From Arenicola marina (Eukaryota > Annelida > Polychaeta > Arenicolidae), in assembly GCA_964019135.1 (NCBI GenBank), contig OZ025256.1, positions 19,165,911-19,229,910 on the forward strand: DNA of 64,000 bases. The letters are read 5' to 3'. The position numbers and the translations under genes were made by a program. Below, in pieces: positions 1-64,000 of this stretch (positions are counted from its first letter, which is position 1; the number at the start of each line of letters is the position of its first letter). Under the pieces are notes generated by a model that was not told where the DNA came from, did not search any database, and saw nothing but the letters and a program-made list of their open reading frames with translations.

Positions 1-84
1 AACCAATCGAAAATCCCTTGATATACTACTTCAGCACCCCCTGGCGAATATTATGAAAACAACTACAGTATCAAGTCTACTTAC

Positions 85-398
85 GCGATCTTCTTCGCTT
101 TCGTCCCTTGACTAACGGGTGCCGGTTTGACGTCACCGAACAAGTCATCGTCATCGTCAAACAGGCCGCCAGAGGGAGCCACAGTCTTGGCCTTGCGGTC
201 CCGATTAGGCGCCTTGTCAAATGTCGTCTGCGTCTTTGGTTGAGCCTTTAGCGCGGGAGTCTTGGCGATGAACTTGTCGGCGGCGTCCGGCTCCAGGGAT
301 CGCTCCCTGCTGGCCTTCGGAATCTGTCTGGATCTGTCCACGCCAGAGGCCCGAGAGGCCCCACTCTCCGGGCTGCTGCTCCGTCTCTCCCCCTCACC
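85..398 (-). CDS. WASHC2: WASHC2 exon 16 (last exon in the window)
   Basis: Acceptor aatccag, donor TCGC|GTAAGT, 314 nt, phase 0-2. The basic/Ser-rich start (ERRSSSPESG) is followed by GGLFDDDDDLFGD, another L-F-acidic-L-F motif. The gene continues to the left of this window. Confidence 0.9.
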
Positions 399-3300
399 CT
401 GGATTGATAGATTGATTGGTTAAAGTAGGAGGCTTTAAGCTGCACAGTGGTCCCTGCGCCGAGCAGCCCGTACAACGGTTGGTTGGTTGTATATTCAGGA
501 CGCTTTAACCACTTTGGTCATATCGCGTCAATGGGAATGGAATGTTGGTGTTTTAGGCCACTTTTGTGCACATACAGGCTAAATTGGGCCAAGGAACCTC
601 CCGAGACGATGAAGGATGAAGGAATGAAACATGCCCCAGATTATTGATCTGCGGTCTAGTGCGCTAACCACTACACCAGGGAGGCCCCCGCGTCAATGGG
701 AGAAGGAAGGAAGAGTGGAGCCATGTCCCCCGGGGTTAGCCCCTACTCTTTGTGAAGAAGGACATGGGGTCTTTATCCTGCGACCACACAGACATGGCCA
801 CAGCGGGGCGCGAACCACCGATCCACGCGCCGTTAGGCTCTCAGGTGGCCAGAGCACTCAAGGGGTGCGCTCTAACCGACTGAGCTATCGAGGCGCCCCA
901 GCCCGTATAACGGAGGGAGTAATATAATGAACCATTGTACAGGTCACGTGTCAAAAATGGGAAGGGGAAAGGTAGAAAGGAGCCATGTCTTCGGGAGTAA
1001 TCCCCTATTCTTGGCGAAGAGAGACATAAAATCTGTATCCTGCACCGGTCGCTTCCACATAGCTTCGTCGCGATTACTCATTGTGCAAGTCACGTGCAAT
1101 GAGAGTTCGGCCGGTCTCCTTTATCTCAACACATTCCTCGTAATATAATGGAACTATGATACCAGCAGGAGATATAGATAGTTTATTGGTAACTTCAGGC
1201 ACCAGGCCCCTCGTACAAATACAGAAGGAGATTTACTATGCATCAATGTACTAATCAATTTCTAGGGCAATTATTAAGGAAACGGGCTCGTGAAAAAAAC
1301 TTAAAACATAAATAAACAAATAAATAAAAACGAGCTCGTGAAACAGCCCTTCTCGTCAACAGTGGGGAGATTGCGCAATTCATTTTGGGGGGCCTTCCCA
1401 CATTTAAAACAGGTTGTTGGACACACAGACAGACGTCTCACTTACCTCTGTTGATTCACTCTCCGACCGACGCTGCTTCATGGCTGCCAACATCGGGTTC
1501 CCTGCTGCTCCAAACATCGACACGGCACCAGCCGGCAACTGGGTAAAAAGGTGTAACACTTTGTTATAAACACACGCAACGTCAATTCATATTTTATTAG
1601 ATGTTATATATCACAGTGGAACGGTTATCACGCTTGAAATACCAAAATAGAGATTTTGTTTAAATGCTGCATTTCGTTGCCGTCTTCCGTAAGACTTCAT
1701 CGTCAAGTACGGCAGTTTCGGGATTTTATGCTCTTACTAATATTACCCAGGTCATATTTTTTTTATTTCAGGTCAAAAACTGTATAACAGATATCGTTGT
1801 GCATACCATAATCAGAAAATCGCTAAAATGTAACCAAACTAACCACAATAATAAATAAAAATAATAAATTAGACAGAATAAACTTATGGAGCTCTTGCCA
1901 GGTACAAGTAAAGGTATAAATTTCATATTTTATACTTCAATACAGACTTTCAAAATATACATGTAAAACAATTGCGTAGGGCTCCATAACCACGCCATTG
2001 GCTGAGTTCCACCAGCCAACAGTAAAAGGATTGCAAAGTGTACCGTATTGGCAACTTTTCCGTTTTCAAATTAACACAACACTTTATAACGACCGTCGAT
2101 ATAAGTCTTGTCCATATAACTAGTTTCACGTATTCGGGTACACGCATACTACAAAAGACGAATCGCCTTGATTCAAATTGCGCACACATTATCAAGTTGA
2201 TCGGAGGGAAAAAACACAACCTTTTTCTTCGGTACAGGTGCCGCCGCCTCTGGCTGTTCGTCCTTGACCTTGGCGTCGTTTGGCGGGAAGAGATCCTTCG
2301 TGTCGTCTGCGAAGATGTCGGCCTCCGGTCTGGTGGGTCTAGATGAGGCACGTGACCCGCCGGCTGTGGGGGTCAGGGAGAGAGTCCACGAGAGTTTGAT
2401 TCACAAAATATAGAATTCACCCGTTCATAACCCATCGCAGAATAGATGCCACAGGTTTATAGGTCAGATCGTGACAATGAAAAGATCAAGGTGGAGAGTT
2501 ATGTCTCAGGGAGTACAGTCCGGGCAATTGGTGCAGTATTTTGAGTGAATTATTATTTTTTTTCATAAAAGCATGAGATTTGGCATACAGCATAAAGACA
2601 TTAGAGTCAATATTTTCAGACATGGAGCCATCGCGAATTCAGCCCATATCGGCCGTGGCGGTGGCCATTTTGTTTCGCCATTACTGACAATAACTGCTTG
2701 GTCTCTATCTTCACAACCAAGCATGCTACTGCGGCATTCTTGGTGTACTCACCTATATTTTCATGGTCAGCTATTATTCCTACGACATTTAAAATATCGT
2801 GGGATTGTGCAGAATTGAGTAACCCTCTAATCTACGCAAAAAAAGTCATGTGATCAAACATAAACATTTGGGATTGGAAGCATGCACCGGGCCCTTGGAC
2901 TTTTACGCACCTTTGGCGGCAGAGGGCGCTGCGAACAGATCCTCCTCTTCCTCCTCCTCGTCAAAGAGGTCGGCGACGCGGGGTTTCTGGGGCGGGGCGC
3001 GGCTGGTCGGGGCCTGGGAGGGGGTCTCTCTGCGCTCTGAGGGTTAAACAACGGGGCATTCCTTCACACGGTACCCTATGACTACCTGAGACGTTAATAA
3101 ACACGAAGGGTCGCTGTGCCCTGAGTATTTGCCATAGACCTAGTATCCCGATGTATCCGCTTATGCTTGCTTTATTACCATAGTTAATAGATCAAAAAGC
3201 AGTCTTCCACACAAACTACATTGTCAGATATGATGACCTGACGTGTGACGTGTGATATGACATGTGACGTGTGACATATGACATGTGACGTGTGATATAT

Positions 3301-6300
3301 GGCGTGTGACGTGTGATATGACGTGAGGTGTGATATGACGTGAGGTATGATATGACATGTGACGTGTGATATATGGCGTGTGACGTGTGATATGACATGA
3401 GGTGTGATATGACATGTGACGCGTGATATATGACGTGGGACGGGGTATGACATGTGACGTGATAGGACGTGTAACGTGTGATATGGCGTGTGATGAGTTA
3501 TATGACGTGTAACGTGTGATATGACGTGTGACATGACGTGACGCTTGGCGTGTGATATGACATGTGACGTGTGATATGACGTGAGGTGTATTATGACGTG
3601 AGGTGTGATATTACGAACTTCAGCACCATATCTAAAAGATCAAAAAGAAATGTCCAAAACAACCTACATATACACATTGTGAAAACTCGTGACCCGATGT
3701 GACGTGACATAAGGCATAGCGTGATGTAACTTGACAGAACGCGTAGTATGACGCGTGACATGACGTCATATGATGCAGGCGACACTTTGCCTGTGACTGA
3801 CCTGTGGGACCTCGGGATGAACTCTGGGGCGTCGTGGCCGGAGCCGAATCGGCGAATAAATCCCCTTCCTGCAACATAAGCACAGCTCCCGATCAGTCAC
3901 ACAAGGCATGTATATCAGTGCAACAGGCAGCTTCTTAATATACCGATCCACACTCCGACACTAAGCCCCGCCCACGTTTGAGTCCTTTTTCACTAATCGT
4001 GAGTATGAAATTGACAATCGTAGCTGATGGTAGGTACAAGTGAGAAGTACTCCTCTCTGAAACCGACAAGAAAGTAACATGCAACTTTGTTTGTCAGACT
4101 TGTTTCTCGGACATAACGCACGTGGAATACCTTTTTTCACCACATGATTGGATACAAGCACCAGTGACGTCAGTGACTGATTGACAGCTTGGATCGGTCT
4201 ATTAGTAATTAGGTCAAACTCAAACTCAGAAGAGCCATCCATACCATGATCCATTTATTCGTTACAGGTTTTCAACAACCTACAGAACATGTGAATGCTC
4301 ACCTGACCGTCCACTCAGTTTATCATGGAGTGCCAAATTAATAATGATTAATACCAGTTCATCTTCTCTTCAAGTAACACCGATATACGGTTTGCCCTTT
4401 CAAATGCAGTTAAGCAAGCATAACCATTATTCTTATCAACTAATCATATCAGCGTCCACTACGTTTGATAAAAGGTTTCGCCTAATTCTCTCAAATTAAC
4501 AAGGTTTGTAGTTATGTTATTTTTTGTGTTCTGAGGTTACCAATACACTATACATCTATCTATATATATCTACTATCTATTAACTAATAGAGCAAGGCAT
4601 TTGCATCAAGCAACAATCAGTGAACATATATCCACGCCTCACCTCCTCCTCCTCGTCAAAGAGACCGCTCGTCTTGCTAAAGCGCCCTCTGCTTTGAGAG
4701 AATGGCGATTCATCGTCCATTTCTCCGTCGGAGTCAACCTTGGCCTGAACTTCTTGGAATAAGTCTTCTTCTATAAATTAAAAACATACGCTATTGCAGG
4801 GACCAGGTTACAATGTCCGCAAAGATACACCCATGTTAATATATAATAATATCAGAAATAATATCAGATCCATCAAAGGTAAGTGACATATGTAATCAAT
4901 ATTTCATAGACGTTGCCAAAGACATAGGCCAACAAGATGACATACCAGATGATCAACCAATAGACGAAACCCTTCTTTATCACAAAGACCATAAATCCGT
5001 TATGGCTATAAAGGAAGGTAACCAAGGTATAACGGAAAATTTTAACTTTCGGGCAGTAAGTAAATATACAATGCACTTAAAGGCATTGACGTGTCGAAGG
5101 CTAGTGGCTACGACAAGATACCTCCAAAGCTTATCAAGCTGGGAGCTGCCATCCTGTGTGAGCCATTAAGGTATGTGTTAAATATGACGATTAATTCTAA
5201 TACGTTTCCAAAAGAACTAAAATACGCTGAAGTCACACCAATTTTCAAGAAGAAGGACAACTTACTAAGGAAAACTACAGGCCAGTAAGTGTTCTCCCCT
5301 GTATCTCCAAGATATATGAAAAAATATTGTGTGACCAGCTTATGTCCTTTATGGAACCCAGGTTATCACCCAGACTATCTGGCTATAGAAAGGGACACAG
5401 ATGTCAAAGCCTACTGATGCGCTTAGTTGAAGACTCCAAAAATGCATTAGATAATAATCAAGTTATGGGAGCTATACTAATGGATCTCTCAAAAGCATTC
5501 GATTGTCTTCCACACAGATTATTGATTACCAAGATGAACGCTTATGGCATAAGTAAACAATCATGTACGCTAGTTGCAAGCTATCTTACGAACCGCGAAC
5601 AGAGGGTAAAACTAGGACATAATCGGAGCGAGTGGCTTACCCTCAAGAAAGGAGCACCACAGGGATCTGTTTTTGGTCCACATCTGTATAATGTATTTAC
5701 GAATGACCTGCTAGTATCCACCGCACGGGAAACCGATAAGTATAATTATGCTGATGATAATACTGTGGCGGCTCAAGGTAAGGAGTTTAACAAGGTTAAA
5801 GTAACTCTAGAGAAGGCGTTATCGGAGATAACAAGGTGGTTCGTCGACAATTACATGTAAGCGAACCCAATTAAGTACCAGGCAATCGTGTTTGAAAAGA
5901 GGAACGAATTAAGTCAGCACAGATCGTTTTTGATTTCTGGAACAGAACTGGCAGCACAACAGGAAGTAACATTACTAGGTATTCAACTGGACGCTAGGCT
6001 AACTTTCGGCAACCATATATCAAGTTTATGCAAGAAGGCTGGAAAAAGTCTCAATGTTTTAGCTAGAGTTTCTAAATCAATGGATGTTGATAGCAAACTT
6101 ACGTTATTTCATGCTTTTATTCTTTCACATTTTAATTATTGTCCCGTTGTATGACATTTTTGTGATATGAAGAATATGCGTAAGATTGAAAAGATACAGG
6201 AGCGTGCATTGAGGTATGTGTTTAATGACTTTAGATCAGAATACGCAGAGTTGAGGAAGAGAGCGGGTAGACCATTGCTATATGTTGAACGATTGCGCTG

Positions 6301-7632
6301 CATATCATTAGAAGTTTACAAGAGTATCCACAAGATTGGGCCTAGTTATCTTCATGACATGTATAACGTGAAGGGAAACAATTACATTTTAGAAAATGGG
6401 CCAAATATATGTATGCCACGCGTTAAGACAACAGCTTATGGCCATAATTCATTGAAGTATCAAGGTAGCAAGCTATGAAACATGCTCAACAAGGAAACGA
6501 AGTTAGCCAAATCTGCCAAGAAATTTAAAACAACGCTGTCAACCTCGGATGTGTTCTTGTGTCACTGTAATTCGTGCACATTATGTAACATAGCTAATGG
6601 GTAAGGTTTTATGAGATGCAAAGGTTGTTATATTTTCATTGTCATATGTATATATATCTCATCCGCTCATGTCATTTTATCATTGTCGGTCAATAGCACG
6701 TGTGCTAATGTTTATTGTTGACTTTTACATACCAACGTTAAATAAAACTTTATCTTATCTCATCTTATCTTACAGAACGCACTAGTTAAGGATAATTATA
6801 CACTCTACAAGTCTCTAAAATTCAAAACAATAACTTCAGGTGCTGCTTTATACTTTTTTTGAAACATAAGATCATCAGGACATAGTGGGGACTCCCTTGG
6901 GACCCCAGCACTCACCCTGCACGTGGCTCTTCTTCTTCTCGCGCTTCACAGAGGGCAGGGATTTCCCGCCAGGCGGCGCTCCTATCTTGGCGGACAACTC
7001 GTCGTTGAAATTCCGTTCTTTTGCCACCTTGAAGTTAAGCGTATCGGTGATTATTTTATTTTTTATAAATTCCCCGTGAAGACGTTAATGGTAATAGCGG
7101 AGACAGGGGAAGGAGACAAGACAATACAAGCATGGAATCCTTATGATAAAATGTATTATGGTTATTACATAATGATACAAATTTATACAAGAGGAAACCC
7201 ACTATGTGGGTAAAAAATGATTTTTCATGTGGGCCAATCCAATATGAGTCACGATAGTCGTCATTATAATACCGACCCGTGCAGGCGGCGCCTCGCGGTC
7301 TTGGTGGCGCCCCCCGTGGCGGTGGTCGACTGGGGAACTACGGCCACTGTCGGGGTCCTTGACGAACTCTTCCTCTTCCCCATCGCCATCCTCCTCAAAC
7401 AGGTCACTGCCACTCTGTCGACAATAATCCATTCAATAGTCTGACCTATTCTGCTGTCGATGGAACCTAACATGTTACATACAACTCAGATATAAGACCT
7501 TAAAGATTATCACCACAGGAGATAAGTTTTCGGTATCTATTTGGTATATAAGAATCTTTATTGCCATGGATAGTACATAAATCAACATAATAAAGAACAG
7601 GTTGGCAAGGAGCAGAAGCCGAGGCTTATTTG

Positions 7633-7675
<43 letters not shown>

Positions 7676-10600
7676 ACGGGAAAAAAAAAAAAAAAAAATC
7701 AAACAGGACAAATGGGAACAGTAATTCGACAATCTACATTGTATATCGATTTGACCCAAACGTTGCGCTGCAATACACATCAAATTATGGCTACTTACAC
7801 ATTCAATTAACGTTAGCATTGGTTGAATCACTCGTATCGATTGTCTTTAGCAAGCTATCCTTAGTATTTGGATTCCAGGAAAGCTCTGGCGGCCCATAAC
7901 AGACAGTTACGTCAGAGATGAAATGGTTCACCACAATCAGTTATGGTTCGACCATATAAAACGTCAGTCATTAAAGACAAACAATCTGGGCCCAGCAACG
8001 TCACGTGATAATGAGCAATGGAGGTCGGATAAAACATGGCCCACATATACGTGTCCGGCAGAGCTCATTGCACAAAGCTAGATCCTTCGCGTGGCCCCTT
8101 TACGATACCACATCACAGATTATAGCGCCTGCTTGTAAACTTAAGGATGTCTGATACACCAAAATATACCTTGCTCGTTAAAGAGCTAAAACCATTTCAA
8201 TGAGGGGCTCCTTGTCACTTTTCGCAATATTTTTAACATGTGTTTCAATGGGATTTTTAGATTACACCTGATGTTGAGAGCGATGTGAAATAAAAACAGG
8301 CATAATGACCCTATTTTTTTTTTAATTATGCTATTCTATAAACGTATGTCTACCAAATATATAAACATTACAGACATGTATCCTACACCATTAAATACAC
8401 AAGGTGACAACATCTCACTTCCTGGTCACGTGGTGCCCGGACACTTACTTCAGACTCGGAACCAGGCCACTCATACTGCTCGTGTTGCTTGGTCGGCGCA
8501 TGCGCGGGCTCCTTGTCGAAGGAGGCGTCGCTGTCACTCTCGGATTCAGAGTCCTCGTCCGACTCCTCCACGTCGTCGTTCACCTCGTCAGCCTCGTCGT
8601 CTGGAAGGAAGGATTCACATATCGGGATCTACACATATACAGGATTCAGGAGTGTGCACACAGCAGGAGACATTCTAAAACCATACATGTTAGAGTTGTA
8701 AATACAGGATCTTACAGTGACTTACCGGATGTTATAATGACTTACCGGATCTTATAATGACTTACCGGATCTTGCAATGGATCACGGGAGTTCGCAATGG
8801 CTTACCAGATGGAAACTCGGACAGTCCGACGTTGTCGTCCTGGTGGAAGGCCAGGGATCCGATCAGATGAGGCAGGGGACGATGCAAGTAGGGATCCTGT
8901 AGCGAAAACATAAACAAGCATGCTTACAGGTTTGATTTGACCACACATTTTAAATATCGAAATCAAATCTTGGTTAATAAATCAAGAAATTTACACCAAC
9001 GGAATCGTCTTGAAAGCCACACTGCATTTTACGCCCATATAATAATTTTCGTCATTGGATATTGTCAACTCTTAAAACGCATGCAAATGCTAACTTATCA
9101 TTGATATAAATAACAAAAAGTGGTATAAAGGTTCACCTTCGGTTGCAGTACAAATTATGTTCTCTGATATAGATGATGCGAACTGAGCTGTACCTTCGGT
9201 TCCAGTATAAGTTATGTTCTCTGATATGCATGATTTTCACTAGGTTATACCTTCGGTTCCAGTATAAGTTATGTTCTCTGATATTGATGATTCACACTAA
9301 GCATTACCTTCGGTTCCAGTATAAGTTATGTTCTCTGATATAGAGGATTAACACTAAGCCTTACCTTCGGTTCCAGTATAAGTTATGTTCTCTGATATAG
9401 ATGATTCACACTAAGCCGTACCTTCGGTTCCAGTATAAGTTATGTTCTCTGATATAGATGATTCACACTAAGCCGTACCTTCGGTTCCAGTATAAGTTAT
9501 GTTCTCTGATATAGAGGATTCACACTAAGCCTTACCTTCGGTTCCAGTATAAGTTATGTTCTCTGATATAGATGATTCACACTAAGCCTTACCTTCGGTT
9601 CCAGTATAAGTTATGTTCTCTGATATAGATGATTCACACTAAGCCTTACCTTCGGTTCCAGTATAAGTTATGTTCTCTGATATAGATGATTCACACTAAG
9701 CCTTACCTTCGGTTCCAGTATAAGTTATGTTCTCTGATATAGAGGATTCACACTAAGCCTTACCTTCGGTTCCAGTATAAGTTATGTTCTCTGATATAGA
9801 GGATTCACACTAAGCCGTACCTTCGGTTCCAGTATAAGTTATGTTCTCTGATATAGAGGATTCACACTAAGCCGTACCTTCGGTTCCAGTATAAGTTATG
9901 TTCTCTGATATAGAGGATTCACACTAAGCCTTACCTTCGGTTCCAGTATAAGTTATGTTCTCTGATATTGATGATTCACACTAAGCCGTACCTTCGGTTA
10001 CAGTATAAGTTATGTTCTCTGATATAGAGGATTCACACTAAGCCTTACCTTCGGTTCCGGTATAAGTTATTTTCTCTGATATAGATGATTCACACTAAGC
10101 CTTACCTTCGGTTCCAGTATAAGTTATGTTCTCTGATATAGAGGATTCACACTAAGCCTTACCTTCGGTTACAGTATAAGTTATGTTCTCTGATATAGAG
10201 GATTCACACTAAGCCGTACCTTCGGTTCCAGTATAAGTTATGTTCTCTGATATAGAGGATTCACACTAAGCCGTACCTTCGGTTACAGTATAAGTTATGT
10301 TCTCTGATATAGAGGATTCACACTAAGCCGTACCTTCGGTTCCAGTATAAGTTATGTTCTCTGATATAGAGGATTCACACTAAGCCGTACCTTCGGTTCC
10401 AGTATAAGTTATGTTCTCTGATATTGATGATTCACACTAAGCCGTATCTTCGGTTCCGGTGTAAGTTCTGTTCTCTGATATAGATGATTCACACTAAGCC
10501 TTACCTTCGGTTACAGTATAAGTTATGTTCTCTGATATAGATGATTCACACTAAGCCTTACCTTCGGTTCCAGTATAAGTTATGTTCTCTGATATTGATG

Positions 10601-13600
10601 ATTCACACTAAGCATTACCTTCGGTTCCAGTATAAGTTATGTTCTCTGATATAGAGGATTCACACTAAGCCTTACCTTCGGTTCCAGTATAAGTTATGTT
10701 CTCTGATATAGATGATTCACACTAAGCCTTACCTTCGGTTCCAGTATAAGTTATGTTCTCTGATATAGATGATTCACACTAAGCCTTACCTTCGGTTCCA
10801 GTATAAGTTATGTTCTCTGATATAGATGATTCACACTAAGCCTTACCTTCGGTTCCAGTATAAGTTATGTTCTCTGATATTGATGATTCACACTAAGCAT
10901 TACCTTCGGTTCCAGTATAAGTTATGTTCTCTGATATAGAGGATTCACACTAAGCCTTACCTTCGGTTCCAGTATAAGTTATGTTCTCTGATATAGATGA
11001 TTCACACTAAGCCTTACCTTCGGTTCCAGTATAAGTTATGTTCTCTGATATAGATGATTCACACTAAGCCTTACCTTCGGTTACAGTATAAGTTATGTTC
11101 TCTGATATTGATGATTCACACTAAGCCGTACCTTCGGTTCCAGTATAAGTTATGTTCTCTGATATAGATGATTCACACTAAGCCTTACCTTCGGTTACAG
11201 TATAAGTTATTTTCTCTGATATAGATGATTCACACTAAGCCTTACCTTCGGTTCCAGTATAAGTTATGTTCTCTGATATAGATGATTCACACTAAGCATT
11301 ACCTTCGGTTCCAGTATAAGTTATTTTCTCTGATATAGATGATTCACACTAAGCCTTACCTTCGGTTCCAGTATAAGTTATGTTCTCTGATATAGAGGAT
11401 TCACACTAAGCCTTACCTTCGGTTACAGTATAAGTTATGTTCTCTGATATAGAGGATTCACACTAAGCCGTACCTTCGGTTCCAGTATAAGTTATGTTCT
11501 CTGATATAGAGGATTCACACTAAGCCGTACCTTCGGTTCCAGTATAAGTTATGTTCTCTGATATTGATGATTCACACTAAGCCTTACCTTCGGTTCCAGT
11601 ATAAGTTATGTTCTCTGATATTGATGATTCACACTAAGCCTTACCTTCGGTTCCAGTATAAGTTATGTTCTCTGATATTGATGATTCACACTAAGCCGTA
11701 CCTTCGGTTCCGGTGTAAGTTCTGTTCTCTGATATAGATGATTCACACTAAGCCTTACCTTCGGTTCCAGTATAAGTTATGTTCTCTGATATAGAGGATT
11801 CACACTAAGCCTTACCTTCGGTTCCAGTATAAGTTATGTTCTCTGATATTGATGATTCACACTAAGCCGTATCTTCGGTTCCGGTGTAAGTTCTGTTCTC
11901 TGATATAGATGATTCACACTAAGCCTTACCTTCGGTTACAGTATAAGTTATGTTCTCTGATATAGATGATTCACACTAAGCCGTATCTTCGGTTCCAGTA
12001 TAAGTTATGTTCTCTGATATTGATGATTCACACTAAGCATTACCTTCGGTTCCAGTATAAGTTATGTTCTCTGATATAGAGGATTCACACTAAGCCTTAC
12101 CTTCGGTTCCAGTATAAGTTATGTTCTCTGATATAGATGATTCACACTAAGCCTTACCTTCGGTTCCAGTATAAGTTATGTTCTCTGATATAGATGATTC
12201 ACACTAAGCCTTACCTTCGGTTCCAGCATAAGTTATGTTCTCTGATATAGAGGATTCACACTAAGCCTTACCTTCGGTTCCAGTATAAGTTATGTTCTCT
12301 GATATAGATGATTCACACTAAGCCGTACCTTCGGTTCCAGTATAAGTTATGTTCTCTGATATTGATGATTCACACTAAGCCTTACCTTCGGTTCCAGTAT
12401 AAGTTATGTTCTCTGATATAGATGATTCACACTAAGCCGTACCTTCGGTTCCAGTATAAGTTATGTTCTCTGATATTGATGATTCACACTAAGCCTTACC
12501 TTCGGTTACAGTATAAGTTATGTTCTCTGATATAGAGGATTCACACTAAGCCGTACCTTCGGTTCCAGTATAAGTTATGTTCTCGGATATTGATGATTCA
12601 CACTAAGCCTTACCTTCGGTTACAGTATAAGTTATGTTCTCTGATATAGATGATTCACACTAAGCCGTACCTTCGGTTCCAGTATAAGTTATGTTCTCTG
12701 ATATTGATGATTCACACTAAGCCTTACCTTCGGTTACAGTATAAGTTATGTTCTCTGATATAGATGATTCACACTAAGCCGTACCTTCGGTTCCAGTATA
12801 AGTTATGTTCTCTGATATAGATGATTCACACTAAGCCTTACCTTCGGTTCCAGTATAAGTTATGTTCTCTGATATAGAGGATTCACACTAAGCCGTACCT
12901 TCGGTTCCAGCATAAGTTATGTTCTCTGATATTGATGATTCACACTAAGCCGTACCTTCGGTTCCAGTATAAGTTATGTTCTCTGATATTGATGATTCAC
13001 ACTAAGCCGTACCTTCGGTTCCAGTATAAGTTATGTTCTCTGATATTGATGATTCACACTAAGCCTTACCTTCGGTTCCAGTATAAGTTATGTTCTCTGA
13101 TATAGAGGATTCACACTAAGCCTTACCTTCGGTTCCAGTATAAGTTATGTTCTCTGATATTGATGATTCACACTAAGCCGTACCTTCGGTTCCAGTATAA
13201 GTTATGTTCTCTGATATAGAGGATTCACACTAAGCCTTACCTTCGGTTCCAGTATAAGTTATGTTCTCTGATATAGAGGATTCACACTAAGCCTTACCTT
13301 CGGTTACAGTATAAGTTATGTTCTCTGATATAGAGGATTCACACTAAGCCGTACCTTCGGTTCCAGTATAAGTTATGTTCTCTGATATAGATGATTCACA
13401 CTAAGCCTTACCTTCGGTTCCAGTATAAGTTATGTTCTCTGATATTGATGATTCACACTAAGCCGTACCTTCGGTTCCAGTATAAGTTATGTTCTCTGAT
13501 ATAGAGGATTCACACTAAGCCTTACCTTCGGTTACAGTATAAGTTATGTTCTCTGATATAGAGGATTCACACTAAGCCGTACCTTCGGTTACAGTATAAG

Positions 13601-16281
13601 TTATGTTCTCTGATATAGAGGATTCACACTAAGCCGTACCTTCGGTTCCAGTATGAGGTCTGTCCTCTGATGAGTGTCTCTGTCATCCTCATCATCGGAC
13701 GAGTTAGCCTCGTTGATGTCTAGCTTCTCGAAGGCGCTGTCTATAACATTGAGGCCAAGGGAAAGCGCTTCTTGGATTCTAGGAATCAACTCAGCTTCCC
13801 TTTCCTCAGACGTCTTCTCCTGTACCCAAAGGAAGAGACGCTCAAAAGTTTTCATGGCCACGAAATAAAATCGGATACAGTAAATGTTATATATATAGAG
13901 ATGAATAATTCCAAAATACACATCAATTTACACTTATGATATTTAATTATATCTTGATATGACACAGGCGGGAAATGTCAGGTGATGCCTAGGTGTGGGA
14001 AGCCATACACTGGTGCAACGTCACAAACTAAGTGAACTGGCAGGCAAACCAAAACAATATGTGCTCTGATTCAAATACGGTATCCTACATTGTGTAGTCA
14101 TGGCTTTTATATCAGAATGCAAAATATGAGTAACTAACCTTTTGCTCCTTCTGACTGGACTCTTGCAGTGGATTTTCGGTGACATCGTCATCATAGACTC
14201 GCTGGCGATCAAGGCAGGGGTAAAGAATCGTAAGGGAAAAGCCAGCACAGCATAACACATAGGGTAATGTCGTTGTCTAGGCCATGTCTTTAAATGGTAT
14301 ACACAAGCTGTAATTTACAGTACTAATAATTTAATGCACATATTCTTGAAACACCAAAAAAAATATGTCCTATTACTGAGCAACAGTAATAAACAATGAA
14401 CATTATGATAATAATATGTAAAGGAAATCCCAGATTTTATTATAATAAATTGATACACTTTTCAAACAAAAATCCAGGTATCACTAATTGACTACCGGTA
14501 ATGTCTGATACACTTCACTCATTGACTTACATTTTCCACAAATTGCGTATTAGCCAACATGATGAAGTCGTTGAACACATTGTCCAGTTGCACATTAGCA
14601 AGCTGCAACAAAAAATAGAGGGACTTACACACAATATCATGAGTGAAATAGGCATTTTATCTTACGCCATTGGGCAAGGTGCTATAAATTGGAGGCATTG
14701 TTCCATGGACGTTATAAGATATCTCCAATAAGATAATCACAAAATGCAAAGTCAAGGTTTGAGCCAAACAAACGTAGAAGAATCATCTCAGATAACTGAC
14801 TTGAGGATTGAACAAGGGTCTGATGTACTGAAGTGTGACACCATCTCAGCTTTGGTGACCCCTCAACAAGGTGACTAAAACACTGATAGACTAAAGTGTA
14901 GCACGACCTGAGCCTTGGCAGCCCCCTACAAGAGGACACAAACATACCTTCGTCTGGTGGACCAAGTGGCTCAGCTTGTCCTCAATGGAGTGAGTCTGGG
15001 CCAATAGCTGGTGGGAAAACTGCTGCAGATGTTGCAGCATCTTGACAAAACAAAAACAGAACTTTTCTATTATAAATTTATATGTAATTATATATTATTC
15101 TTCATTGTATAGATGATGAAAATAAAACTAAATTGATAAAAACAAAATGTTGGGCATTATATTTTTTGTCCTTAAAATTTATATTACATGTATTGTAAAT
15201 AATCACAAAAGTGAGTAACAGTGAGTAAATTATTATTACAAATAATTGTCATACAACAGTACAAGTTATAAGATATGAAAGGAATATCATGAGTGACAGT
15301 ATTTGATGCGTCTGATTTAGACATATTGTTTGCTTGGCTATAGTAGAAGCAATCATAAGACGTGTGTGACAACATACCCCAGCATCCCCTGCCAGTGACC
15401 AGCGATTGGCCCCTGATCTTATCTCTGCCACAGTCCATGGTTTCTCCCAGACCTTTACTTCTTTATCATTGTCTCTGGCAGGCTAGAAATAAATAATACA
15501 AATATCAATATAAGATTTCCATATACCTTGACTAGAGGTGATAATGAAAGTATATAATTATTACAATTAAACATATTTTATTTTTTTTAAAGACCAAATA
15601 ATAACAAAATTATTTTTATAATTTATCTGAGAAATGATAACTAACAATTAACTAAATCATATATAGATATTTATATATGGTGACTCTGTTTTAAAACTGT
15701 AATCTCTTACTTTTAAACAATTATTATTTTAGTTTGTTGTAAGATATTCAGGATGCTTTAACCACTGTTGGTCATATCAGGTCAATGGAAAAGATAGGGA
15801 CTGAAGCCATATCCACGGAATAACTCCTCGTGAAAAAGGATAGGGATCTTTATCCTGCAACCACACAGACATGGCCACAGCGGGGCTTGAACCATCGATC
15901 CACATGCTGTTAAGCTCTCGGACTCAGGTGAACAGAGCACTCAAGCCAAGGTAAGACTAAGAGCTCTACCCCACCTACTTGTTTTATAGCTAATTTTGTT
16001 GGATTGTAACAGGGTCTGTGAAGCAGCCCCTGCAAAAGATTATTAGGGGGCGTTCACCATTGTACAGTAACGCCTTGTTTTGAGATTACAGTACTGTATG
16101 TCAACACATCTTAGAGCATGTCACCATGTGCTGTAAACGTGTTGGGGGCGTTGCTGTCTACTATCTGATGCAGTTCGACAGTTCGAACGCTGAAAGTTGC
16201 ATGAATTTCTTGATTGACTTCATCCAAATTCAGTGTGCGGGATAATACCTCAACTTTTCCTTCCTCCACTGGGCCATCCAT
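85..16281 (-). CDS. WASHC2: WASHC2/FAM21, WASH complex subunit, N-terminal half (spliced, runs off the left edge)
   Basis: WASHC2 (FAM21) is the scaffold of the endosomal WASH complex. Its head assembles with the other subunits and its long acidic tail binds retromer VPS35 and capping protein through repeated L-F-acidic-L-F motifs (family knowledge). Fifteen exons were placed by splice sites and phase: 15482-15378, 15040-14948, 14602-14531, 14201-14139, 13819-13640, 8896-8806, 8600-8449, 7414-7277, 7027-6916, 4770-4643, 3868-3802, 3036-2911, 2363-2221, 1538-1446 and 398-85. All joins keep one open frame (1877 nt, about 625 codons). Head residues match the vertebrate protein closely (PWTVAEI, VFNDF, DSAFEKLDI, LILEPK, RPLPHLIGS). 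The tail shows LFDEEEE, DLFAAP, DIFADD, PAGAVSMFG and LFDDDDDLFGD. A tentative start exon is at 16281-16249. The remaining tail exons lie left of base 85. The gene is unusually repeat-laden: two of its donors seed tandem arrays and one intron holds a retrotransposon. Confidence 0.93.
485..905 (-). mobile_element. tRNA-derived SINE copy
   Basis: The minus strand from about 900 shows a tRNA-like A box (GATAGCTCAGTCGGTTAGAG) and B box (GGTTCGCGCC), followed by the family body (hallmarks on plus: GGAGCCATGTCC, GAAGGACATGGGGTCTTTAT, GACATGGCCACAGCGGGGC; end: GGTCATATCGCGTCAATGGG). It interrupts WASHC2 intron sequence. It is not a functional tRNA. Confidence 0.82.
940..1060 (-). mobile_element. Partial SINE copy, same family
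   Basis: The body segment AAAGGAGCCATGTCTTCGGG to CCTGCACCGGTCGCTTCCAC repeats the copy immediately to the left, without the tRNA-like head. Confidence 0.65.
1446..1538 (-). CDS. WASHC2: WASHC2 exon 15 (PAGAVS motif)
   Basis: Acceptor acccag, donor GAG|GTAAGT, 93 nt, phase 0-0. It encodes LPAGAVSMFGAAGNPMLAAM; the PAGAVS-hydrophobic-F motif recurs in the tail of the family. Confidence 0.9.
2221..2363 (-). CDS. WASHC2: WASHC2 exon 14
   Basis: Acceptor ccacag, donor AAG|GTTGTG (weak at +5), 143 nt, phase 1-0. It encodes EADIFADDTKDLFPPN, matching vertebrate TADIFGDEEGDLF, and a Lys/Pro-rich end. Confidence 0.87.
2440..2530 (-). mobile_element. SINE body fragment, same family
   Basis: Diverged match to the body (GGTCAGATCGTGACAATG to TTATGTCTCAGGGAGTA) between WASHC2 exons 13 and 14; no tRNA-like head. 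Confidence 0.45.
2911..3036 (-). CDS. WASHC2: WASHC2 exon 13 (LF motif)
   Basis: Acceptor ccctcag, donor AAAG|GTGCGT, 126 nt, phase 1-1. A proline-rich start (RAPPQKPR) leads into ADLFDEEEEEEDLFAAPS, a textbook L-F-acidic-L-F motif of the retromer/CapZ-binding tail. Confidence 0.9.
3225..3640 (+). repeat. Degenerate GACGTGTGATAT minisatellite
   Basis: Tens of irregular short units built from GACGTG, TGTGATATGACGTG and ACATGTGACGTG lie in the WASHC2 intron between exons 12 and 13 and continue weakly to about 3770. Minus-strand ORFs through it are artefacts. Confidence 0.9.
3802..3868 (-). CDS. WASHC2: WASHC2 exon 12
   Basis: Acceptor gttgcag, donor ACAG|GTCAGT, 67 nt, phase 0-1. It encodes EGDLFADSAPATTPQSSSRG and completes the LF motif begun in exon 11. 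Confidence 0.87.
3936..4207. mobile_element. Small inverted-repeat (MITE-like) element
   Basis: About 270 bp bounded by TAATATACCGATCC at the left and its near-perfect reverse complement GGATCGGTCTATTA at the right. A related sequence lies inverted at 42960-43236. There is no coding capacity. It sits in the WASHC2 intron between exons 11 and 12. Confidence 0.65.
4643..4770 (-). CDS. WASHC2: WASHC2 exon 11 (LF motifs)
   Basis: Acceptor tttatag, donor GAG|GTGAGG, 128 nt, phase 1-0. It encodes EEDLFQEV, DDESPFSQ and KTSGLFDEEEE. The last motif continues across the intron into EGDLFADS of exon 12, so one L-F-acidic-L-F unit is split by an intron. Confidence 0.9.
4870..6775 (+). mobile_element. 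Decayed non-LTR (LINE) retrotransposon, 5'-truncated, antisense in a WASHC2 intron
   Basis: The reverse transcriptase is readable in broken frames: a pre-domain at 4875-5090, then SKASGYDKIPPKLIK, NYRPVSVLPCISKIYEK (after a frameshift near 5280), MDLSKAFDCLPHRLL, GAPQGS and YADDN, the polymerase active site. The C-terminal part runs to about 6600 (RKIEKIQERALRY, RTTAYGHNS-like). There are at least two frameshifts and three in-frame stops (about 5858, 6152 and 6476). The 3' end has AATAAA and a (TTATC)n tail, typical of CR1/L2-type elements. No endonuclease domain remains. It is a dead copy. Confidence 0.9.
6916..7027 (-). CDS. WASHC2: WASHC2 exon 10
   Basis: Acceptor cttcaag, donor CAGG|GTGAGT, 112 nt, phase 0-1. 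It encodes NFNDELSAKIGAPPGGK and a Lys-rich VKREKKKSH, matching vertebrate SFADELAARIKGD...LKEKKER. Confidence 0.9.
7277..7414 (-). CDS. WASHC2: WASHC2 exon 9 (acidic, LF motif)
   Basis: Acceptor tcgacag, 138 nt, phase 0-0. It encodes SGSDLFEEDGDGEEEEF, equivalent to the vertebrate CDLFADSEKEEEDIE stretch, and ends HQDREAPPAR. The inferred donor CGG|GTCGGT is weak, so the exact 3' end is less certain than the others. Confidence 0.78.
7636..7698 (+). repeat. Poly-A tracts
   Basis: Two long A runs (about 39 and 18) separated by CACGGG lie between WASHC2 exons 8 and 9. They could be the tail of an old retroposon, but I see no recognisable body beside them. Confidence 0.85.
8449..8600 (-). CDS. 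WASHC2: WASHC2 exon 8 (acidic linker)
   Basis: Acceptor ttccag, donor GAA|GTAAGT, 152 nt, phase 1-0. The 51 residues are mostly Asp, Glu and Ser (VEESDEDSESESDSD) and match in character the acidic stretch after the head of the vertebrate protein. Confidence 0.88.
8706..8805 (-). repeat. 20-bp repeat, 5 units, at the WASHC2 exon-7 splice donor
   Basis: Starting at the authentic donor (8805) the intron reads as five 20-bp units of the type GTAAGTCATTATAAGATCCG. GTs occur at 8785, 8765, 8745, 8725 and 8705. Three of these are perfect GTAAGT consensus sites, stronger than the real GTAAGC. The nearest decoy (GTGATC) is weak. Confidence 0.9.
8806..8896 (-). CDS. WASHC2: WASHC2 exon 7 (end of head), followed by a short donor array
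   Basis: Acceptor gctacag, donor TCTG|GTAAGC, 91 nt, phase 0-1. It encodes HRPLPHLIGSLAFHQDDNVG, matching vertebrate [20 protein letters not shown]. Five 20-bp units, each with a GT at the donor position, follow directly. Confidence 0.94.
9135..13639 (-). repeat. 57-bp minisatellite, 79 units, copying the WASHC2 exon-6 splice donor
   Basis: From 9135 to the exon boundary is 4503 bp, exactly 79 x 57, so no net length change has occurred. The minus-strand unit contains CTGGAACCGAAG|GTAAGG or GTACGG followed by CTTAGTGTGAATC, matching the end of exon 6 and the start of its intron. Three units (near 10441, 11866 and 11981) read AAGATACGG and have lost the donor. Units far from the exon (9135-9250) are the most diverged; the rest differ by one to three bases. 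Confidence 0.97.
13640..13819 (-). CDS. WASHC2: WASHC2 exon 6 (head), followed by a giant splice-donor array
   Basis: Acceptor gtacag, donor AAG|GTACGG, 180 nt, 60 codons, phase 0-0. It encodes EKTSEEREAELIPRIQEAL, VIDSAFEKLDI, an acidic SSDDEDD patch and TDLILEPK, matching the vertebrate head almost block for block. The last roughly 33 nt of the exon plus the first 24 nt of the intron resemble the 57-bp unit that is repeated 79 times immediately downstream. Confidence 0.95.
14139..14201 (-). CDS. WASHC2: WASHC2 exon 5 (head)
   Basis: Acceptor tcgccag, donor AAG|GTTAGT, 63 nt, phase 0-0. It begins RVYDDDV, matching vertebrate RVYDEEV, and ends QKEQK, a charged linker. Confidence 0.92.
14531..14602 (-). 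CDS. WASHC2: WASHC2 exon 4 (head)
   Basis: Acceptor ttgcag, donor AAT|GTAAGT, 72 nt, phase 0-0. It encodes LDNVFNDFIMLANTQFVEN, nearly identical to the vertebrate HNVFNDFLMLSNTQFIEN. This is the strongest single family match in the gene. Confidence 0.95.
14948..15040 (-). CDS. WASHC2: WASHC2 exon 3 (head)
   Basis: Acceptor gtcaag, donor AAG|GTATGT, 93 nt, phase 0-0. It encodes LQHLQQFSHQLLAQTHSIED, matching the vertebrate LLQFLQEFSQQ...RTHEI helix. The intron just downstream holds two diverged copies of a roughly 58-bp segment (about 14810-14935). Confidence 0.93.
15378..15482 (-). CDS. WASHC2: WASHC2 exon 2 (head)
   Basis: Acceptor ttctag, donor GGG|GTATGT, 105 nt in phase 0-0. It encodes 35 residues with KPWTVAEIRSGANRWSLA, collinear with the vertebrate RPWSVEEIRR...WSLAADAG block that opens the WASH-assembly head domain. 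Confidence 0.92.
15745..15975 (-). mobile_element. tRNA-derived SINE copy
   Basis: Same body as the copy at 485-905 (ATTCAGGATGCTTTAACCAC, GACATGGCCACAGCGGGGCT, GAACCATCGATCCAC). It lies in the presumed first intron of WASHC2. The tRNA-like head is degenerate. Confidence 0.8.
16249..16281 (-). CDS. WASHC2: WASHC2 tentative first coding exon
   Basis: An ATG at 16281 opens 11 acidic codons (MDGPVEEGKVE) that end at a GAG|GTATTA donor in phase 0. This fits the next exon, which begins PARDNDKEVKVWEKPWT. Vertebrate homologues have a similarly short acidic leader before the W-[E/Q]-[R/K]-PW motif. The match is by length and phase only. The same strand has a longer uninterrupted ORF (16350-16111), so other ATGs are possible and only cDNA would settle it. 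Confidence 0.45.
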
Positions 16282-16744
16282 TTGGCATTCACGTCTCAGC
16301 CAATCAGCGTACACTCCTAAAAGTCTACTGTCAACTACGTGAAGCAACAAACTATGCTAGGGTCACATAACCCGCTGACACAGTCCACGGCATAAGGAAG
16401 TCTTGTGACTGCTGATTGGTAGAATTACCCAAAATGATTTTGCCGGGCGCAGGTTTTCAGAGGAATCCGATACTTTTCCACAAACTGCGCGGTTCTCCCT
16501 CTCGAGGGCGTTGAATAACCGCAGGATAAAACTGTCATAAAAAGTTTATAATGAATAATAGGCAATGCATTTGAGCTAATAGCCTCTGTGTATTTATTTT
16601 GAGAATCATTTATTTGACCACAACCACAAACTACTCACCTCCCTCACGCCCCCACCCTCACCGGTCCCCCCACCTGCACCTCTCAAACGCTGCACGGCGT
16701 CATTATGATGTGTTAGTGTGCTGGGTGCCAACGTCCCAGATATA
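16282..16744. other. Upstream region of WASHC2, likely promoter
   Basis: About 460 bp of mixed composition before a C-rich stretch (16640-16690). It would contain the WASHC2 5' UTR and promoter if exon 1 is right. No TATA box or clear motif cluster seen. Confidence 0.35.
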
Positions 16745-17005
16745 GATTGCTTACGGGCTGCGGGGGAGGCCTTGCCAGGGTTGGCTTCTGACCTGTCACG
16801 TCATGTCGCTTCCTTGCCAGGGTTGGCTTTCGAGCTGTCGTGTCCTTGCCAGGGTTGGCTTTCAAACTGTCATGTCGTGTCGCTTCAGATGGAGGGAAAG
16901 GTTGGCTTCCAACCTGTCATGTCATGTCGCTTCCTTGCCAGGGTTGCCTTCCAACCTGTCACGTCATGTCGCTTCCTTGCCAGGGTTGGCTTTCCAACTG
17001 TCCCT
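16745..17005 (+). repeat. Minisatellite, TTGCCAGGGTTGGCTTTC type
   Basis: About six imperfect units of 40-60 bp with the cores TGTCGCTTCCTTGCCAGGG and AACTGTCATGTC. No gene link seen. Confidence 0.85.
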
Positions 17006-18329
17006 CATACCCCTCTCCAACCATCCACCCCTCACACCAAACCACCATTGGCCTGCTGTCATTCTTGTACTGTTCATCTGTGACTGCACAATCTGTACAC
17101 TAAGGTGCTGTCCATACACATGTCAGTGCTGTATGCCGCTGTACAGATTGTGAGTACATGTTTGTAGACTTTGTATACCTGTTCACTGGCAGGAGTCACT
17201 GGCAGGAGTGCCCTCGATTTTCGTGACGGCTTACATGGAAGATGGACCCGGGGGAGGCGGGTGTGTCGGCGGTAAAGCCCTCCCCCACTTTATCACCGAC
17301 AAAATCTGCTCGGTTGAGGCCTTTTACCGCTAAATTCCACTAGGTCGGGGTCTTACCGCCCAAATCCGCTCGGTCGGAAGGGGTATTGTTTCGCTGCAAC
17401 CCGCTCTTTAACGCACATTTTCAGAGCGCACACTACCCCCCCCCCCCCCCCCCAGCAGATGCCTGGTCCTGCAAAACATGTTGGAAATGTTTGGTCTTCG
17501 ACCTTTATGCATCAAGTCATAAGCTGGTTATGATCGATGGAACTACATACAACAAGGCGATTTCTTCCGGCGTAAAAGATCATGGGGGCGGATCCGGGAT
17601 TAGAACAGAAAGAAGAGTGAAGGAGGAGGGGGTATATATATTGTGCCGGTCACTGTTTGGTTCATCACGTGGTACCCCCGCCCCCGTTCCCGCGCGATTT
17701 ATAGTTCCAGCTACTATCTTTTGTCCCAAGACGCTCGATAGCTCGATTTATGGTAACTGAAAGAGCCTGCCTGGATATAGAAGCCGCACCTGGTGAACCG
17801 ATCGGTTCGCCACTGTCTGATGACCCCCATACTGCCGCTGCCTATATAGAGTGACCGGCTGATTTGGTTAATATATTGTAATTGTGATGATTCCGATGAT
17901 TTTATGATAACGCGCCTCGGTGCACAAAGACTATCAGGCGATTTTTGCTGACAATAAATCTTGAAGCAAGAAAAGACTCCTGTCCTCTTGATAAAAAACC
18001 CTATCCCCTCCCCCCCCCCCCCCCGCCTCCTCATCGCCCAGCAGAACAACTACACTTTGGAATTCATTGTAGGGCCCCCGAGGGGGGGGGGGGGGGAGGG
18101 GGGTAAGATCCATCATTAATTTGGGGACTACCCAAGGCAATAGAAATGAGACCAGCATGTCAATGAGGGCGTAGTGGTATAGTGGTCGTAGAGGGTTGGT
18201 GGGGCCCGGGGAGGGGACTTGCTAACTCACTCCCAGTCCACACTTCACCGAGCTGACATCTTAGCATTTGAAACCCTCGTGTTATGGAGTGGCGGACCCA
18301 ACGGGGCATGATGCTTCCCTTCCATTCCG
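17006..18329. other. No gene seen; poly-C/G runs
   Basis: Repeat-like sequence with long homopolymers at 17437 (C), 18009 (C) and 18084 (G). The block around 17345-17440 resembles 39860-39930 (AAATCCGCTCGG, AACGCACATTT). A tRNA A-box-like GGTATAGTGGTCGTAG occurs at 18175. Confidence 0.5.
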
Positions 18330-18600
18330 TCGACAAGAGTAATCTTCTGGTGACAAAATGCCGTTCTTCAAAAAGTCATTTTGTCGAAACGAAATGCCGT
18401 TCTGTGTCGACGTTCATTTTGTCGACACAATTAGTTTTTAACCTGATCAAATTTATTCTGTCGACAAAAAATGCCCGGGACCAAATAGTGCTGGTCTACA
18501 AAAGTTCATTTTATATCAGTAGAAGCATATTCTGTTACTAAAATCGGACAGAATACGTGTTTGTGCCAACAAAAGTTACATTTGGAGAAAAAAGGTTTTT
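18330..18600 (+). repeat. Imperfect TTTTGTCGACA-rich repeat
   Basis: Roughly 50-bp imperfect repeats carrying AAATGCCGTTCT and CATTTTGTCGACA. The core is partly palindromic (TGTCGACA). Function unknown; possibly a decayed inverted-repeat element. Confidence 0.55.
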
Positions 18601-18829
18601 TGAGAGGGACTTAATTGTATCATATGCTATGTCGGCTTCCGGGAAAAAAATATTTGTATGTCAGGATTCCCATCGGCCAAAGAAATAACATTCATTTTGC
18701 GATATGGGTAAATATTATGAAAGCTCTGTCACACAGCCTATTTTTGACATCGCGCAATCAAGCGAAGCAAGGGCATACACTGGTGCCGCCGCTCCGGCAC
18801 CAAAAACACAATGTATTAACTTCGAAAGA

Positions 18830-19150
18830 ACAAGATACCAAGAGACATGCGAGACCGGCATATATAATGGTTGTTTGAGGGTCAGGGAACCAGGCACAAG
18901 ATACCAAGAGACATGTCAGACCGGCATATATAATGGTTGTTTGAGGGTCAGGGAACCAGGCACAAGATACCAAGAGACATGTGAGACCGGCATATATAAT
19001 GGTTGTTTGAGGGTCAGGGAACCAAGCACAAGATACCAAGAGACATGTGAGACCGGCATATCTAATGGTTGTTTGAGGGTCAGGGAACCAGCCACAAGAT
19101 ACCAAGAGACATGTGAGACCGGCATATATAATGGTTGCGTGCCAGGAACC
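18830..19150 (+). repeat. 66-bp minisatellite, about 5 units
   Basis: The unit starts ACAAGATACCAAGAGACATG and contains ATATATAATGGTTGTTTGAG. Because 66 is a multiple of three, frames on both strands stay open and give false repeat proteins. Confidence 0.92.
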
Positions 19151-20305
19151 AGGGTGCTCAGGGGTGGGGCTTTGGGCGGGGCCGCATAAACACAGTGTCC
19201 TAAATATATATATATCATTACGTCATGATGTTGACTTTAAAATTACCACGTTTTTCATACACTCGAGCCACCATGCAGATTGTGATCTATGTATATGCCT
19301 CTTGGGTGTGGGGGCTCTTACAATTAAAGGCGGAGCGTGTATTTGGGGGAAGTAATAAAACAAACTTATCTTGGTTGCGAGGGGCGGGTCCAGGTATTAT
19401 GAAACGGGGCGGGGTTGGGCGCATGATTCGATGTTGCGTCATTCTCATTTCATTATCTGAAAAAGGTTGTTGTTTCAAACCAAATTGCACATTTTTTGTT
19501 GTTAAAGTAAAACCACGATGATGGAGAGTGGGGGAGGGGGGGGGGGCATAAATAGCGGTAGCAAATCATACCACAGTTCATGCATGTAACGTTCTATACG
19601 ATCACTTTTTTAGCCGTTGCCGGTACGCCGAACGGTTACCAGTACATCGATATATCTTCGGTACACCGAATTGTTACCAGTACGCCGATCTGTTACTTTG
19701 ACCGTGACCTTGATACAGTGAAGTTGGCAGGCCTAGATATATCCAGCCTTACAGGGCGTGGTTACGACCCAGCACAGTCAAACAGTTGTGGCCGTCCAAA
19801 TACATACCGCTGGGGCGGAGGGAGTGGGAGAGGGGGGGGGGGGTTCTTTGAAGCGAACAGAAAGACACGTCAGACGCGGATGATAATATCTATGATCAAT
19901 GGCCTTAGCCGTCGGGCGTACTTTCTGAGGCGCACATAACTCAAAATTAATTGCATATTGCATGGATCTGAAGCATCACAAGCTCGTCACTTGAAACATG
20001 AAATATGTGCCTCAGTAGAAGCACAAATAGGTCTAAAACTGTGATTTAACATTGAACCTACATACTGGTAAGCGATATAATCAGCAGCATACATCCACGT
20101 GCTGCTCGGTCAAGGTCACGTTTCCAGGAGAAGAAGACCTGGGGGTGCGGATGGGGGGGGGGGGGGGCAGTACCTCATATTCCATGGTTTATTAGAGGTC
20201 CTCACAAGTTGTCGAAAAGCCCGACTTTTACAGTGTTCGCTCCAGTTCCCGAGGGGGTGGGGGGGGGGGGCGTTGTAGCCCCACTAATTCGGCCCAGACG
20301 TGAAG

Positions 20306-20395
20306 GAAATTGTCCACACGCTCCTCACACGGGATGTATAAGCCTGTGTATAGGCACGCTCCTCACACGGGATGTATAAGCCTGTGTATAGGCAC
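20306..20395 (+). repeat. 38-bp direct duplication
   Basis: GCTCCTCACACGGGATGTAT followed by AAGCCTGTGTATAGGCAC occurs twice in a row, with the start of a third unit. Confidence 0.85.
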
Positions 20396-20869
20396 GCTTC
20401 TTACACGTAGGTCGTTTAGGAGAGACGCCATTTAAATGCTAAACCATTTCTGACAACGTCATATACTATATCCTGCCACGACCCATGAATACGACACTGA
20501 GAACAAAGGTGGCATTGTGCCGCTACGGACTGCTCCATGGAGGGTGTTACCATTATGTATAACCATAGCTATGTAGATTTACGTTTCTTTATGCATACAT
20601 ATATAGGCTACACACTAGATTTGCACTGGGTGCTAATCGGCGCAGCGTACATGCGCAATAATAGAGCTAGGCATAGTGAATGGGCCGGTAACTTAAGGGG
20701 AAAAATGTCCATGCATTGACTAAAATGGGTCTGACGCCGTTTGCTAGTGCTTTCGTGTGAAGCCCATGTATGGCTGCCGCAGGCTGGGAGGTTTCCTCTG
20801 ATGAAAAACATCCGCATGAAAAGCTCAACGCCGTATATTATTGGGTACAATAAACTACTTATTATATCC

Positions 20870-21000
20870 TTCGCCCTCCCCCCACCCCCTCCTCTCTCTC
20901 TCTCTCTCTCCCCGTCCCCCTCCCCCTCTCTCTCTCCCCCCACCCCCTCCTCTCTCTCTTTCTCTCCCCGTCCCCCTCCCCCTCTCCCTCTCAGTCTGCA
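20870..21000 (+). repeat. Pyrimidine-rich (TC/CCCC) tract
   Basis: About 130 bp of TCTCTC and CCCCTCC simple sequence; one 55-bp section is nearly duplicated. Confidence 0.85.
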
Positions 21001-21390
21001 AAAAAAAGCAAACGTCAGTTTCCGTCCACGCGATCCACGTGGACAACCCTATGAACGATCTATCCATGACTATAACCTGACTTAGTCTCGCGCACGAGCG
21101 TTTGTCACGTGATGAAGTCATTTTTCAGAGGATTCGCGCGAGATACGTGGCCACGTGACCGCCATGAAACTCAACTGCACGTTTAAATTATAGCCGAATA
21201 CCCGGATGTTCGACTTCCTCCACCTGAGACCCGCGATCTACAGTACAAACTAAGGGCAAGTGGTCTAAAGAAAACCATTCCACCGCATCATCTTGAACCC
21301 AGCTAAGAAAAGAAGCGGAAAGAATATAATATAATATGAAGCGTCGCGGTTGATGACCAGGCCTACTTAGGGCCCCTGAGGGGGAGTAGC

Positions 21391-21590
21391 CATGTCGCGT
21401 GTCGATTTTAAGAAAAGGTCCATGTCGCGCGTCGATTTTAAGAAAAGGTCCATGTCGCGTGTCGATTTTAAGAAAAGTTCCATGTCGCGTGTCGCTAAGT
21501 CTTATGTCGCATGTCGATTCTAAGACAACCCCAATGTCGCGTTGTCGATTTTAAAAATTAAAAAATTAGTCGCCGTGTCGAAAAAAAACC
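21391..21590 (+). repeat. 30-bp TGTCGCGTGTCGATTTTAAG repeat
   Basis: Three near-perfect 30-bp units (21391, 21421, 21451) and then diverged ones. The TGTCG-plus-TTTTAA theme is shared with dispersed repeats at 27510-27700, 40310-40500 and 48840-49055. Confidence 0.85.
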
Positions 21591-24554
21591 TATGGGGCCC
21601 TCTACTTAAGGCTAGCTCGAAAGTGTCTACTCGTTGACGCGTATATCGTGATGCATCGTCTGTACTGTAGCCGACCCGTGTCTCCGGCAACAGTACTGAC
21701 CATTGTGAGTGAGGCACGCCGCTATGGCCGGGGAACATAGTGAATCGTCCTCCCTCGCCAGCGATCCCTACTACCTGGCGGAAACACCCTAGGCCGAATC
21801 ATCGTAGACGGAAAGGTCCGTTGGCCGAAAGATCCGTCCGCCAAAAGATCCGTCCGCCGAACATTATCGGCCCCTTACAGTGGCGTAGCCAGCCTCAAAA
21901 TAGAGTGAACGCTGACCATGACAGCAGCGACAAAGATAAGGGTTTGGTGGGGCGGAGGGGTGGGGGGTGGGGGGGGGGGAGGGGGTGGGGCTCACGCCGA
22001 AAATTGACCCTGACAAAGGGACGCACTGCGTATTCTGCGTCAATGGTAGCTACGCCACTGTCACTGTGAGGTGAGGACCGGACGGTCGAGTAAGACAACC
22101 TATACTTATAGTCTGTGCTCGCCACTAAACCAATGCATGCGGAACGACAACTCTATGGCAGCCGCGTCATGGTGACATTGGGTGCAATGTTAAACTGTTC
22201 CCCGGGTAAACGCCCAGGATGTAAATAGTCGTCCATCTGCAAGAGTATTTAATTGAGGCTTCCGACATGTATGGGTAGTTGGCCCAGTAGACATAATAAA
22301 TCTTAAATAACAATGTAATCTTTCTAAATTTGTTGGTATCCGCCCGTGTGCGTAAAACGACAAGAGGTATGGGCTTTTCATTTCACCGTGAACCGGGGAT
22401 GAGGAAAGTAATTTTCCGTGAACTGGGAATGGGGTGTTAGCTAGCAGACCGTCGTGGTCAAGGATTGTCATTAATCGAGAACTGAGAATTTTAATATGAA
22501 ATAACCGTGAATTGGGAAATTGCCAATTTATATCACACATCCTCCCCTGCCATTCTATGCGGGGAGTTCTCCATTTAATTCATCGTTACCTGGGAATAAA
22601 GAAATTAGTTCTTCGTGATTTTGAAACACGACACCCCCCCCCCCACTCCCCCCACCCTCGAGGCGATCGTTGCTATGGGTGCACCAAAATAAACTTGTTC
22701 TACTTGAGTGTCTAAATGGGTGTTTGTGGCAAGTAACAGGTTGATCGATGTGTCAGATGATTGGGAGATGCGGGAAAACAACCATTTTGACATGATTGTC
22801 CTTAGACCTGCTGATAAGAGGTTTAAACATTCCACACACACTGTCAGTTGCCGGCAAGGGGAAGTGGCGCTCTGGACGCTTCTGTAGTCAGATATAATCT
22901 TGAGCTACTGCGCAGCCTGTTGGTGGGACCGTTAACAACATGTGCACACGTTCATGACGTTTCACCAAAGTTTTGATTTTGTGGAGGTGAAATTCAAGAA
23001 GCTGGATTGTTTTGGTCATTGGGAGATAATTGGCGCTGGATATGGTAGATGTTTATTGTTGTTGTGTTCTTATAGGCAAAATCAGCATTCAAAAATAGCA
23101 AACCAACTCGATATGTAACTTTAAGTGTTCCGAGATTTTAAAATCATGTAATTAGTTAAATCTAAAATTGTATATTATTTGGCCTATTGTTGTTTAATTT
23201 GTGTGTACATAACTTTAAATGAAATGATCCTATTGCAGACGAATGGAAAAATGTTATAAGTGCATAGAACATTTATGTTATCAGTAAATTGTATTTTAAG
23301 GATGGGTCCATTATTTAAAAAAAAAAGGCAACCGGGGGGTGGGGGGTGGGGGGGGGGCGGGGTCCAGGGGATGAAATGAGCTACGGGGCGGAGCTTTTGG
23401 AAGAACATGCGGGGTGTTGCGGGGTGGGGGGGGCAACAATTAAGGTCGTAAGGAGCAGGGCAAACAGAATACAAAAAAGAGATCTACAGCTAAATCACTT
23501 AGGAGTGCAATTGCAGTGACACATAACTCGAAATGGCAAAGATAAAAAACTCAATGCCGACAAAAGACATATGTCGATAGCCCTATGAAGCTTTCGTCGA
23601 TACCAGATAGGCCGCCGTGACATGCACTCAGTATGTCTAATGATGTTTAGCCCTTTAGGCGAAGCGGGCGTGGCGTGAAAGACGGGAGAAAGGCTAGAAG
23701 CGGCAATTTAACCCGCCATTTACAATATTTTTTTCCCAACTGAGCTGAAACCGAAGCTTCCCTGCACCTAGGCTATAGGCTATATATATATGCTCTTGCC
23801 GTGTGGGTTGAGTAAGCGCCCTGTGCCGGAAACCCGCAATGTCATGCCGAAGTACCGAGTCAGTTTAGCAACCGCAACCAATCTGTTCATTTCTCCAAAA
23901 TCGTATCACAGGATGAGGGGGTTAGGGGTGAGGTGGGGGTGGGTTTGGGGGTGTGGGAGTGGGGTGGGGTAGAGTGGGTGAGTTTCCACCCAAAACAATT
24001 CCTCTGCAAGGGCGGATCCAGGGAGGGGGGTTCAGGGAGTCCGGACCCCCCCCCCCCTAGATCTGCCCTGCTATGGGCTCCCGGTTGACCACCAACCCAA
24101 TTAGGGGAAAAACGGCGCTACAAAAGTGTGACAGTAAATAAATCTGATTTAAGAATTGAGTGGAAATAACGGGCAGTAACAAAGTTCGTGGTTACCCGCA
24201 AGATGTTAAATTCCGCCATTGTTGTCTCATGTATGATCAATTCATTTTGCAATTGGAAACGCTTGCTACCAGTCTGTGATTCGATAAGGTCGTCGATTGA
24301 CCCTTTGATAATACGACCAAAATATCCACATATGTATTCTAACCTAGAAAATAAGACTATTTCTCTGTGTTGTGTGCCTACTAAAAACAATTAAAGATGT
24401 TCTAATTTCGCTTCTATGATAATTACGCATGGGGGGAGGTGGGGGGTGGTCAAATCACCTTTCTTTAGTAATGTTCTGAATGGCTGCGGCTGCGGCATGC
24501 ATCCAAGCAGCGTTCTGATTGCTTACGACCTGGTCCAAGGCAGCGTTCCGATTG

Positions 24555-24745
24555 GCTGCTATCTGCGACCTGCTCCTATGCAGCGTTCTGATTGCTGCGA
24601 TCTGCGACCTGTTACTTTGCAGCGTTTCCAATTGGTTACGATCTGCGACTTGCTTCTATGCAGCGTTCTGATTGGCTGCGATCTGCGACCTGCTCCTATG
24701 AAGCGTTCTGATTGGCTGAAGCTGCGACCTGCTCCTACGCTCGAA
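24555..24745 (+). repeat. 40-bp minisatellite, about 5 units
   Basis: Units of the type CAGCGTTCTGATTGGCTGCG followed by ATCTGCGACCTGCTCCTATG. It holds repeated ATTGGCT (inverted CCAAT-like) boxes; their function is not implied. Confidence 0.88.
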
Positions 24746-25480
24746 TTGGATGTGACCTGCTCCAAGACAGTTCTCTTTAGCACTTTGACGCTTTCACCAA
24801 CCCACAATTGAGATGCGATCTACGAGCCCGCCCCCCCCCCCCCCCCCCCACCTCCTCGATTCTCACTACTTTGAGCAGCTCACTTCACATGTAAGGTCAT
24901 ATTGCGTCCATAGCACCCACAAAACAAGACAAATCAGAGCGTACTTTCGGTGGAAGCCATTACCATTTCAGATATATTTATGCTGCACAAACATAGACTT
25001 GAAGCCCGAACATCTGCAAGGCTGTCTGGTTTGGCAGAGCTCACTCGAACTCTTATTTATGGACTTTTAGACCACGACATCCCCCCCCCCCCCCCAACCC
25101 CTCCTCGTACCTGATCTCGACCAACAGATCTGGACAATCTTAGTTTGTGTAAAACACTCCTGGCAATATAACAATATTACAGCATAGCTCACGTAGCGCT
25201 CACGCAAGAGGAAACGCCGTTTATTTAGGTGTTTTAAGATACATAAAATTCTTAGTATTTTGAGAGATAAATCAGACCGCTATATAGTCGAAGCACAAGT
25301 AAAGGAAGCACTCAAACCATATATGAGAGCATTAAATAGCGTATTACCCTTAACCCAAGACTTGCAGTCGCGACCGATATTAAGTTGTACAAAAACCAGG
25401 GAATTCTATCGTTACTATATTGATCAGAAATGTATTAACCCAGTTGTTAAACAAAGATGGCGGATGATCTGCAGATGCCT

Positions 25481-25680
25481 NNNNNNNNNNNNNNNNNNNN
25501 NNNNNNNNNNNNNNNNNNNNNNNNNNNNNNNNNNNNNNNNNNNNNNNNNNNNNNNNNNNNNNNNNNNNNNNNNNNNNNNNNNNNNNNNNNNNNNNNNNNN
25601 NNNNNNNNNNNNNNNNNNNNNNNNNNNNNNNNNNNNNNNNNNNNNNNNNNNNNNNNNNNNNNNNNNNNNNNNNNNNNNNN
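25481..25680. other. Assembly gap (200 N)
   Basis: Exactly 200 N. The left flank holds a YY1-like AAGATGGCGG (25454-25463). The right flank enters a pyrimidine-rich tract. Confidence 0.99.
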
Positions 25681-25739
25681 GTCGATATAAGAATATGGGT
25701 GAAAGGAACGAAGGACTAGTAGATGCGTGTTGTGTGGCA

Positions 25740-25985
25740 GCCTAAGCCTCCTTCCCCTCTTCCCCCTCACCCTCCTCCTCGCCCCCACCCCCCCTCCTCC
25801 TCCTTCCCTCCTTCACATCCTCCTCTTACATCGCATCCGCATCCGCCTCCCACCCCCTACCCCCCATGCCCCTCCCTCTCCCCTTCCCCCTCTTCATCCT
25901 CCACATCCGACTCTCCACACCCCACAGCCCTTGTGTCTCTTCCTTCTCCCTCTCCTCATCCCCGCCCCCCATCCCCTGCTGGAGG
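25740..25985 (+). repeat. Pyrimidine-rich low-complexity tract
   Basis: About 245 bp of C and T (CCTCCTCC, CCCCACC). Long ORFs on both strands are composition artefacts. Confidence 0.85.
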
Positions 25986-27509
25986 CTGCTGCTGCCGCTG
26001 CTGCTGCGAGCGTCGCCAGGCATGGCAAGGACGGAGCCACCGGGGGTCGCCAGCCACCAGAGAGAGGCACCGGCACCAGTCAGACTCAGCTAGACGCGCA
26101 GAGACACACAGACAGACAACCTAACATTCCCTCCCTGTCTGGCACGATGCCGCCGTCCTATAGCATCCCCCCAGCTACAAGCCGACGGGGCTATAGGTCC
26201 GCGTCAACGACATATCACACCACAGCATATTATGTGATATGATATCACATCGATCCTGGACGAGGCGAGATCAAGGTGACTTTAAGGCATCTTTGGGTCA
26301 GTCAGGAAGGCACGGAGGAGTCCACCATTCGTCTCACAGCCAGCTACATTTGTCCGCCCGGTGCTCTCTCAATAACGGAATACAGCAACCAGGGAGGGGA
26401 GGAGGGGAGGAGAGGAGGACAAAGTCATTGACATGCCGTCGTTTTTAGGCCCGAAGATCGGACGACCGGCCGCCCAAAATGTCTGACCGGGCGGAGACAT
26501 GTGACGGGGTGAACCTCTCTGCGGATGCGCAGCCGGGGAAAGCCATAATTCGGGCGACAGCGGATACGCCGTGAGTGAAATTCGCGTGTTCGGTGATATT
26601 TGTTAATATTATAGCATAGCATTATAAGAAGGAATGAGAACCGAGTTGGCGGTCGCTGCATTGGCAGCGTTATCATCCTTCTGTGTCGCCTGGTAGATAG
26701 ATATGCAGACCGTGAGAGTGAGTCGTTATCATTAGCAATGCAACGATGTGCATTAAATAATAGACGATTCTCCTGCCCGCAACGATAGCCATGATGTATG
26801 AATATGCCCTCACGGAAAATTGTGGCCTGACCTTGCAGGAAATCCATGCAATGTCGTGCTCGAAGCTCGTGCCATATGTAGGGCTGGGATTGAACGCCGT
26901 GACTGCACAAAATACTGGGATTTTATATATATATATATATGGGATGCAGGTAGGTCTGGGTGAGGGTTTTACGCCCGGGGGAAGGTTTAGTTTATACTAA
27001 CTTATTGCATGTAATGTTTTTAATAGAGAACCGCTCTGGCGCCTGAGACTGCACCAATTGGGGTTTGGAATGGGGTGAAATTTGAGGTTAATTTAGAGGA
27101 AAGAAGATGTGAAAATCATGATGTCGCCACCACGAATGTGTGTGTATAGTCTATTTACGTGCATAAATGGGTGGATAATACGTAATACGCATTGGGTTGA
27201 TCGCGATGACACCGGTGTAACTATGATCATTTCAGTCCAGGGGGGAAGGTTTTTGTACCGGCCCTCCTTGTTGAACAGGGAGGGAAAGAAGTGTGTCTGT
27301 GCAGTTGTAATCTATGGCGGAGGCCACAAGTTTAATAAGGTAATCTGCGCAGCCACAAGTATCGTTGTGCCACAAATTCAATTTTTTAAAGAATTTTAAC
27401 TTTAATTTCTTGGTAACTTCCCGAATCGTTTCATGAATCCATGTAGGGTGTATCAAATGATACACCTCAAAAAATGATCACCTCAAGCTTTTAGCTGGCC
27501 TGACTGGAT

Positions 27510-27700
27510 GCTGAAAATACGTATGGTAGATTCATAACCGTTAGACACAGGCATATTTGATAAATCGACATTCGACATGATATGGGCATCTCAGAAAAAA
27601 AACACACTAAACTTTGCCATAAAGCGCACAGAACGTCGTGAAAACTCGTCACTGAGAATTTAAAATTGGTGGAAATCGATGGAAGGTGTGTGGCACATTG
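27510..27700 (-). repeat. Dispersed TGTCG repeat, copy
   Basis: Shares with 40310-40500 the order GACACAGGCATATTT, AATCGACATTCGACA-like, AACTTTGCCATAAAG-like, GAACGTCGT and ACTGAGAATTT. Diverged. Confidence 0.6.
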
Positions 27701-28699
27701 TTTGTTTATTAGGCATGGGGTACTTATTGCCAAAAGCCTTTCCCTCGATATAATCACTACGAGGCTGGGGTCGGTGGAGGGGGGGGGGGGGGGCACGTTC
27801 CTGCCTTGTCCACCCTCTAGTTACAGCCTGGGTTAGATGCTGGGGATTGACGAGTTAGAATGATGCTGCATTTTAAGTTGGAATTCGAAGATCTAATTGC
27901 TTTATTGCACGTTGACAGCGTGCGATTTGTCAAATAAATTGTTAAATAAATCAACAAGGATGGGAAATTCAATTCAATGGCTTGTGTTGCCGTAAGATTA
28001 TGGCTCGGTAAACAGACTACTTTAGACTACCCCAATAGACGTAGACTACCCCAATAGACTTAGCCCAAAGTGGAAGACTTGTCTAGCGATTATCGGGTTC
28101 AAAATATCTAAATAGTCACCCAAGGGGTGGATTTTCTGAATGAAGAATGATAAATCAGGAGCGCTAAATCTGAATCATGTGGCCAAAATTACATCGAAGG
28201 TGATTTCTTGCCCATGAACACGATCACAGGGATTTGGTGCTGGTGCCTAAGCTACGTGTCGTTTATGAACACCTCTATATGGCTTGATTTGATTTGATTT
28301 GGGCTTAACGGCACTTTCAGCCTGTAAGGCTATATCGTGCCATCTCTATGGCTTGAACGTACAACCCTGCCATCAAGCGTCTAATGCTCTACTGGACTTC
28401 ATAGTGATTGCTCACCTTTGCATTGCGTCGTTAGTGCTTGGGATTTACCGTTTCCGGCTGTGCCAACAACAGAGGCGCCCCCCTCTGAAGTCACGAAAGT
28501 CAAATTTGCTGTAATTGTAGCTTTAATATCAGTACTACAAAGGTGGATTCTGTCGGGGTAGGGGTAGGGGTGGGTGATGGGTGATGGGAGGGGAGAGTGG
28601 AAAGGAGGAGGGACGAGGGGGAGGGGGAAGGAAGAAAGTGTGTCAATCACTATAATTCGTCCTTGAATGTCTCTGTTACTATATCTCTGTAATATCACC

Positions 28700-29435
28700 C
28701 ACAGACCCCTCTCCCCATCATCCCCCCCCCGTCTCCGAGGCTTGGTGGACGGACCCCTCCTTCCATCACGCCACCCCCCCCCGTCTCTGAGGCTTGGTGG
28801 ACGGACCCCTCCCCCCATCACGCCACCCCCCCCGTCTCTGAGGCTTAGTGGACGGACCCTTCCTCCCATCACGCCACCCCCCCCTCGTCTCCGAGGCTTA
28901 GTGGACGGACCCCTCCCCCCATCACGCCCCCCCCCTATCTCCGAGGCTTGGTGGACAGACCCCTCCTCCCATCACGCCCCCCTCTCCGTCTCTGAGGCTT
29001 GGTGGACGGACCCCTCCCTCCATCACGCCACCCCCCCCCCCCGTCTCCGAGGCTTGGTGGACAGACCCCTCCTCCCATCACGCCCCCCTCTCAGTCTCTG
29101 AGGCTTGGTAGACGGACCCCTCCTCCCATCACGCCACCCCCCCCCCGTCTCTGAGGCTTGGTGGACAGACCCCTCCTCCCATCACGCCCCCCTCTCCGTC
29201 TCCGAGGCTTGGTGGACGGACCCCTCCCTCCATCACGCCACCCCCCCCCCCCGTCTCCGAGGCTTAGTGGGCGGACCCCTCCCCCCATCACGCCCCACCC
29301 CCTCGTCTCCGAGGCTTGGTGGACAGACCCCTCCTCCCATCACGCCCCCCTCTCCGTCTCCGAGGCTTGGTGGACGGACCCCTCCCCCCATCACGCCCCC
29401 CCCCCCGTCTCCGAGGCTTGGTGGATGGAAGATAC
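28700..29435 (+). repeat. Roughly 50-bp C-rich minisatellite, about 14 units
   Basis: Units of the type GTCTCCGAGGCTTGGTGGAC followed by GGACCCCTCC, CATCACGCC and a variable C run. The length variation sits in the poly-C. Immediately to the left (28555-28640) is a G-rich tract with GGGGTAGGGGTAGGGG. Confidence 0.92.
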
Positions 29436-29811
29436 CAACGATTAGTGGGAGTGCTCTGGGTATTGGCTGCCTCGGAGCGGGCCAGAAACTACCACTGTAT
29501 GGACGTGTCCGTCTGATTACCAGTGGCCAACTGGGTTTATCTTGTCGTCTAGATGGGTGGCTTGGGATACCATTATATTATTATATCTCAATACCCAATG
29601 CACTGTTCAGGAGTTGTTAAGAGTTGGACGGGACGGGGGGCGGAGGGAAGGGAGTAAGCGGAGGGTGAGACGGACCACTATTACGGACTAAACTATGTAC
29701 GTGTAATAGACCACCGGTAAACTATAATAAGGATTGTCGAATTATTGTCCTCGCAATGCCCAGTGACAAACCCAGGTGTCTTGGGAATAATGAGTTGTAT
29801 TGTCTTCGGAA

Positions 29812-29892
29812 TGACGTCACTCTCATGGGCGCAATAACGTGAGTCACATGCATGGGTGCAATGACGTCATACTCACAAGCGTCATGACGTCA
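29812..29892 (+). promoter_or_regulatory. Cluster of three perfect CRE palindromes (TGACGTCA)
   Basis: TGACGTCA occurs at 29812, 29862 and 29885, with a partial site (TAACGTGA) between. CREB/ATF proteins bind this palindrome. The spacing suggests a decayed 25-50 bp repeat. No adjacent gene is recognised. Confidence 0.45.
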
Positions 29893-29899
29893 CACTGCT

Positions 29900-31800
29900 T
29901 ATGAGTTCGATTTTGGGTGCTTTCTTAGCCCCTTAAATAGACCAGTTTTTGCTACCAAGAGGCAAAAAAAAAATGATATATTCGAAAGCACTATAAAACG
30001 CCTTGCACAAGACAACAATAAAAATAAATACGCTTGAAATAATTAACAAGATAACCAAGATTTCCAAAAGATCGATGATATATATTTTGATTCCACAAAG
30101 CCATACATGATACAGTTCATATACACACTGCAATACATTATGCAATACGAGGCTATCTTGCACGTCCGTCTACTAAACGCCACTCTACACTACCAGTACA
30201 TGTAGTACAACTTTAGACATTCTACAGTAAACTACCTCGACCAATGGTTATAACGACCCTTATGAATGAGATGCTCGAATGGCTATTAATGGCACTCAAA
30301 GTACACACAGGCCTCTCCTTTCAATGGTGCTGCCTACGTCACTAATTCACCACAACGGGTGGTCCATGATGCACATTAAATTAATCAAGCGAAATAAATG
30401 TTTGGTTTCTGGCTTCTTAGATCCAGAATCGGGCATGATTATGTATTCCTTCAAACGAAAAACATTCTCTTTTCCCTTTTCTTTTTTGAGAAAACAACTG
30501 GACCAGTCACACTGAATTAAATATTTGACTGACTCGCCTTCGTTCGAACCACGCGAAAGATTTTGGCGGTAATTTTAGTCTTCATTAAAAGCCAATAACA
30601 TATATGTCATAATTACAGTAAACTGTCGTTAAAATTAAGCGGAAAAGGCCGCATGTCGCTAGTTCGTCATGGCGAGGGCTGAGTAACATGAAAACATGGG
30701 ATCAAATTACATGTGACTGGCGCCTCAAGACGAATATGTCGGAGCCAAATGAGCAACCTAATATTTTATGCAAATTTGTACCCTGGACCTGTCCAATATA
30801 AGTGCCAGTGCCAGTGCCAGTGCAAGAGCCAGTGCCAGAGCCAGTGTGGTATGTGACGCTTGATGACAACTCGTAGGGTCTATCTAGACGCATTGAGATG
30901 ACCTGCATCATAACATACGTGTGCAGGTTGGTCGATGTAGGTACACTAGCATTACTAGTAAGACACGCCTCCTATTTCCTGCACGTGTGTTCCACGCACC
31001 TCTGGTTTTCATTCACGCGACAGGACATGACACTGACACACACACACACCACTGTCTGCCTTCTAATCTAAGGCCATGCATCATCCACAAACATTGACGG
31101 CATTTAAAAGCGGTATTAATAAGACAAGAATACTTTACTAAATTACAGATTCGCTACACGGTGTAATTGCAGTCCGAAAATTGCCACTTTTCTTTGATTC
31201 AGTACGGTATGACTTTGACAATGCAACTCTGGTCTGGACAGGTTTGAGTGTCTTGGTTCACCTGAGTAGACAACAGAGGGGTAAGTCATGCACGGGCGGT
31301 TGAGCGCCTTCCTGTTTCACCTAGACCATTCGTAACCACTGTAGAAGGTCGTCTGAATAAACCGAAGGCACCCTGATACACCATGCGACCCCACCACCCC
31401 TCATCCGCCCCGCCTCTGCTTGGGCTGAACCTGTTTCCTCTCTTACTTCCAGATTTTACTTTTCAGAAATATAAATTGCCAATGACAGTAATTTGTATAC
31501 ATGACACGCAAAATATCCCATAACTGTGTTCAAGCCGCTGTCCATCTTGTCCTAAAGCACAAACAAACGGTTAACAAAATCCAGATTTCCTCAATCACGA
31601 CCATGGAAAACATTAATGACACCTAAAAGCAGAAAGCATTGCGTGTACGAAAGCACAAGTTGTTGTTATCGTAGGTTAGTCCAGGTCAAGGTCAAGCCAT
31701 GCGACATCGACATGGTCACGTGACAGCATCCTGGCTATGCAAATGAACAAATGACACATGGATTGCTGAAACTCATATAACCAAATAGACTATAAAGTAC
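29900..31800. other. No gene recognised
   Basis: AT-rich unique-looking sequence. The only structured items seen are the 6-bp microsatellite and a short (CA)n at 31040. No exon with good splice sites and a recognisable peptide was found on either strand. Confidence 0.45.
30803..30846 (+). repeat. 6-bp microsatellite (CCAGTG/GAGCCA)
   Basis: About seven imperfect 6-bp units (AGTGCC, AGAGCC). Confidence 0.85.
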
Positions 31801-31804
31801 AAGA

Positions 31805-31852
31805 CAAGATGGCTGACGCTTACGTCACTTCCGCTTCAACTGCGCAAGCGTA
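31805..31852 (+). promoter_or_regulatory. Promoter-like cluster: YY1, CRE, ETS, NRF1
   Basis: Within 50 bp: CAAGATGGCTGA (YY1-type), TTACGTCACTTCCG (CRE half-site joined to an ETS site) and TGCGCAAGCG (NRF1-type). These motifs typically cluster at housekeeping promoters. The ATG inside the YY1 motif opens only 14 codons, so no protein is implied and the transcript is unknown. Confidence 0.4.
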
Positions 31853-32284
31853 GTCACCACATTGGATTACTGACATCGTTCATGTTTTCACTCCACTGTT
31901 TGTTTCAAATCTAGATATAGGACCACTTGTTGTACACTTGGTATGTGTATGTTGTAACTGTCACTCCCAAGTCATCATAACGCACATCACTACCGCTTCT
32001 AAGTTACGAAAAGCAGAAGACAAAAAACGGTCTTTTATGACAGATGAAGACCCCATTTATCTTGCCAGGTTATCGCACGTCACACCTCATCCATAAATGA
32101 CTGTAACAAATGTCCATATCTTTCACTCGCCATTAAAGCCCATGCAGTGCTCATTTTGACACATGCACAAACGTGCTTTGTTCATTTAAACATGCAATAA
32201 CAATGTCCATTATAACACTGGCAAAAACATTCGCTGATCATTATAACAATATACAAAATATTCAATGGTAGTTTTAACACATGC

Positions 32285-32975
32285 AAAAATCATTCACTGG
32301 TCATTATAATACAAACAAAAACCAGCCACTGGTCATCATAACACAAGCAAAAACTATTCACTCGTCATCATAACACAAGCAAAAACCATTCACTCGTCAT
32401 CATAACACAAGCAAAAACCATTCACTCGTCATCATAACACAAGCAAAAACCATTCACTCGTCATCATAACACAAGCAAAAACCATTCACTCGTCATCATA
32501 ACACAAGCAAAAACCATTCGCTCGTCATCATAACACAAGTAAAAAATATTCTCTGGTCATCATAACACAGGCAAAAATCATTCACTCGTCATCATAACAC
32601 AAACAAGAACCATTCACTCGTCATCATAACACAAGCAAAAACCATTCGCTCGTCATCATAACACAAGCAAAAACCATTCACTCGTCATCAAAACCCAGCA
32701 AAAACCATTCACTCGTCATCATAACACAAGCCAAAACCATTCACTCGTCATCATAACACAAGCAAATACCATTCACTCGTCATCATAAAAACACAAGCAA
32801 AAACCATTCACTCGTCATCATAACACAAGCAAAAACCATTCACTCGTCATCATAACACAAGCAAAAACCATTCACTCGTCATCATAACACAAGCAAAAAC
32901 CATTCACTCGTCATCATAACACAAGCAAAAACCATTCACTCGTCATCATAACACAAACAAGAACCATTTACTGGT
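32285..32975 (+). repeat. 32-bp minisatellite, about 21 units
   Basis: Units of the type CCATTCACTCGTCATCATAA followed by CACAAGCAAAAA, very homogeneous in the centre and diverged at both ends. Confidence 0.95.
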
Positions 32976-33149
32976 TATTATAACACAGGCAAAACACATT
33001 TACGGATCAATCACTATAACAATGCAAAACCATTCAGTCGTCCATATAATGCGCGCAACAACCCTCTGTTGGCCACACGGAGGAATAGGGCAGACATTGG
33101 CCTATAGGAGGGAAGCGGGGGGGGGGTGGTAGCGATGATCACTAGGGTA

Positions 33150-33205
33150 TACATCATTCAAGTTAAATTCTTCTATACATAGAAGAATTCAACTTGAATG
33201 ATGTA
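33150..33205. repeat. Near-perfect inverted repeat (hairpin)
   Basis: 25-bp arms (33150-33174 and 33181-33205) with one mismatch and a 6-nt loop (ATACAT). Transcribed, it would form a stable stem-loop. No flanking element is recognised. Confidence 0.9.
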
Positions 33206-33838
33206 CAAAGCATTCGTTGCAGCAACTCTATAGAGGCATATGGAGATATATGGTAAATCGGAGGTGTAATGCCCGACAAGTATGATGCCCCGCCCTATGC
33301 TCACATTCTGGTCCGTGGCTGTTCCATGATACTCCCTCCGTACACTGTATCTTACTACATGTAATACCTTCATATCATGGTGGTTATCGCCTTAATCACT
33401 GATTTGGTATGATCGAATACCAGCAAACATGTGTACCGAGCGTGTGCCATTAACTGGTGTGTGAACTAACTTCACGCTTGGAGGACAAATATTGAGCATG
33501 TTCGAGATCTTGAATTTGCAGTATTCGCTTGTCATTCAATGGGAACCATACGTGAGCTCAACAAACCGAAGATATTATTTTGTGCCTTCGCTGAGTCACT
33601 AAGAACAACAACATGTACTCAAGTTCAAGTGTCTGATCCAAGAAACAAATATAAAATATTATTTTTCCATTGCCACCCTCACCCACGCCCTCCTCCACAC
33701 AACTGTCACGCATCGCATGTGTCACACAATTGTTTTTCATTCGCTGATTATTATTATCGCTATTACTCCATATGATAATCGGTGTCATCAGAGTAATGTT
33801 GTTTTTCATTGTGTCGGTACATCAACGCCTCTCGATTT

Positions 33839-35860
33839 CTAATAGCTCACGTATTGGTCTTCGAAGTTGCTGAGCCTGGCGTTGGCCGCCTCCGGGGCCC
33901 ACCTGGCCCGTGATGACTCGTGGTGTGCGGGGCGGGGGCGGGGCTTGGGAGGGGAGTACTGGTGATAGTCCTCTGGCGACTGGTCGACAGGCGACCGCCG
34001 GGCCCTCCCCTCACCCACCAGCTCGCCGTCCCTCTCTCCATCACGGCCGCCCGCGTCGTTCGCCTCCCTTCCCCTCCTGCGCTCGGGTGACTCCAGCCGA
34101 CGCCCTCTCTCCTCCTCCCGACCCCCGCCCGCCCGGTGGCCCTCGTCCCGACCCTCCCCGCGCCCCGCCTCCCCCCTGTAGCCCCCGCCGTCGTCATGGT
34201 CCCGCGACCCCGTCGGGTGATACACCCCGTTCCTGGTTTTCTCCTCCGGGGCGTCTCGGTAGGCGTCGCTGGCGTAGCGTTGAGATTGCTGCGCGCGGCG
34301 GTAATAGCGCTCGTATTCGGATTCCACCTGGCGAGCGTCGGCGGAACTAGATTGGTGGCCGTACGCCGCGTCGTAATCCAGCTGAGCTTGGCTCGCCGAG
34401 ACACCGGCCGCGCGGCCTGAACCCTGGTAATCCTTCACCTCGGCGCGACCTTCACCTGTATCCCGGTCGTCACCACGATCACGCGAGTATCGACCTTGCC
34501 CTTGGTACTCGGTGGTCTCTCTCTTGTAGTCATGACGACGGCGGCGGTCCAGCTCGGCCGCTTCGGGGTCAAGGTCACGCGCGGTATCCTGGTAATAGTT
34601 ATCGTATTCTCTGGCGCGATAATCGCGGCTCGAATCGTGGCGCGAATCGTTGCGCGGTTCGTGGCGCGAATCGTGGCGCGAATCGCGGCGTTCCTGTTCA
34701 TGTAGGTAACTGGAGTCGTTGATGTCATCCCTCTCCGTGACGTGTCCCTGACGCGGCTCCACTTCCGCCTCGTCCCTGGGCGCCCGGTGGTACTGCTCGT
34801 ATCGGATCTTCTCGGGTCTGTCGGTGTATCCTGGCGGTAGCAGTGACTGGGAGGCGCCCCGGCCGCCCGCCGCGCCCTCACCGCTACCCAGCGGGGGTGT
34901 AGCGCGGCGCGGCTGCGGGGCTGTTGCGCGGCGCAGTGGAGGCGGTGGTGTCGCGCGGCGCAGTGGAGGCGGGGATGTCGCGCGGCGCTGCGGCGGTGGT
35001 GTTACGCGGCGCGGCTGCGGGGGTGTTGCGCGGCGCAGTGAAGGCGGGGATGTCGCGCGGCGCTGCGGCGGTGGCGTCGCGCGGCGCGGTGGCGGTGGTG
35101 TTGCGTGGCGCGGAGGCGGTGGTGTCGCGCGGCGCGGCTGCGGGGGGCTCGTGCGGCGGGGAGGCGCGGGCAGAGCCGGGCCCAGGCCGACGAGGGCGGC
35201 CAAAGCGGGCGGGAGTTGGGGCATCCCGCCTGCGGCGGCCGCCCTCAGCGCCTGGGAGGGGGAGTCCCCGAGGTGCGGCGGAGGCGGGGACGGCAAGTGG
35301 GGGAAGGGCAGACCCCCAGCCCTGCCTGGGGACACCAGCGCCGACGGCGGCATGAGGAGGTGCGCCAACGCGGGTGGTATCCCCAGGAGTCCGCCGTCCA
35401 CGGGCCGGGGCATCCCTCCGAGGGGTAGAGACCCCGGGGCCGGGAAGAAAGACGCTAAAGTGTGGGGTGGGATCGACGGCAGCCGTGGTGGAGGCTGGTT
35501 TGCCGTCCCCGGGGGTCTGGAGCCTATCTTGCGGGGAGACGGCGGAGACCCGGACGAACGTCTCTTCCGTGCGCCACCGCGGCGGGAATCCACGCCACCA
35601 TCAGTACCGGCTGTTGCCTGGCGCCGGCTCGACACCCCGACCGGTCGCCGCTCCAACCTCCCAACCCTCCGCAACCCCCCCGCAGTCCGTAGGGCGGTAC
35701 TCCTTCTGGATGCCACCACCCCGGGTTTCAGACAACGCCGGGCGAAGTGGTTGGGTCTGCCGCACTGCCAGCACAGCGCATTCTTGGCCGGACAGTGGTC
35801 GGAGTGGCCCGGTGAGAAGTTTTCTCCACAGCGGTAGCACGCATTCTTCCGATCCATCAT
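33839..35860 (-). CDS. CCHC zinc-knuckle protein with Pro- and Arg-rich low-complexity body, family not recognised
   Basis: A 673-codon uninterrupted ORF. The ATG pair at 35860 is preceded by an in-frame TAG about 33 nt upstream, which supports this start unless an upstream intron exists. Residues 8-23 form a variant knuckle (C-x2-C-x7-H-x3-C) and residues 30-43 a canonical one (C-x2-C-x4-H-x4-C, CWQCGRPNHFARRC), as in RNA/DNA-binding knuckle proteins and retroelement Gag proteins. Residues 45-115 are basic, and 115-345 are proline-rich with a repeated RRATPPPP motif (about 235-330). From 345 to 640 the protein is rich in Arg, Asp, Glu and Tyr (REYDNYYQD, RYSRDRGDD). It ends FEDQYVSY. Nucleic-acid binding is inferred from the knuckles only. 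No capsid, protease or polymerase is visible, so a domesticated Gag is possible but unproven. The opposite strand is also open over 337 codons, a side effect of GC-rich repeats. Confidence 0.7.
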   Translation of the reverse strand: MMDRKNACYRCGENFSPGHSDHCPAKNALCWQCGRPNHFARRCLKPGVVASRRSTALRTAGGLRRVGRLERRPVGVSSRRQATAGTDGGVDSRRGGARKRRSSGSPPSPRKIGSRPPGTANQPPPRLPSIPPHTLASFFPAPGSLPLGGMPRPVDGGLLGIPPALAHLLMPPSALVSPGRAGGLPFPHLPSPPPPHLGDSPSQALRAAAAGGMPQLPPALAALVGLGPALPAPPRRTSPPQPRRATPPPPRHATPPPPRRATPPPQRRATSPPSLRRATPPQPRRVTPPPQRRATSPPPLRRATPPPPLRRATAPQPRRATPPLGSGEGAAGGRGASQSLLPPGYTDRPEKIRYEQYHRAPRDEAEVEPRQGHVTERDDINDSSYLHEQERRDSRHDSRHEPRNDSRHDSSRDYRAREYDNYYQDTARDLDPEAAELDRRRRHDYKRETTEYQGQGRYSRDRGDDRDTGEGRAEVKDYQGSGRAAGVSASQAQLDYDAAYGHQSSSADARQVESEYERYYRRAQQSQRYASDAYRDAPEEKTRNGVYHPTGSRDHDDGGGYRGEAGRGEGRDEGHRAGGGREEERGRRLESPERRRGREANDAGGRDGERDGELVGEGRARRSPVDQSPEDYHQYSPPKPRPRPAHHESSRARWAPEAANARLSNFEDQYVSY

Positions 35861-36392
35861 GGATGTAGGGCCATCCAGGCGCGATGCTGCCTATACTGCA
35901 CCACCTCACCTCACGGTGGACGCGGTGCGTGCTATCCCAGGGCAATACCTCTGTATTAACCCCCGCTGTAGATGCCGCCTAAATACGAAAAAGAATTTGG
36001 TCCAGGAGTTGTGATCACTGGCATAGAGTCATATATTTCTGGGCGCCGAAGAACGGCGAAAGTTACCAGTCGAACGCGTCAAAGATCCGTGTAGCTAACA
36101 TGCACTTTACATCACATCCCCCAAGGATGGAAGGTTAAAACCATTGCCTGAACCCGTATTCCGACACGACCTCAGGTTCACGACTTCACAAATGAAGCAT
36201 TTGTCGTCAGAGTCGGTTTATAAGTCGCGTAGATAGATATATTCAACGTTGGGCCTTCAATCGTCGGTCGTTCTCTCACGATCGGGACGAATCGTCTTCC
36301 TTCTCTGAAATAAACCAGAAATACAGATGATGAACCTATCTACGTAGACAATCATTTAAAGTCACTATTTCAACAACAAAATAAACATTGGA
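35861..36392. other. Upstream of the zinc-knuckle ORF
   Basis: Would contain the promoter and 5' UTR of the minus-strand ORF. No clear motif cluster seen. Sequence quality is ordinary and unique-looking. Confidence 0.35.
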
Positions 36393-36557
36393 CGAGCGGT
36401 AACGCAAACACTTGGAGGGGAAAGGTTTCACGAGTTCAGATGCTATCCCATTTAAACACCGTCAGTCTATTTGAAACCTGTATGAAGCCAATATGAAGCC
36501 TGTATGAAGCTGTAAGGACGAGCAGGAACGCAAACATTTGGAGGGGAAAGGTTTCAC
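36393..36557 (+). repeat. 40-bp duplicated block at the edge of the 11-bp satellite
   Basis: A segment containing AACGCAAACA and TTGGAGGGGAAAGGTTTCAC occurs at about 36393-36430 and 36516-36557 with two or three differences, bracketing the first satellite units. Confidence 0.85.
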
Positions 36558-37459
36558 AGTATGAAGCCTGTATGAAATCTGTATGAAGCCTGTATGAAAC
36601 CTGTATAACGCCGGTATGAAACCTGAATGAAGCCTGTATGAAGCCAGTATGAAGCCTGTATGAAGCCTGTATGAAGCATGTATGAAGCCTGTATGAAGCC
36701 TGTATGAAGCCTGTATGAAGCCTGTCTGAAGCCTGTGTGAAGCCTGTATGAAGCCTGTTTAAAGCCAGTATGAAGCCTGTATGAAGCCTGTATGAAGCCT
36801 GTATAAAGCATGTATGAAGTCTGTATGAAGCCTGTATGAAGCCTGTATGAAGCCTGTGTGAAGCCTGTATGAAGCCTGTGTGAAGCCAGTATGAAGCCTG
36901 TATGAAGCTTGTATGAAGCCTGTATGAAGCCTGTGTGAAGCCAGTATGAAGCCTGTATGAAGCCTGTATGAAGCCTGTATGAAGCCTGTGTGAAGCCTGT
37001 ATGAAGTATGAATGAAACCTGTATGAAGCCTGTATGAAGCCTGTGTGAAGCCTGTATGAAGCCTGTGTGAAGCCTGTATGAAGCCTGTGTGAAGCCTGTA
37101 TGAAGTATGAATGAAACCTGTATGAAGCCTGTATGAAGCTTGTATGAAGCCTGTATGAAGCCTGTGTGAAGCCAGTATGAAGCCTGTATGAAGCTTGTAT
37201 GAAGCCTGTATGAAGCCTGTGTGAAGCCTGTATGAAGCCTGTGTGAAGCCTGTATGAAGCCTGTATGAAGCCTGTGTGAAGCCTGTATGAAGCCTGTATG
37301 AAGTATGAATGAAACCTGTATGAAGCCTGTATGAAGCCTGTATGAAGCCTGTATGAACCCTGTATGAAGCCTGTGTGAAGCCAGTATGAAGCCTGTATGA
37401 AGCCTGTGTGAAGCCTGTGTGAAGCCAGTATGATGAAGCCTGTATGAAGCCTGTATGAA
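36470..37459 (+). repeat. 11-bp satellite (ATGAAGCCTGT), about 85 units
   Basis: About 1 kb of ATGAAGCCTGT with GTGAAGCC, ATGAAGCCA and ATGAAACC variants. The 11-bp period gives an 11-residue peptide period, leaving a false 375-codon minus-strand ORF. Confidence 0.96.
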
Positions 37460-37560
37460 GACCGGGTGGTGCAGTGGTTAGCGCGGAGGCCTTCTTCTCG
37501 TCGTAAGATTGTGCGTTTACTTCCCGACGGAGAAATGTTTTCGTTATTTACTAATGCCAG
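37459..37560 (+). mobile_element. Possible tRNA-derived SINE head
   Basis: CGGGTGGTGCAGTGGTTAGC is an A-box-like start abutting the satellite; the B box is not clear. It may belong to the SINE that seeded or interrupted the array. Confidence 0.4.
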
Positions 37561-37849
37561 CAACCTTTACTTAGGCTATAAAGTGGTCTCCCCCATGGTA
37601 GGCACTTAAATAAAAATCATCCATCGTATTAATTAGTTATGCTAACACTAATCGAAATATTTGTTCAAGCGGTCCTGTCGGTTCGCTCGTTTACATTTTG
37701 TTGAAATAGTAACACTAACATAGCAATATAAACCCACATAACGGTGTGCGCTCCCGGTGTGTCGCAAGGCCGGATCTGTCCGAATACGTAAGAACAAAAT
37801 GTTCAGTTTGGTTATGCAACTCAAGGGACAACACCGGATGTTGATATGT

Positions 37850-38110
37850 CTAAAGCCGGAAGCTGTAGTGCGCATGTCCGCCACTTCGTGTTCTCCACAA
37901 CGCGAACTTCACTGAATGCAACATGGCGCAGATCTCTCCCACAAACCATGGAAAACCGGGCATAAATGTAGGCTACCTTGGTCTGTCTGCAGTATCGGAA
38001 ATGGGTCGATAATTGTCGCACAAGAAGACGTTTGGGCGATTTCTAGTCCGAACACATTCACTAAAGTTGACGCGTAAGTCGCCCAAGATGGCGTACATTA
38101 GGAAGGAACA
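37850..38110 (+). promoter_or_regulatory. Promoter-like cluster: ETS, NRF1-like, YY1/TISU
   Basis: CCGGAAG (37856), TGCGCATG (37869), ACATGGCGC (37920) and CCAAGATGGCGTACAT (38083). The ATG at 38088 opens MAYIRKEHNSQ... for 27 codons. I recognise no protein family, and a donor inside it is not obvious. Confidence 0.4.
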
Positions 38111-38799
38111 TAACAGTCAGCATGTTAACGTTACTCATGCAGCGATTCTTGAGAAACCTAAAAAAATGTTTTGACTGGAAATGATGTGCAATGTATTTAT
38201 ATTCTTACCATAAAAATACACATATACTGTATGCAATATAAACCCCAGACATGTTGTTAATTTTCACATTACGGCAGTTTCGTACCTTTTAATATGTGAT
38301 GACATATCTGTTTCTCATAGAGCTAACATTTACACAGACAATGTGTCCAGAATGTTTTTCAAAAATATTCTGAAAATCATAATGCAAGTGAAAAATTGCT
38401 GTATGAGCAGCTTTAAATATCACGTATTCAATGCTACCCCCGACGTGCCGCGAACATTATGCGTCTCGTATTCGAATCGGAAACAGCGCAAAAAAATAAT
38501 GAATCCTTTCAAAATGTCAATGGACGCACAGGCGACATAAGTGGATGTCAAACTACTAGATGGGACAGGACCGCCCGTGAAAAATACACTGTACATTGGG
38601 TTCTAATAAAATATGTAGTGGGACAAATCTGTTATTTGGACAAACCTGGAGTGCAGCACATACGCCATTACTTCACAGCACTTGTATAGCCAGAGAGCAC
38701 AGTGGGTTGAATGCGACAAACCCGTCAATGGGCGCAACAGGAATTAAGGAGGCCAGGGTACAACGAGTAAACGCGCATTAAATAGCGGGTGGGGTGGGG

Positions 38800-39095
38800 A
38801 GGGGCTACCTTTTCGACCTCCGCGATTGGCATACAGGACTTCTTGAAGATTCGCGATTAGCTGTTGGCAATTTTCGGGGATCGTTATCCGTACAATTCCT
38901 GGTTCACCGCGAAGACCCTTTCCCTATGTACCGCGATCCGTTATAGCAGTCTGCGAATTCCTCGATATTCGCGATATCATCATTAAGGCATTTTTTTTCG
39001 CGCCCAGCTTTACAATGTCCTAATCTTAGAGATTCGATATTGCTCTCCGTAATTCTTGGGGATTCGTGATTCAGAAGTGGTACCCCCCCCCCCCC
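38800..39095 (+). repeat. Dispersed repeat, copy 1
   Basis: Shares CTCCGCGATTGGCAT, AGATTCGCGATTAGCTGTTG and GGATCGTT(A/T)TCCGTACAA with 48535-48720 at high identity; ends in a poly-C run (39082). Confidence 0.85.
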
Positions 39096-39554
39096 CCCTA
39101 AATAGGACAGCAACTCTGTAAACAGTCAATCAGCGCTCAGCAAATTAAACCAAACCATTATACGACAAATCACCCACTACACATATTACATAGGAAGCCT
39201 AGGCAGATAAGCCAAATAACTTCAGTTGCAGCTCACTGCCAAGGGAAGGTAAATCGTACGCGAAGGTAACTGGAAGATATAGACATGTAAAAGTTTTGCA
39301 TAGGTACCGTAATACCTAGAACTTAAGCTTAGATACCGAAAACTGAAGATACTTCAAAGATGCTTGTGCATCTTCGTGCTCGAAACGTAGTAATGAGTCC
39401 TAGGCAAGGGTAATAATAGTCAATGGCGAAGGATGGCTACCTCCATGTTTTTTATTTGTCGTGTTGTTCATATTAACCTGTCACGTACTTTAAGTCCTTC
39501 GCCATTTATAAAAGTTCGTTTTAAGCAATGTGGTTGTGTTAGTCGACACTATCA

Positions 39555-39652
39555 CACCCTGTCGGTCAATTGCACTTGTGCTAATGTTTATTGTTGACTT
39601 TTATATACCGACGTTAAATAAAACTTTATCTTATCTTATCTTATCTTATCTT
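39555..39652 (+). mobile_element. 3'-end fragment of the same LINE family
   Basis: From about 39561 the sequence repeats the last 100 bp of the element at 6685-6775 (GCTAATGTTTATTGTTGAC, then AATAAAACTTTATC), ending in a longer and cleaner (TTATC)n tail. The two copies differ at only a few positions, so both may be fairly recent. This one is heavily 5'-truncated. Confidence 0.88.
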
Positions 39653-40309
39653 GAGTTGGAACAGTGTGGCCTCTCGCACAGACGTCCGCGTGACTGGTTA
39701 ATGGAAGGGTTCACACAGTTATAGTCCAGTCCGGTGGGCAATATACATTGCTATATACTGTTTAGGTCAAACTCCGAAGTCCCTTTGAATGGGGACCGCC
39801 CGTGGAGTCTTGTGGAACGACACTAGCACACGGGGGGGAGGGGGGGGGGGGGGGGGTACGCACCGCCAAAATCCGCTCGGAAGGGGCGTTTTCTCTCCCC
39901 TCTATAAACGCACATTTGCTGAGCCCCCCCTCCTGGGTCGCAAGGTTTAAAATATCCATTCCGTAGGGGTATATTTTTCATTACAAATGATCCGCTCTCT
40001 CAGGCATCAAGGCTCCCGCGGGACCCCTCCACCAGATTTATATAATAATAGTGCCCCCCCCCCCCCCCCCGGGGCACACGACCTCGTGTATACTTAATAT
40101 AAAGAGTTTCCCCATAAGTGACTGCGGAAATAGATGTTTTTAAATAGCGAAATATGTTCCTGCTCGCTTTATTCTCAATAAATCTCTGGCGTTGAACCGT
40201 CAGAGGTCCATGCGTTCAAGAAACGTTTCATACAAACGAGTTGAATGGAACATACAAAGAGCCATTCTACCGATATACGCATTACTAGCTGAGGCTAGTC
40301 AATAGTCCT

Positions 40310-40500
40310 AGTTTTAGTCTTTCGGTAGCATATACAGGGGTCTGGATACGGTAAATGGCGATAAGTACGCGACACAGGCATATTTAAAAAAACCGACACT
40401 GAACTTAGCCAAAAAGGCGACACGGAATGTCGTAAAAATCGGCATTCGACAATGAGAATTTTGAAAAATCGACACTGGAGATTGGACCTTATACCTTAGA
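40310..40500 (-). repeat. Dispersed TGTCG repeat, copy
   Basis: The minus strand reads CAGTGTCGATTTTTCAAAAT, TTCCGTGTCGCC, ATGCCTGTGTCGCGTA and CGCCATTTACC...CCAGACCCC, collinear with 48840-49055. Confidence 0.8.
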
Positions 40501-40549
40501 ATCTCCAACTTCACAACTCAACATCTGAAACTTCACGCTGACTATCGTC

Positions 40550-40640
40550 TAGTGACGGAAGTCCTAGTGCGCATGCGCCCCTTTATACGGACGCCACATC
40601 GCAGTAGGCTAAATCCAAGATGGCGCACATCCGGTCCAAG
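40550..40640 (+). promoter_or_regulatory. Promoter-like cluster: ETS, NRF1, YY1/TISU
   Basis: ACGGAAGT (40555), the perfect NRF1 palindrome GCGCATGCGC (40569) and CAAGATGGCGCACAT (40616) lie in the order and spacing typical of short-5'-UTR housekeeping promoters. The ATG at 40620 opens 21 codons (MAHIRSKK...) before TGA; no family recognised. Confidence 0.45.
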
Positions 40641-40659
40641 AAAACTCGTCGGCCGATGG

Positions 40660-42955
40660 CACCGGAAACGTGCCTCTATGGTTGAAGTGAAGTGGGTTTT
40701 GGCGAACTACATTTCCACCAGAGTAGCCATAGACAGCAGTAAACGAGAATGTCAAGTCCAGTATATATCTGTAACTATTTTCCAGGGAAGAAATATTTTC
40801 AATGTGAGAATTCTTTTTCGTTCTTGTGCAAAATGTTTACTTTGACTCCAATTTTTTTTTTTCTTTTTGACATTTTCATCTGTTGCAATGGATTATATGT
40901 TGAAAGCATATATTTAGTATATATTTGTATCGCCTGCCACACGGTTTTCAATCCGCCCTCCGTGGGATGTATTATGTACTTGACGTGAAGAAAGCCAGAC
41001 AAATAGCGTCGAAAAAAATGTTAGCGAAAGAAAGTGCTTATAGATCGAGTGGCAAAAAAAAGAAAAAAACTTTTTTTAGTGTAAAATAAACATATCGTCC
41101 TGCCCTCGAGAAGTGTGTTGAGCGAGTCAATGCAAATATTATAACATTGAGACCATTTAATCAATAAATAAGCACACGAATAAAATAACACTTATCCTAC
41201 AGGATATCCTACATATTTATAAGGATAACAAATAATACATAGAACAAGTTGAGGAAGCGTATTTCATTCTTTCTGTCACAATAAAATATGGTGCGAAATT
41301 AAATTTAAGTCGCATTGGATCCAGCAGCTGAGAGAGAGAGAGAGGAGGGGGGGCGTACGATCGAGGCTGGGGCGTGTGGGGTGCGGAAAGGGCGGCTCGG
41401 GGGCGTGGGTGGACTGACCTGTACCCTTTGTTTGACGTTAAAGAGTTTGCGGGTGTGTCCCCAATCGTCACTAACTCGGTCTTCAAGGATTAGGCCGGCG
41501 CGATCGGGGCAGGAGCGATGAAATGGCTACATGTTGTCATTGTGTGTTGCGGGTAATGCCTATGTAATTGTATGTTTTGTGGCAGAGCTGGGTAGGTATA
41601 GGTAGGTAAGATATACACTCCGTGTCTTGTTTGGACTGGCCGCATTTACAAGAGGACAGCGACGTGACGCGGAGTGAAGTTTGCCCTTAACTGACAGACG
41701 CCTGGAAAGGCCTCGCGACCTCGCTGCGAGTGAAGCTGCGGTGAATACAGGGCGTGGTTAAAATACTCCGGTACACACACCTAACCGTGTTGGAGGCAAG
41801 CGGCGGCACTCGAGTTTTTTTTTTAGTATGACCGAAAGAGAGAGTTGGATGGGGTGAGGGGTGGAGGTACAGAGAGGTTGAGATGGGGGGTGGAGCGATG
41901 AAAGAGATGGCCGGGGGGGGGGGGGGCGGGCCGAGAAGGAGGTAAGTTATTACATCTTACCGGATATGAGTTATAGTTTGATATAATATCTTATATTATA
42001 AGACTGAGAGTATAGCTGTAGGAATCGGGAGTCAGGTGGGGGATGGTCAGGCCGTTGGGGGGGGGGGGGGGTCAGTTACTCGCAAATTAGCATTTTGGTC
42101 GCCAGTAATTTATTGAAGGGAGGTGGCTAACTGGTTCCTCCGCCCCTGGCTGCCCTGTTTCCAAGCCAACCCCGCCCCCTCCTTCATTCCCCTTCGTGAC
42201 TGTTTCAGCTGTCATGGCTACACATCTTACTTAAGCTCTTCACCCCACCCACTTCCCTACCTGCCTACAACCCAAACGCCATAGTTTGCCAATAGGTTGG
42301 TTCAGTTTCAACCAAGTCATACTCGTACCCGGTTGAGTGAAGGATGAGTATGGAGACAGACCGCGTCAAACTAATGAACGACCCGAAGGGGCGGGTGGGC
42401 GGTGCCCCATTATTCCGTGTGCCCCCCCCTCCCCCCCTCACCCTCCCTTCTCCCCTCACCTCCACTGTCCTCCGTCTATCTGTTGTTGCCCCAGTTTGGC
42501 GGACCTGTACTTAAAGAAGTTCTGGCAGTAAATGTGTAGGTATATATATAGGTATATATAATACTTGACCATTGTTATCCCGATAAGCATGCCCATCACG
42601 CCTCTCTATATATGTTGGCTGTAGAGTGTGAGATAATTGAGTGGGTCAGCCCGACCCTCTGACGCCGCGTTGTGTGCCCCAGCCATACACACACTGGGTA
42701 CACAGTCACGCCATGGTACACAGCCACGTCCTGGTACACACCACCCGTTTAACGTAGCTTAGGTACATACACCATTGCCGCCAGAGATGTGCTGATATAA
42801 TCATTGATTCTTTTGCTATTTTCAACGCAGATATACAAAGAATTTCGGTTTTGAAGAAAGTACTGTATTATTTTATTCGCTATTTTTCTTAATGATCCTA
42901 TGGGTAAAACAAAAGAAACAAACCTTGTGCCTGTTTAGATGGCGAAACCTGACCC
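40660..42955. other. No gene recognised; AG-rich and poly-G tracts
   Basis: AT-rich to 41320, then AG/GGGG-rich to 42080 with poly-G at 41916 and 42058, then C-rich near 42420. No supported coding exon. Confidence 0.45.
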
Positions 42956-42959
42956 TAAT

Positions 42960-43236
42960 GTCAACTAAATCATTCATTCAATCAATCAATGTCTCCTTGA
43001 CGTCACTGATGCCTTTATCCAATCATATGGCGAAAAAACGTGTGTTATGTCCGCCAAGCGAGTCCGATAAACAAAGCAACATGTCATTGTCTTGTCAGTT
43101 TTAAAACTGAATAATTTTCACTTATTTCTTCCGTCAGCTGTGATGGTCAATTTCGTACTCCGAAGAAGGCCTCAAGCGTGGGCGGGGCTTAGCGTGGGCG
43201 GGGCTTAGTGCCGGAGTGTGGATCGGTCTATTAAAA
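42960..43236. mobile_element. Second copy of the MITE-like element, inverted
   Basis: Shares, in the opposite orientation, blocks such as TGACGTCACTG, ATCCAATCATATGG, GTTATGTCCG and GTGGGCGGGGCTTAG with 3936-4207, and ends GTGGATCGGTCTATTA. The left terminus is eroded. A GTGGGCGGGGCTTAG block is duplicated near 43180-43210. Confidence 0.65.
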
Positions 43237-43799
43237 GAACTTAGTGGACAGGCCAAGCCATTAACATACATCCATGGCTACCCCCACAAAACATTATTGG
43301 TCACCCTCCCCTCCCCCCCTCAGATGTATTATTAAATGTACAAATTGAAAATGCTGGCTATCAGCCGTCAAAAGGTCATTAATTGACCATTTCGTCTAGC
43401 CAAGAATATCGGGCTAATTATCTGCCCATTATGTGAATATGAAATGCATGCAAAATTACTGACTAAAATAACCGTCCAGAATATATACCTAAATGTAAGT
43501 CACGCGAGAAGACCCCGACTGAGATGTACAATATAACGCGATGGTTTACTGGCAAGCTGGTGCGAAAAGATAAATGTTTATTTAAAGGGATGCCCGTACA
43601 GAAAGTTCGCACCGTCATTGTTGAAACTGGGCACTTGGCTGACTATATGATCTGACAGGATTGGCAGTGAGATGTATGCCGACATGTTACAGGGTTTCAA
43701 CGCCCCAATGCTGTGCGTATTTTGATGACCAAGTAAACAAGAGCACCGAGAGTGGCGGATCCACGTGTGTGTGCATTTAGGGTGAGGGTGGGGTGGGAA

Positions 43800-44255
43800 C
43801 ACCCCCCCCCCACCCCACCCGCTCCACGTGGCCTTATCTAATGTACGACATGTTAGGTTTGGACTTCACCCCGCCCCCCCCCGCTCCACGTGACCTTGTC
43901 GCCGCCCCCCCCCCGCTCCACGTGGCCTTATCGAATGTACGATATGTAAGGTTTGGACTTCACCCCCCCCCCGCTCCACGTGACCTTGTCGGTCCCCTCC
44001 CCCGCTCCACGTGGCCTTATCGAATGTACGACATGTTAGGTTTGGACTTCACCCCCCCCCACCCCGCTCCACGTGACCTTATCGGTCCCCCCCCCCCAGC
44101 TCCACGTGGCCTTATCGAATGTACGACATGTTAGGTTTGGACTTCACCCGCCCCCCCCCGCTCCACGTGACCTTGTCGGTCCCCCCACCCCGCTCCACGT
44201 GGCCTTATCGAATGTACGATATGTAAGGTTTGGACTTCACCCCCCCCCCCCGCGC
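43800..44255 (+). repeat. Roughly 93-bp minisatellite, about 5 units, with poly-C
   Basis: Units of the type GCTCCACGTGGCCTTATCGA, ATGTACGACATGTTAGG, TTTGGACTTCACC then a C run and GCTCCACGTGACCTTGTCGG. Each holds two CACGTG E-box words. Confidence 0.92.
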
Positions 44256-44499
44256 TTTCTGTAGTGGACCCCCTTTTTATTGTGTGCACCCCCTTATTTG
44301 CCGGACTTAGCCCCTGTATCTATCTCTAACCCATTTTGCGCGGAGACCTGAGAATAGGTGGGGGAGGAGGGGGGGAGTGGGGGGTGGGGTATTGTCCCCT
44401 CGATTCACCCAACCGGATAGTTTAAATGGCGTTTCTGGGTGAGGTTATGCGTATCTCTGGCACCCAAGGCAACATTTCAGCTCAAACATCAAGAGTCTC

Positions 44500-44695
44500 A
44501 TCCTCGCTGCAGAAGACATGGAATTATGTACGCCCCATTTCCCAAATCCGCGCTCCGCTGTGACCATGTCTGTGTGGTCACAGTATAAGTACGGGGTTCC
44601 CCCCGAGGGCATGGCTCCGTTTTAGCCTTCCTTCTTCCATTTACGCGATGTGACCAGACTTGAATAAAGCGTCCTGCATATACAACCACCCAGCC
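44500..44695 (+). mobile_element. SINE copy, same family, opposite orientation
   Basis: Reads as the reverse complement of the other copies: GACCATGTCTGTGTGGTCAC, GGCATGGCTCC, GCGATGTGACCAGACTTGAA, AAAGCGTCCTGCATATACAA. Confidence 0.75.
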
Positions 44696-46471
44696 AAATC
44701 TTGGACCCTTCCCTAATTAACACGATATCAACTTCAAGTATTATACACAAGAATGGTGAGGCCATCCTATCAATCTAACGCTGTGTAAGTACTGTATGCA
44801 ATACCGACCCGTAATGAACTGTTAAACGTATCGAGTATGAATTTAAATTAGACAAACCTGACGAAAAATAAGATTTTCTTGCCCGGCCTACCTGTGCAAC
44901 ACCCAGTAAGTAATCAGGTTTGCGATAATTCTTACTCATTCATCGGCATTGATTTAATTAACTACTAAACACCGATAACAATATACCTTCCGACTCATTT
45001 CCAATATATTATAACGCTGGCACAAGAGACAAGTTCTGGCAGCTAGTCTTCCACGGTATAAACAGATATACATATATATATGTATAGTATATTAACTTAA
45101 CATGTAAACATATATATACCTGCCTGGTATGTATAGTAGTTTTACGCCAGGAATAACCCATGAGATCCGGTTGCGTACATTGGCTTCGCGTTCAGCACAC
45201 GCGATCACACAGCTACCGAGCGTAAGGATATTTATACGTACCACAATTAAGAAACGTTATTCCATCTCGACGCATACCGCGGATCGGCCACTGTAATCCT
45301 GAAACACATATATATTCCTATGTATATATATCTATATATATATATGCGTCATATATCCGCGTATCGGAGCAAGGAGTAGCCGCCGTGCATTGTGGGTATT
45401 AGATGGATATATGACGCCCTGTACCAGCGTGCTGACTCGCCTTCCACGCGACGCGGCTATAGATGGACTTGAAGGGGTTGGTTACCTGTACAGTACGCGG
45501 TAGTCAGAGTCGATGGCCCTGTGGTTGGATGGTTGGATGGTTGGTTGGTTGGTCAGCGTAGCGTCTCGCGAGAGCCGAGTGAGGCGCTCGAGGCTTGCTC
45601 GGCGCGGCGTCGCGCTCCGGTGACCGTCCGGCGTTGGGCCGCCCCGCCTCATGGAAATCTCACAAATGGTAATGCAAATGCCAAGCGGACGCGTTGTAAT
45701 GTCAAAGGCACGTACCTATAATATAGTGAGGACGATGACAAGGTCCTGACGGAGTGAATGGATAGGTGACTGCATGGCTGGCTGGGTGGGTGGGTGGATG
45801 GGTGGAGGGATCAGCTTGGGGATGGGGGGGGGTGGCTGGGCGAGGGGGATGCCCCTTCCAACCCGCGGCCATACCCTAGCTTTCATCTCTATTTCTCTAG
45901 CTCTCGCACCTCCCCCCCCACTCCCCTTTTCGTCGTCCCATGCACTTACCTCTAACCCGTACCATCGCACCACCCACCGTCCACCCCCCTCCGCCCACCC
46001 CAGCTTCCTTCGTACCCATTTTGCTTGTCACTACGCTCGAACCCTCCTTTGGGTCCGCGTTTCGACGCTTGAATGAGCCCTACGATAGTTATTTATGCCT
46101 AGCCACGCCCTCTGCCCCCTTCCAGACCTCCCCGTCACCCTAGTTCACCATCACCCCATACCTCACACAACACATACCCACCCCCTTACCCACCACCACC
46201 ATCACCACCACCACCACCACCACCCCAACTTCCTCCGATCTGCATGTTGAGGGCAGAAACATTCTTCAACGGCGCCGTCGCCCGCCAGCCCGCCACGCGG
46301 GCAGCGGGCCAACCAGTGAGGCGTAACTATGGTGTTGACCGACGCTCGCGCAATCCGCTCCCCTCGACCCCCAGACCACTGCCACCCCCACCCCTAGCTC
46401 TATACCCCTGCCACCCCCCTCCCTATAGCCCTGCCCCCCGTCCCTATACCCCTGCATCCGTGCCAACCCCC

Positions 46472-46671
46472 NNNNNNNNNNNNNNNNNNNNNNNNNNNNN
46501 NNNNNNNNNNNNNNNNNNNNNNNNNNNNNNNNNNNNNNNNNNNNNNNNNNNNNNNNNNNNNNNNNNNNNNNNNNNNNNNNNNNNNNNNNNNNNNNNNNNN
46601 NNNNNNNNNNNNNNNNNNNNNNNNNNNNNNNNNNNNNNNNNNNNNNNNNNNNNNNNNNNNNNNNNNNNNNN
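46472..46671. other. Assembly gap (200 N)
   Basis: Exactly 200 N between CCCTATACCCCTGC-type repeats on the left and GGTGGGGCCGGGAGG repeats on the right, so the gap lies inside low-complexity sequence. Confidence 0.99.
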
Positions 46672-46812
46672 GGTGGGGCCGGCCGGGAGGGGTGGGGCCG
46701 GGAGGGGTGGGGCCGGAAGGGGTGGGGCCGGGAGGAGTGGGGCCGGGAGGGGTGGGGCCGGGAGGGGTGGGGCCGGGAGTGGTGGGGCCGGGAGGAGTGG
46801 GGTTGGCTAGGC
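46672..46812 (+). repeat. 15-bp G-rich minisatellite (GGTGGGGCCGGGAGG)
   Basis: About nine units with GG, GGGG and GGG runs and G-quadruplex potential. The array enters the gap, so the true length is unknown. Confidence 0.92.
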
Positions 46813-47094
46813 GCAAAGGGCCTTGGGACCTGAGCAGATAGCTTCAGAATTCCCAGCTTCAGAACTAAAAATACTCATGCGAAACCAAATGTATGAAGTT
46901 TTTTCTGTTGAGGTAAGCGCGATATAGACATAGGCTACGTAAAGGTAACCGTTGAAAGTTAGCTGCTAATTCGTTTACTGGAAAGCTTATTAACATAAAA
47001 TCCAGATCGGGAAGGAACAAGGGCACAAGTTGCGACTGATTGAGGTTACCATCACCAGTAAATACTGTTACCTCTTTCACTGGGGGATGGATGG

Positions 47095-47170
47095 AGTGAA
47101 ACTGAGGATGCAGGTATGCACATACATCTTAGGCATTAAAATCACCTGTGACTACTATAGGATATTGCCA
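47095..47170 (+). repeat. Dispersed short repeat, copy 1
   Basis: CATCTTAGGCATTAAAATCA followed by CCTGTGACTACTATAGGATATTG recurs at 48075-48130. Confidence 0.75.
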
Positions 47171-48059
47171 TACGATCTGAGGTGGGATGTGAACCCCGTC
47201 GCCCCGATAACCATTCGGTCGAGAATGGTAGAGATAGGCACAAAATAAAGCTTTGCAACTGTTGCTGCCCTACTTGGCCAAGGGAACGACCCACACAGTC
47301 ACCTCCATCATTTTTTATTCCTTATTTGTAGATTCAATGAGGAGAAACTATGGATGCCTATCATGGTAAATTAAATTTGAGATTTGAGGCCTATAATTGC
47401 ATATTTATATAAGATTATTTTAACTAAACTCATCCGAATGCGCAGTCGTGTGTCGCGAGAGCGGTTGTCAACCAACGCTGTGGCAGGTGTAAAAAATGAT
47501 CGTTAGCCACCCTCCTCAAACGACATAATGTGCGGCGCCTAGTGACTCAAGGCGCATTCGCTCGCATTAGGCCGGTTTCCCGCGTAAAACAGCGACCAGA
47601 CGTCAACGTTGTGATGCAGGTACTTTGAAGGCGATCGTGTCCAATATGAACACGCCCAAAATCTACAAGTATGTATGAGTAATTATTACATGCATAAAAG
47701 CAAGGCAAATACAAAAAATATATTGTTGGGACAACACAGACCGCCAGGCCTCCTAACCTAGATGACTCGAACGCACAGACAGCGTGACACAGCCCGAGAC
47801 GAGGGGTATAGAGAGCGGGAGGGCGGGGGGGGGGGGCTTCTGCCACAGTCATGCTCTGTATATCGTTCAGGTGCCCGCCCACAGCAGTGACGTTTCAAGG
47901 TATCCACTTTCCAAAAAGGAAAGTTTACACCAGGCTACGTTTTGCGAGCAATTTCATTTCTTAAAGGAATCAAAAAATGATCATAGCTGTATGAATTAAT
48001 GCTCCACCCCGGTTATCGTGGCTTGATGCAATTGTGACTCACGTACGACATGGCGCAAA

Positions 48060-48132
48060 AGCGCTCAAACTCAGGATCTCTTACATCTTAGGCATTAAAA
48101 TCCCCTGTGACTACTATGGCATATTGTACTAT
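48060..48132 (+). repeat. Dispersed short repeat, copy 2
   Basis: CATCTTAGGCATTAAAATCC, then CCTGTGACTACTATGGCATATTG; same orientation as the copy at 47095. Confidence 0.75.
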
Positions 48133-48534
48133 ATAAGTACTAAGCCTTCTCCCCCATCCCTCCTTTCTCCTCTCACCAACATGAAGATGAAGATACCCAT
48201 GCACCCACTAGGCTATCACATGAACCCAACATATTAAAGCTGTTATTTAAGCTTTGAAAGCATTAAAAGGCCAGGATAACGCATTCTGTTTCTTGTCGCC
48301 GCAGAGTGTATTTTTTCGGCAAAACAACCAAGGTGGTTGCACTCCTATTTTGTTTGGTTATGCTGAAGCAGGTTTCATGCCTCGTTAGATCAAGAAATTA
48401 CGTTTAACGTCAGCACGCAATGCGAGTTACTGCTTTATATGATTGCCAATATACTTTTGGAGTTGCAAAATTGGTTGGTTGTTAAAAATGTGGTTATGTT
48501 TTTAAATGTCGTAATGATAGATAGGGGAGGGGGG

Positions 48535-48720
48535 TGGGGGGATACCTTTTGCGGTCTCCGCGATTGGCATCCAGAAGTTTCTTGGAGATTCGCGATTAGC
48601 TGTTGGCAATTTGTGAGGATCGTTTTCCGTACAACCCTCCGCCATCGCGAAGTCCATTTCCCCATCTACCAAGTGATTATTAGACGTGATTATATGTGAA
48701 CGCGCACGTGCCTCCCCCCT
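48535..48720 (+). repeat. Dispersed repeat, copy 2
   Basis: Second copy of the sequence at 38800-39095, same orientation. No coding capacity or terminal repeats found. Confidence 0.85.
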
Positions 48721-48839
48721 CCCCACTCCCCTTTCGTTGGAAAGTAGGCGAAAAAAAGAGGGCACAATCACCATTCTTTCTGTACAATCACACCAGCACC
48801 CCCCCCCCCCCACGTCCCACATTTCTCACTGGATTGGCG

Positions 48840-49055
48840 CCTGGATAGGGGTCTAGTGTCCAGTGTCGATTTTTTTTAAAGTTATCAGTGTCGAATGTCT
48901 ATTTTGCACGGCGTTCCGTGTCGCTTTTCAAAAATCTCTGCCGATGTCGCTTTCTCAGATCCTCGGTGTCGGTATCTGAGGGGTTAATGTCGAATGTTGA
49001 TTTTTCAAATATGCATGTGTCGCGTCTCGCCATTTACCCCTTCCAGACCCCTAGC
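48840..49055 (+). repeat. Dispersed TGTCG repeat, copy
   Basis: Six or more TGTCG words each followed by a TTTT/AAA stretch, ending GCATGTGTCGCGTCTCGCC, ATTTACCCC and CCAGACCCC. The right end matches the minus-strand copy at 40310-40500. Confidence 0.8.
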
Positions 49056-50084
49056 TTTTCGTTGGAATGCGAGAGGTCCAGGATTCGACTCCCAAATGCT
49101 GGTGGTCCACAAAGACCCACGTACAGAGTGAGGGCTGGACCGAGAAAATACCGCACAGACGGTAATGCGAAAATATCAAAACGTTACCCAGTAAGGCGGG
49201 AGGTGTGCAAGTAGAATCCGCACAAAACTAAATTGTACCAGCTCACTAAATATACCTGCCTAGCGCGCTGACCTCATATAGGTCGGTCGGGTTGAAAATT
49301 CGGGACAATGCGTTATAAAGACCCCCCCCCCTACCCAGCCAAACCCCCCACCCACCCGACCGGCCCCGGCCCGCCCTGTTTGGGCCGAAGTTTACACCAT
49401 TTAACATATAAAAAAAAGCTAGGCCATTACTCAAAACCGACACCCCCTTTCCCAGCATATCTGGATGACACCCTGCCACCACCACTGGTGTGAGTTTGCT
49501 TCCCCAATGATGGAGGCTCGGGTGGGGGTGCCTTTCGGGTGGCATTGTCCCTTCAGCGCGAATCCTGTTTCCGCCATCTATATCAGTTATAAATCACTGC
49601 AACGAAAAACCTACCAGAACGACAGGAAATCCGCAACGAGTATATATAGATATACCGGTATATATTTAATATAATCAAATATGGCATCCGTCATTTGTCG
49701 AACCCGGCACGAATTCAGACTGAAGTACAAAGTAAAGGACATGCGGGAAATTCTAGCAGTACATACGCAGATATGCAATGCTAAGTAAAGGCCTGGTTGG
49801 TGGTGCTATTTGCTCAGGGATGCTTTTCGCAAATGTCATCGGGGTTCTTCAAAGTTTAAGCAGTCACGAGAGAGAAAACCAGCGACGCTCAGGCGGCCTC
49901 GTCGGGGGGACAAATATTTCCTTGCCAGGGATCGGTTTGAGGCTATGGTTTGACACCTTTGGCATTATTAGCACAGCACGGGTGGCGAGGAAGGGTGGGG
50001 GGGGGGGGCGGGGGGAGGGAAGGAGCGGGGTGGAAAGTGGGGGAGGAGACGAGGGGTTTAAACGGCCAGAAGGCGAGTGCCGTT

Positions 50085-50275
50085 GTAGTATTTCTGGTCC
50101 CAGGCCCGAATGGACGCCGAAAGTTCTACCCGCAGAGGCGGGATTTGAACCGGCGACCCTTCGCATCCCGAGCGAACACCTTACACGTTAGGCCAAAGGG
50201 AACTTCCATTTGGCCCGAGGCGCTTGGTGTCTTTCATCCACCGGGCCTGGGCCGAGATATCACACTCCACCCTTT
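50085..50275 (-). mobile_element. Second tRNA-derived SINE family, copy 1
   Basis: Minus strand: GTTCCCTTTGGCCTAACGTG (A-box region), a perfect five-pair anticodon-like stem (TTCGC/GCGAA) and GGTTCAAATCCC (B box), followed by TTCTGGTCCCAGGCCCG on plus. The 3' acceptor stem does not pair, so it is a SINE or tRNA pseudogene. It is almost identical to the copy at 50398-50590. Confidence 0.8.
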
Positions 50276-50397
50276 CCCCAATCGACTGCGACCTCGCAGT
50301 GACCGCCACCATGCGCCACGCCGTCAAACCGGACGCTGGCCATATCCTGTGGCTCCGGGTGGGTCCGACAACCCAGGCTCGTCTCCATCGGCACCAA

Positions 50398-50590
50398 ATG
50401 TAGTATTTCTGGTCCCAGGCCCGAATGGACTGCAATAGTTCTACCCGCAGAGGCGGGTTTTGAACCGGGGACCTTTCGCATCCCGAGCGAACACCTTACA
50501 CGTTAGGCCAAAGGGAACTTCCCATTTGGCCCGAGGCGCTTGGTGTCTTTCATCCACCGGGCCTGGGCCGAGATATCGCACCGTGTCTCG
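50398..50590 (-). mobile_element. Second tRNA-derived SINE family, copy 2
   Basis: A near-identical copy of 50085-50275 in the same orientation, 310 bp to the right. The spacer between them (50276-50397) looks like additional element sequence, so the arrangement may be a tandem duplication of a larger unit. Confidence 0.8.
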
Positions 50591-51321
50591 CCTTCCCTTT
50601 ATGTTTTGGGCCAACAGGATGAGAGTTGCTGCACAGGTAGCGTCACGCGTTGGTTCACGTCCTCGATCTCGTCGGACTGTAGCATAACGAGATGTAATGC
50701 TGAGTTTCCGTTATATCTACGTCCTACGTTCCCATATGTTACATTTCTGTTCCACGCTCGAAGGGACAAACATGTGTGCAAAGACATGGCACGGAATGTT
50801 ATAGTTCGCAGTCAGTCGTCGACGCCATTTCGCAGTGATTTGAAAAATTAGACGGCTGTTTCGCAATAGTTTTACGCAAACGGGTAAAATTGTCATATCC
50901 AGTCTGGCGTTGTTAGTCAGTCTTAGTCTTAAATGCACAGGATACGCGCGGGAAACGCGCAGAATACGCGCGGGATACGCGCAGAGCATGCACAGAATAC
51001 GCACAGAATGCGCATGGAATAAGCGCAAAACGCCTGCAAAATATCTCTCATCACATGGCGAGTAAAATGAAGATTAAAAATAAGGATAACTCACAGTAAT
51101 ATACAGAGGTTAAGCTGGCAGGATTATTTCTTAATGGCTAGCTGTTCTTAATCAAGAAATTCAACAGGTTGCAAGATGCTAATCGCATGTTATTTGATGG
51201 GCACCTGCCTCTTTTATCAGTTTTCAGTGTTTTCATACAGACAGGCAGCAAGACAAATGGGATTGTCGCTTGTTGTTTTAGCTGCAGTTTCTACTTCAAG
51301 AGTGACGTCATTATGACATTC
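50591..51321. other. Upstream of the MGAT3 coding exon
   Basis: A short GAATACGCGC/GGATACGCGC repeat (about 50940-51010, 9-12 bp units) and otherwise unique sequence. The MGAT3 promoter or noncoding exon may be here but was not identified. Confidence 0.4.
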
Positions 51322-51338
51322 TACATGTATATTTTCAG
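51322..51338 (+). promoter_or_regulatory. Predicted 3' splice acceptor before the MGAT3 coding exon
   Basis: A pyrimidine-containing tract ends in attttcag at 51338, 44 nt before the MGAT3 ATG. It implies an upstream noncoding exon that I could not locate. Confidence 0.55.
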
Positions 51339-51346
51339 GGGAGACC

Positions 51347-51376
51347 ATGAAGGAAGGCTGTATTGACGAACGATAG
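51347..51376 (+). other. Upstream ORF in the MGAT3 5' UTR
   Basis: Between the predicted acceptor (51338) and the main ATG (51383) a nine-codon ORF, ATG to TAG, ends 6 nt before the MGAT3 start. If the leader is spliced as predicted, ribosomes meet this uORF first, which could lower MGAT3 translation. The regulatory effect is inference. Confidence 0.5.
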
Positions 51377-51382
51377 ACCAGG

Positions 51383-53182
51383 ATGGTGCCCCCAGTGCTG
51401 AAGCACCTGCGAGTCTGGATTTCCGTCATTTTGGTGCTCCAGGGCTTGGTGCTCTTGGTGTACCTCAGCCTGATCCAGACGCCAATTACAACACCGGCGC
51501 AAAGCAATAATGACGTCACGACACGTCATCAACAACATATGTCGTCATCTGATGACGTCATCGTCGTGCGCATGCAGCAGCGACGGGATAACGGGACACA
51601 CCCGGATGTAACCAATGCCAGCCAATCAGAGACGTTCGGTGAGAGCTGGTTGGCGAGGGGAGGCGGTAACTTCAGTTACATGGTGGTTGGCAATAAATCA
51701 CGTGGTCGCGACGTCATCTTCAAGACCCAATTCGAGCATGGAGATACGGATGTTCGTGCTATCAACGCATCAATACAACATGAAAAAACGTCAAAGGCTT
51801 CCATCATCTCCACTCAGTTTGTGGTGGAGAGGACCTTTCCCAGGGGTTTCAAAAACACAGGCGCTTCCTACAACTTCGCCAGTAACATTCACAGATGGAT
51901 GAAGGTAGCCTTCCGCACAAGCCCTAACATCAGCCTACATGATAACACGAGGGAATTCTTCCACGTCAGAAAGTCTGAGCAGGAGGGAGGAGGCCACGTC
52001 TTGTCCACGTGTTTCCCGGCAGGCTCCAAAGCGAAGAGTCTCGTCGACAGCCCAAAGTCATCATTGGCAAGCGTCGACGACGACGCCGACGACGACGACG
52101 ACCAAAATACGGATAACGATGCCAAATATACGGACGACGCTTTGGCGTTCACCGCCACGGGGGCTGAGTGCCAGTGCCTGTACGGCTGGCTGGGTCGCCA
52201 CTGCAGCATTCCCAGCATGGTCGTCTCCTCGGGCGCCGATAAGTATCTGGATCGTATTCGCACGCGTTATCGCCCTCGCCGTATCATCAACGCGCTCACA
52301 TTTAACATGGAGTTCGAACTTCTCGAAGCTCGGTTGTACGAACTTCAAGACGCCGTCGACGTGTTCATCATCTACGAGTCGAATTATACGCTGTACGGCG
52401 ACCCCAAGCCGTTGCGACTCCTCAAACGTCTTCTCGATGGATACCTGAAGGAGTTTCACCATCAAATCGTGTATGTCTTCAACGGGAAGTTCCCGCTGAA
52501 CTCCAAAGAGGAGGGCTGGTTGCCGGAGAAGCACGCGAGAGCTTATCTGGGACGCGAAGGCATGAAGCGCATTTTCGGGGCGCGACCCGACGATCTGTTC
52601 ATCTACACGGACGCCGACGAGATCCCGTCTCGCGAGGCTTTGCTCTTCCTCAAGCTCCACGACGGTTACCCGGAGCCGTTCGGGGCCTCCTTACGCTGGT
52701 CGGTGTTTGGTTTCTTCTGGCGCCAGAGCGATACTACCCGGATTATCATGGGGTCCACCTACGGCATGTTCCGCTACGTCTTCGAACACGACGCTCAGAA
52801 GCTGCGTTCGGGGGATTATGACACGATAACGCCATCTTTACTGCGGTCCTACGTCGACCGAGGCGCCACCTTACAGAGCTGGCTGCTGGCCGATGACGAG
52901 GGGACGGCCGGCTGGCATTGCTCGTGGTGTTCCCGCCCAAACGACATCAGAATCAAATTGTCGTCTGCTATTAACGCGGATTTCCCGCGCTGGGGGTCTT
53001 TCCCCGAGAAGCTCGATCTAGCGTACATATCCAACTTGATTCGAACCGGAACGTGGTTTGATGACGTCACGAAAGTCGGTGAGCTTGTAAATGCAACGAC
53101 GGATGGTTCTTTCGCCCCGGAATATATTATGCAACACAAGGCCAGATACAAGCATTTGATTGATATTAAAGCTGCAGGTTAA
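51383..53182 (+). CDS. MGAT3: MGAT3-like beta-1,4-mannosyl-glycoprotein 4-beta-N-acetylglucosaminyltransferase (GT17)
   Basis: The family adds the bisecting GlcNAc from UDP-GlcNAc to the core beta-mannose of N-glycans in the Golgi. The 599-codon ORF (human about 533) is a type II membrane protein: short cytosolic tail, membrane anchor at residues 11-31, a long stem with an Asp-rich run near 230-245, a small Cys-rich CQCLYGWLGRHC segment near 260-272, then the GT17 domain from RRIINALTFNMEFELLEARL to the end. Conserved blocks include FIIYESNYTLYGDPKPL, the DADEIPSR acidic site (D410-A-D-E413), GFFWRQ, GWHCSWC (510-516), DFPRWG and LIRTGTWFD. As in vertebrates the coding region is one exon. A 3' splice site (attttcag, ending 51338) lies just upstream, suggesting noncoding 5' exon(s). 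The longer stem is the main difference from vertebrate forms. Confidence 0.95.
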   Translation: MVPPVLKHLRVWISVILVLQGLVLLVYLSLIQTPITTPAQSNNDVTTRHQQHMSSSDDVIVVRMQQRRDNGTHPDVTNASQSETFGESWLARGGGNFSYMVVGNKSRGRDVIFKTQFEHGDTDVRAINASIQHEKTSKASIISTQFVVERTFPRGFKNTGASYNFASNIHRWMKVAFRTSPNISLHDNTREFFHVRKSEQEGGGHVLSTCFPAGSKAKSLVDSPKSSLASVDDDADDDDDQNTDNDAKYTDDALAFTATGAECQCLYGWLGRHCSIPSMVVSSGADKYLDRIRTRYRPRRIINALTFNMEFELLEARLYELQDAVDVFIIYESNYTLYGDPKPLRLLKRLLDGYLKEFHHQIVYVFNGKFPLNSKEEGWLPEKHARAYLGREGMKRIFGARPDDLFIYTDADEIPSREALLFLKLHDGYPEPFGASLRWSVFGFFWRQSDTTRIIMGSTYGMFRYVFEHDAQKLRSGDYDTITPSLLRSYVDRGATLQSWLLADDEGTAGWHCSWCSRPNDIRIKLSSAINADFPRWGSFPEKLDLAYISNLIRTGTWFDDVTKVGELVNATTDGSFAPEYIMQHKARYKHLIDIKAAG

Positions 53183-53814
53183 AATCATGTCCGTTTCTTG
53201 TATTGTGTTCACAAATTGGCTTCAGGCATGAAATTTTCGCGAGATGGACTATTATATTAAATACTATGCGGGTCATGCGTTCGGGAGTAGAGAGAAAATA
53301 GTTCGTTCTAACACGCAACAATGAACGCTCTGACACCAAAAGGGACACTTTTCATTCCGGCTATATTTAGCTTATGATATGACAGCGCCCAGCCCCTCCA
53401 CCCCTAACCGCCCCTTCTTCACAGCCAGTATTTTCTTCTTTGTCTTTTCTTCAAAATCTTTCAATTGAAAATGATATTCTCTAAGTCTTTATTTCCTTAA
53501 TGCAAATATAATATACATAAAAAATTCAAACGTAATTATATTAGAATCTTGCACAAATCTTATAAAGGCCAGACTGGTGCATATCACAACGGTGACGATA
53601 ATGTTAATGTGCATCCCTTAGACGGTCTACAGGTCTATGGCATTGATTCCCTAGCCACGTGGAGTGATCTCGGCGATATTCTCTGGCGATTGTTCAGCGG
53701 CATATGTTACATACGTATTTCAAGAAGCGTAATGCTACCATTATGGATTTTATCAAAATACAGTGGATTGCGCAGGGATGTCAAACGGAAACCTTTCCTT
53801 AATAAAGTCACACG

Positions 53815-53975
53815 GTCGGTTGGTAACTGGTTGGATTAAGTAAGAAGCCCCCCGCCCCTGCCCTTTATAAAGAAAGACATGCGGTCGTTATCCTGTACAA
53901 ATATAGACAAATGTGGCGGCGGAGTTCGAACTAAGTCCCACAACCAGATAAACGACTTCTCTGGCTCTTTTTAAA
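53815..53975 (-). mobile_element. SINE copy, same family, diverged
   Basis: AAGAAAGACATGCGGTCGTT, ATCCTGTACAAATATAGAC and GGAGTTCGAACTAAG keep the order of the family. It lies about 650 bp downstream of the MGAT3 stop codon. Confidence 0.6.
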
Positions 53976-54609
53976 CCCACCTTAACAATGGAATACGGAT
54001 CATTTGTCATTAGGGTATTTATATATATGTAACCTCTTATTAAGATTATAACAGTGTAACCACCGCTCTCTTCATACACACACACATTACATTATTATTA
54101 CTGAAGCTATTCCGTCCATACTATATTGGACCAAATTTCAAACAGTTAAATAAAACCGTTCCATTTAAGTTCTCAATTTGTTAGATAAGTAACCAGACAA
54201 ATCGACTTACGTATTGTAAAATTTATTGTATCGCATCATGCACTGTTCGCTTTGATATGGGTCGTTCCCCATACGTACACCGCTGATGAAAGGGGTCGAG
54301 GCCGACAACGGATAGACCCCACAAACCATCTGATGTCATCCATACAGAGATAATACCACGACGTTAAATCTAATGATACGTCACAGTCGAAACGTTCACA
54401 ATAGATGACGCGATATAATATAATTCAATATATATATATATTGATGTATATATACACATATTCGCAACGCCATTAAAATGAATTTGAAACAGCAGAGATC
54501 ACTTATGTCCAGCACTGTAGCTTCTATACAATGTTACTAATCATACATGAATAATTGATTATAACGACATCAGCATGGTTGGGGACTGCAATCGTAAAGA
54601 TAGCCACTT

Positions 54610-54850
54610 GTACTATTGGCTGGTTTAAGTTGAGTCAACCCTTGAACTGTAGAGTATCGTAGTAATGGGAAGCGTCAAGATAGAGAGAAGAGTCACGTCT
54701 CCAAGAGTAAAGTAGGGAACTTTAATCCTGTGCCAACATAGGCATTTAAGCAGGTGGGATTCGAACCACGCACCCCAGCCGCTGGGGCTGGCCTAGTAGA
54801 GCACAGGGCACAATAGCCCAACGCGCTACCTACTCGGCCACTCGGGGAGA
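54610..54850 (-). mobile_element. tRNA-derived SINE copy with clear A and B boxes
   Basis: Minus strand from 54848: CCGAGTGGCCGAGTAGGTAG (A box) and GGTTCGAATCCC (B box), about 75 nt apart, then the shared body (GAAGAGTCACGTCTCC, TTTAATCCTGTGCC). The wide A-B spacing and missing acceptor stem argue against a working tRNA gene. Confidence 0.8.
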
Positions 54851-56939
54851 TGACCCTCGCTGTGGTACCATAAGCTTCAACACAATAAATACAACAATAA
54901 ACAATAATGATTGTTACTCATGCACTGTTCAGACGACGACTCAGAGATCGCGCTCGGTCACCGGTGTCTCCATGGTTACGTGCCTATTCCACATTGATTG
55001 AAATAGGCAAAATAAGAAACAATTGAGGTTTCCTGCTGCTAGCCTAAGGAGACTATTCTTCACATGTTTGTCAATATATAACACGTATACTGATACATAA
55101 ACTTTACATATTTATTCCCAGTTCGAATTCCTAAACTCTGTTGAGGTAAAAAAAACACCATGGATAAGACGCTAAAAGACCATAGTTACCGCCACTAGTT
55201 TCCCCGATATGGTAGCAAGAGTGTAGCCTTCATGAGTAATATGTAAACGATTCTGACACTGGGCGTCGCCCTGATTATGGAAGGACGCTTTCATCGGCTG
55301 CCGCATGATTTTTCAACCGAGTAGGCCTACTAAAGGCCAAAATGATATTACAAGTCAAGCGGCGGAATAATAACAATACGGGCACCCATCCTTTAAGGCC
55401 ATCAGTTCCTTCTGCTCCAGAGCCATTCGCCAGGTGGCGCTTTCGTGAAGAATGGATATCGATCGATAAAGAGGATGGTTTTGGCCACGGATTAAATGAA
55501 CCGTAATACTGGTGATTCAGACCGCTGTGCTGCACGTGAAGGTTAATCCTGGGACAGCAGTACAATGGAGTTAGGTGTGAACGCACCCCAGATGCACGGT
55601 GCCAGGGCGCGAACCCATGACCTGTTGATCTGCAGCCATTTGCTGACAAAGGTTCCCAGGACACTAATTAAGGACAGGCCCGTCCCGTAGCACGTTTGCC
55701 GTGTCACGCAGCAAGTGGATTAACACTAATATAACAGCCGGGTGTATGTGTCCTTGGGGACCTTGGGGCTGGCAGAGCACGATGACGACCCAGCGGTAGA
55801 CTGGACATGTGACTGGGCGTACCGAAAGGCGATAAAACATTCGAGCAATCATCCCAACTACCAACAATCTCTCCCATCCCTGCTTTCCCCTATCGCCTTC
55901 CCCATCGGATCACCAATAACAGGAAGTCAAGGCCTTGGAACCAGCATTGCAGTCCATCAATGCCAAAGGACATCTCACTGCGCGCATGCACCCGTGACGG
56001 GTGGCACACCTCCGGTACACCCTCGGGGGCACAACAGGCCGGAGTTTCTCATCACATCGCGATCGACCGCCACGTACAATTTTGTTCACTCTGAAGTCGC
56101 TATGGAACGGCACTGGTTCCAGCGAACTATTTTTATGCGTTGCGGGCATTTCCACTAAATAATTAACCCTAATTTGGAAATGGTAGCACGATCTAAATAG
56201 TGTAAAGTATCGATACATAAAGGATAATTATTATGCATCTACATTTACGGGTTATCTCCATCTATCTCAGAAGAATCGTCGTCCAACGTTTAATATTATC
56301 ATGCGGGGATGCTCTCGCTCGCGGCGAACTATACCCCACTTCCGGTTAAAAATTATTCGCGCCTTTGACCAATCCGCCAAGCTCACATCCTTATATGTCG
56401 TACCGCATGCGTGCGACCGCGGTTGATAGCCATACGGTACGCAGCCCCGATATGCACCCACGGAATTACTTAAACGGACCACACGGCCATGTTTAATCAA
56501 CAAATTAGGATGCCTCTGCCATACTCACTCAATCACTCACTCCTTGATATCACAATGCGATTCGAATTGAAACATACCACAACTACCATGCTATGAATAT
56601 CATATAATTAATTCATATGCGCATCAATAGGACTAGACCTACTTTGAAAAAGTCAAACACAAATGTTAAGTACAGACTTATAATGATTAATGATTGTTAT
56701 ACATAATTAAAATAATGCACAAGCAGGATTTTGTTCCTTACAAGTTCCGCACCCGAAGCCTTCCCCATATACGGGAACGGGGCGATGCAGACAGCCGGTG
56801 ACACCGGGGAGCAATACATTGCTGTCCTGGGCAGCCCCGTGTTGGGACACGTGATACACTTCAGGGCATACAGTGTGACATGACAGAGTGCACCGACTGA
56901 GGGGCAGCGGGATTGGGGGGGGGGGGTGGAGGCGCCAAG

Positions 56940-57835
56940 CACAGATGATAGCCAGTCAATGACGATAGCCAGGCAATGATGATAGCCAGGCAATGATGAT
57001 AGCCAGGCAATGATTATAGCCAGGCAATGATGATAGCCAGTCAATGATGATAGCCAGGCAATGATGATAGCCAGGCAATGATGGCCAGGCAATGATTATA
57101 GCCAGGCAATGATGATAGCCAGGCAATGATGATAGCCAGGCAATGATGATAGCCAGGCAATGATGGCCAGGCAATGATTATAGCCAGGCAATGATGATAG
57201 CCAGGCAATGATGATAGCCAGTCAATGATGATAGCCAGGCAATGATGATAGTCAGGCAATGATGATAGCCAGGCAATGATGATAGCCAGGCAATGATGAT
57301 AGCCAGTCAATGATGGCCAGGCAATGATTATAGCCAGGCAATGATGATAGCCAGGCAAAGATGATAGCCAGTCAATGACGGCCAGGCAATGATTATAGCC
57401 AGGCAATGATGATAGCCAGTCAATGATGGCCAGGCAATGATTATAGCCAGGCAATGATGATAGCCAGGCAATGATGATAGCCAGGCAATGATGATAGCCA
57501 GTCAATGATGGCCAGTCAATGATTATAGCCAGGCAATGATGATAGCCAGGCAATGATGATAGCCAGGCAATGATGATAGCCAGGCAATGATTATAGCCAG
57601 GCAATGATGATAGCCAGGCAATGATGATAGCCAGTCAATGATGATAGCCAGGCAATGATGATAGCCAGGCAATGATGATAGCCAGTCAATGATGATAGCC
57701 AGTCAATGATGATAGCCAGTCAATGATGATAGCCAGTCAATGATGATAGCCAGTCAATGATTATAGCCAGTCAATGATGATAGCCAGGCAATGATGATAG
57801 CCAGGCAATGATGATAGCCAGACAAGCTAGTACAG
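56940..57835 (+). repeat. 15-bp satellite (ATGATAGCCAGGCAA), about 60 units
   Basis: ATGATAGCCAGGCAATG units with CAGTCAATG variants and 9-bp deletions (ATGGCCAGG). The 15-bp period leaves long false minus-strand ORFs (LPGYHHCLAIIIAW). Confidence 0.95.
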
Positions 57836-57964
57836 CGACTTGGGCCTGGGTAACAGAATCCGTCTTACGGTCACGTGACCGGATATAGAGAACATTTGCG
57901 AAGTCTGGAGTCCGGAGGGCACAGGATATAGTCAGATATGCATCGGGTCAAGATTTGAGTTGGT

Positions 57965-58222
57965 AGGTTGATTTCCCTAAGACGCCATAACCTATGTAGG
58001 TCATACGGTTACAGTCCAAAGGGTCAAGGTAGAGAAGAGCCAGGTCTCCGGGTGTTAGGACCCCAATTCTCTGTGCTAGGAAAGATATGGGATATCTATC
58101 CCGCCCAGACATTTGCACATGGGGGGGGGGGGGGGGGCTCGAACTCCGCACCGCCCGCTTGGGCTGACCCAGCAGAGCACTCTCGACCATAGCCGAGCGC
58201 GCTACCCGCTAGACCACGAGGT
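57965..58222 (-). mobile_element. tRNA-derived SINE copy with clear A and B boxes
   Basis: Minus strand from 58220: CCTCGTGGTCTAGCGGGTAG (A box) and GGAGTTCGAGCC (B box), then body AGGTCTCCGGGTG and GATATCTATCCC. A long poly-G run interrupts it at 58122. It lies just past the 3' end of EBAG9 and may supply part of its 3' UTR. Confidence 0.8.
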
Positions 58223-58408
58223 GAACCCTTCATGATTTGAGGGATGCTTGAGAAGGGGACTTCATCTTTGTTTCCGGATTGCCTCCACTGACGCATCCAC
58301 AGTCGGGATGCAGAAGGGTGGGGGTCACGGGGACAGGGGGGATCACAGAGTCAGGGGGTAAGGGGGGTCACAGCGTCACGGGGTCACAGGGTTACGCGGT
58401 CAGGGGGG

Positions 58409-58630
58409 TCATGAGAGTTTGATCGCGGTCAGCTGTCCGTCCCGCCTCGGCATTCGCTGAGAGTCCTTCTCCAACTTGCGCCTCTGATGTTCGTTGAGTC
58501 GCTGCTCTCGCTCCAGATGGCGTCTCTCCTTGAGGGCCAACTGCGCCTGCACCGAGAGGTCCTCCAGAGATTCCTCCGCCCAGGCGCTCTCGCCGCCCTC
58601 CTCCCAGGCGCCCAGCTCCGACCCGGCCTG
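58409..58630 (-). CDS. EBAG9: EBAG9 last coding exon
   Basis: The acceptor region reads cccagcag, a NAGNAG tandem acceptor, so one Gln may be optional. It encodes SELGAWEEGGESAWAEE and then a charged coiled coil (about 200-240) ending IKLS and TGA. A vertebrate-like short segment before SELG is missing. Confidence 0.92.
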   Translation of the reverse strand, partial: QAGSELGAWEEGGESAWAEESLEDLSVQAQLALKERRHLEREQRLNEHQRRKLEKDSQRMPRRDGQLTAIKLS

Positions 58631-61460
58631 CTGGGAGACAGATACAGTGCCTGGTTAACGTCGGTGTATTAAAGCAGCCTACTTACACATGCGCCATGTT
58701 AGATTTTTTACATTTTAGAATCAAGACATGATGAGAAAGTATCTCAAAATTATGATGCATAAATGTTTTATATCTCGTTGAGTCTGTAAACAACAATTTC
58801 AACATTAAACTGCGCGGACGTCCTAGCGAGCCGCGGTCGACATCACACAGAATACAGAGCAGCGAACAGGCGCGCAGGGATATAAAGCCGGCCACCAACT
58901 TCTGCTCCGGTGAACAAATTTGCTTCTCTCCGGATAGCCATGTCCCCGGCAGTGACCCCAAACTCTTTTCGAAAGAACCGACATGTTAATTCTTATTACT
59001 ATTCTTTATTATAATTCATTTATAGCCACTGCAAAACAACGTCACCGGTGAGTGAAAGGCAAGACTTACCAGGGGAATCTCGGAGGCCATCGAAACGAGA
59101 CTTACCAACGAGATCTAGGTGGCGGTCGGGAGGCGAGTCTTACCAGCGAGATCTCTGAGGCGGTCGGGAGGCGAGAGTTACCAGCGAGGTCTAGGCAGTC
59201 ATCGAGAGACGAGACTTACCAGCGAGATCTAACAGGCCATCGAGAGACGAGACTTACCAGCGATATCTAAAAGGCCATCGAGAGACGAGACTTACCAACG
59301 GGATCTCGAAAACATCGAGAGACGACACTTACCAACGGGATCTAAGAGACCATTGAGAGGCGAGACTCATCAGCGAGATCTTAGAGGCCATCGAGGGGTG
59401 AGACTTCCCAACGGGATCTCGAAGGCAATCGTGAGACGCGACTTACCAGCGGAATCTCGGAAGTCATGGCCAGTCTACTAGATAGTCCAGACACTCGGGG
59501 TTCCTCACGCTTCTTAATCGTGATCTGCAACGGCAAAAGATCATTGGTTGATCTTGGTATAAATATATACTTCCCAATAGGACTGACGATTCTTCTCTGT
59601 CGAGCGCAATGGTTGATTCATTAGAACCCAGCGCATAGGTACAGGTATCATTATAAAAAAATGTCACGAAGAAATACATTCTTGTTTGTTATCTCATATA
59701 AATAAAATGGAGCAATGCAGGTCATTGAGACATTTTCAGAAGTAAAATTCCCTTACCATCTAACGCAACACACGCCAATGACGACATATATGACTATGTC
59801 TTTCAAAGACAAAACTTGTTTTGAATATTATTTGTTAAATATTTAAACTTACTTTCGCCGATTTTCTCAACGATGGCTTCATATCTTGAAAAAAATCAAT
59901 ATCCGGTTCCGGTGTATCCTCTTGACTGTTTTGTCGGTTGGCAAGGAAACGGTCATACTGGTTCCCATTGGGAGCCAAGCTGTTGGACTGGGCAGCTGTT
60001 TGGTCGATGAACTGCGAGGACGGCACGGCGCTGTTCCCGGGTCCGATGAACCCCTGCACATCCCAGGCATCCCACGATTGTAGCTCCTCCACCTTGGAGA
60101 CATTGCACACAGACTATAGCCATAGTATATCTGTATCTATGTCAAGTCAATGTTCGTTTATTTTCACCAAGTGCATTCATCACGTGCATAAAAACAAAAT
60201 CGCAGTTAACAAAACTGGAGCTTCCCATAACAAGTGTATCACAACTAGATATATCAAAAACTTTAAAAAAAAAACACATGGTGAAGGTGACCCGAACTAA
60301 GGCCATCCTGGACCGCTATCGTCAGGGCCACCTGAAAATTAGGATCTAAATTTATCATAACATCTAGGTGAAAAAAAACAGAATAACACAGAGAACAGAA
60401 ACAATATGAAAAAATAAATAAACAGAAAACATATTTTTAATTTGTACAAACATATACATCTATGAAATTTCTGCCATGGATGTCAGTAGTTCTGGCACAA
60501 CTTCTGTGGTTCGTACATATAGGGATTGGTGGATGGATTTATTTCGTTGGTGAGGCCTTTAGGACCATATAACATAATTATTTAACGTGCGTAAAAAACA
60601 TAACATGGCGAATTGACTTCAGAAGATGGCCCAATAATTCGGTGTCCCAAAACTTTTGTCACTGGTATGTACAAATATTGCTGAGGTATGTGAGACCACG
60701 TATTCCTCACTGTGGATCCAAAAATACACAATCGATATAAAGCAGGTTTAGAAATGTCTAGAAATATTAGGTAGCAAAGCGATGCGAGAATGCCACCTCC
60801 TATAGCAGGTAAGATTTTCGCCTCTTAATTCTATGGCCAGTCTGTTAGGCAGAATATCGAAGCGGAGCGAACCTTTTTCTCAATTTCATCAATATAGGGG
60901 GGAGGGGTGGGGGGGTCGAGAGGCCAAAGTCCGGGTGCGGCTTATAATATGTAGTTTTCCGGAAATGGTTCTGGGTGCCTGCCAACCCGGTTTTGAGGCC
61001 AAAGTTGGGGTGCGGCTTCTAATATGTATGCGGCTTCAAATAGGCAGTTTACGGTAGATGTATTTTTAACAATAATAAGAGTTTACCTCTAATATTAGCT
61101 TATCAGACAGAGTAGACAATCAAAACTACAGTCTCTCATTTTAACCGTCATTTTTCTTCCAGTCAACAAACGCGCACATTTCGGGAACAGCAAGGATGCA
61201 ACATCTATAACACTAACGCTGCATAAGTGACTGTTACGTACATCGTTACTGGGCAGTGATTGCTGGAACTCCCCTTGCAACGCGTCACGGCTGTGCAGGC
61301 TGTCCACAAAGGTTCGCTGGTCACCGGTCATGGGAAGCAACATCCCAGAGTTCTTCCTCCGCCGTACAAGGTGCAGAAAACACATCAACCGCCTAAAGAT
61401 GCCGACGATTCCACGGACGAGCCCCACAAGCTTGCGACCAATGATCTGTAACATGTTCAC
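58409..61460 (-). CDS. EBAG9: EBAG9/RCAS1, Golgi-associated trafficking regulator (four coding exons)
   Basis: EBAG9 (RCAS1) is a small Golgi/secretory-pathway protein with a hydrophobic, basic N-terminus and a coiled-coil C-terminus; in mammals it modulates regulated secretion. Exons 61460-61242, 60092-59853, 59524-59447 and 58630-58409 all join in phase 0 to give 250 residues (252 if the upstream Met is used; human 213). Matches to the family are: N-terminal IFRRLMCF (human SFLKRLIC); VEELQSWD (human VEEWTSWD); EPDIDFFQDMKPSLRKS (human EPDYFKDMTPTIRKT); ITIKKREEP and GLSSRLA (human VIKKREP, GFSSRLA); and the C-terminal charged coiled coil ending IKLS (human VKLS). The insert at residues 85-130 is longer than in human. 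The intron after exon 3 starts with a splice-donor repeat array. Confidence 0.95.
59064..59446 (-). repeat. 38-bp minisatellite copying the EBAG9 exon-3 splice donor
   Basis: About ten units of 37-39 bp follow the authentic donor. Read on the minus strand each has GAGATCTCGCTG|GTAAGTCTCG, the tail of exon 3 plus its donor. Donor-like sites sit at about 59402, 59364, 59327, 59289, 59251, 59213, 59176, 59139, 59101 and 59064. The first two, nearest the exon, read GGAAGT and ATGAGT and have lost the GT; the other eight keep it. Confidence 0.93.
59447..59524 (-). CDS. EBAG9: EBAG9 coding exon 3, donor amplified into an array
   Basis: Acceptor gttgcag, donor GCTG|GTAAGT, 78 nt, 26 codons, phase 0-0. 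It encodes ITIKKREEPRVSGLSSRLA. The exon's last roughly 22 nt and its donor are repeated about ten times in the following intron. Confidence 0.93.
59853..60092 (-). CDS. EBAG9: EBAG9 coding exon 2
   Basis: Acceptor tctccaag, donor AAA|GTAAGT, 240 nt, phase 0-0. The 80 residues open with VEELQSWDAWD and close with DFFQDMKPSLRKSAK, the most conserved core of the family. Confidence 0.93.
60093..61241 (-). other. EBAG9 intron 1
   Basis: About 1.15 kb, AT-rich, with a short imperfect duplication around 60930-61045 (GGCCAAAGTCCGGGTGCGGC and GGCCAAAGTTGGGGTGCGGC). No other feature seen. Confidence 0.6.
61242..61460 (-). CDS. EBAG9: EBAG9 coding exon 1
   Basis: Begins MNMLQIIGRK; the second Met (61454) aligns better with the vertebrate start, so either is possible. 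A ttacag just after that Met could instead be an acceptor. Donor GAT|GTACGT, phase 0. Residues 3-32 form the hydrophobic/basic membrane-associating segment. Confidence 0.88.
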
Positions 61461-64000
61461 TGGTTGGCTGGGTGCATGTCCAGGCTACCCCACCTGCAGA
61501 ATGATCAAGATATTTGTAGTGACATACTGTTTACCGATATTGAAGAAAAGTAATGATTAGTGTTAATAAACTGGCAACATTTTAATATTGATATACATGA
61601 TGCATGTAAAATATTTGAAGCCTCATGCAAAGGGTTTTTTCATGCAAACTAGTCTTAGTAACCATACTGTATACGAAGGATTATTTAAATTTTCAAAGCA
61701 ATGCGTATACTAGTCACAAACAGTTAAAAAAAAACGCTTAGACCTCAAATTTTTCAAATCTTATGTATCTGCCTTGCCTCCATATTGGAAATAAACCCAT
61801 TTGATCACCAAAAAAATGCCCACAAATGAAGATATATGTTTGTGGTAATTGAAATGCCGAAATAGTTTAGTATCTGTTGTTGTTATGGCTCAATTTACTT
61901 ATTTCTTATTATTACTTACTTGCTTTCACCCGTGTTGGTCATATCAAGATAACGGGAAAGGTAACAAAGAGAGGAGCCTGGGAGTAATCCCTGACTCCTG
62001 TGAAGAAAGACATGGGATTTTTTGCCTCCAGAAAGACAGACATTTGGATTGTAAGATTCAAACCCTGCCCTGGCTGCTTGAGCTGGCCTATTAGGTAGCA
62101 CATTCAGTTTATTGTTGTGAGCACTGCTAGTGCCCCAGCTCCAGCACGTATATATTTTCAGACACTCCCATAAAAGCCAGGAAAATTACTTTTGTATACT
62201 GTAACGTTCCAGACGTCCAACAGGAATTTTCCCTCGTACATACAATTTTTGGATATACTAAAGGGGTTACTTTTTTGTTTCTTACTGATAAAACAAAAAT
62301 CACAGGAGAATTGTAATTGCAGTGATTCAGCCATTTCTGTTGGCCAAACCTGAATGGTCATCCCTATTGAGCAGAATACTGCCGGCAATGTGTGTTTTTA
62401 CAGCTGTCATCATTTTTTTTGCAGCATTTTTCGCAGCAGCAATGCCAGAATTATAGGTTTAGAGTACATCAGCTTACCCTAATTTGATCATTAATTCCTA
62501 GAAACACATATTATTTCAACAGATGAGTTGTTTTACAACATGAAAGGAAACAAAACTAACATCACAGAATAAATGAAAGCAATTTAAGTGAAAAGTCATC
62601 CATTGTCATCGTTGGGAGACGGGCATGGTAAATGGCTTTGTGCGCCAGATAGGATTTTGGAAGGTAGAGAGGGTGTTCACAATAGAGGCCTGAAAATAAG
62701 TTAAAGTGAGTGTCTAACCTAATCTAATCGTGATCTGCACTGAAAGTGTAAATCTTAAAATTAAATTGATGATTGTTAACGCTTTGTTTGGGACAACTGC
62801 CAAAGAGAAGAAAATAAGGCAACCCAACCCCCATCAGTATCGAGCAGCACACCATTTTGCTTGGGCAAGTTTTCACAATGGATTTACCCTTCAGCTGAAA
62901 CGCATGAAACGAGAGATCAGGGCTGCGATTTACAGGTAAATTACAGCAGTTCCAAGCCCTGATCTTAGTGTTCCATGGAAAACAGCATCCAAACAAATTG
63001 ATATATAGACGTCTTGCGATGATTGTCTCTCGAGGAAAGCAATAATTGGGGTTAGAATTGCAGCTATATATATTAGCGATGATCAGTCACTCTTGTTTTG
63101 CTCACACAGTAAGCAGGTAAGCTTTATTTCAGTTTGAATCTAATTAGAGTGTCCCCTCCTGATTGGTCAATTACAGGCACACCTCCAAATTCTGTAATTT
63201 GGAGGATAGACACCTGGGTATTATATAAATCGGCAAAGCAGCATTAGAAGCCAGGCTAGCGACTTTTTGTAATGTTATTAGGAGTCTGTAAAATATGATT
63301 AAATTGATCAAGAACTGGATACCAATTATACTTCACATCTGGCCTGTCTAGGAAATATTTGAGTTCAGTAAGAACAAGGAACCTTCAGTTCGAAGAACAA
63401 TTTCTGTAAAAGAAAGCAAAGCTGATGACTAATTTCCCGGAAATTAATGTTATAATTTTAGCACCTTTGTAAGCTTACCTACTTTCACAAAACGTCACAT
63501 TTATGTGATTAGATAACCAAGATATAGCAAATAATGCCAATAAGATGTTTGTAACGCATGCCTTTTCAATACTACCAATTCATGCAAGCATCTGTTTGTG
63601 ATATTCTGCTTAGTAGGCCAAGTATATGCATTCAAGATGATATATGTATGCATTCCAGGACTCATCAATAGTAATATTGATGAAGGCAAGAAAGCAAGGC
63701 TTGGTGTCAGGGATATTAGACAATAGTTTCTGAAGGTCTAGGCAGCTTGCTTGGCACAGATTTTTTAATGGTGATTGGTATTACTGAAACAGCGTATCCT
63801 ATAGAGCTTATAGGGCGATGAATATTTACAATACCATCCTGGTTCAATGTCTTGCCGTTAACACTTGACTGACCAATAAAATACTCAACTCGGTCTTCTG
63901 GTCAAGCATTAGTATTACCCACTGTAAATGCATATAAATATTCTCTATTTTTATCACTGAAAAAGAAATAGAACTAAAATTAAGGGTTCAGACCAGGCCT
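61461..64000. other. Upstream of EBAG9; no second gene recognised
   Basis: AT-rich, one SINE copy, otherwise unique-looking. The EBAG9 promoter should lie near 61470-61900, but I see no clear motif cluster. An upstream noncoding exon is possible. Confidence 0.4.
61915..62115 (-). mobile_element. SINE copy, same family
   Basis: GTTGGTCATATCAAGATAAC, GGAGCCTGGGAGTAATCC, GAAGAAAGACATGGGATTTT and ATTCAAACCCTGCC keep the family order; the head is degenerate. Confidence 0.7.

Follow-up and report, generated by a model that had tools for sequence, protein, structure and literature searches.

A 'mirage'-like minisatellite across a 5' splice site of an annelid WASHC2-like gene, and similar arrays in other genes

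Tandem repeats that straddle exon-intron boundaries are known from amphioxus, where they are called 'mirages'. They have been described in Adh3, in the globin genes BflGb6 and BflGb9 and in troponin C, with similar imperfect repeats in PGBD5, and the reports on which we draw place them at boundaries of both kinds, 5' and 3', with no sign that splicing suffers (PMC3087553, PMC3902484). Length polymorphism, including somatic variation, is reported for Adh3. In the Rogers model, as outlined in a passage of the first of these papers, introns are gained when AGGT proto-splice sites are duplicated in tandem within the genome (PMC3087553). Within the annelids, excerpts of a study of earthworm metallothionein describe intronic minisatellites in intron 1, with monomers of 25-216 bp (PMC12783039). 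Our literature search found no report of a 'mirage' in an annelid, and 'mirages' combined with minisatellites gave the amphioxus globin paper only.

Here we describe an array of 79 copies at one donor of a WASHC2/FAM21-like gene, in a 64-kb stretch of annelid DNA (the whole stretch analysed, hereafter the window). Like the amphioxus mirages, its tandem units span an exon-intron boundary, with 33 nt of exon and 24 nt of intron, and copy the AG/GT splice signal, with GT at 76 of the 79 unit starts. The first-pass annotation of this DNA had drawn the same likeness, and the excerpts of both amphioxus papers bear it out. Host and length differ: BflGb6 belongs to a cephalochordate and, in the part of the literature cited above, has 3-6 units. 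Unlike the amphioxus mirages, the annelid arrays were found in several genes by a small search that included a background comparison. Tandem AG/GT copies are also common to the Rogers model of intron gain, whereas the WASHC2 intron looks like an already existing one that was lengthened. The earthworm metallothionein repeats are likewise annelid and intronic, but they are described within the intron, and the excerpt makes no mention of their spanning a splice site. As far as the literature was searched, our observations extend donor mirages to a new phylum, and they add a long ladder of donor copies and a first rough estimate of how frequent such arrays are.

Amphioxus itself was considered as the host and ruled out by the mitochondrial gene order and by erythrocruorin linker genes; the host is an annelid. 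The mitochondrial contig (C762, 15,942 bp) carries its tRNAs on one strand in the order F-E-P-T..C-M..V..L-A-S-L..I-K..S..N..D..Y-G..Q..W..R..H, which we take to be the Lumbricus-type annelid order; the exceptions are Ile (3346-3415) and Val (13224-13282), which were predicted on the other strand, and a low-scoring tct call (383-443). TGA is read as Trp in its code, and AGA stands at COX1 Ser positions (by eye). The erythrocruorin linker domain PF16915, presumably an annelid domain, occurs twice on C14 (best E 1.6e-20) and in none of 14 prokaryotic controls.

Anatomy of the 57-bp array

The gene name rests on tblastn comparison with a presumed vertebrate WASHC2/FAM21 sequence; against it, the 180-nt exon beside the array has 57% identity over 61 aligned positions (Table 1). 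A search for support of the name gave no Pfam match above the cut-off and no PDB match. The 3' end of the exon reads ..CTGGAACCGAAG, the intron (13639-8897) opens with GTACGG, and the next exon reads ..DPYLHRPLPHLIG... Across the intron, ..TDLILEPK/DPYLHRPLPHLIG aligns with ..VELILEPK/DLYIDRPLPYLIG of the presumed vertebrate sequence. Judged by this match of a conserved protein across the intron, the first donor would be the one that yields the conserved protein. A reverse-transcriptase-like reading (QGSVFGPHLYNVFTNDL) was seen by eye at about 5600-5700 of the window on the plus strand, inside WASHC2 intron sequence, and suggests a LINE remnant.

TRF reports the array at 9135-13671, with a period of 57 bp, 79.6 copies, 95% match and 0% indels. 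Cut from the exon's donor (13639 to 9137), it falls into 79 units of exactly 57 bp without an indel, and it makes up 4503 of the 4743 bp of the intron (95%). The first-pass annotation had given the same number and length of units and had placed their beginning exactly at the exon boundary; both statements agree with our cutting, in which the GT of the first unit is the exon's donor. Each unit consists of a 24-nt intron start followed by a 33-nt exon tail. The exon agrees with the unit consensus in 28 of its last 33 nt but in only 5 of the 24 nt upstream, and so the unit takes 33 nt from the exon and 24 nt from the intron. The match of the exon tail to the unit scores 24, whereas the best of 59,342 other positions on the minus strand of the window scores 11. 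The units thus align to the junction above chance, which supports the earlier claim that they were copied from exon tail and donor.

The three unit starts without an intact GT are those of units 30, 32 and 57 (ATACGG), as many as the first-pass annotation had counted. Since the GT of unit 1 is the authentic donor, the decoys also number 79, namely 78 unit starts and a terminal site, and 76 of them have a GT. At least one in-frame stop is present in 76 of the 79 units (all but units 31, 34 and 56). Unit 1 is among those that carry such stops, and therefore splicing at any decoy would cut the protein short, as had been proposed.

The units comprise 25 distinct sequences in a non-periodic order, and unique sequence borders the array at each end. 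Thirteen positions of the unit vary, including donor positions 1, 4 and 5. The two units farthest from the exon, 78 and 79, are the most diverged, with 8 and 9 mismatches to the consensus against 0-3 in units 1-77, and the sequence after unit 79 has no recognisable homology to the unit (77 of 500 shuffles score as high). A test for multi-unit duplication blocks gave a weak signal, the longest repeated block of 4 being equalled in 22 of 300 shuffles. When the whole assembly (867 Mb, 762 contigs) was searched for one unit pattern, all 51 exact matches fell inside the WASHC2 array. By eye, no polypyrimidine tract lies upstream of the AG/GT of the unit (ATACTGGAACCGAAG), which sets the units apart from ratchet points of recursive splicing.

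Table 1. Positions of the WASHC2-like exons, the arrays and related features. Positions without a contig name refer to the window; a slash marks an exon-intron boundary.
Feature	Position	Strand	Basis or remark
WASHC2/FAM21-like exon (EKTSEEREAELIPRIQEALSLGLNVIDSAFEKLDINEANSSDDEDDRDTHQRTDLILEPK), 180 nt, 3' end phase 0; 'exon 6' of the first-pass annotation	13640..13819	-	tblastn E 3e-16; acceptor GGGTACAG/GAG at 13819
Last 33 nt of exon, copied in every unit	13640..13672	-	28/33 vs consensus
Authentic donor GT (AAG/GTACGG), exon-proximal	13638..13639	-	EPK-DPYLHRPL junction as in presumed vertebrate WASHC2
79 x 57-bp array: donor, intron start and exon-tail copies	9137..13639	-	TRF and unit cutting
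Terminal decoy GT (GTGAAC) after last unit	9135..9136	-	adjoins units 78, 79
Unique intron remainder, 240 nt, acceptor TTCGCTACAG/GATCCC at end	8897..9136	-	coordinates
Next WASHC2 exon (DPYLHRPLPHLIGSLAFHQDDNVGLSEFPS..)	8806..8896	-	tblastn E 6e-5; acceptor 8896, donor 8805
Second donor array, short, partly degenerate, 20-bp units (CCG/GTAAGT)	8703..8805	-	starts at next WASHC2 exon's donor
38-bp array (CTG/GTAAGT) over EBAG9-like donor at 59446 (exon ..SRLAMTSEIPL/)	59062..59459	-	TRF and reading
ALDH1L1, donor arrays in two introns	C1:604,800-615,250 (L034, L044)		one array-free donor between
CCT7, four consecutive splice sites touching repeats	C17:26,069,645-26,071,205 (L083, L063, L068, L048)		

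Splice-site arrays in other genes

The WASHC2 array is not isolated: arrays of this kind are a common structure in the host genome and are not special to WASHC2. For the 20-bp array beside the next WASHC2 exon, the TRF row covers 8703-8773, and the donor-nearest units, outside that row, were read in 20-bp register. The gene under the 38-bp array of the window is presumably EBAG9-like, by comparison with human EBAG9. A 68-bp array in a 200-kb sample of C1 starts at an apparent exon end (..DLEGVVASDR/), and this exon gave no Pfam match. Among the listed C1 arrays of the word AGGTAAGT (0-39.5 Mb, three copies each), five of nine start at apparent coding-exon ends, four of these five exons having been recognised by eye and the fifth belonging to ALDH1L1. 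Three of the remaining four arrays (L036, L038, L041) showed no exon by eye, and the start of the fourth (L035) lay beyond 3 kb of extra sequence. Searched against Pfam, the by-eye exons of L037, L039 and L040 had no match and that of L042 a weak one below the cut-off (E 0.09).

Arrays lie at more than one splice site in ALDH1L1 and in CCT7. The first array of ALDH1L1 has 39-bp units and extends over about 6.5 kb, its first unit being read in L034, its last in L044 and its middle represented by pattern matches only; the second (28 bp x 24) lies two introns downstream and begins in the tail of the exon ..GNTVVLKPAQ/. Taken by itself, the first ALDH1L1 exon aligns with 10-formyltetrahydrofolate dehydrogenase as far as the exon's final residue (E 1e-24). 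Joined at the exon-proximal sites to the next two exons, on the far side of the first array, it matches the same protein over 109 residues without a gap (E 4.4e-60). In CCT7, identified by its match to T-complex protein 1 subunit eta in PDB (E 7e-13), a 3' splice site (L083) is covered by a 34-bp x 5 array with five TCGCCAG/G copies, and the exon lies at the last copy. The resulting exon length of 152 nt is consistent with CCT7, and on this basis the exon-proximal copy is probably the true acceptor. The periods of the other exon-edge arrays in the host are 20, 28, 29, 31/46, 34, 38, 39, 44, 58, 68 and 84; the importance that the first-pass annotation attached to a period divisible by three finds no support in them.

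Several other features were seen in passing. The window contains further long minisatellites at 36559-37460 (11 bp x 82) and 56944-57825 (17 bp x 53), as well as a single reading frame of 601 aa on the plus strand (51377-53182), which presumably resembles an MGAT3-type glycosyltransferase. On C1, a 122-kb run (10,048,734-10,170,811; L018-L031) consists of 318.7 copies of a 383-bp unit at 97% match; the unit combines an EGF-like exon (Pfam EGF, E 1.3e-10) with an intron, which by the TRF copy number gives more than 300 near-identical EGF exons.

Origin of the array

We are fairly confident that the WASHC2 array represents an annelid minisatellite of the 'mirage' type, an untargeted expansion over a donor that is tolerated because the exon-proximal donor is still used. 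A 57-bp stretch across the exon end and the intron start would have been duplicated in tandem, and the duplicate would have grown to 79 units by unequal exchange or slippage. Arrays would reach donors by chance, in a genome dense in minisatellites whose donors are covered about like other bases. The WASHC2 array would then persist because the spliceosome keeps the first donor, and the other copies leave with the intron.

An alternative, to which we give a small though real chance, is that tandem duplications have a hot spot at the 5' splice site, perhaps owing to R-loops, polymerase pausing or microhomology at AGGT, and arrays would then be born preferentially at donors. The exon-end starts of five of the nine listed AGGTAAGT arrays could reflect such a preference, and two donor arrays are found in ALDH1L1 and two in WASHC2. 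Moreover, of 37 array units, five had a best donor score of at least 9 bits, compared with one when the units were reversed; the fifth of the five (C1:10,189,999) had no exon by eye. The exon check covered the nine AGGTAAGT arrays. Against a preference for donors, distinct listed arrays numbered 9 in 39.5 Mb for AGGTAAGT, on the plus strand only, and 8 in 37 Mb for the word reversed, one of these eight having CGGTAAGA in its unit. Match counts were 1416+2706 for AGGTAAGT and 1572+1271 for its reverse, and 2927+6666 for AGGTGAGT against 1095+2038; an enrichment of donor words by such counts was rejected because they are inflated by long arrays, and the distinct arrays give no clear enrichment. 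Arrays at acceptors, which occur as well, also speak against it.

A census of the chaperonin family, used to avoid choosing sites by their repeats, bears on the same question. We took 20 of 49 PF00118 (Cpn60/TCP1) matches in E-value order and read 201 bp over each end; two PF00118 places, whose open frames run to 570 and 659 aa, were passed over as presumably intronless, and L059, which had no obvious donor, was kept in the denominator. TRF places 2 of the 20 donors in arrays (L048, in CCT7, and L057, which we take to be CCT6-like). Reading by eye adds two more, for a count of 4, at places where TRF had left out either the first unit or the array as a whole: L047, whose first unit matches at 23 of 28 nt and whose TRF row stops short of the donor, and L063 (CCT7), with three copies of GTCAGTCGCC. 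One of the 20 acceptors lies in an array (L083, CCT7), or one to two if L068 (CCT7), which ends a two-copy repeat, is included; arrays near but not over the site (L054 for a donor, L069 for an acceptor) were not counted as spanning. Any repeat within the 201 bp was found at 5/20 donors, 3/20 acceptors and 9/60 random positions, which were taken from the window together with the opening 48 kb of the C1 sample (Fisher 0.32 and 1.0).

The readable sites of the window, which include the WASHC2 array itself, add 16 donors and 12 acceptors. Inside TRF arrays are 2/16 of these donors, or 3/16 counting the 20-bp array, and 0/12 acceptors. Pooled with the census, 4-7 of 36 donors and 1-2 of 32 acceptors are in arrays. 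Arrays cover 18.0% of the window, a share that drops to 11.7% when the 57-bp array is set aside; the figures are 19.4% for a 48.7-kb part of C1 and 61% for another 29 kb. Since donors lie in arrays about as often as expected from the background of 12-19%, this small census shows no enrichment of arrays at donors and no sign of donor targeting. Acceptors look low, but not convincingly so: the lower-tail P for their depletion is 0.009-0.26 depending on the background, and donors against acceptors give a Fisher value of 0.36 or 0.16. With small counts from one gene family and the window, and coverage of 12-61% by stretch, a modest donor enrichment or acceptor depletion is possible.

Far less probable than a hot spot, in our judgement, is a functional array, either a U1-binding ladder at the intron start that guards the transcript against premature cleavage and polyadenylation, or else a poison device whose stop-carrying decoys tune WASHC2. 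The GT retained in 76 of the 79 decoys, any of which would truncate the protein if used, would suit such a role, but recent expansion by itself would also leave the GTs intact. Moreover, the variable donor positions 1, 4 and 5 among the 13 indicate that the donor varies like the rest of the unit, and similar arrays with unrelated periods and units occur in unrelated genes (ALDH1L1, CCT7). Just as improbable is an assembly artefact in which the repeat was collapsed or over-expanded. Although arrays this long are easily mis-sized, the 25 distinct units in non-periodic order, the divergence at the distal end only, the unique flanks and the confinement of all 51 exact unit-pattern matches to the WASHC2 array argue against it.

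Choice of one donor among 80

Under an untargeted expansion, splicing would have to pick out the first donor from the ladder. The first-pass annotation had suggested that upstream bases in which the real exon differs from the unit might be exonic enhancer sequence. Splice-site scoring of all 80 sites, also proposed there, was carried out with a textbook donor matrix, and it does not favour the authentic donor: this scores 8.2 bits, and 43 of the 79 decoys are stronger at 11.3 bits. By the accessibility predicted from local folding, the authentic donor ranks 64th of 80. Structural masking of the decoys was ruled out on this prediction, which puts the authentic donor among the less accessible sites. 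Since the authentic site stands out neither by consensus strength nor by predicted accessibility, choice by position would explain its selection.

The exon would measure 180, 237 or 294 nt and onward depending on the donor used, and distance to its own acceptor singles out the first. Judged by protein homology, which needs it, the first WASHC2 donor should be the one used, and the exon-proximal site likewise appears to be the true site in ALDH1L1 and in the CCT7 acceptor array. Position probably sets the choice, by way of exon definition. If the exon is defined from its own acceptor, which lies 180 nt upstream, the first of the 80 donors would be selected, with near-complete use of that donor. 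Exon definition predicts the first donor in 5' arrays and the last acceptor in 3' arrays, and the homology agrees.

A wider generalisation is tentative, and we offer it as a possible rather than a probable account: about one donor in five to nine would lie in an array of copies of itself, the exon-proximal copy would be chosen almost without error despite stronger decoys, position relative to the exon's other end would decide, and expansion at donors would be near neutral, with arrays at acceptors less tolerated. This run of 80 near-identical donors, in which 43 decoys are stronger by consensus than the real site, amounts, with the similar arrays over other genes, to a natural experiment on the choice of the first donor. 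Together, the annelid arrays suggest that mirages require no mechanism of their own beyond a repeat-rich genome and splicing that tolerates them.
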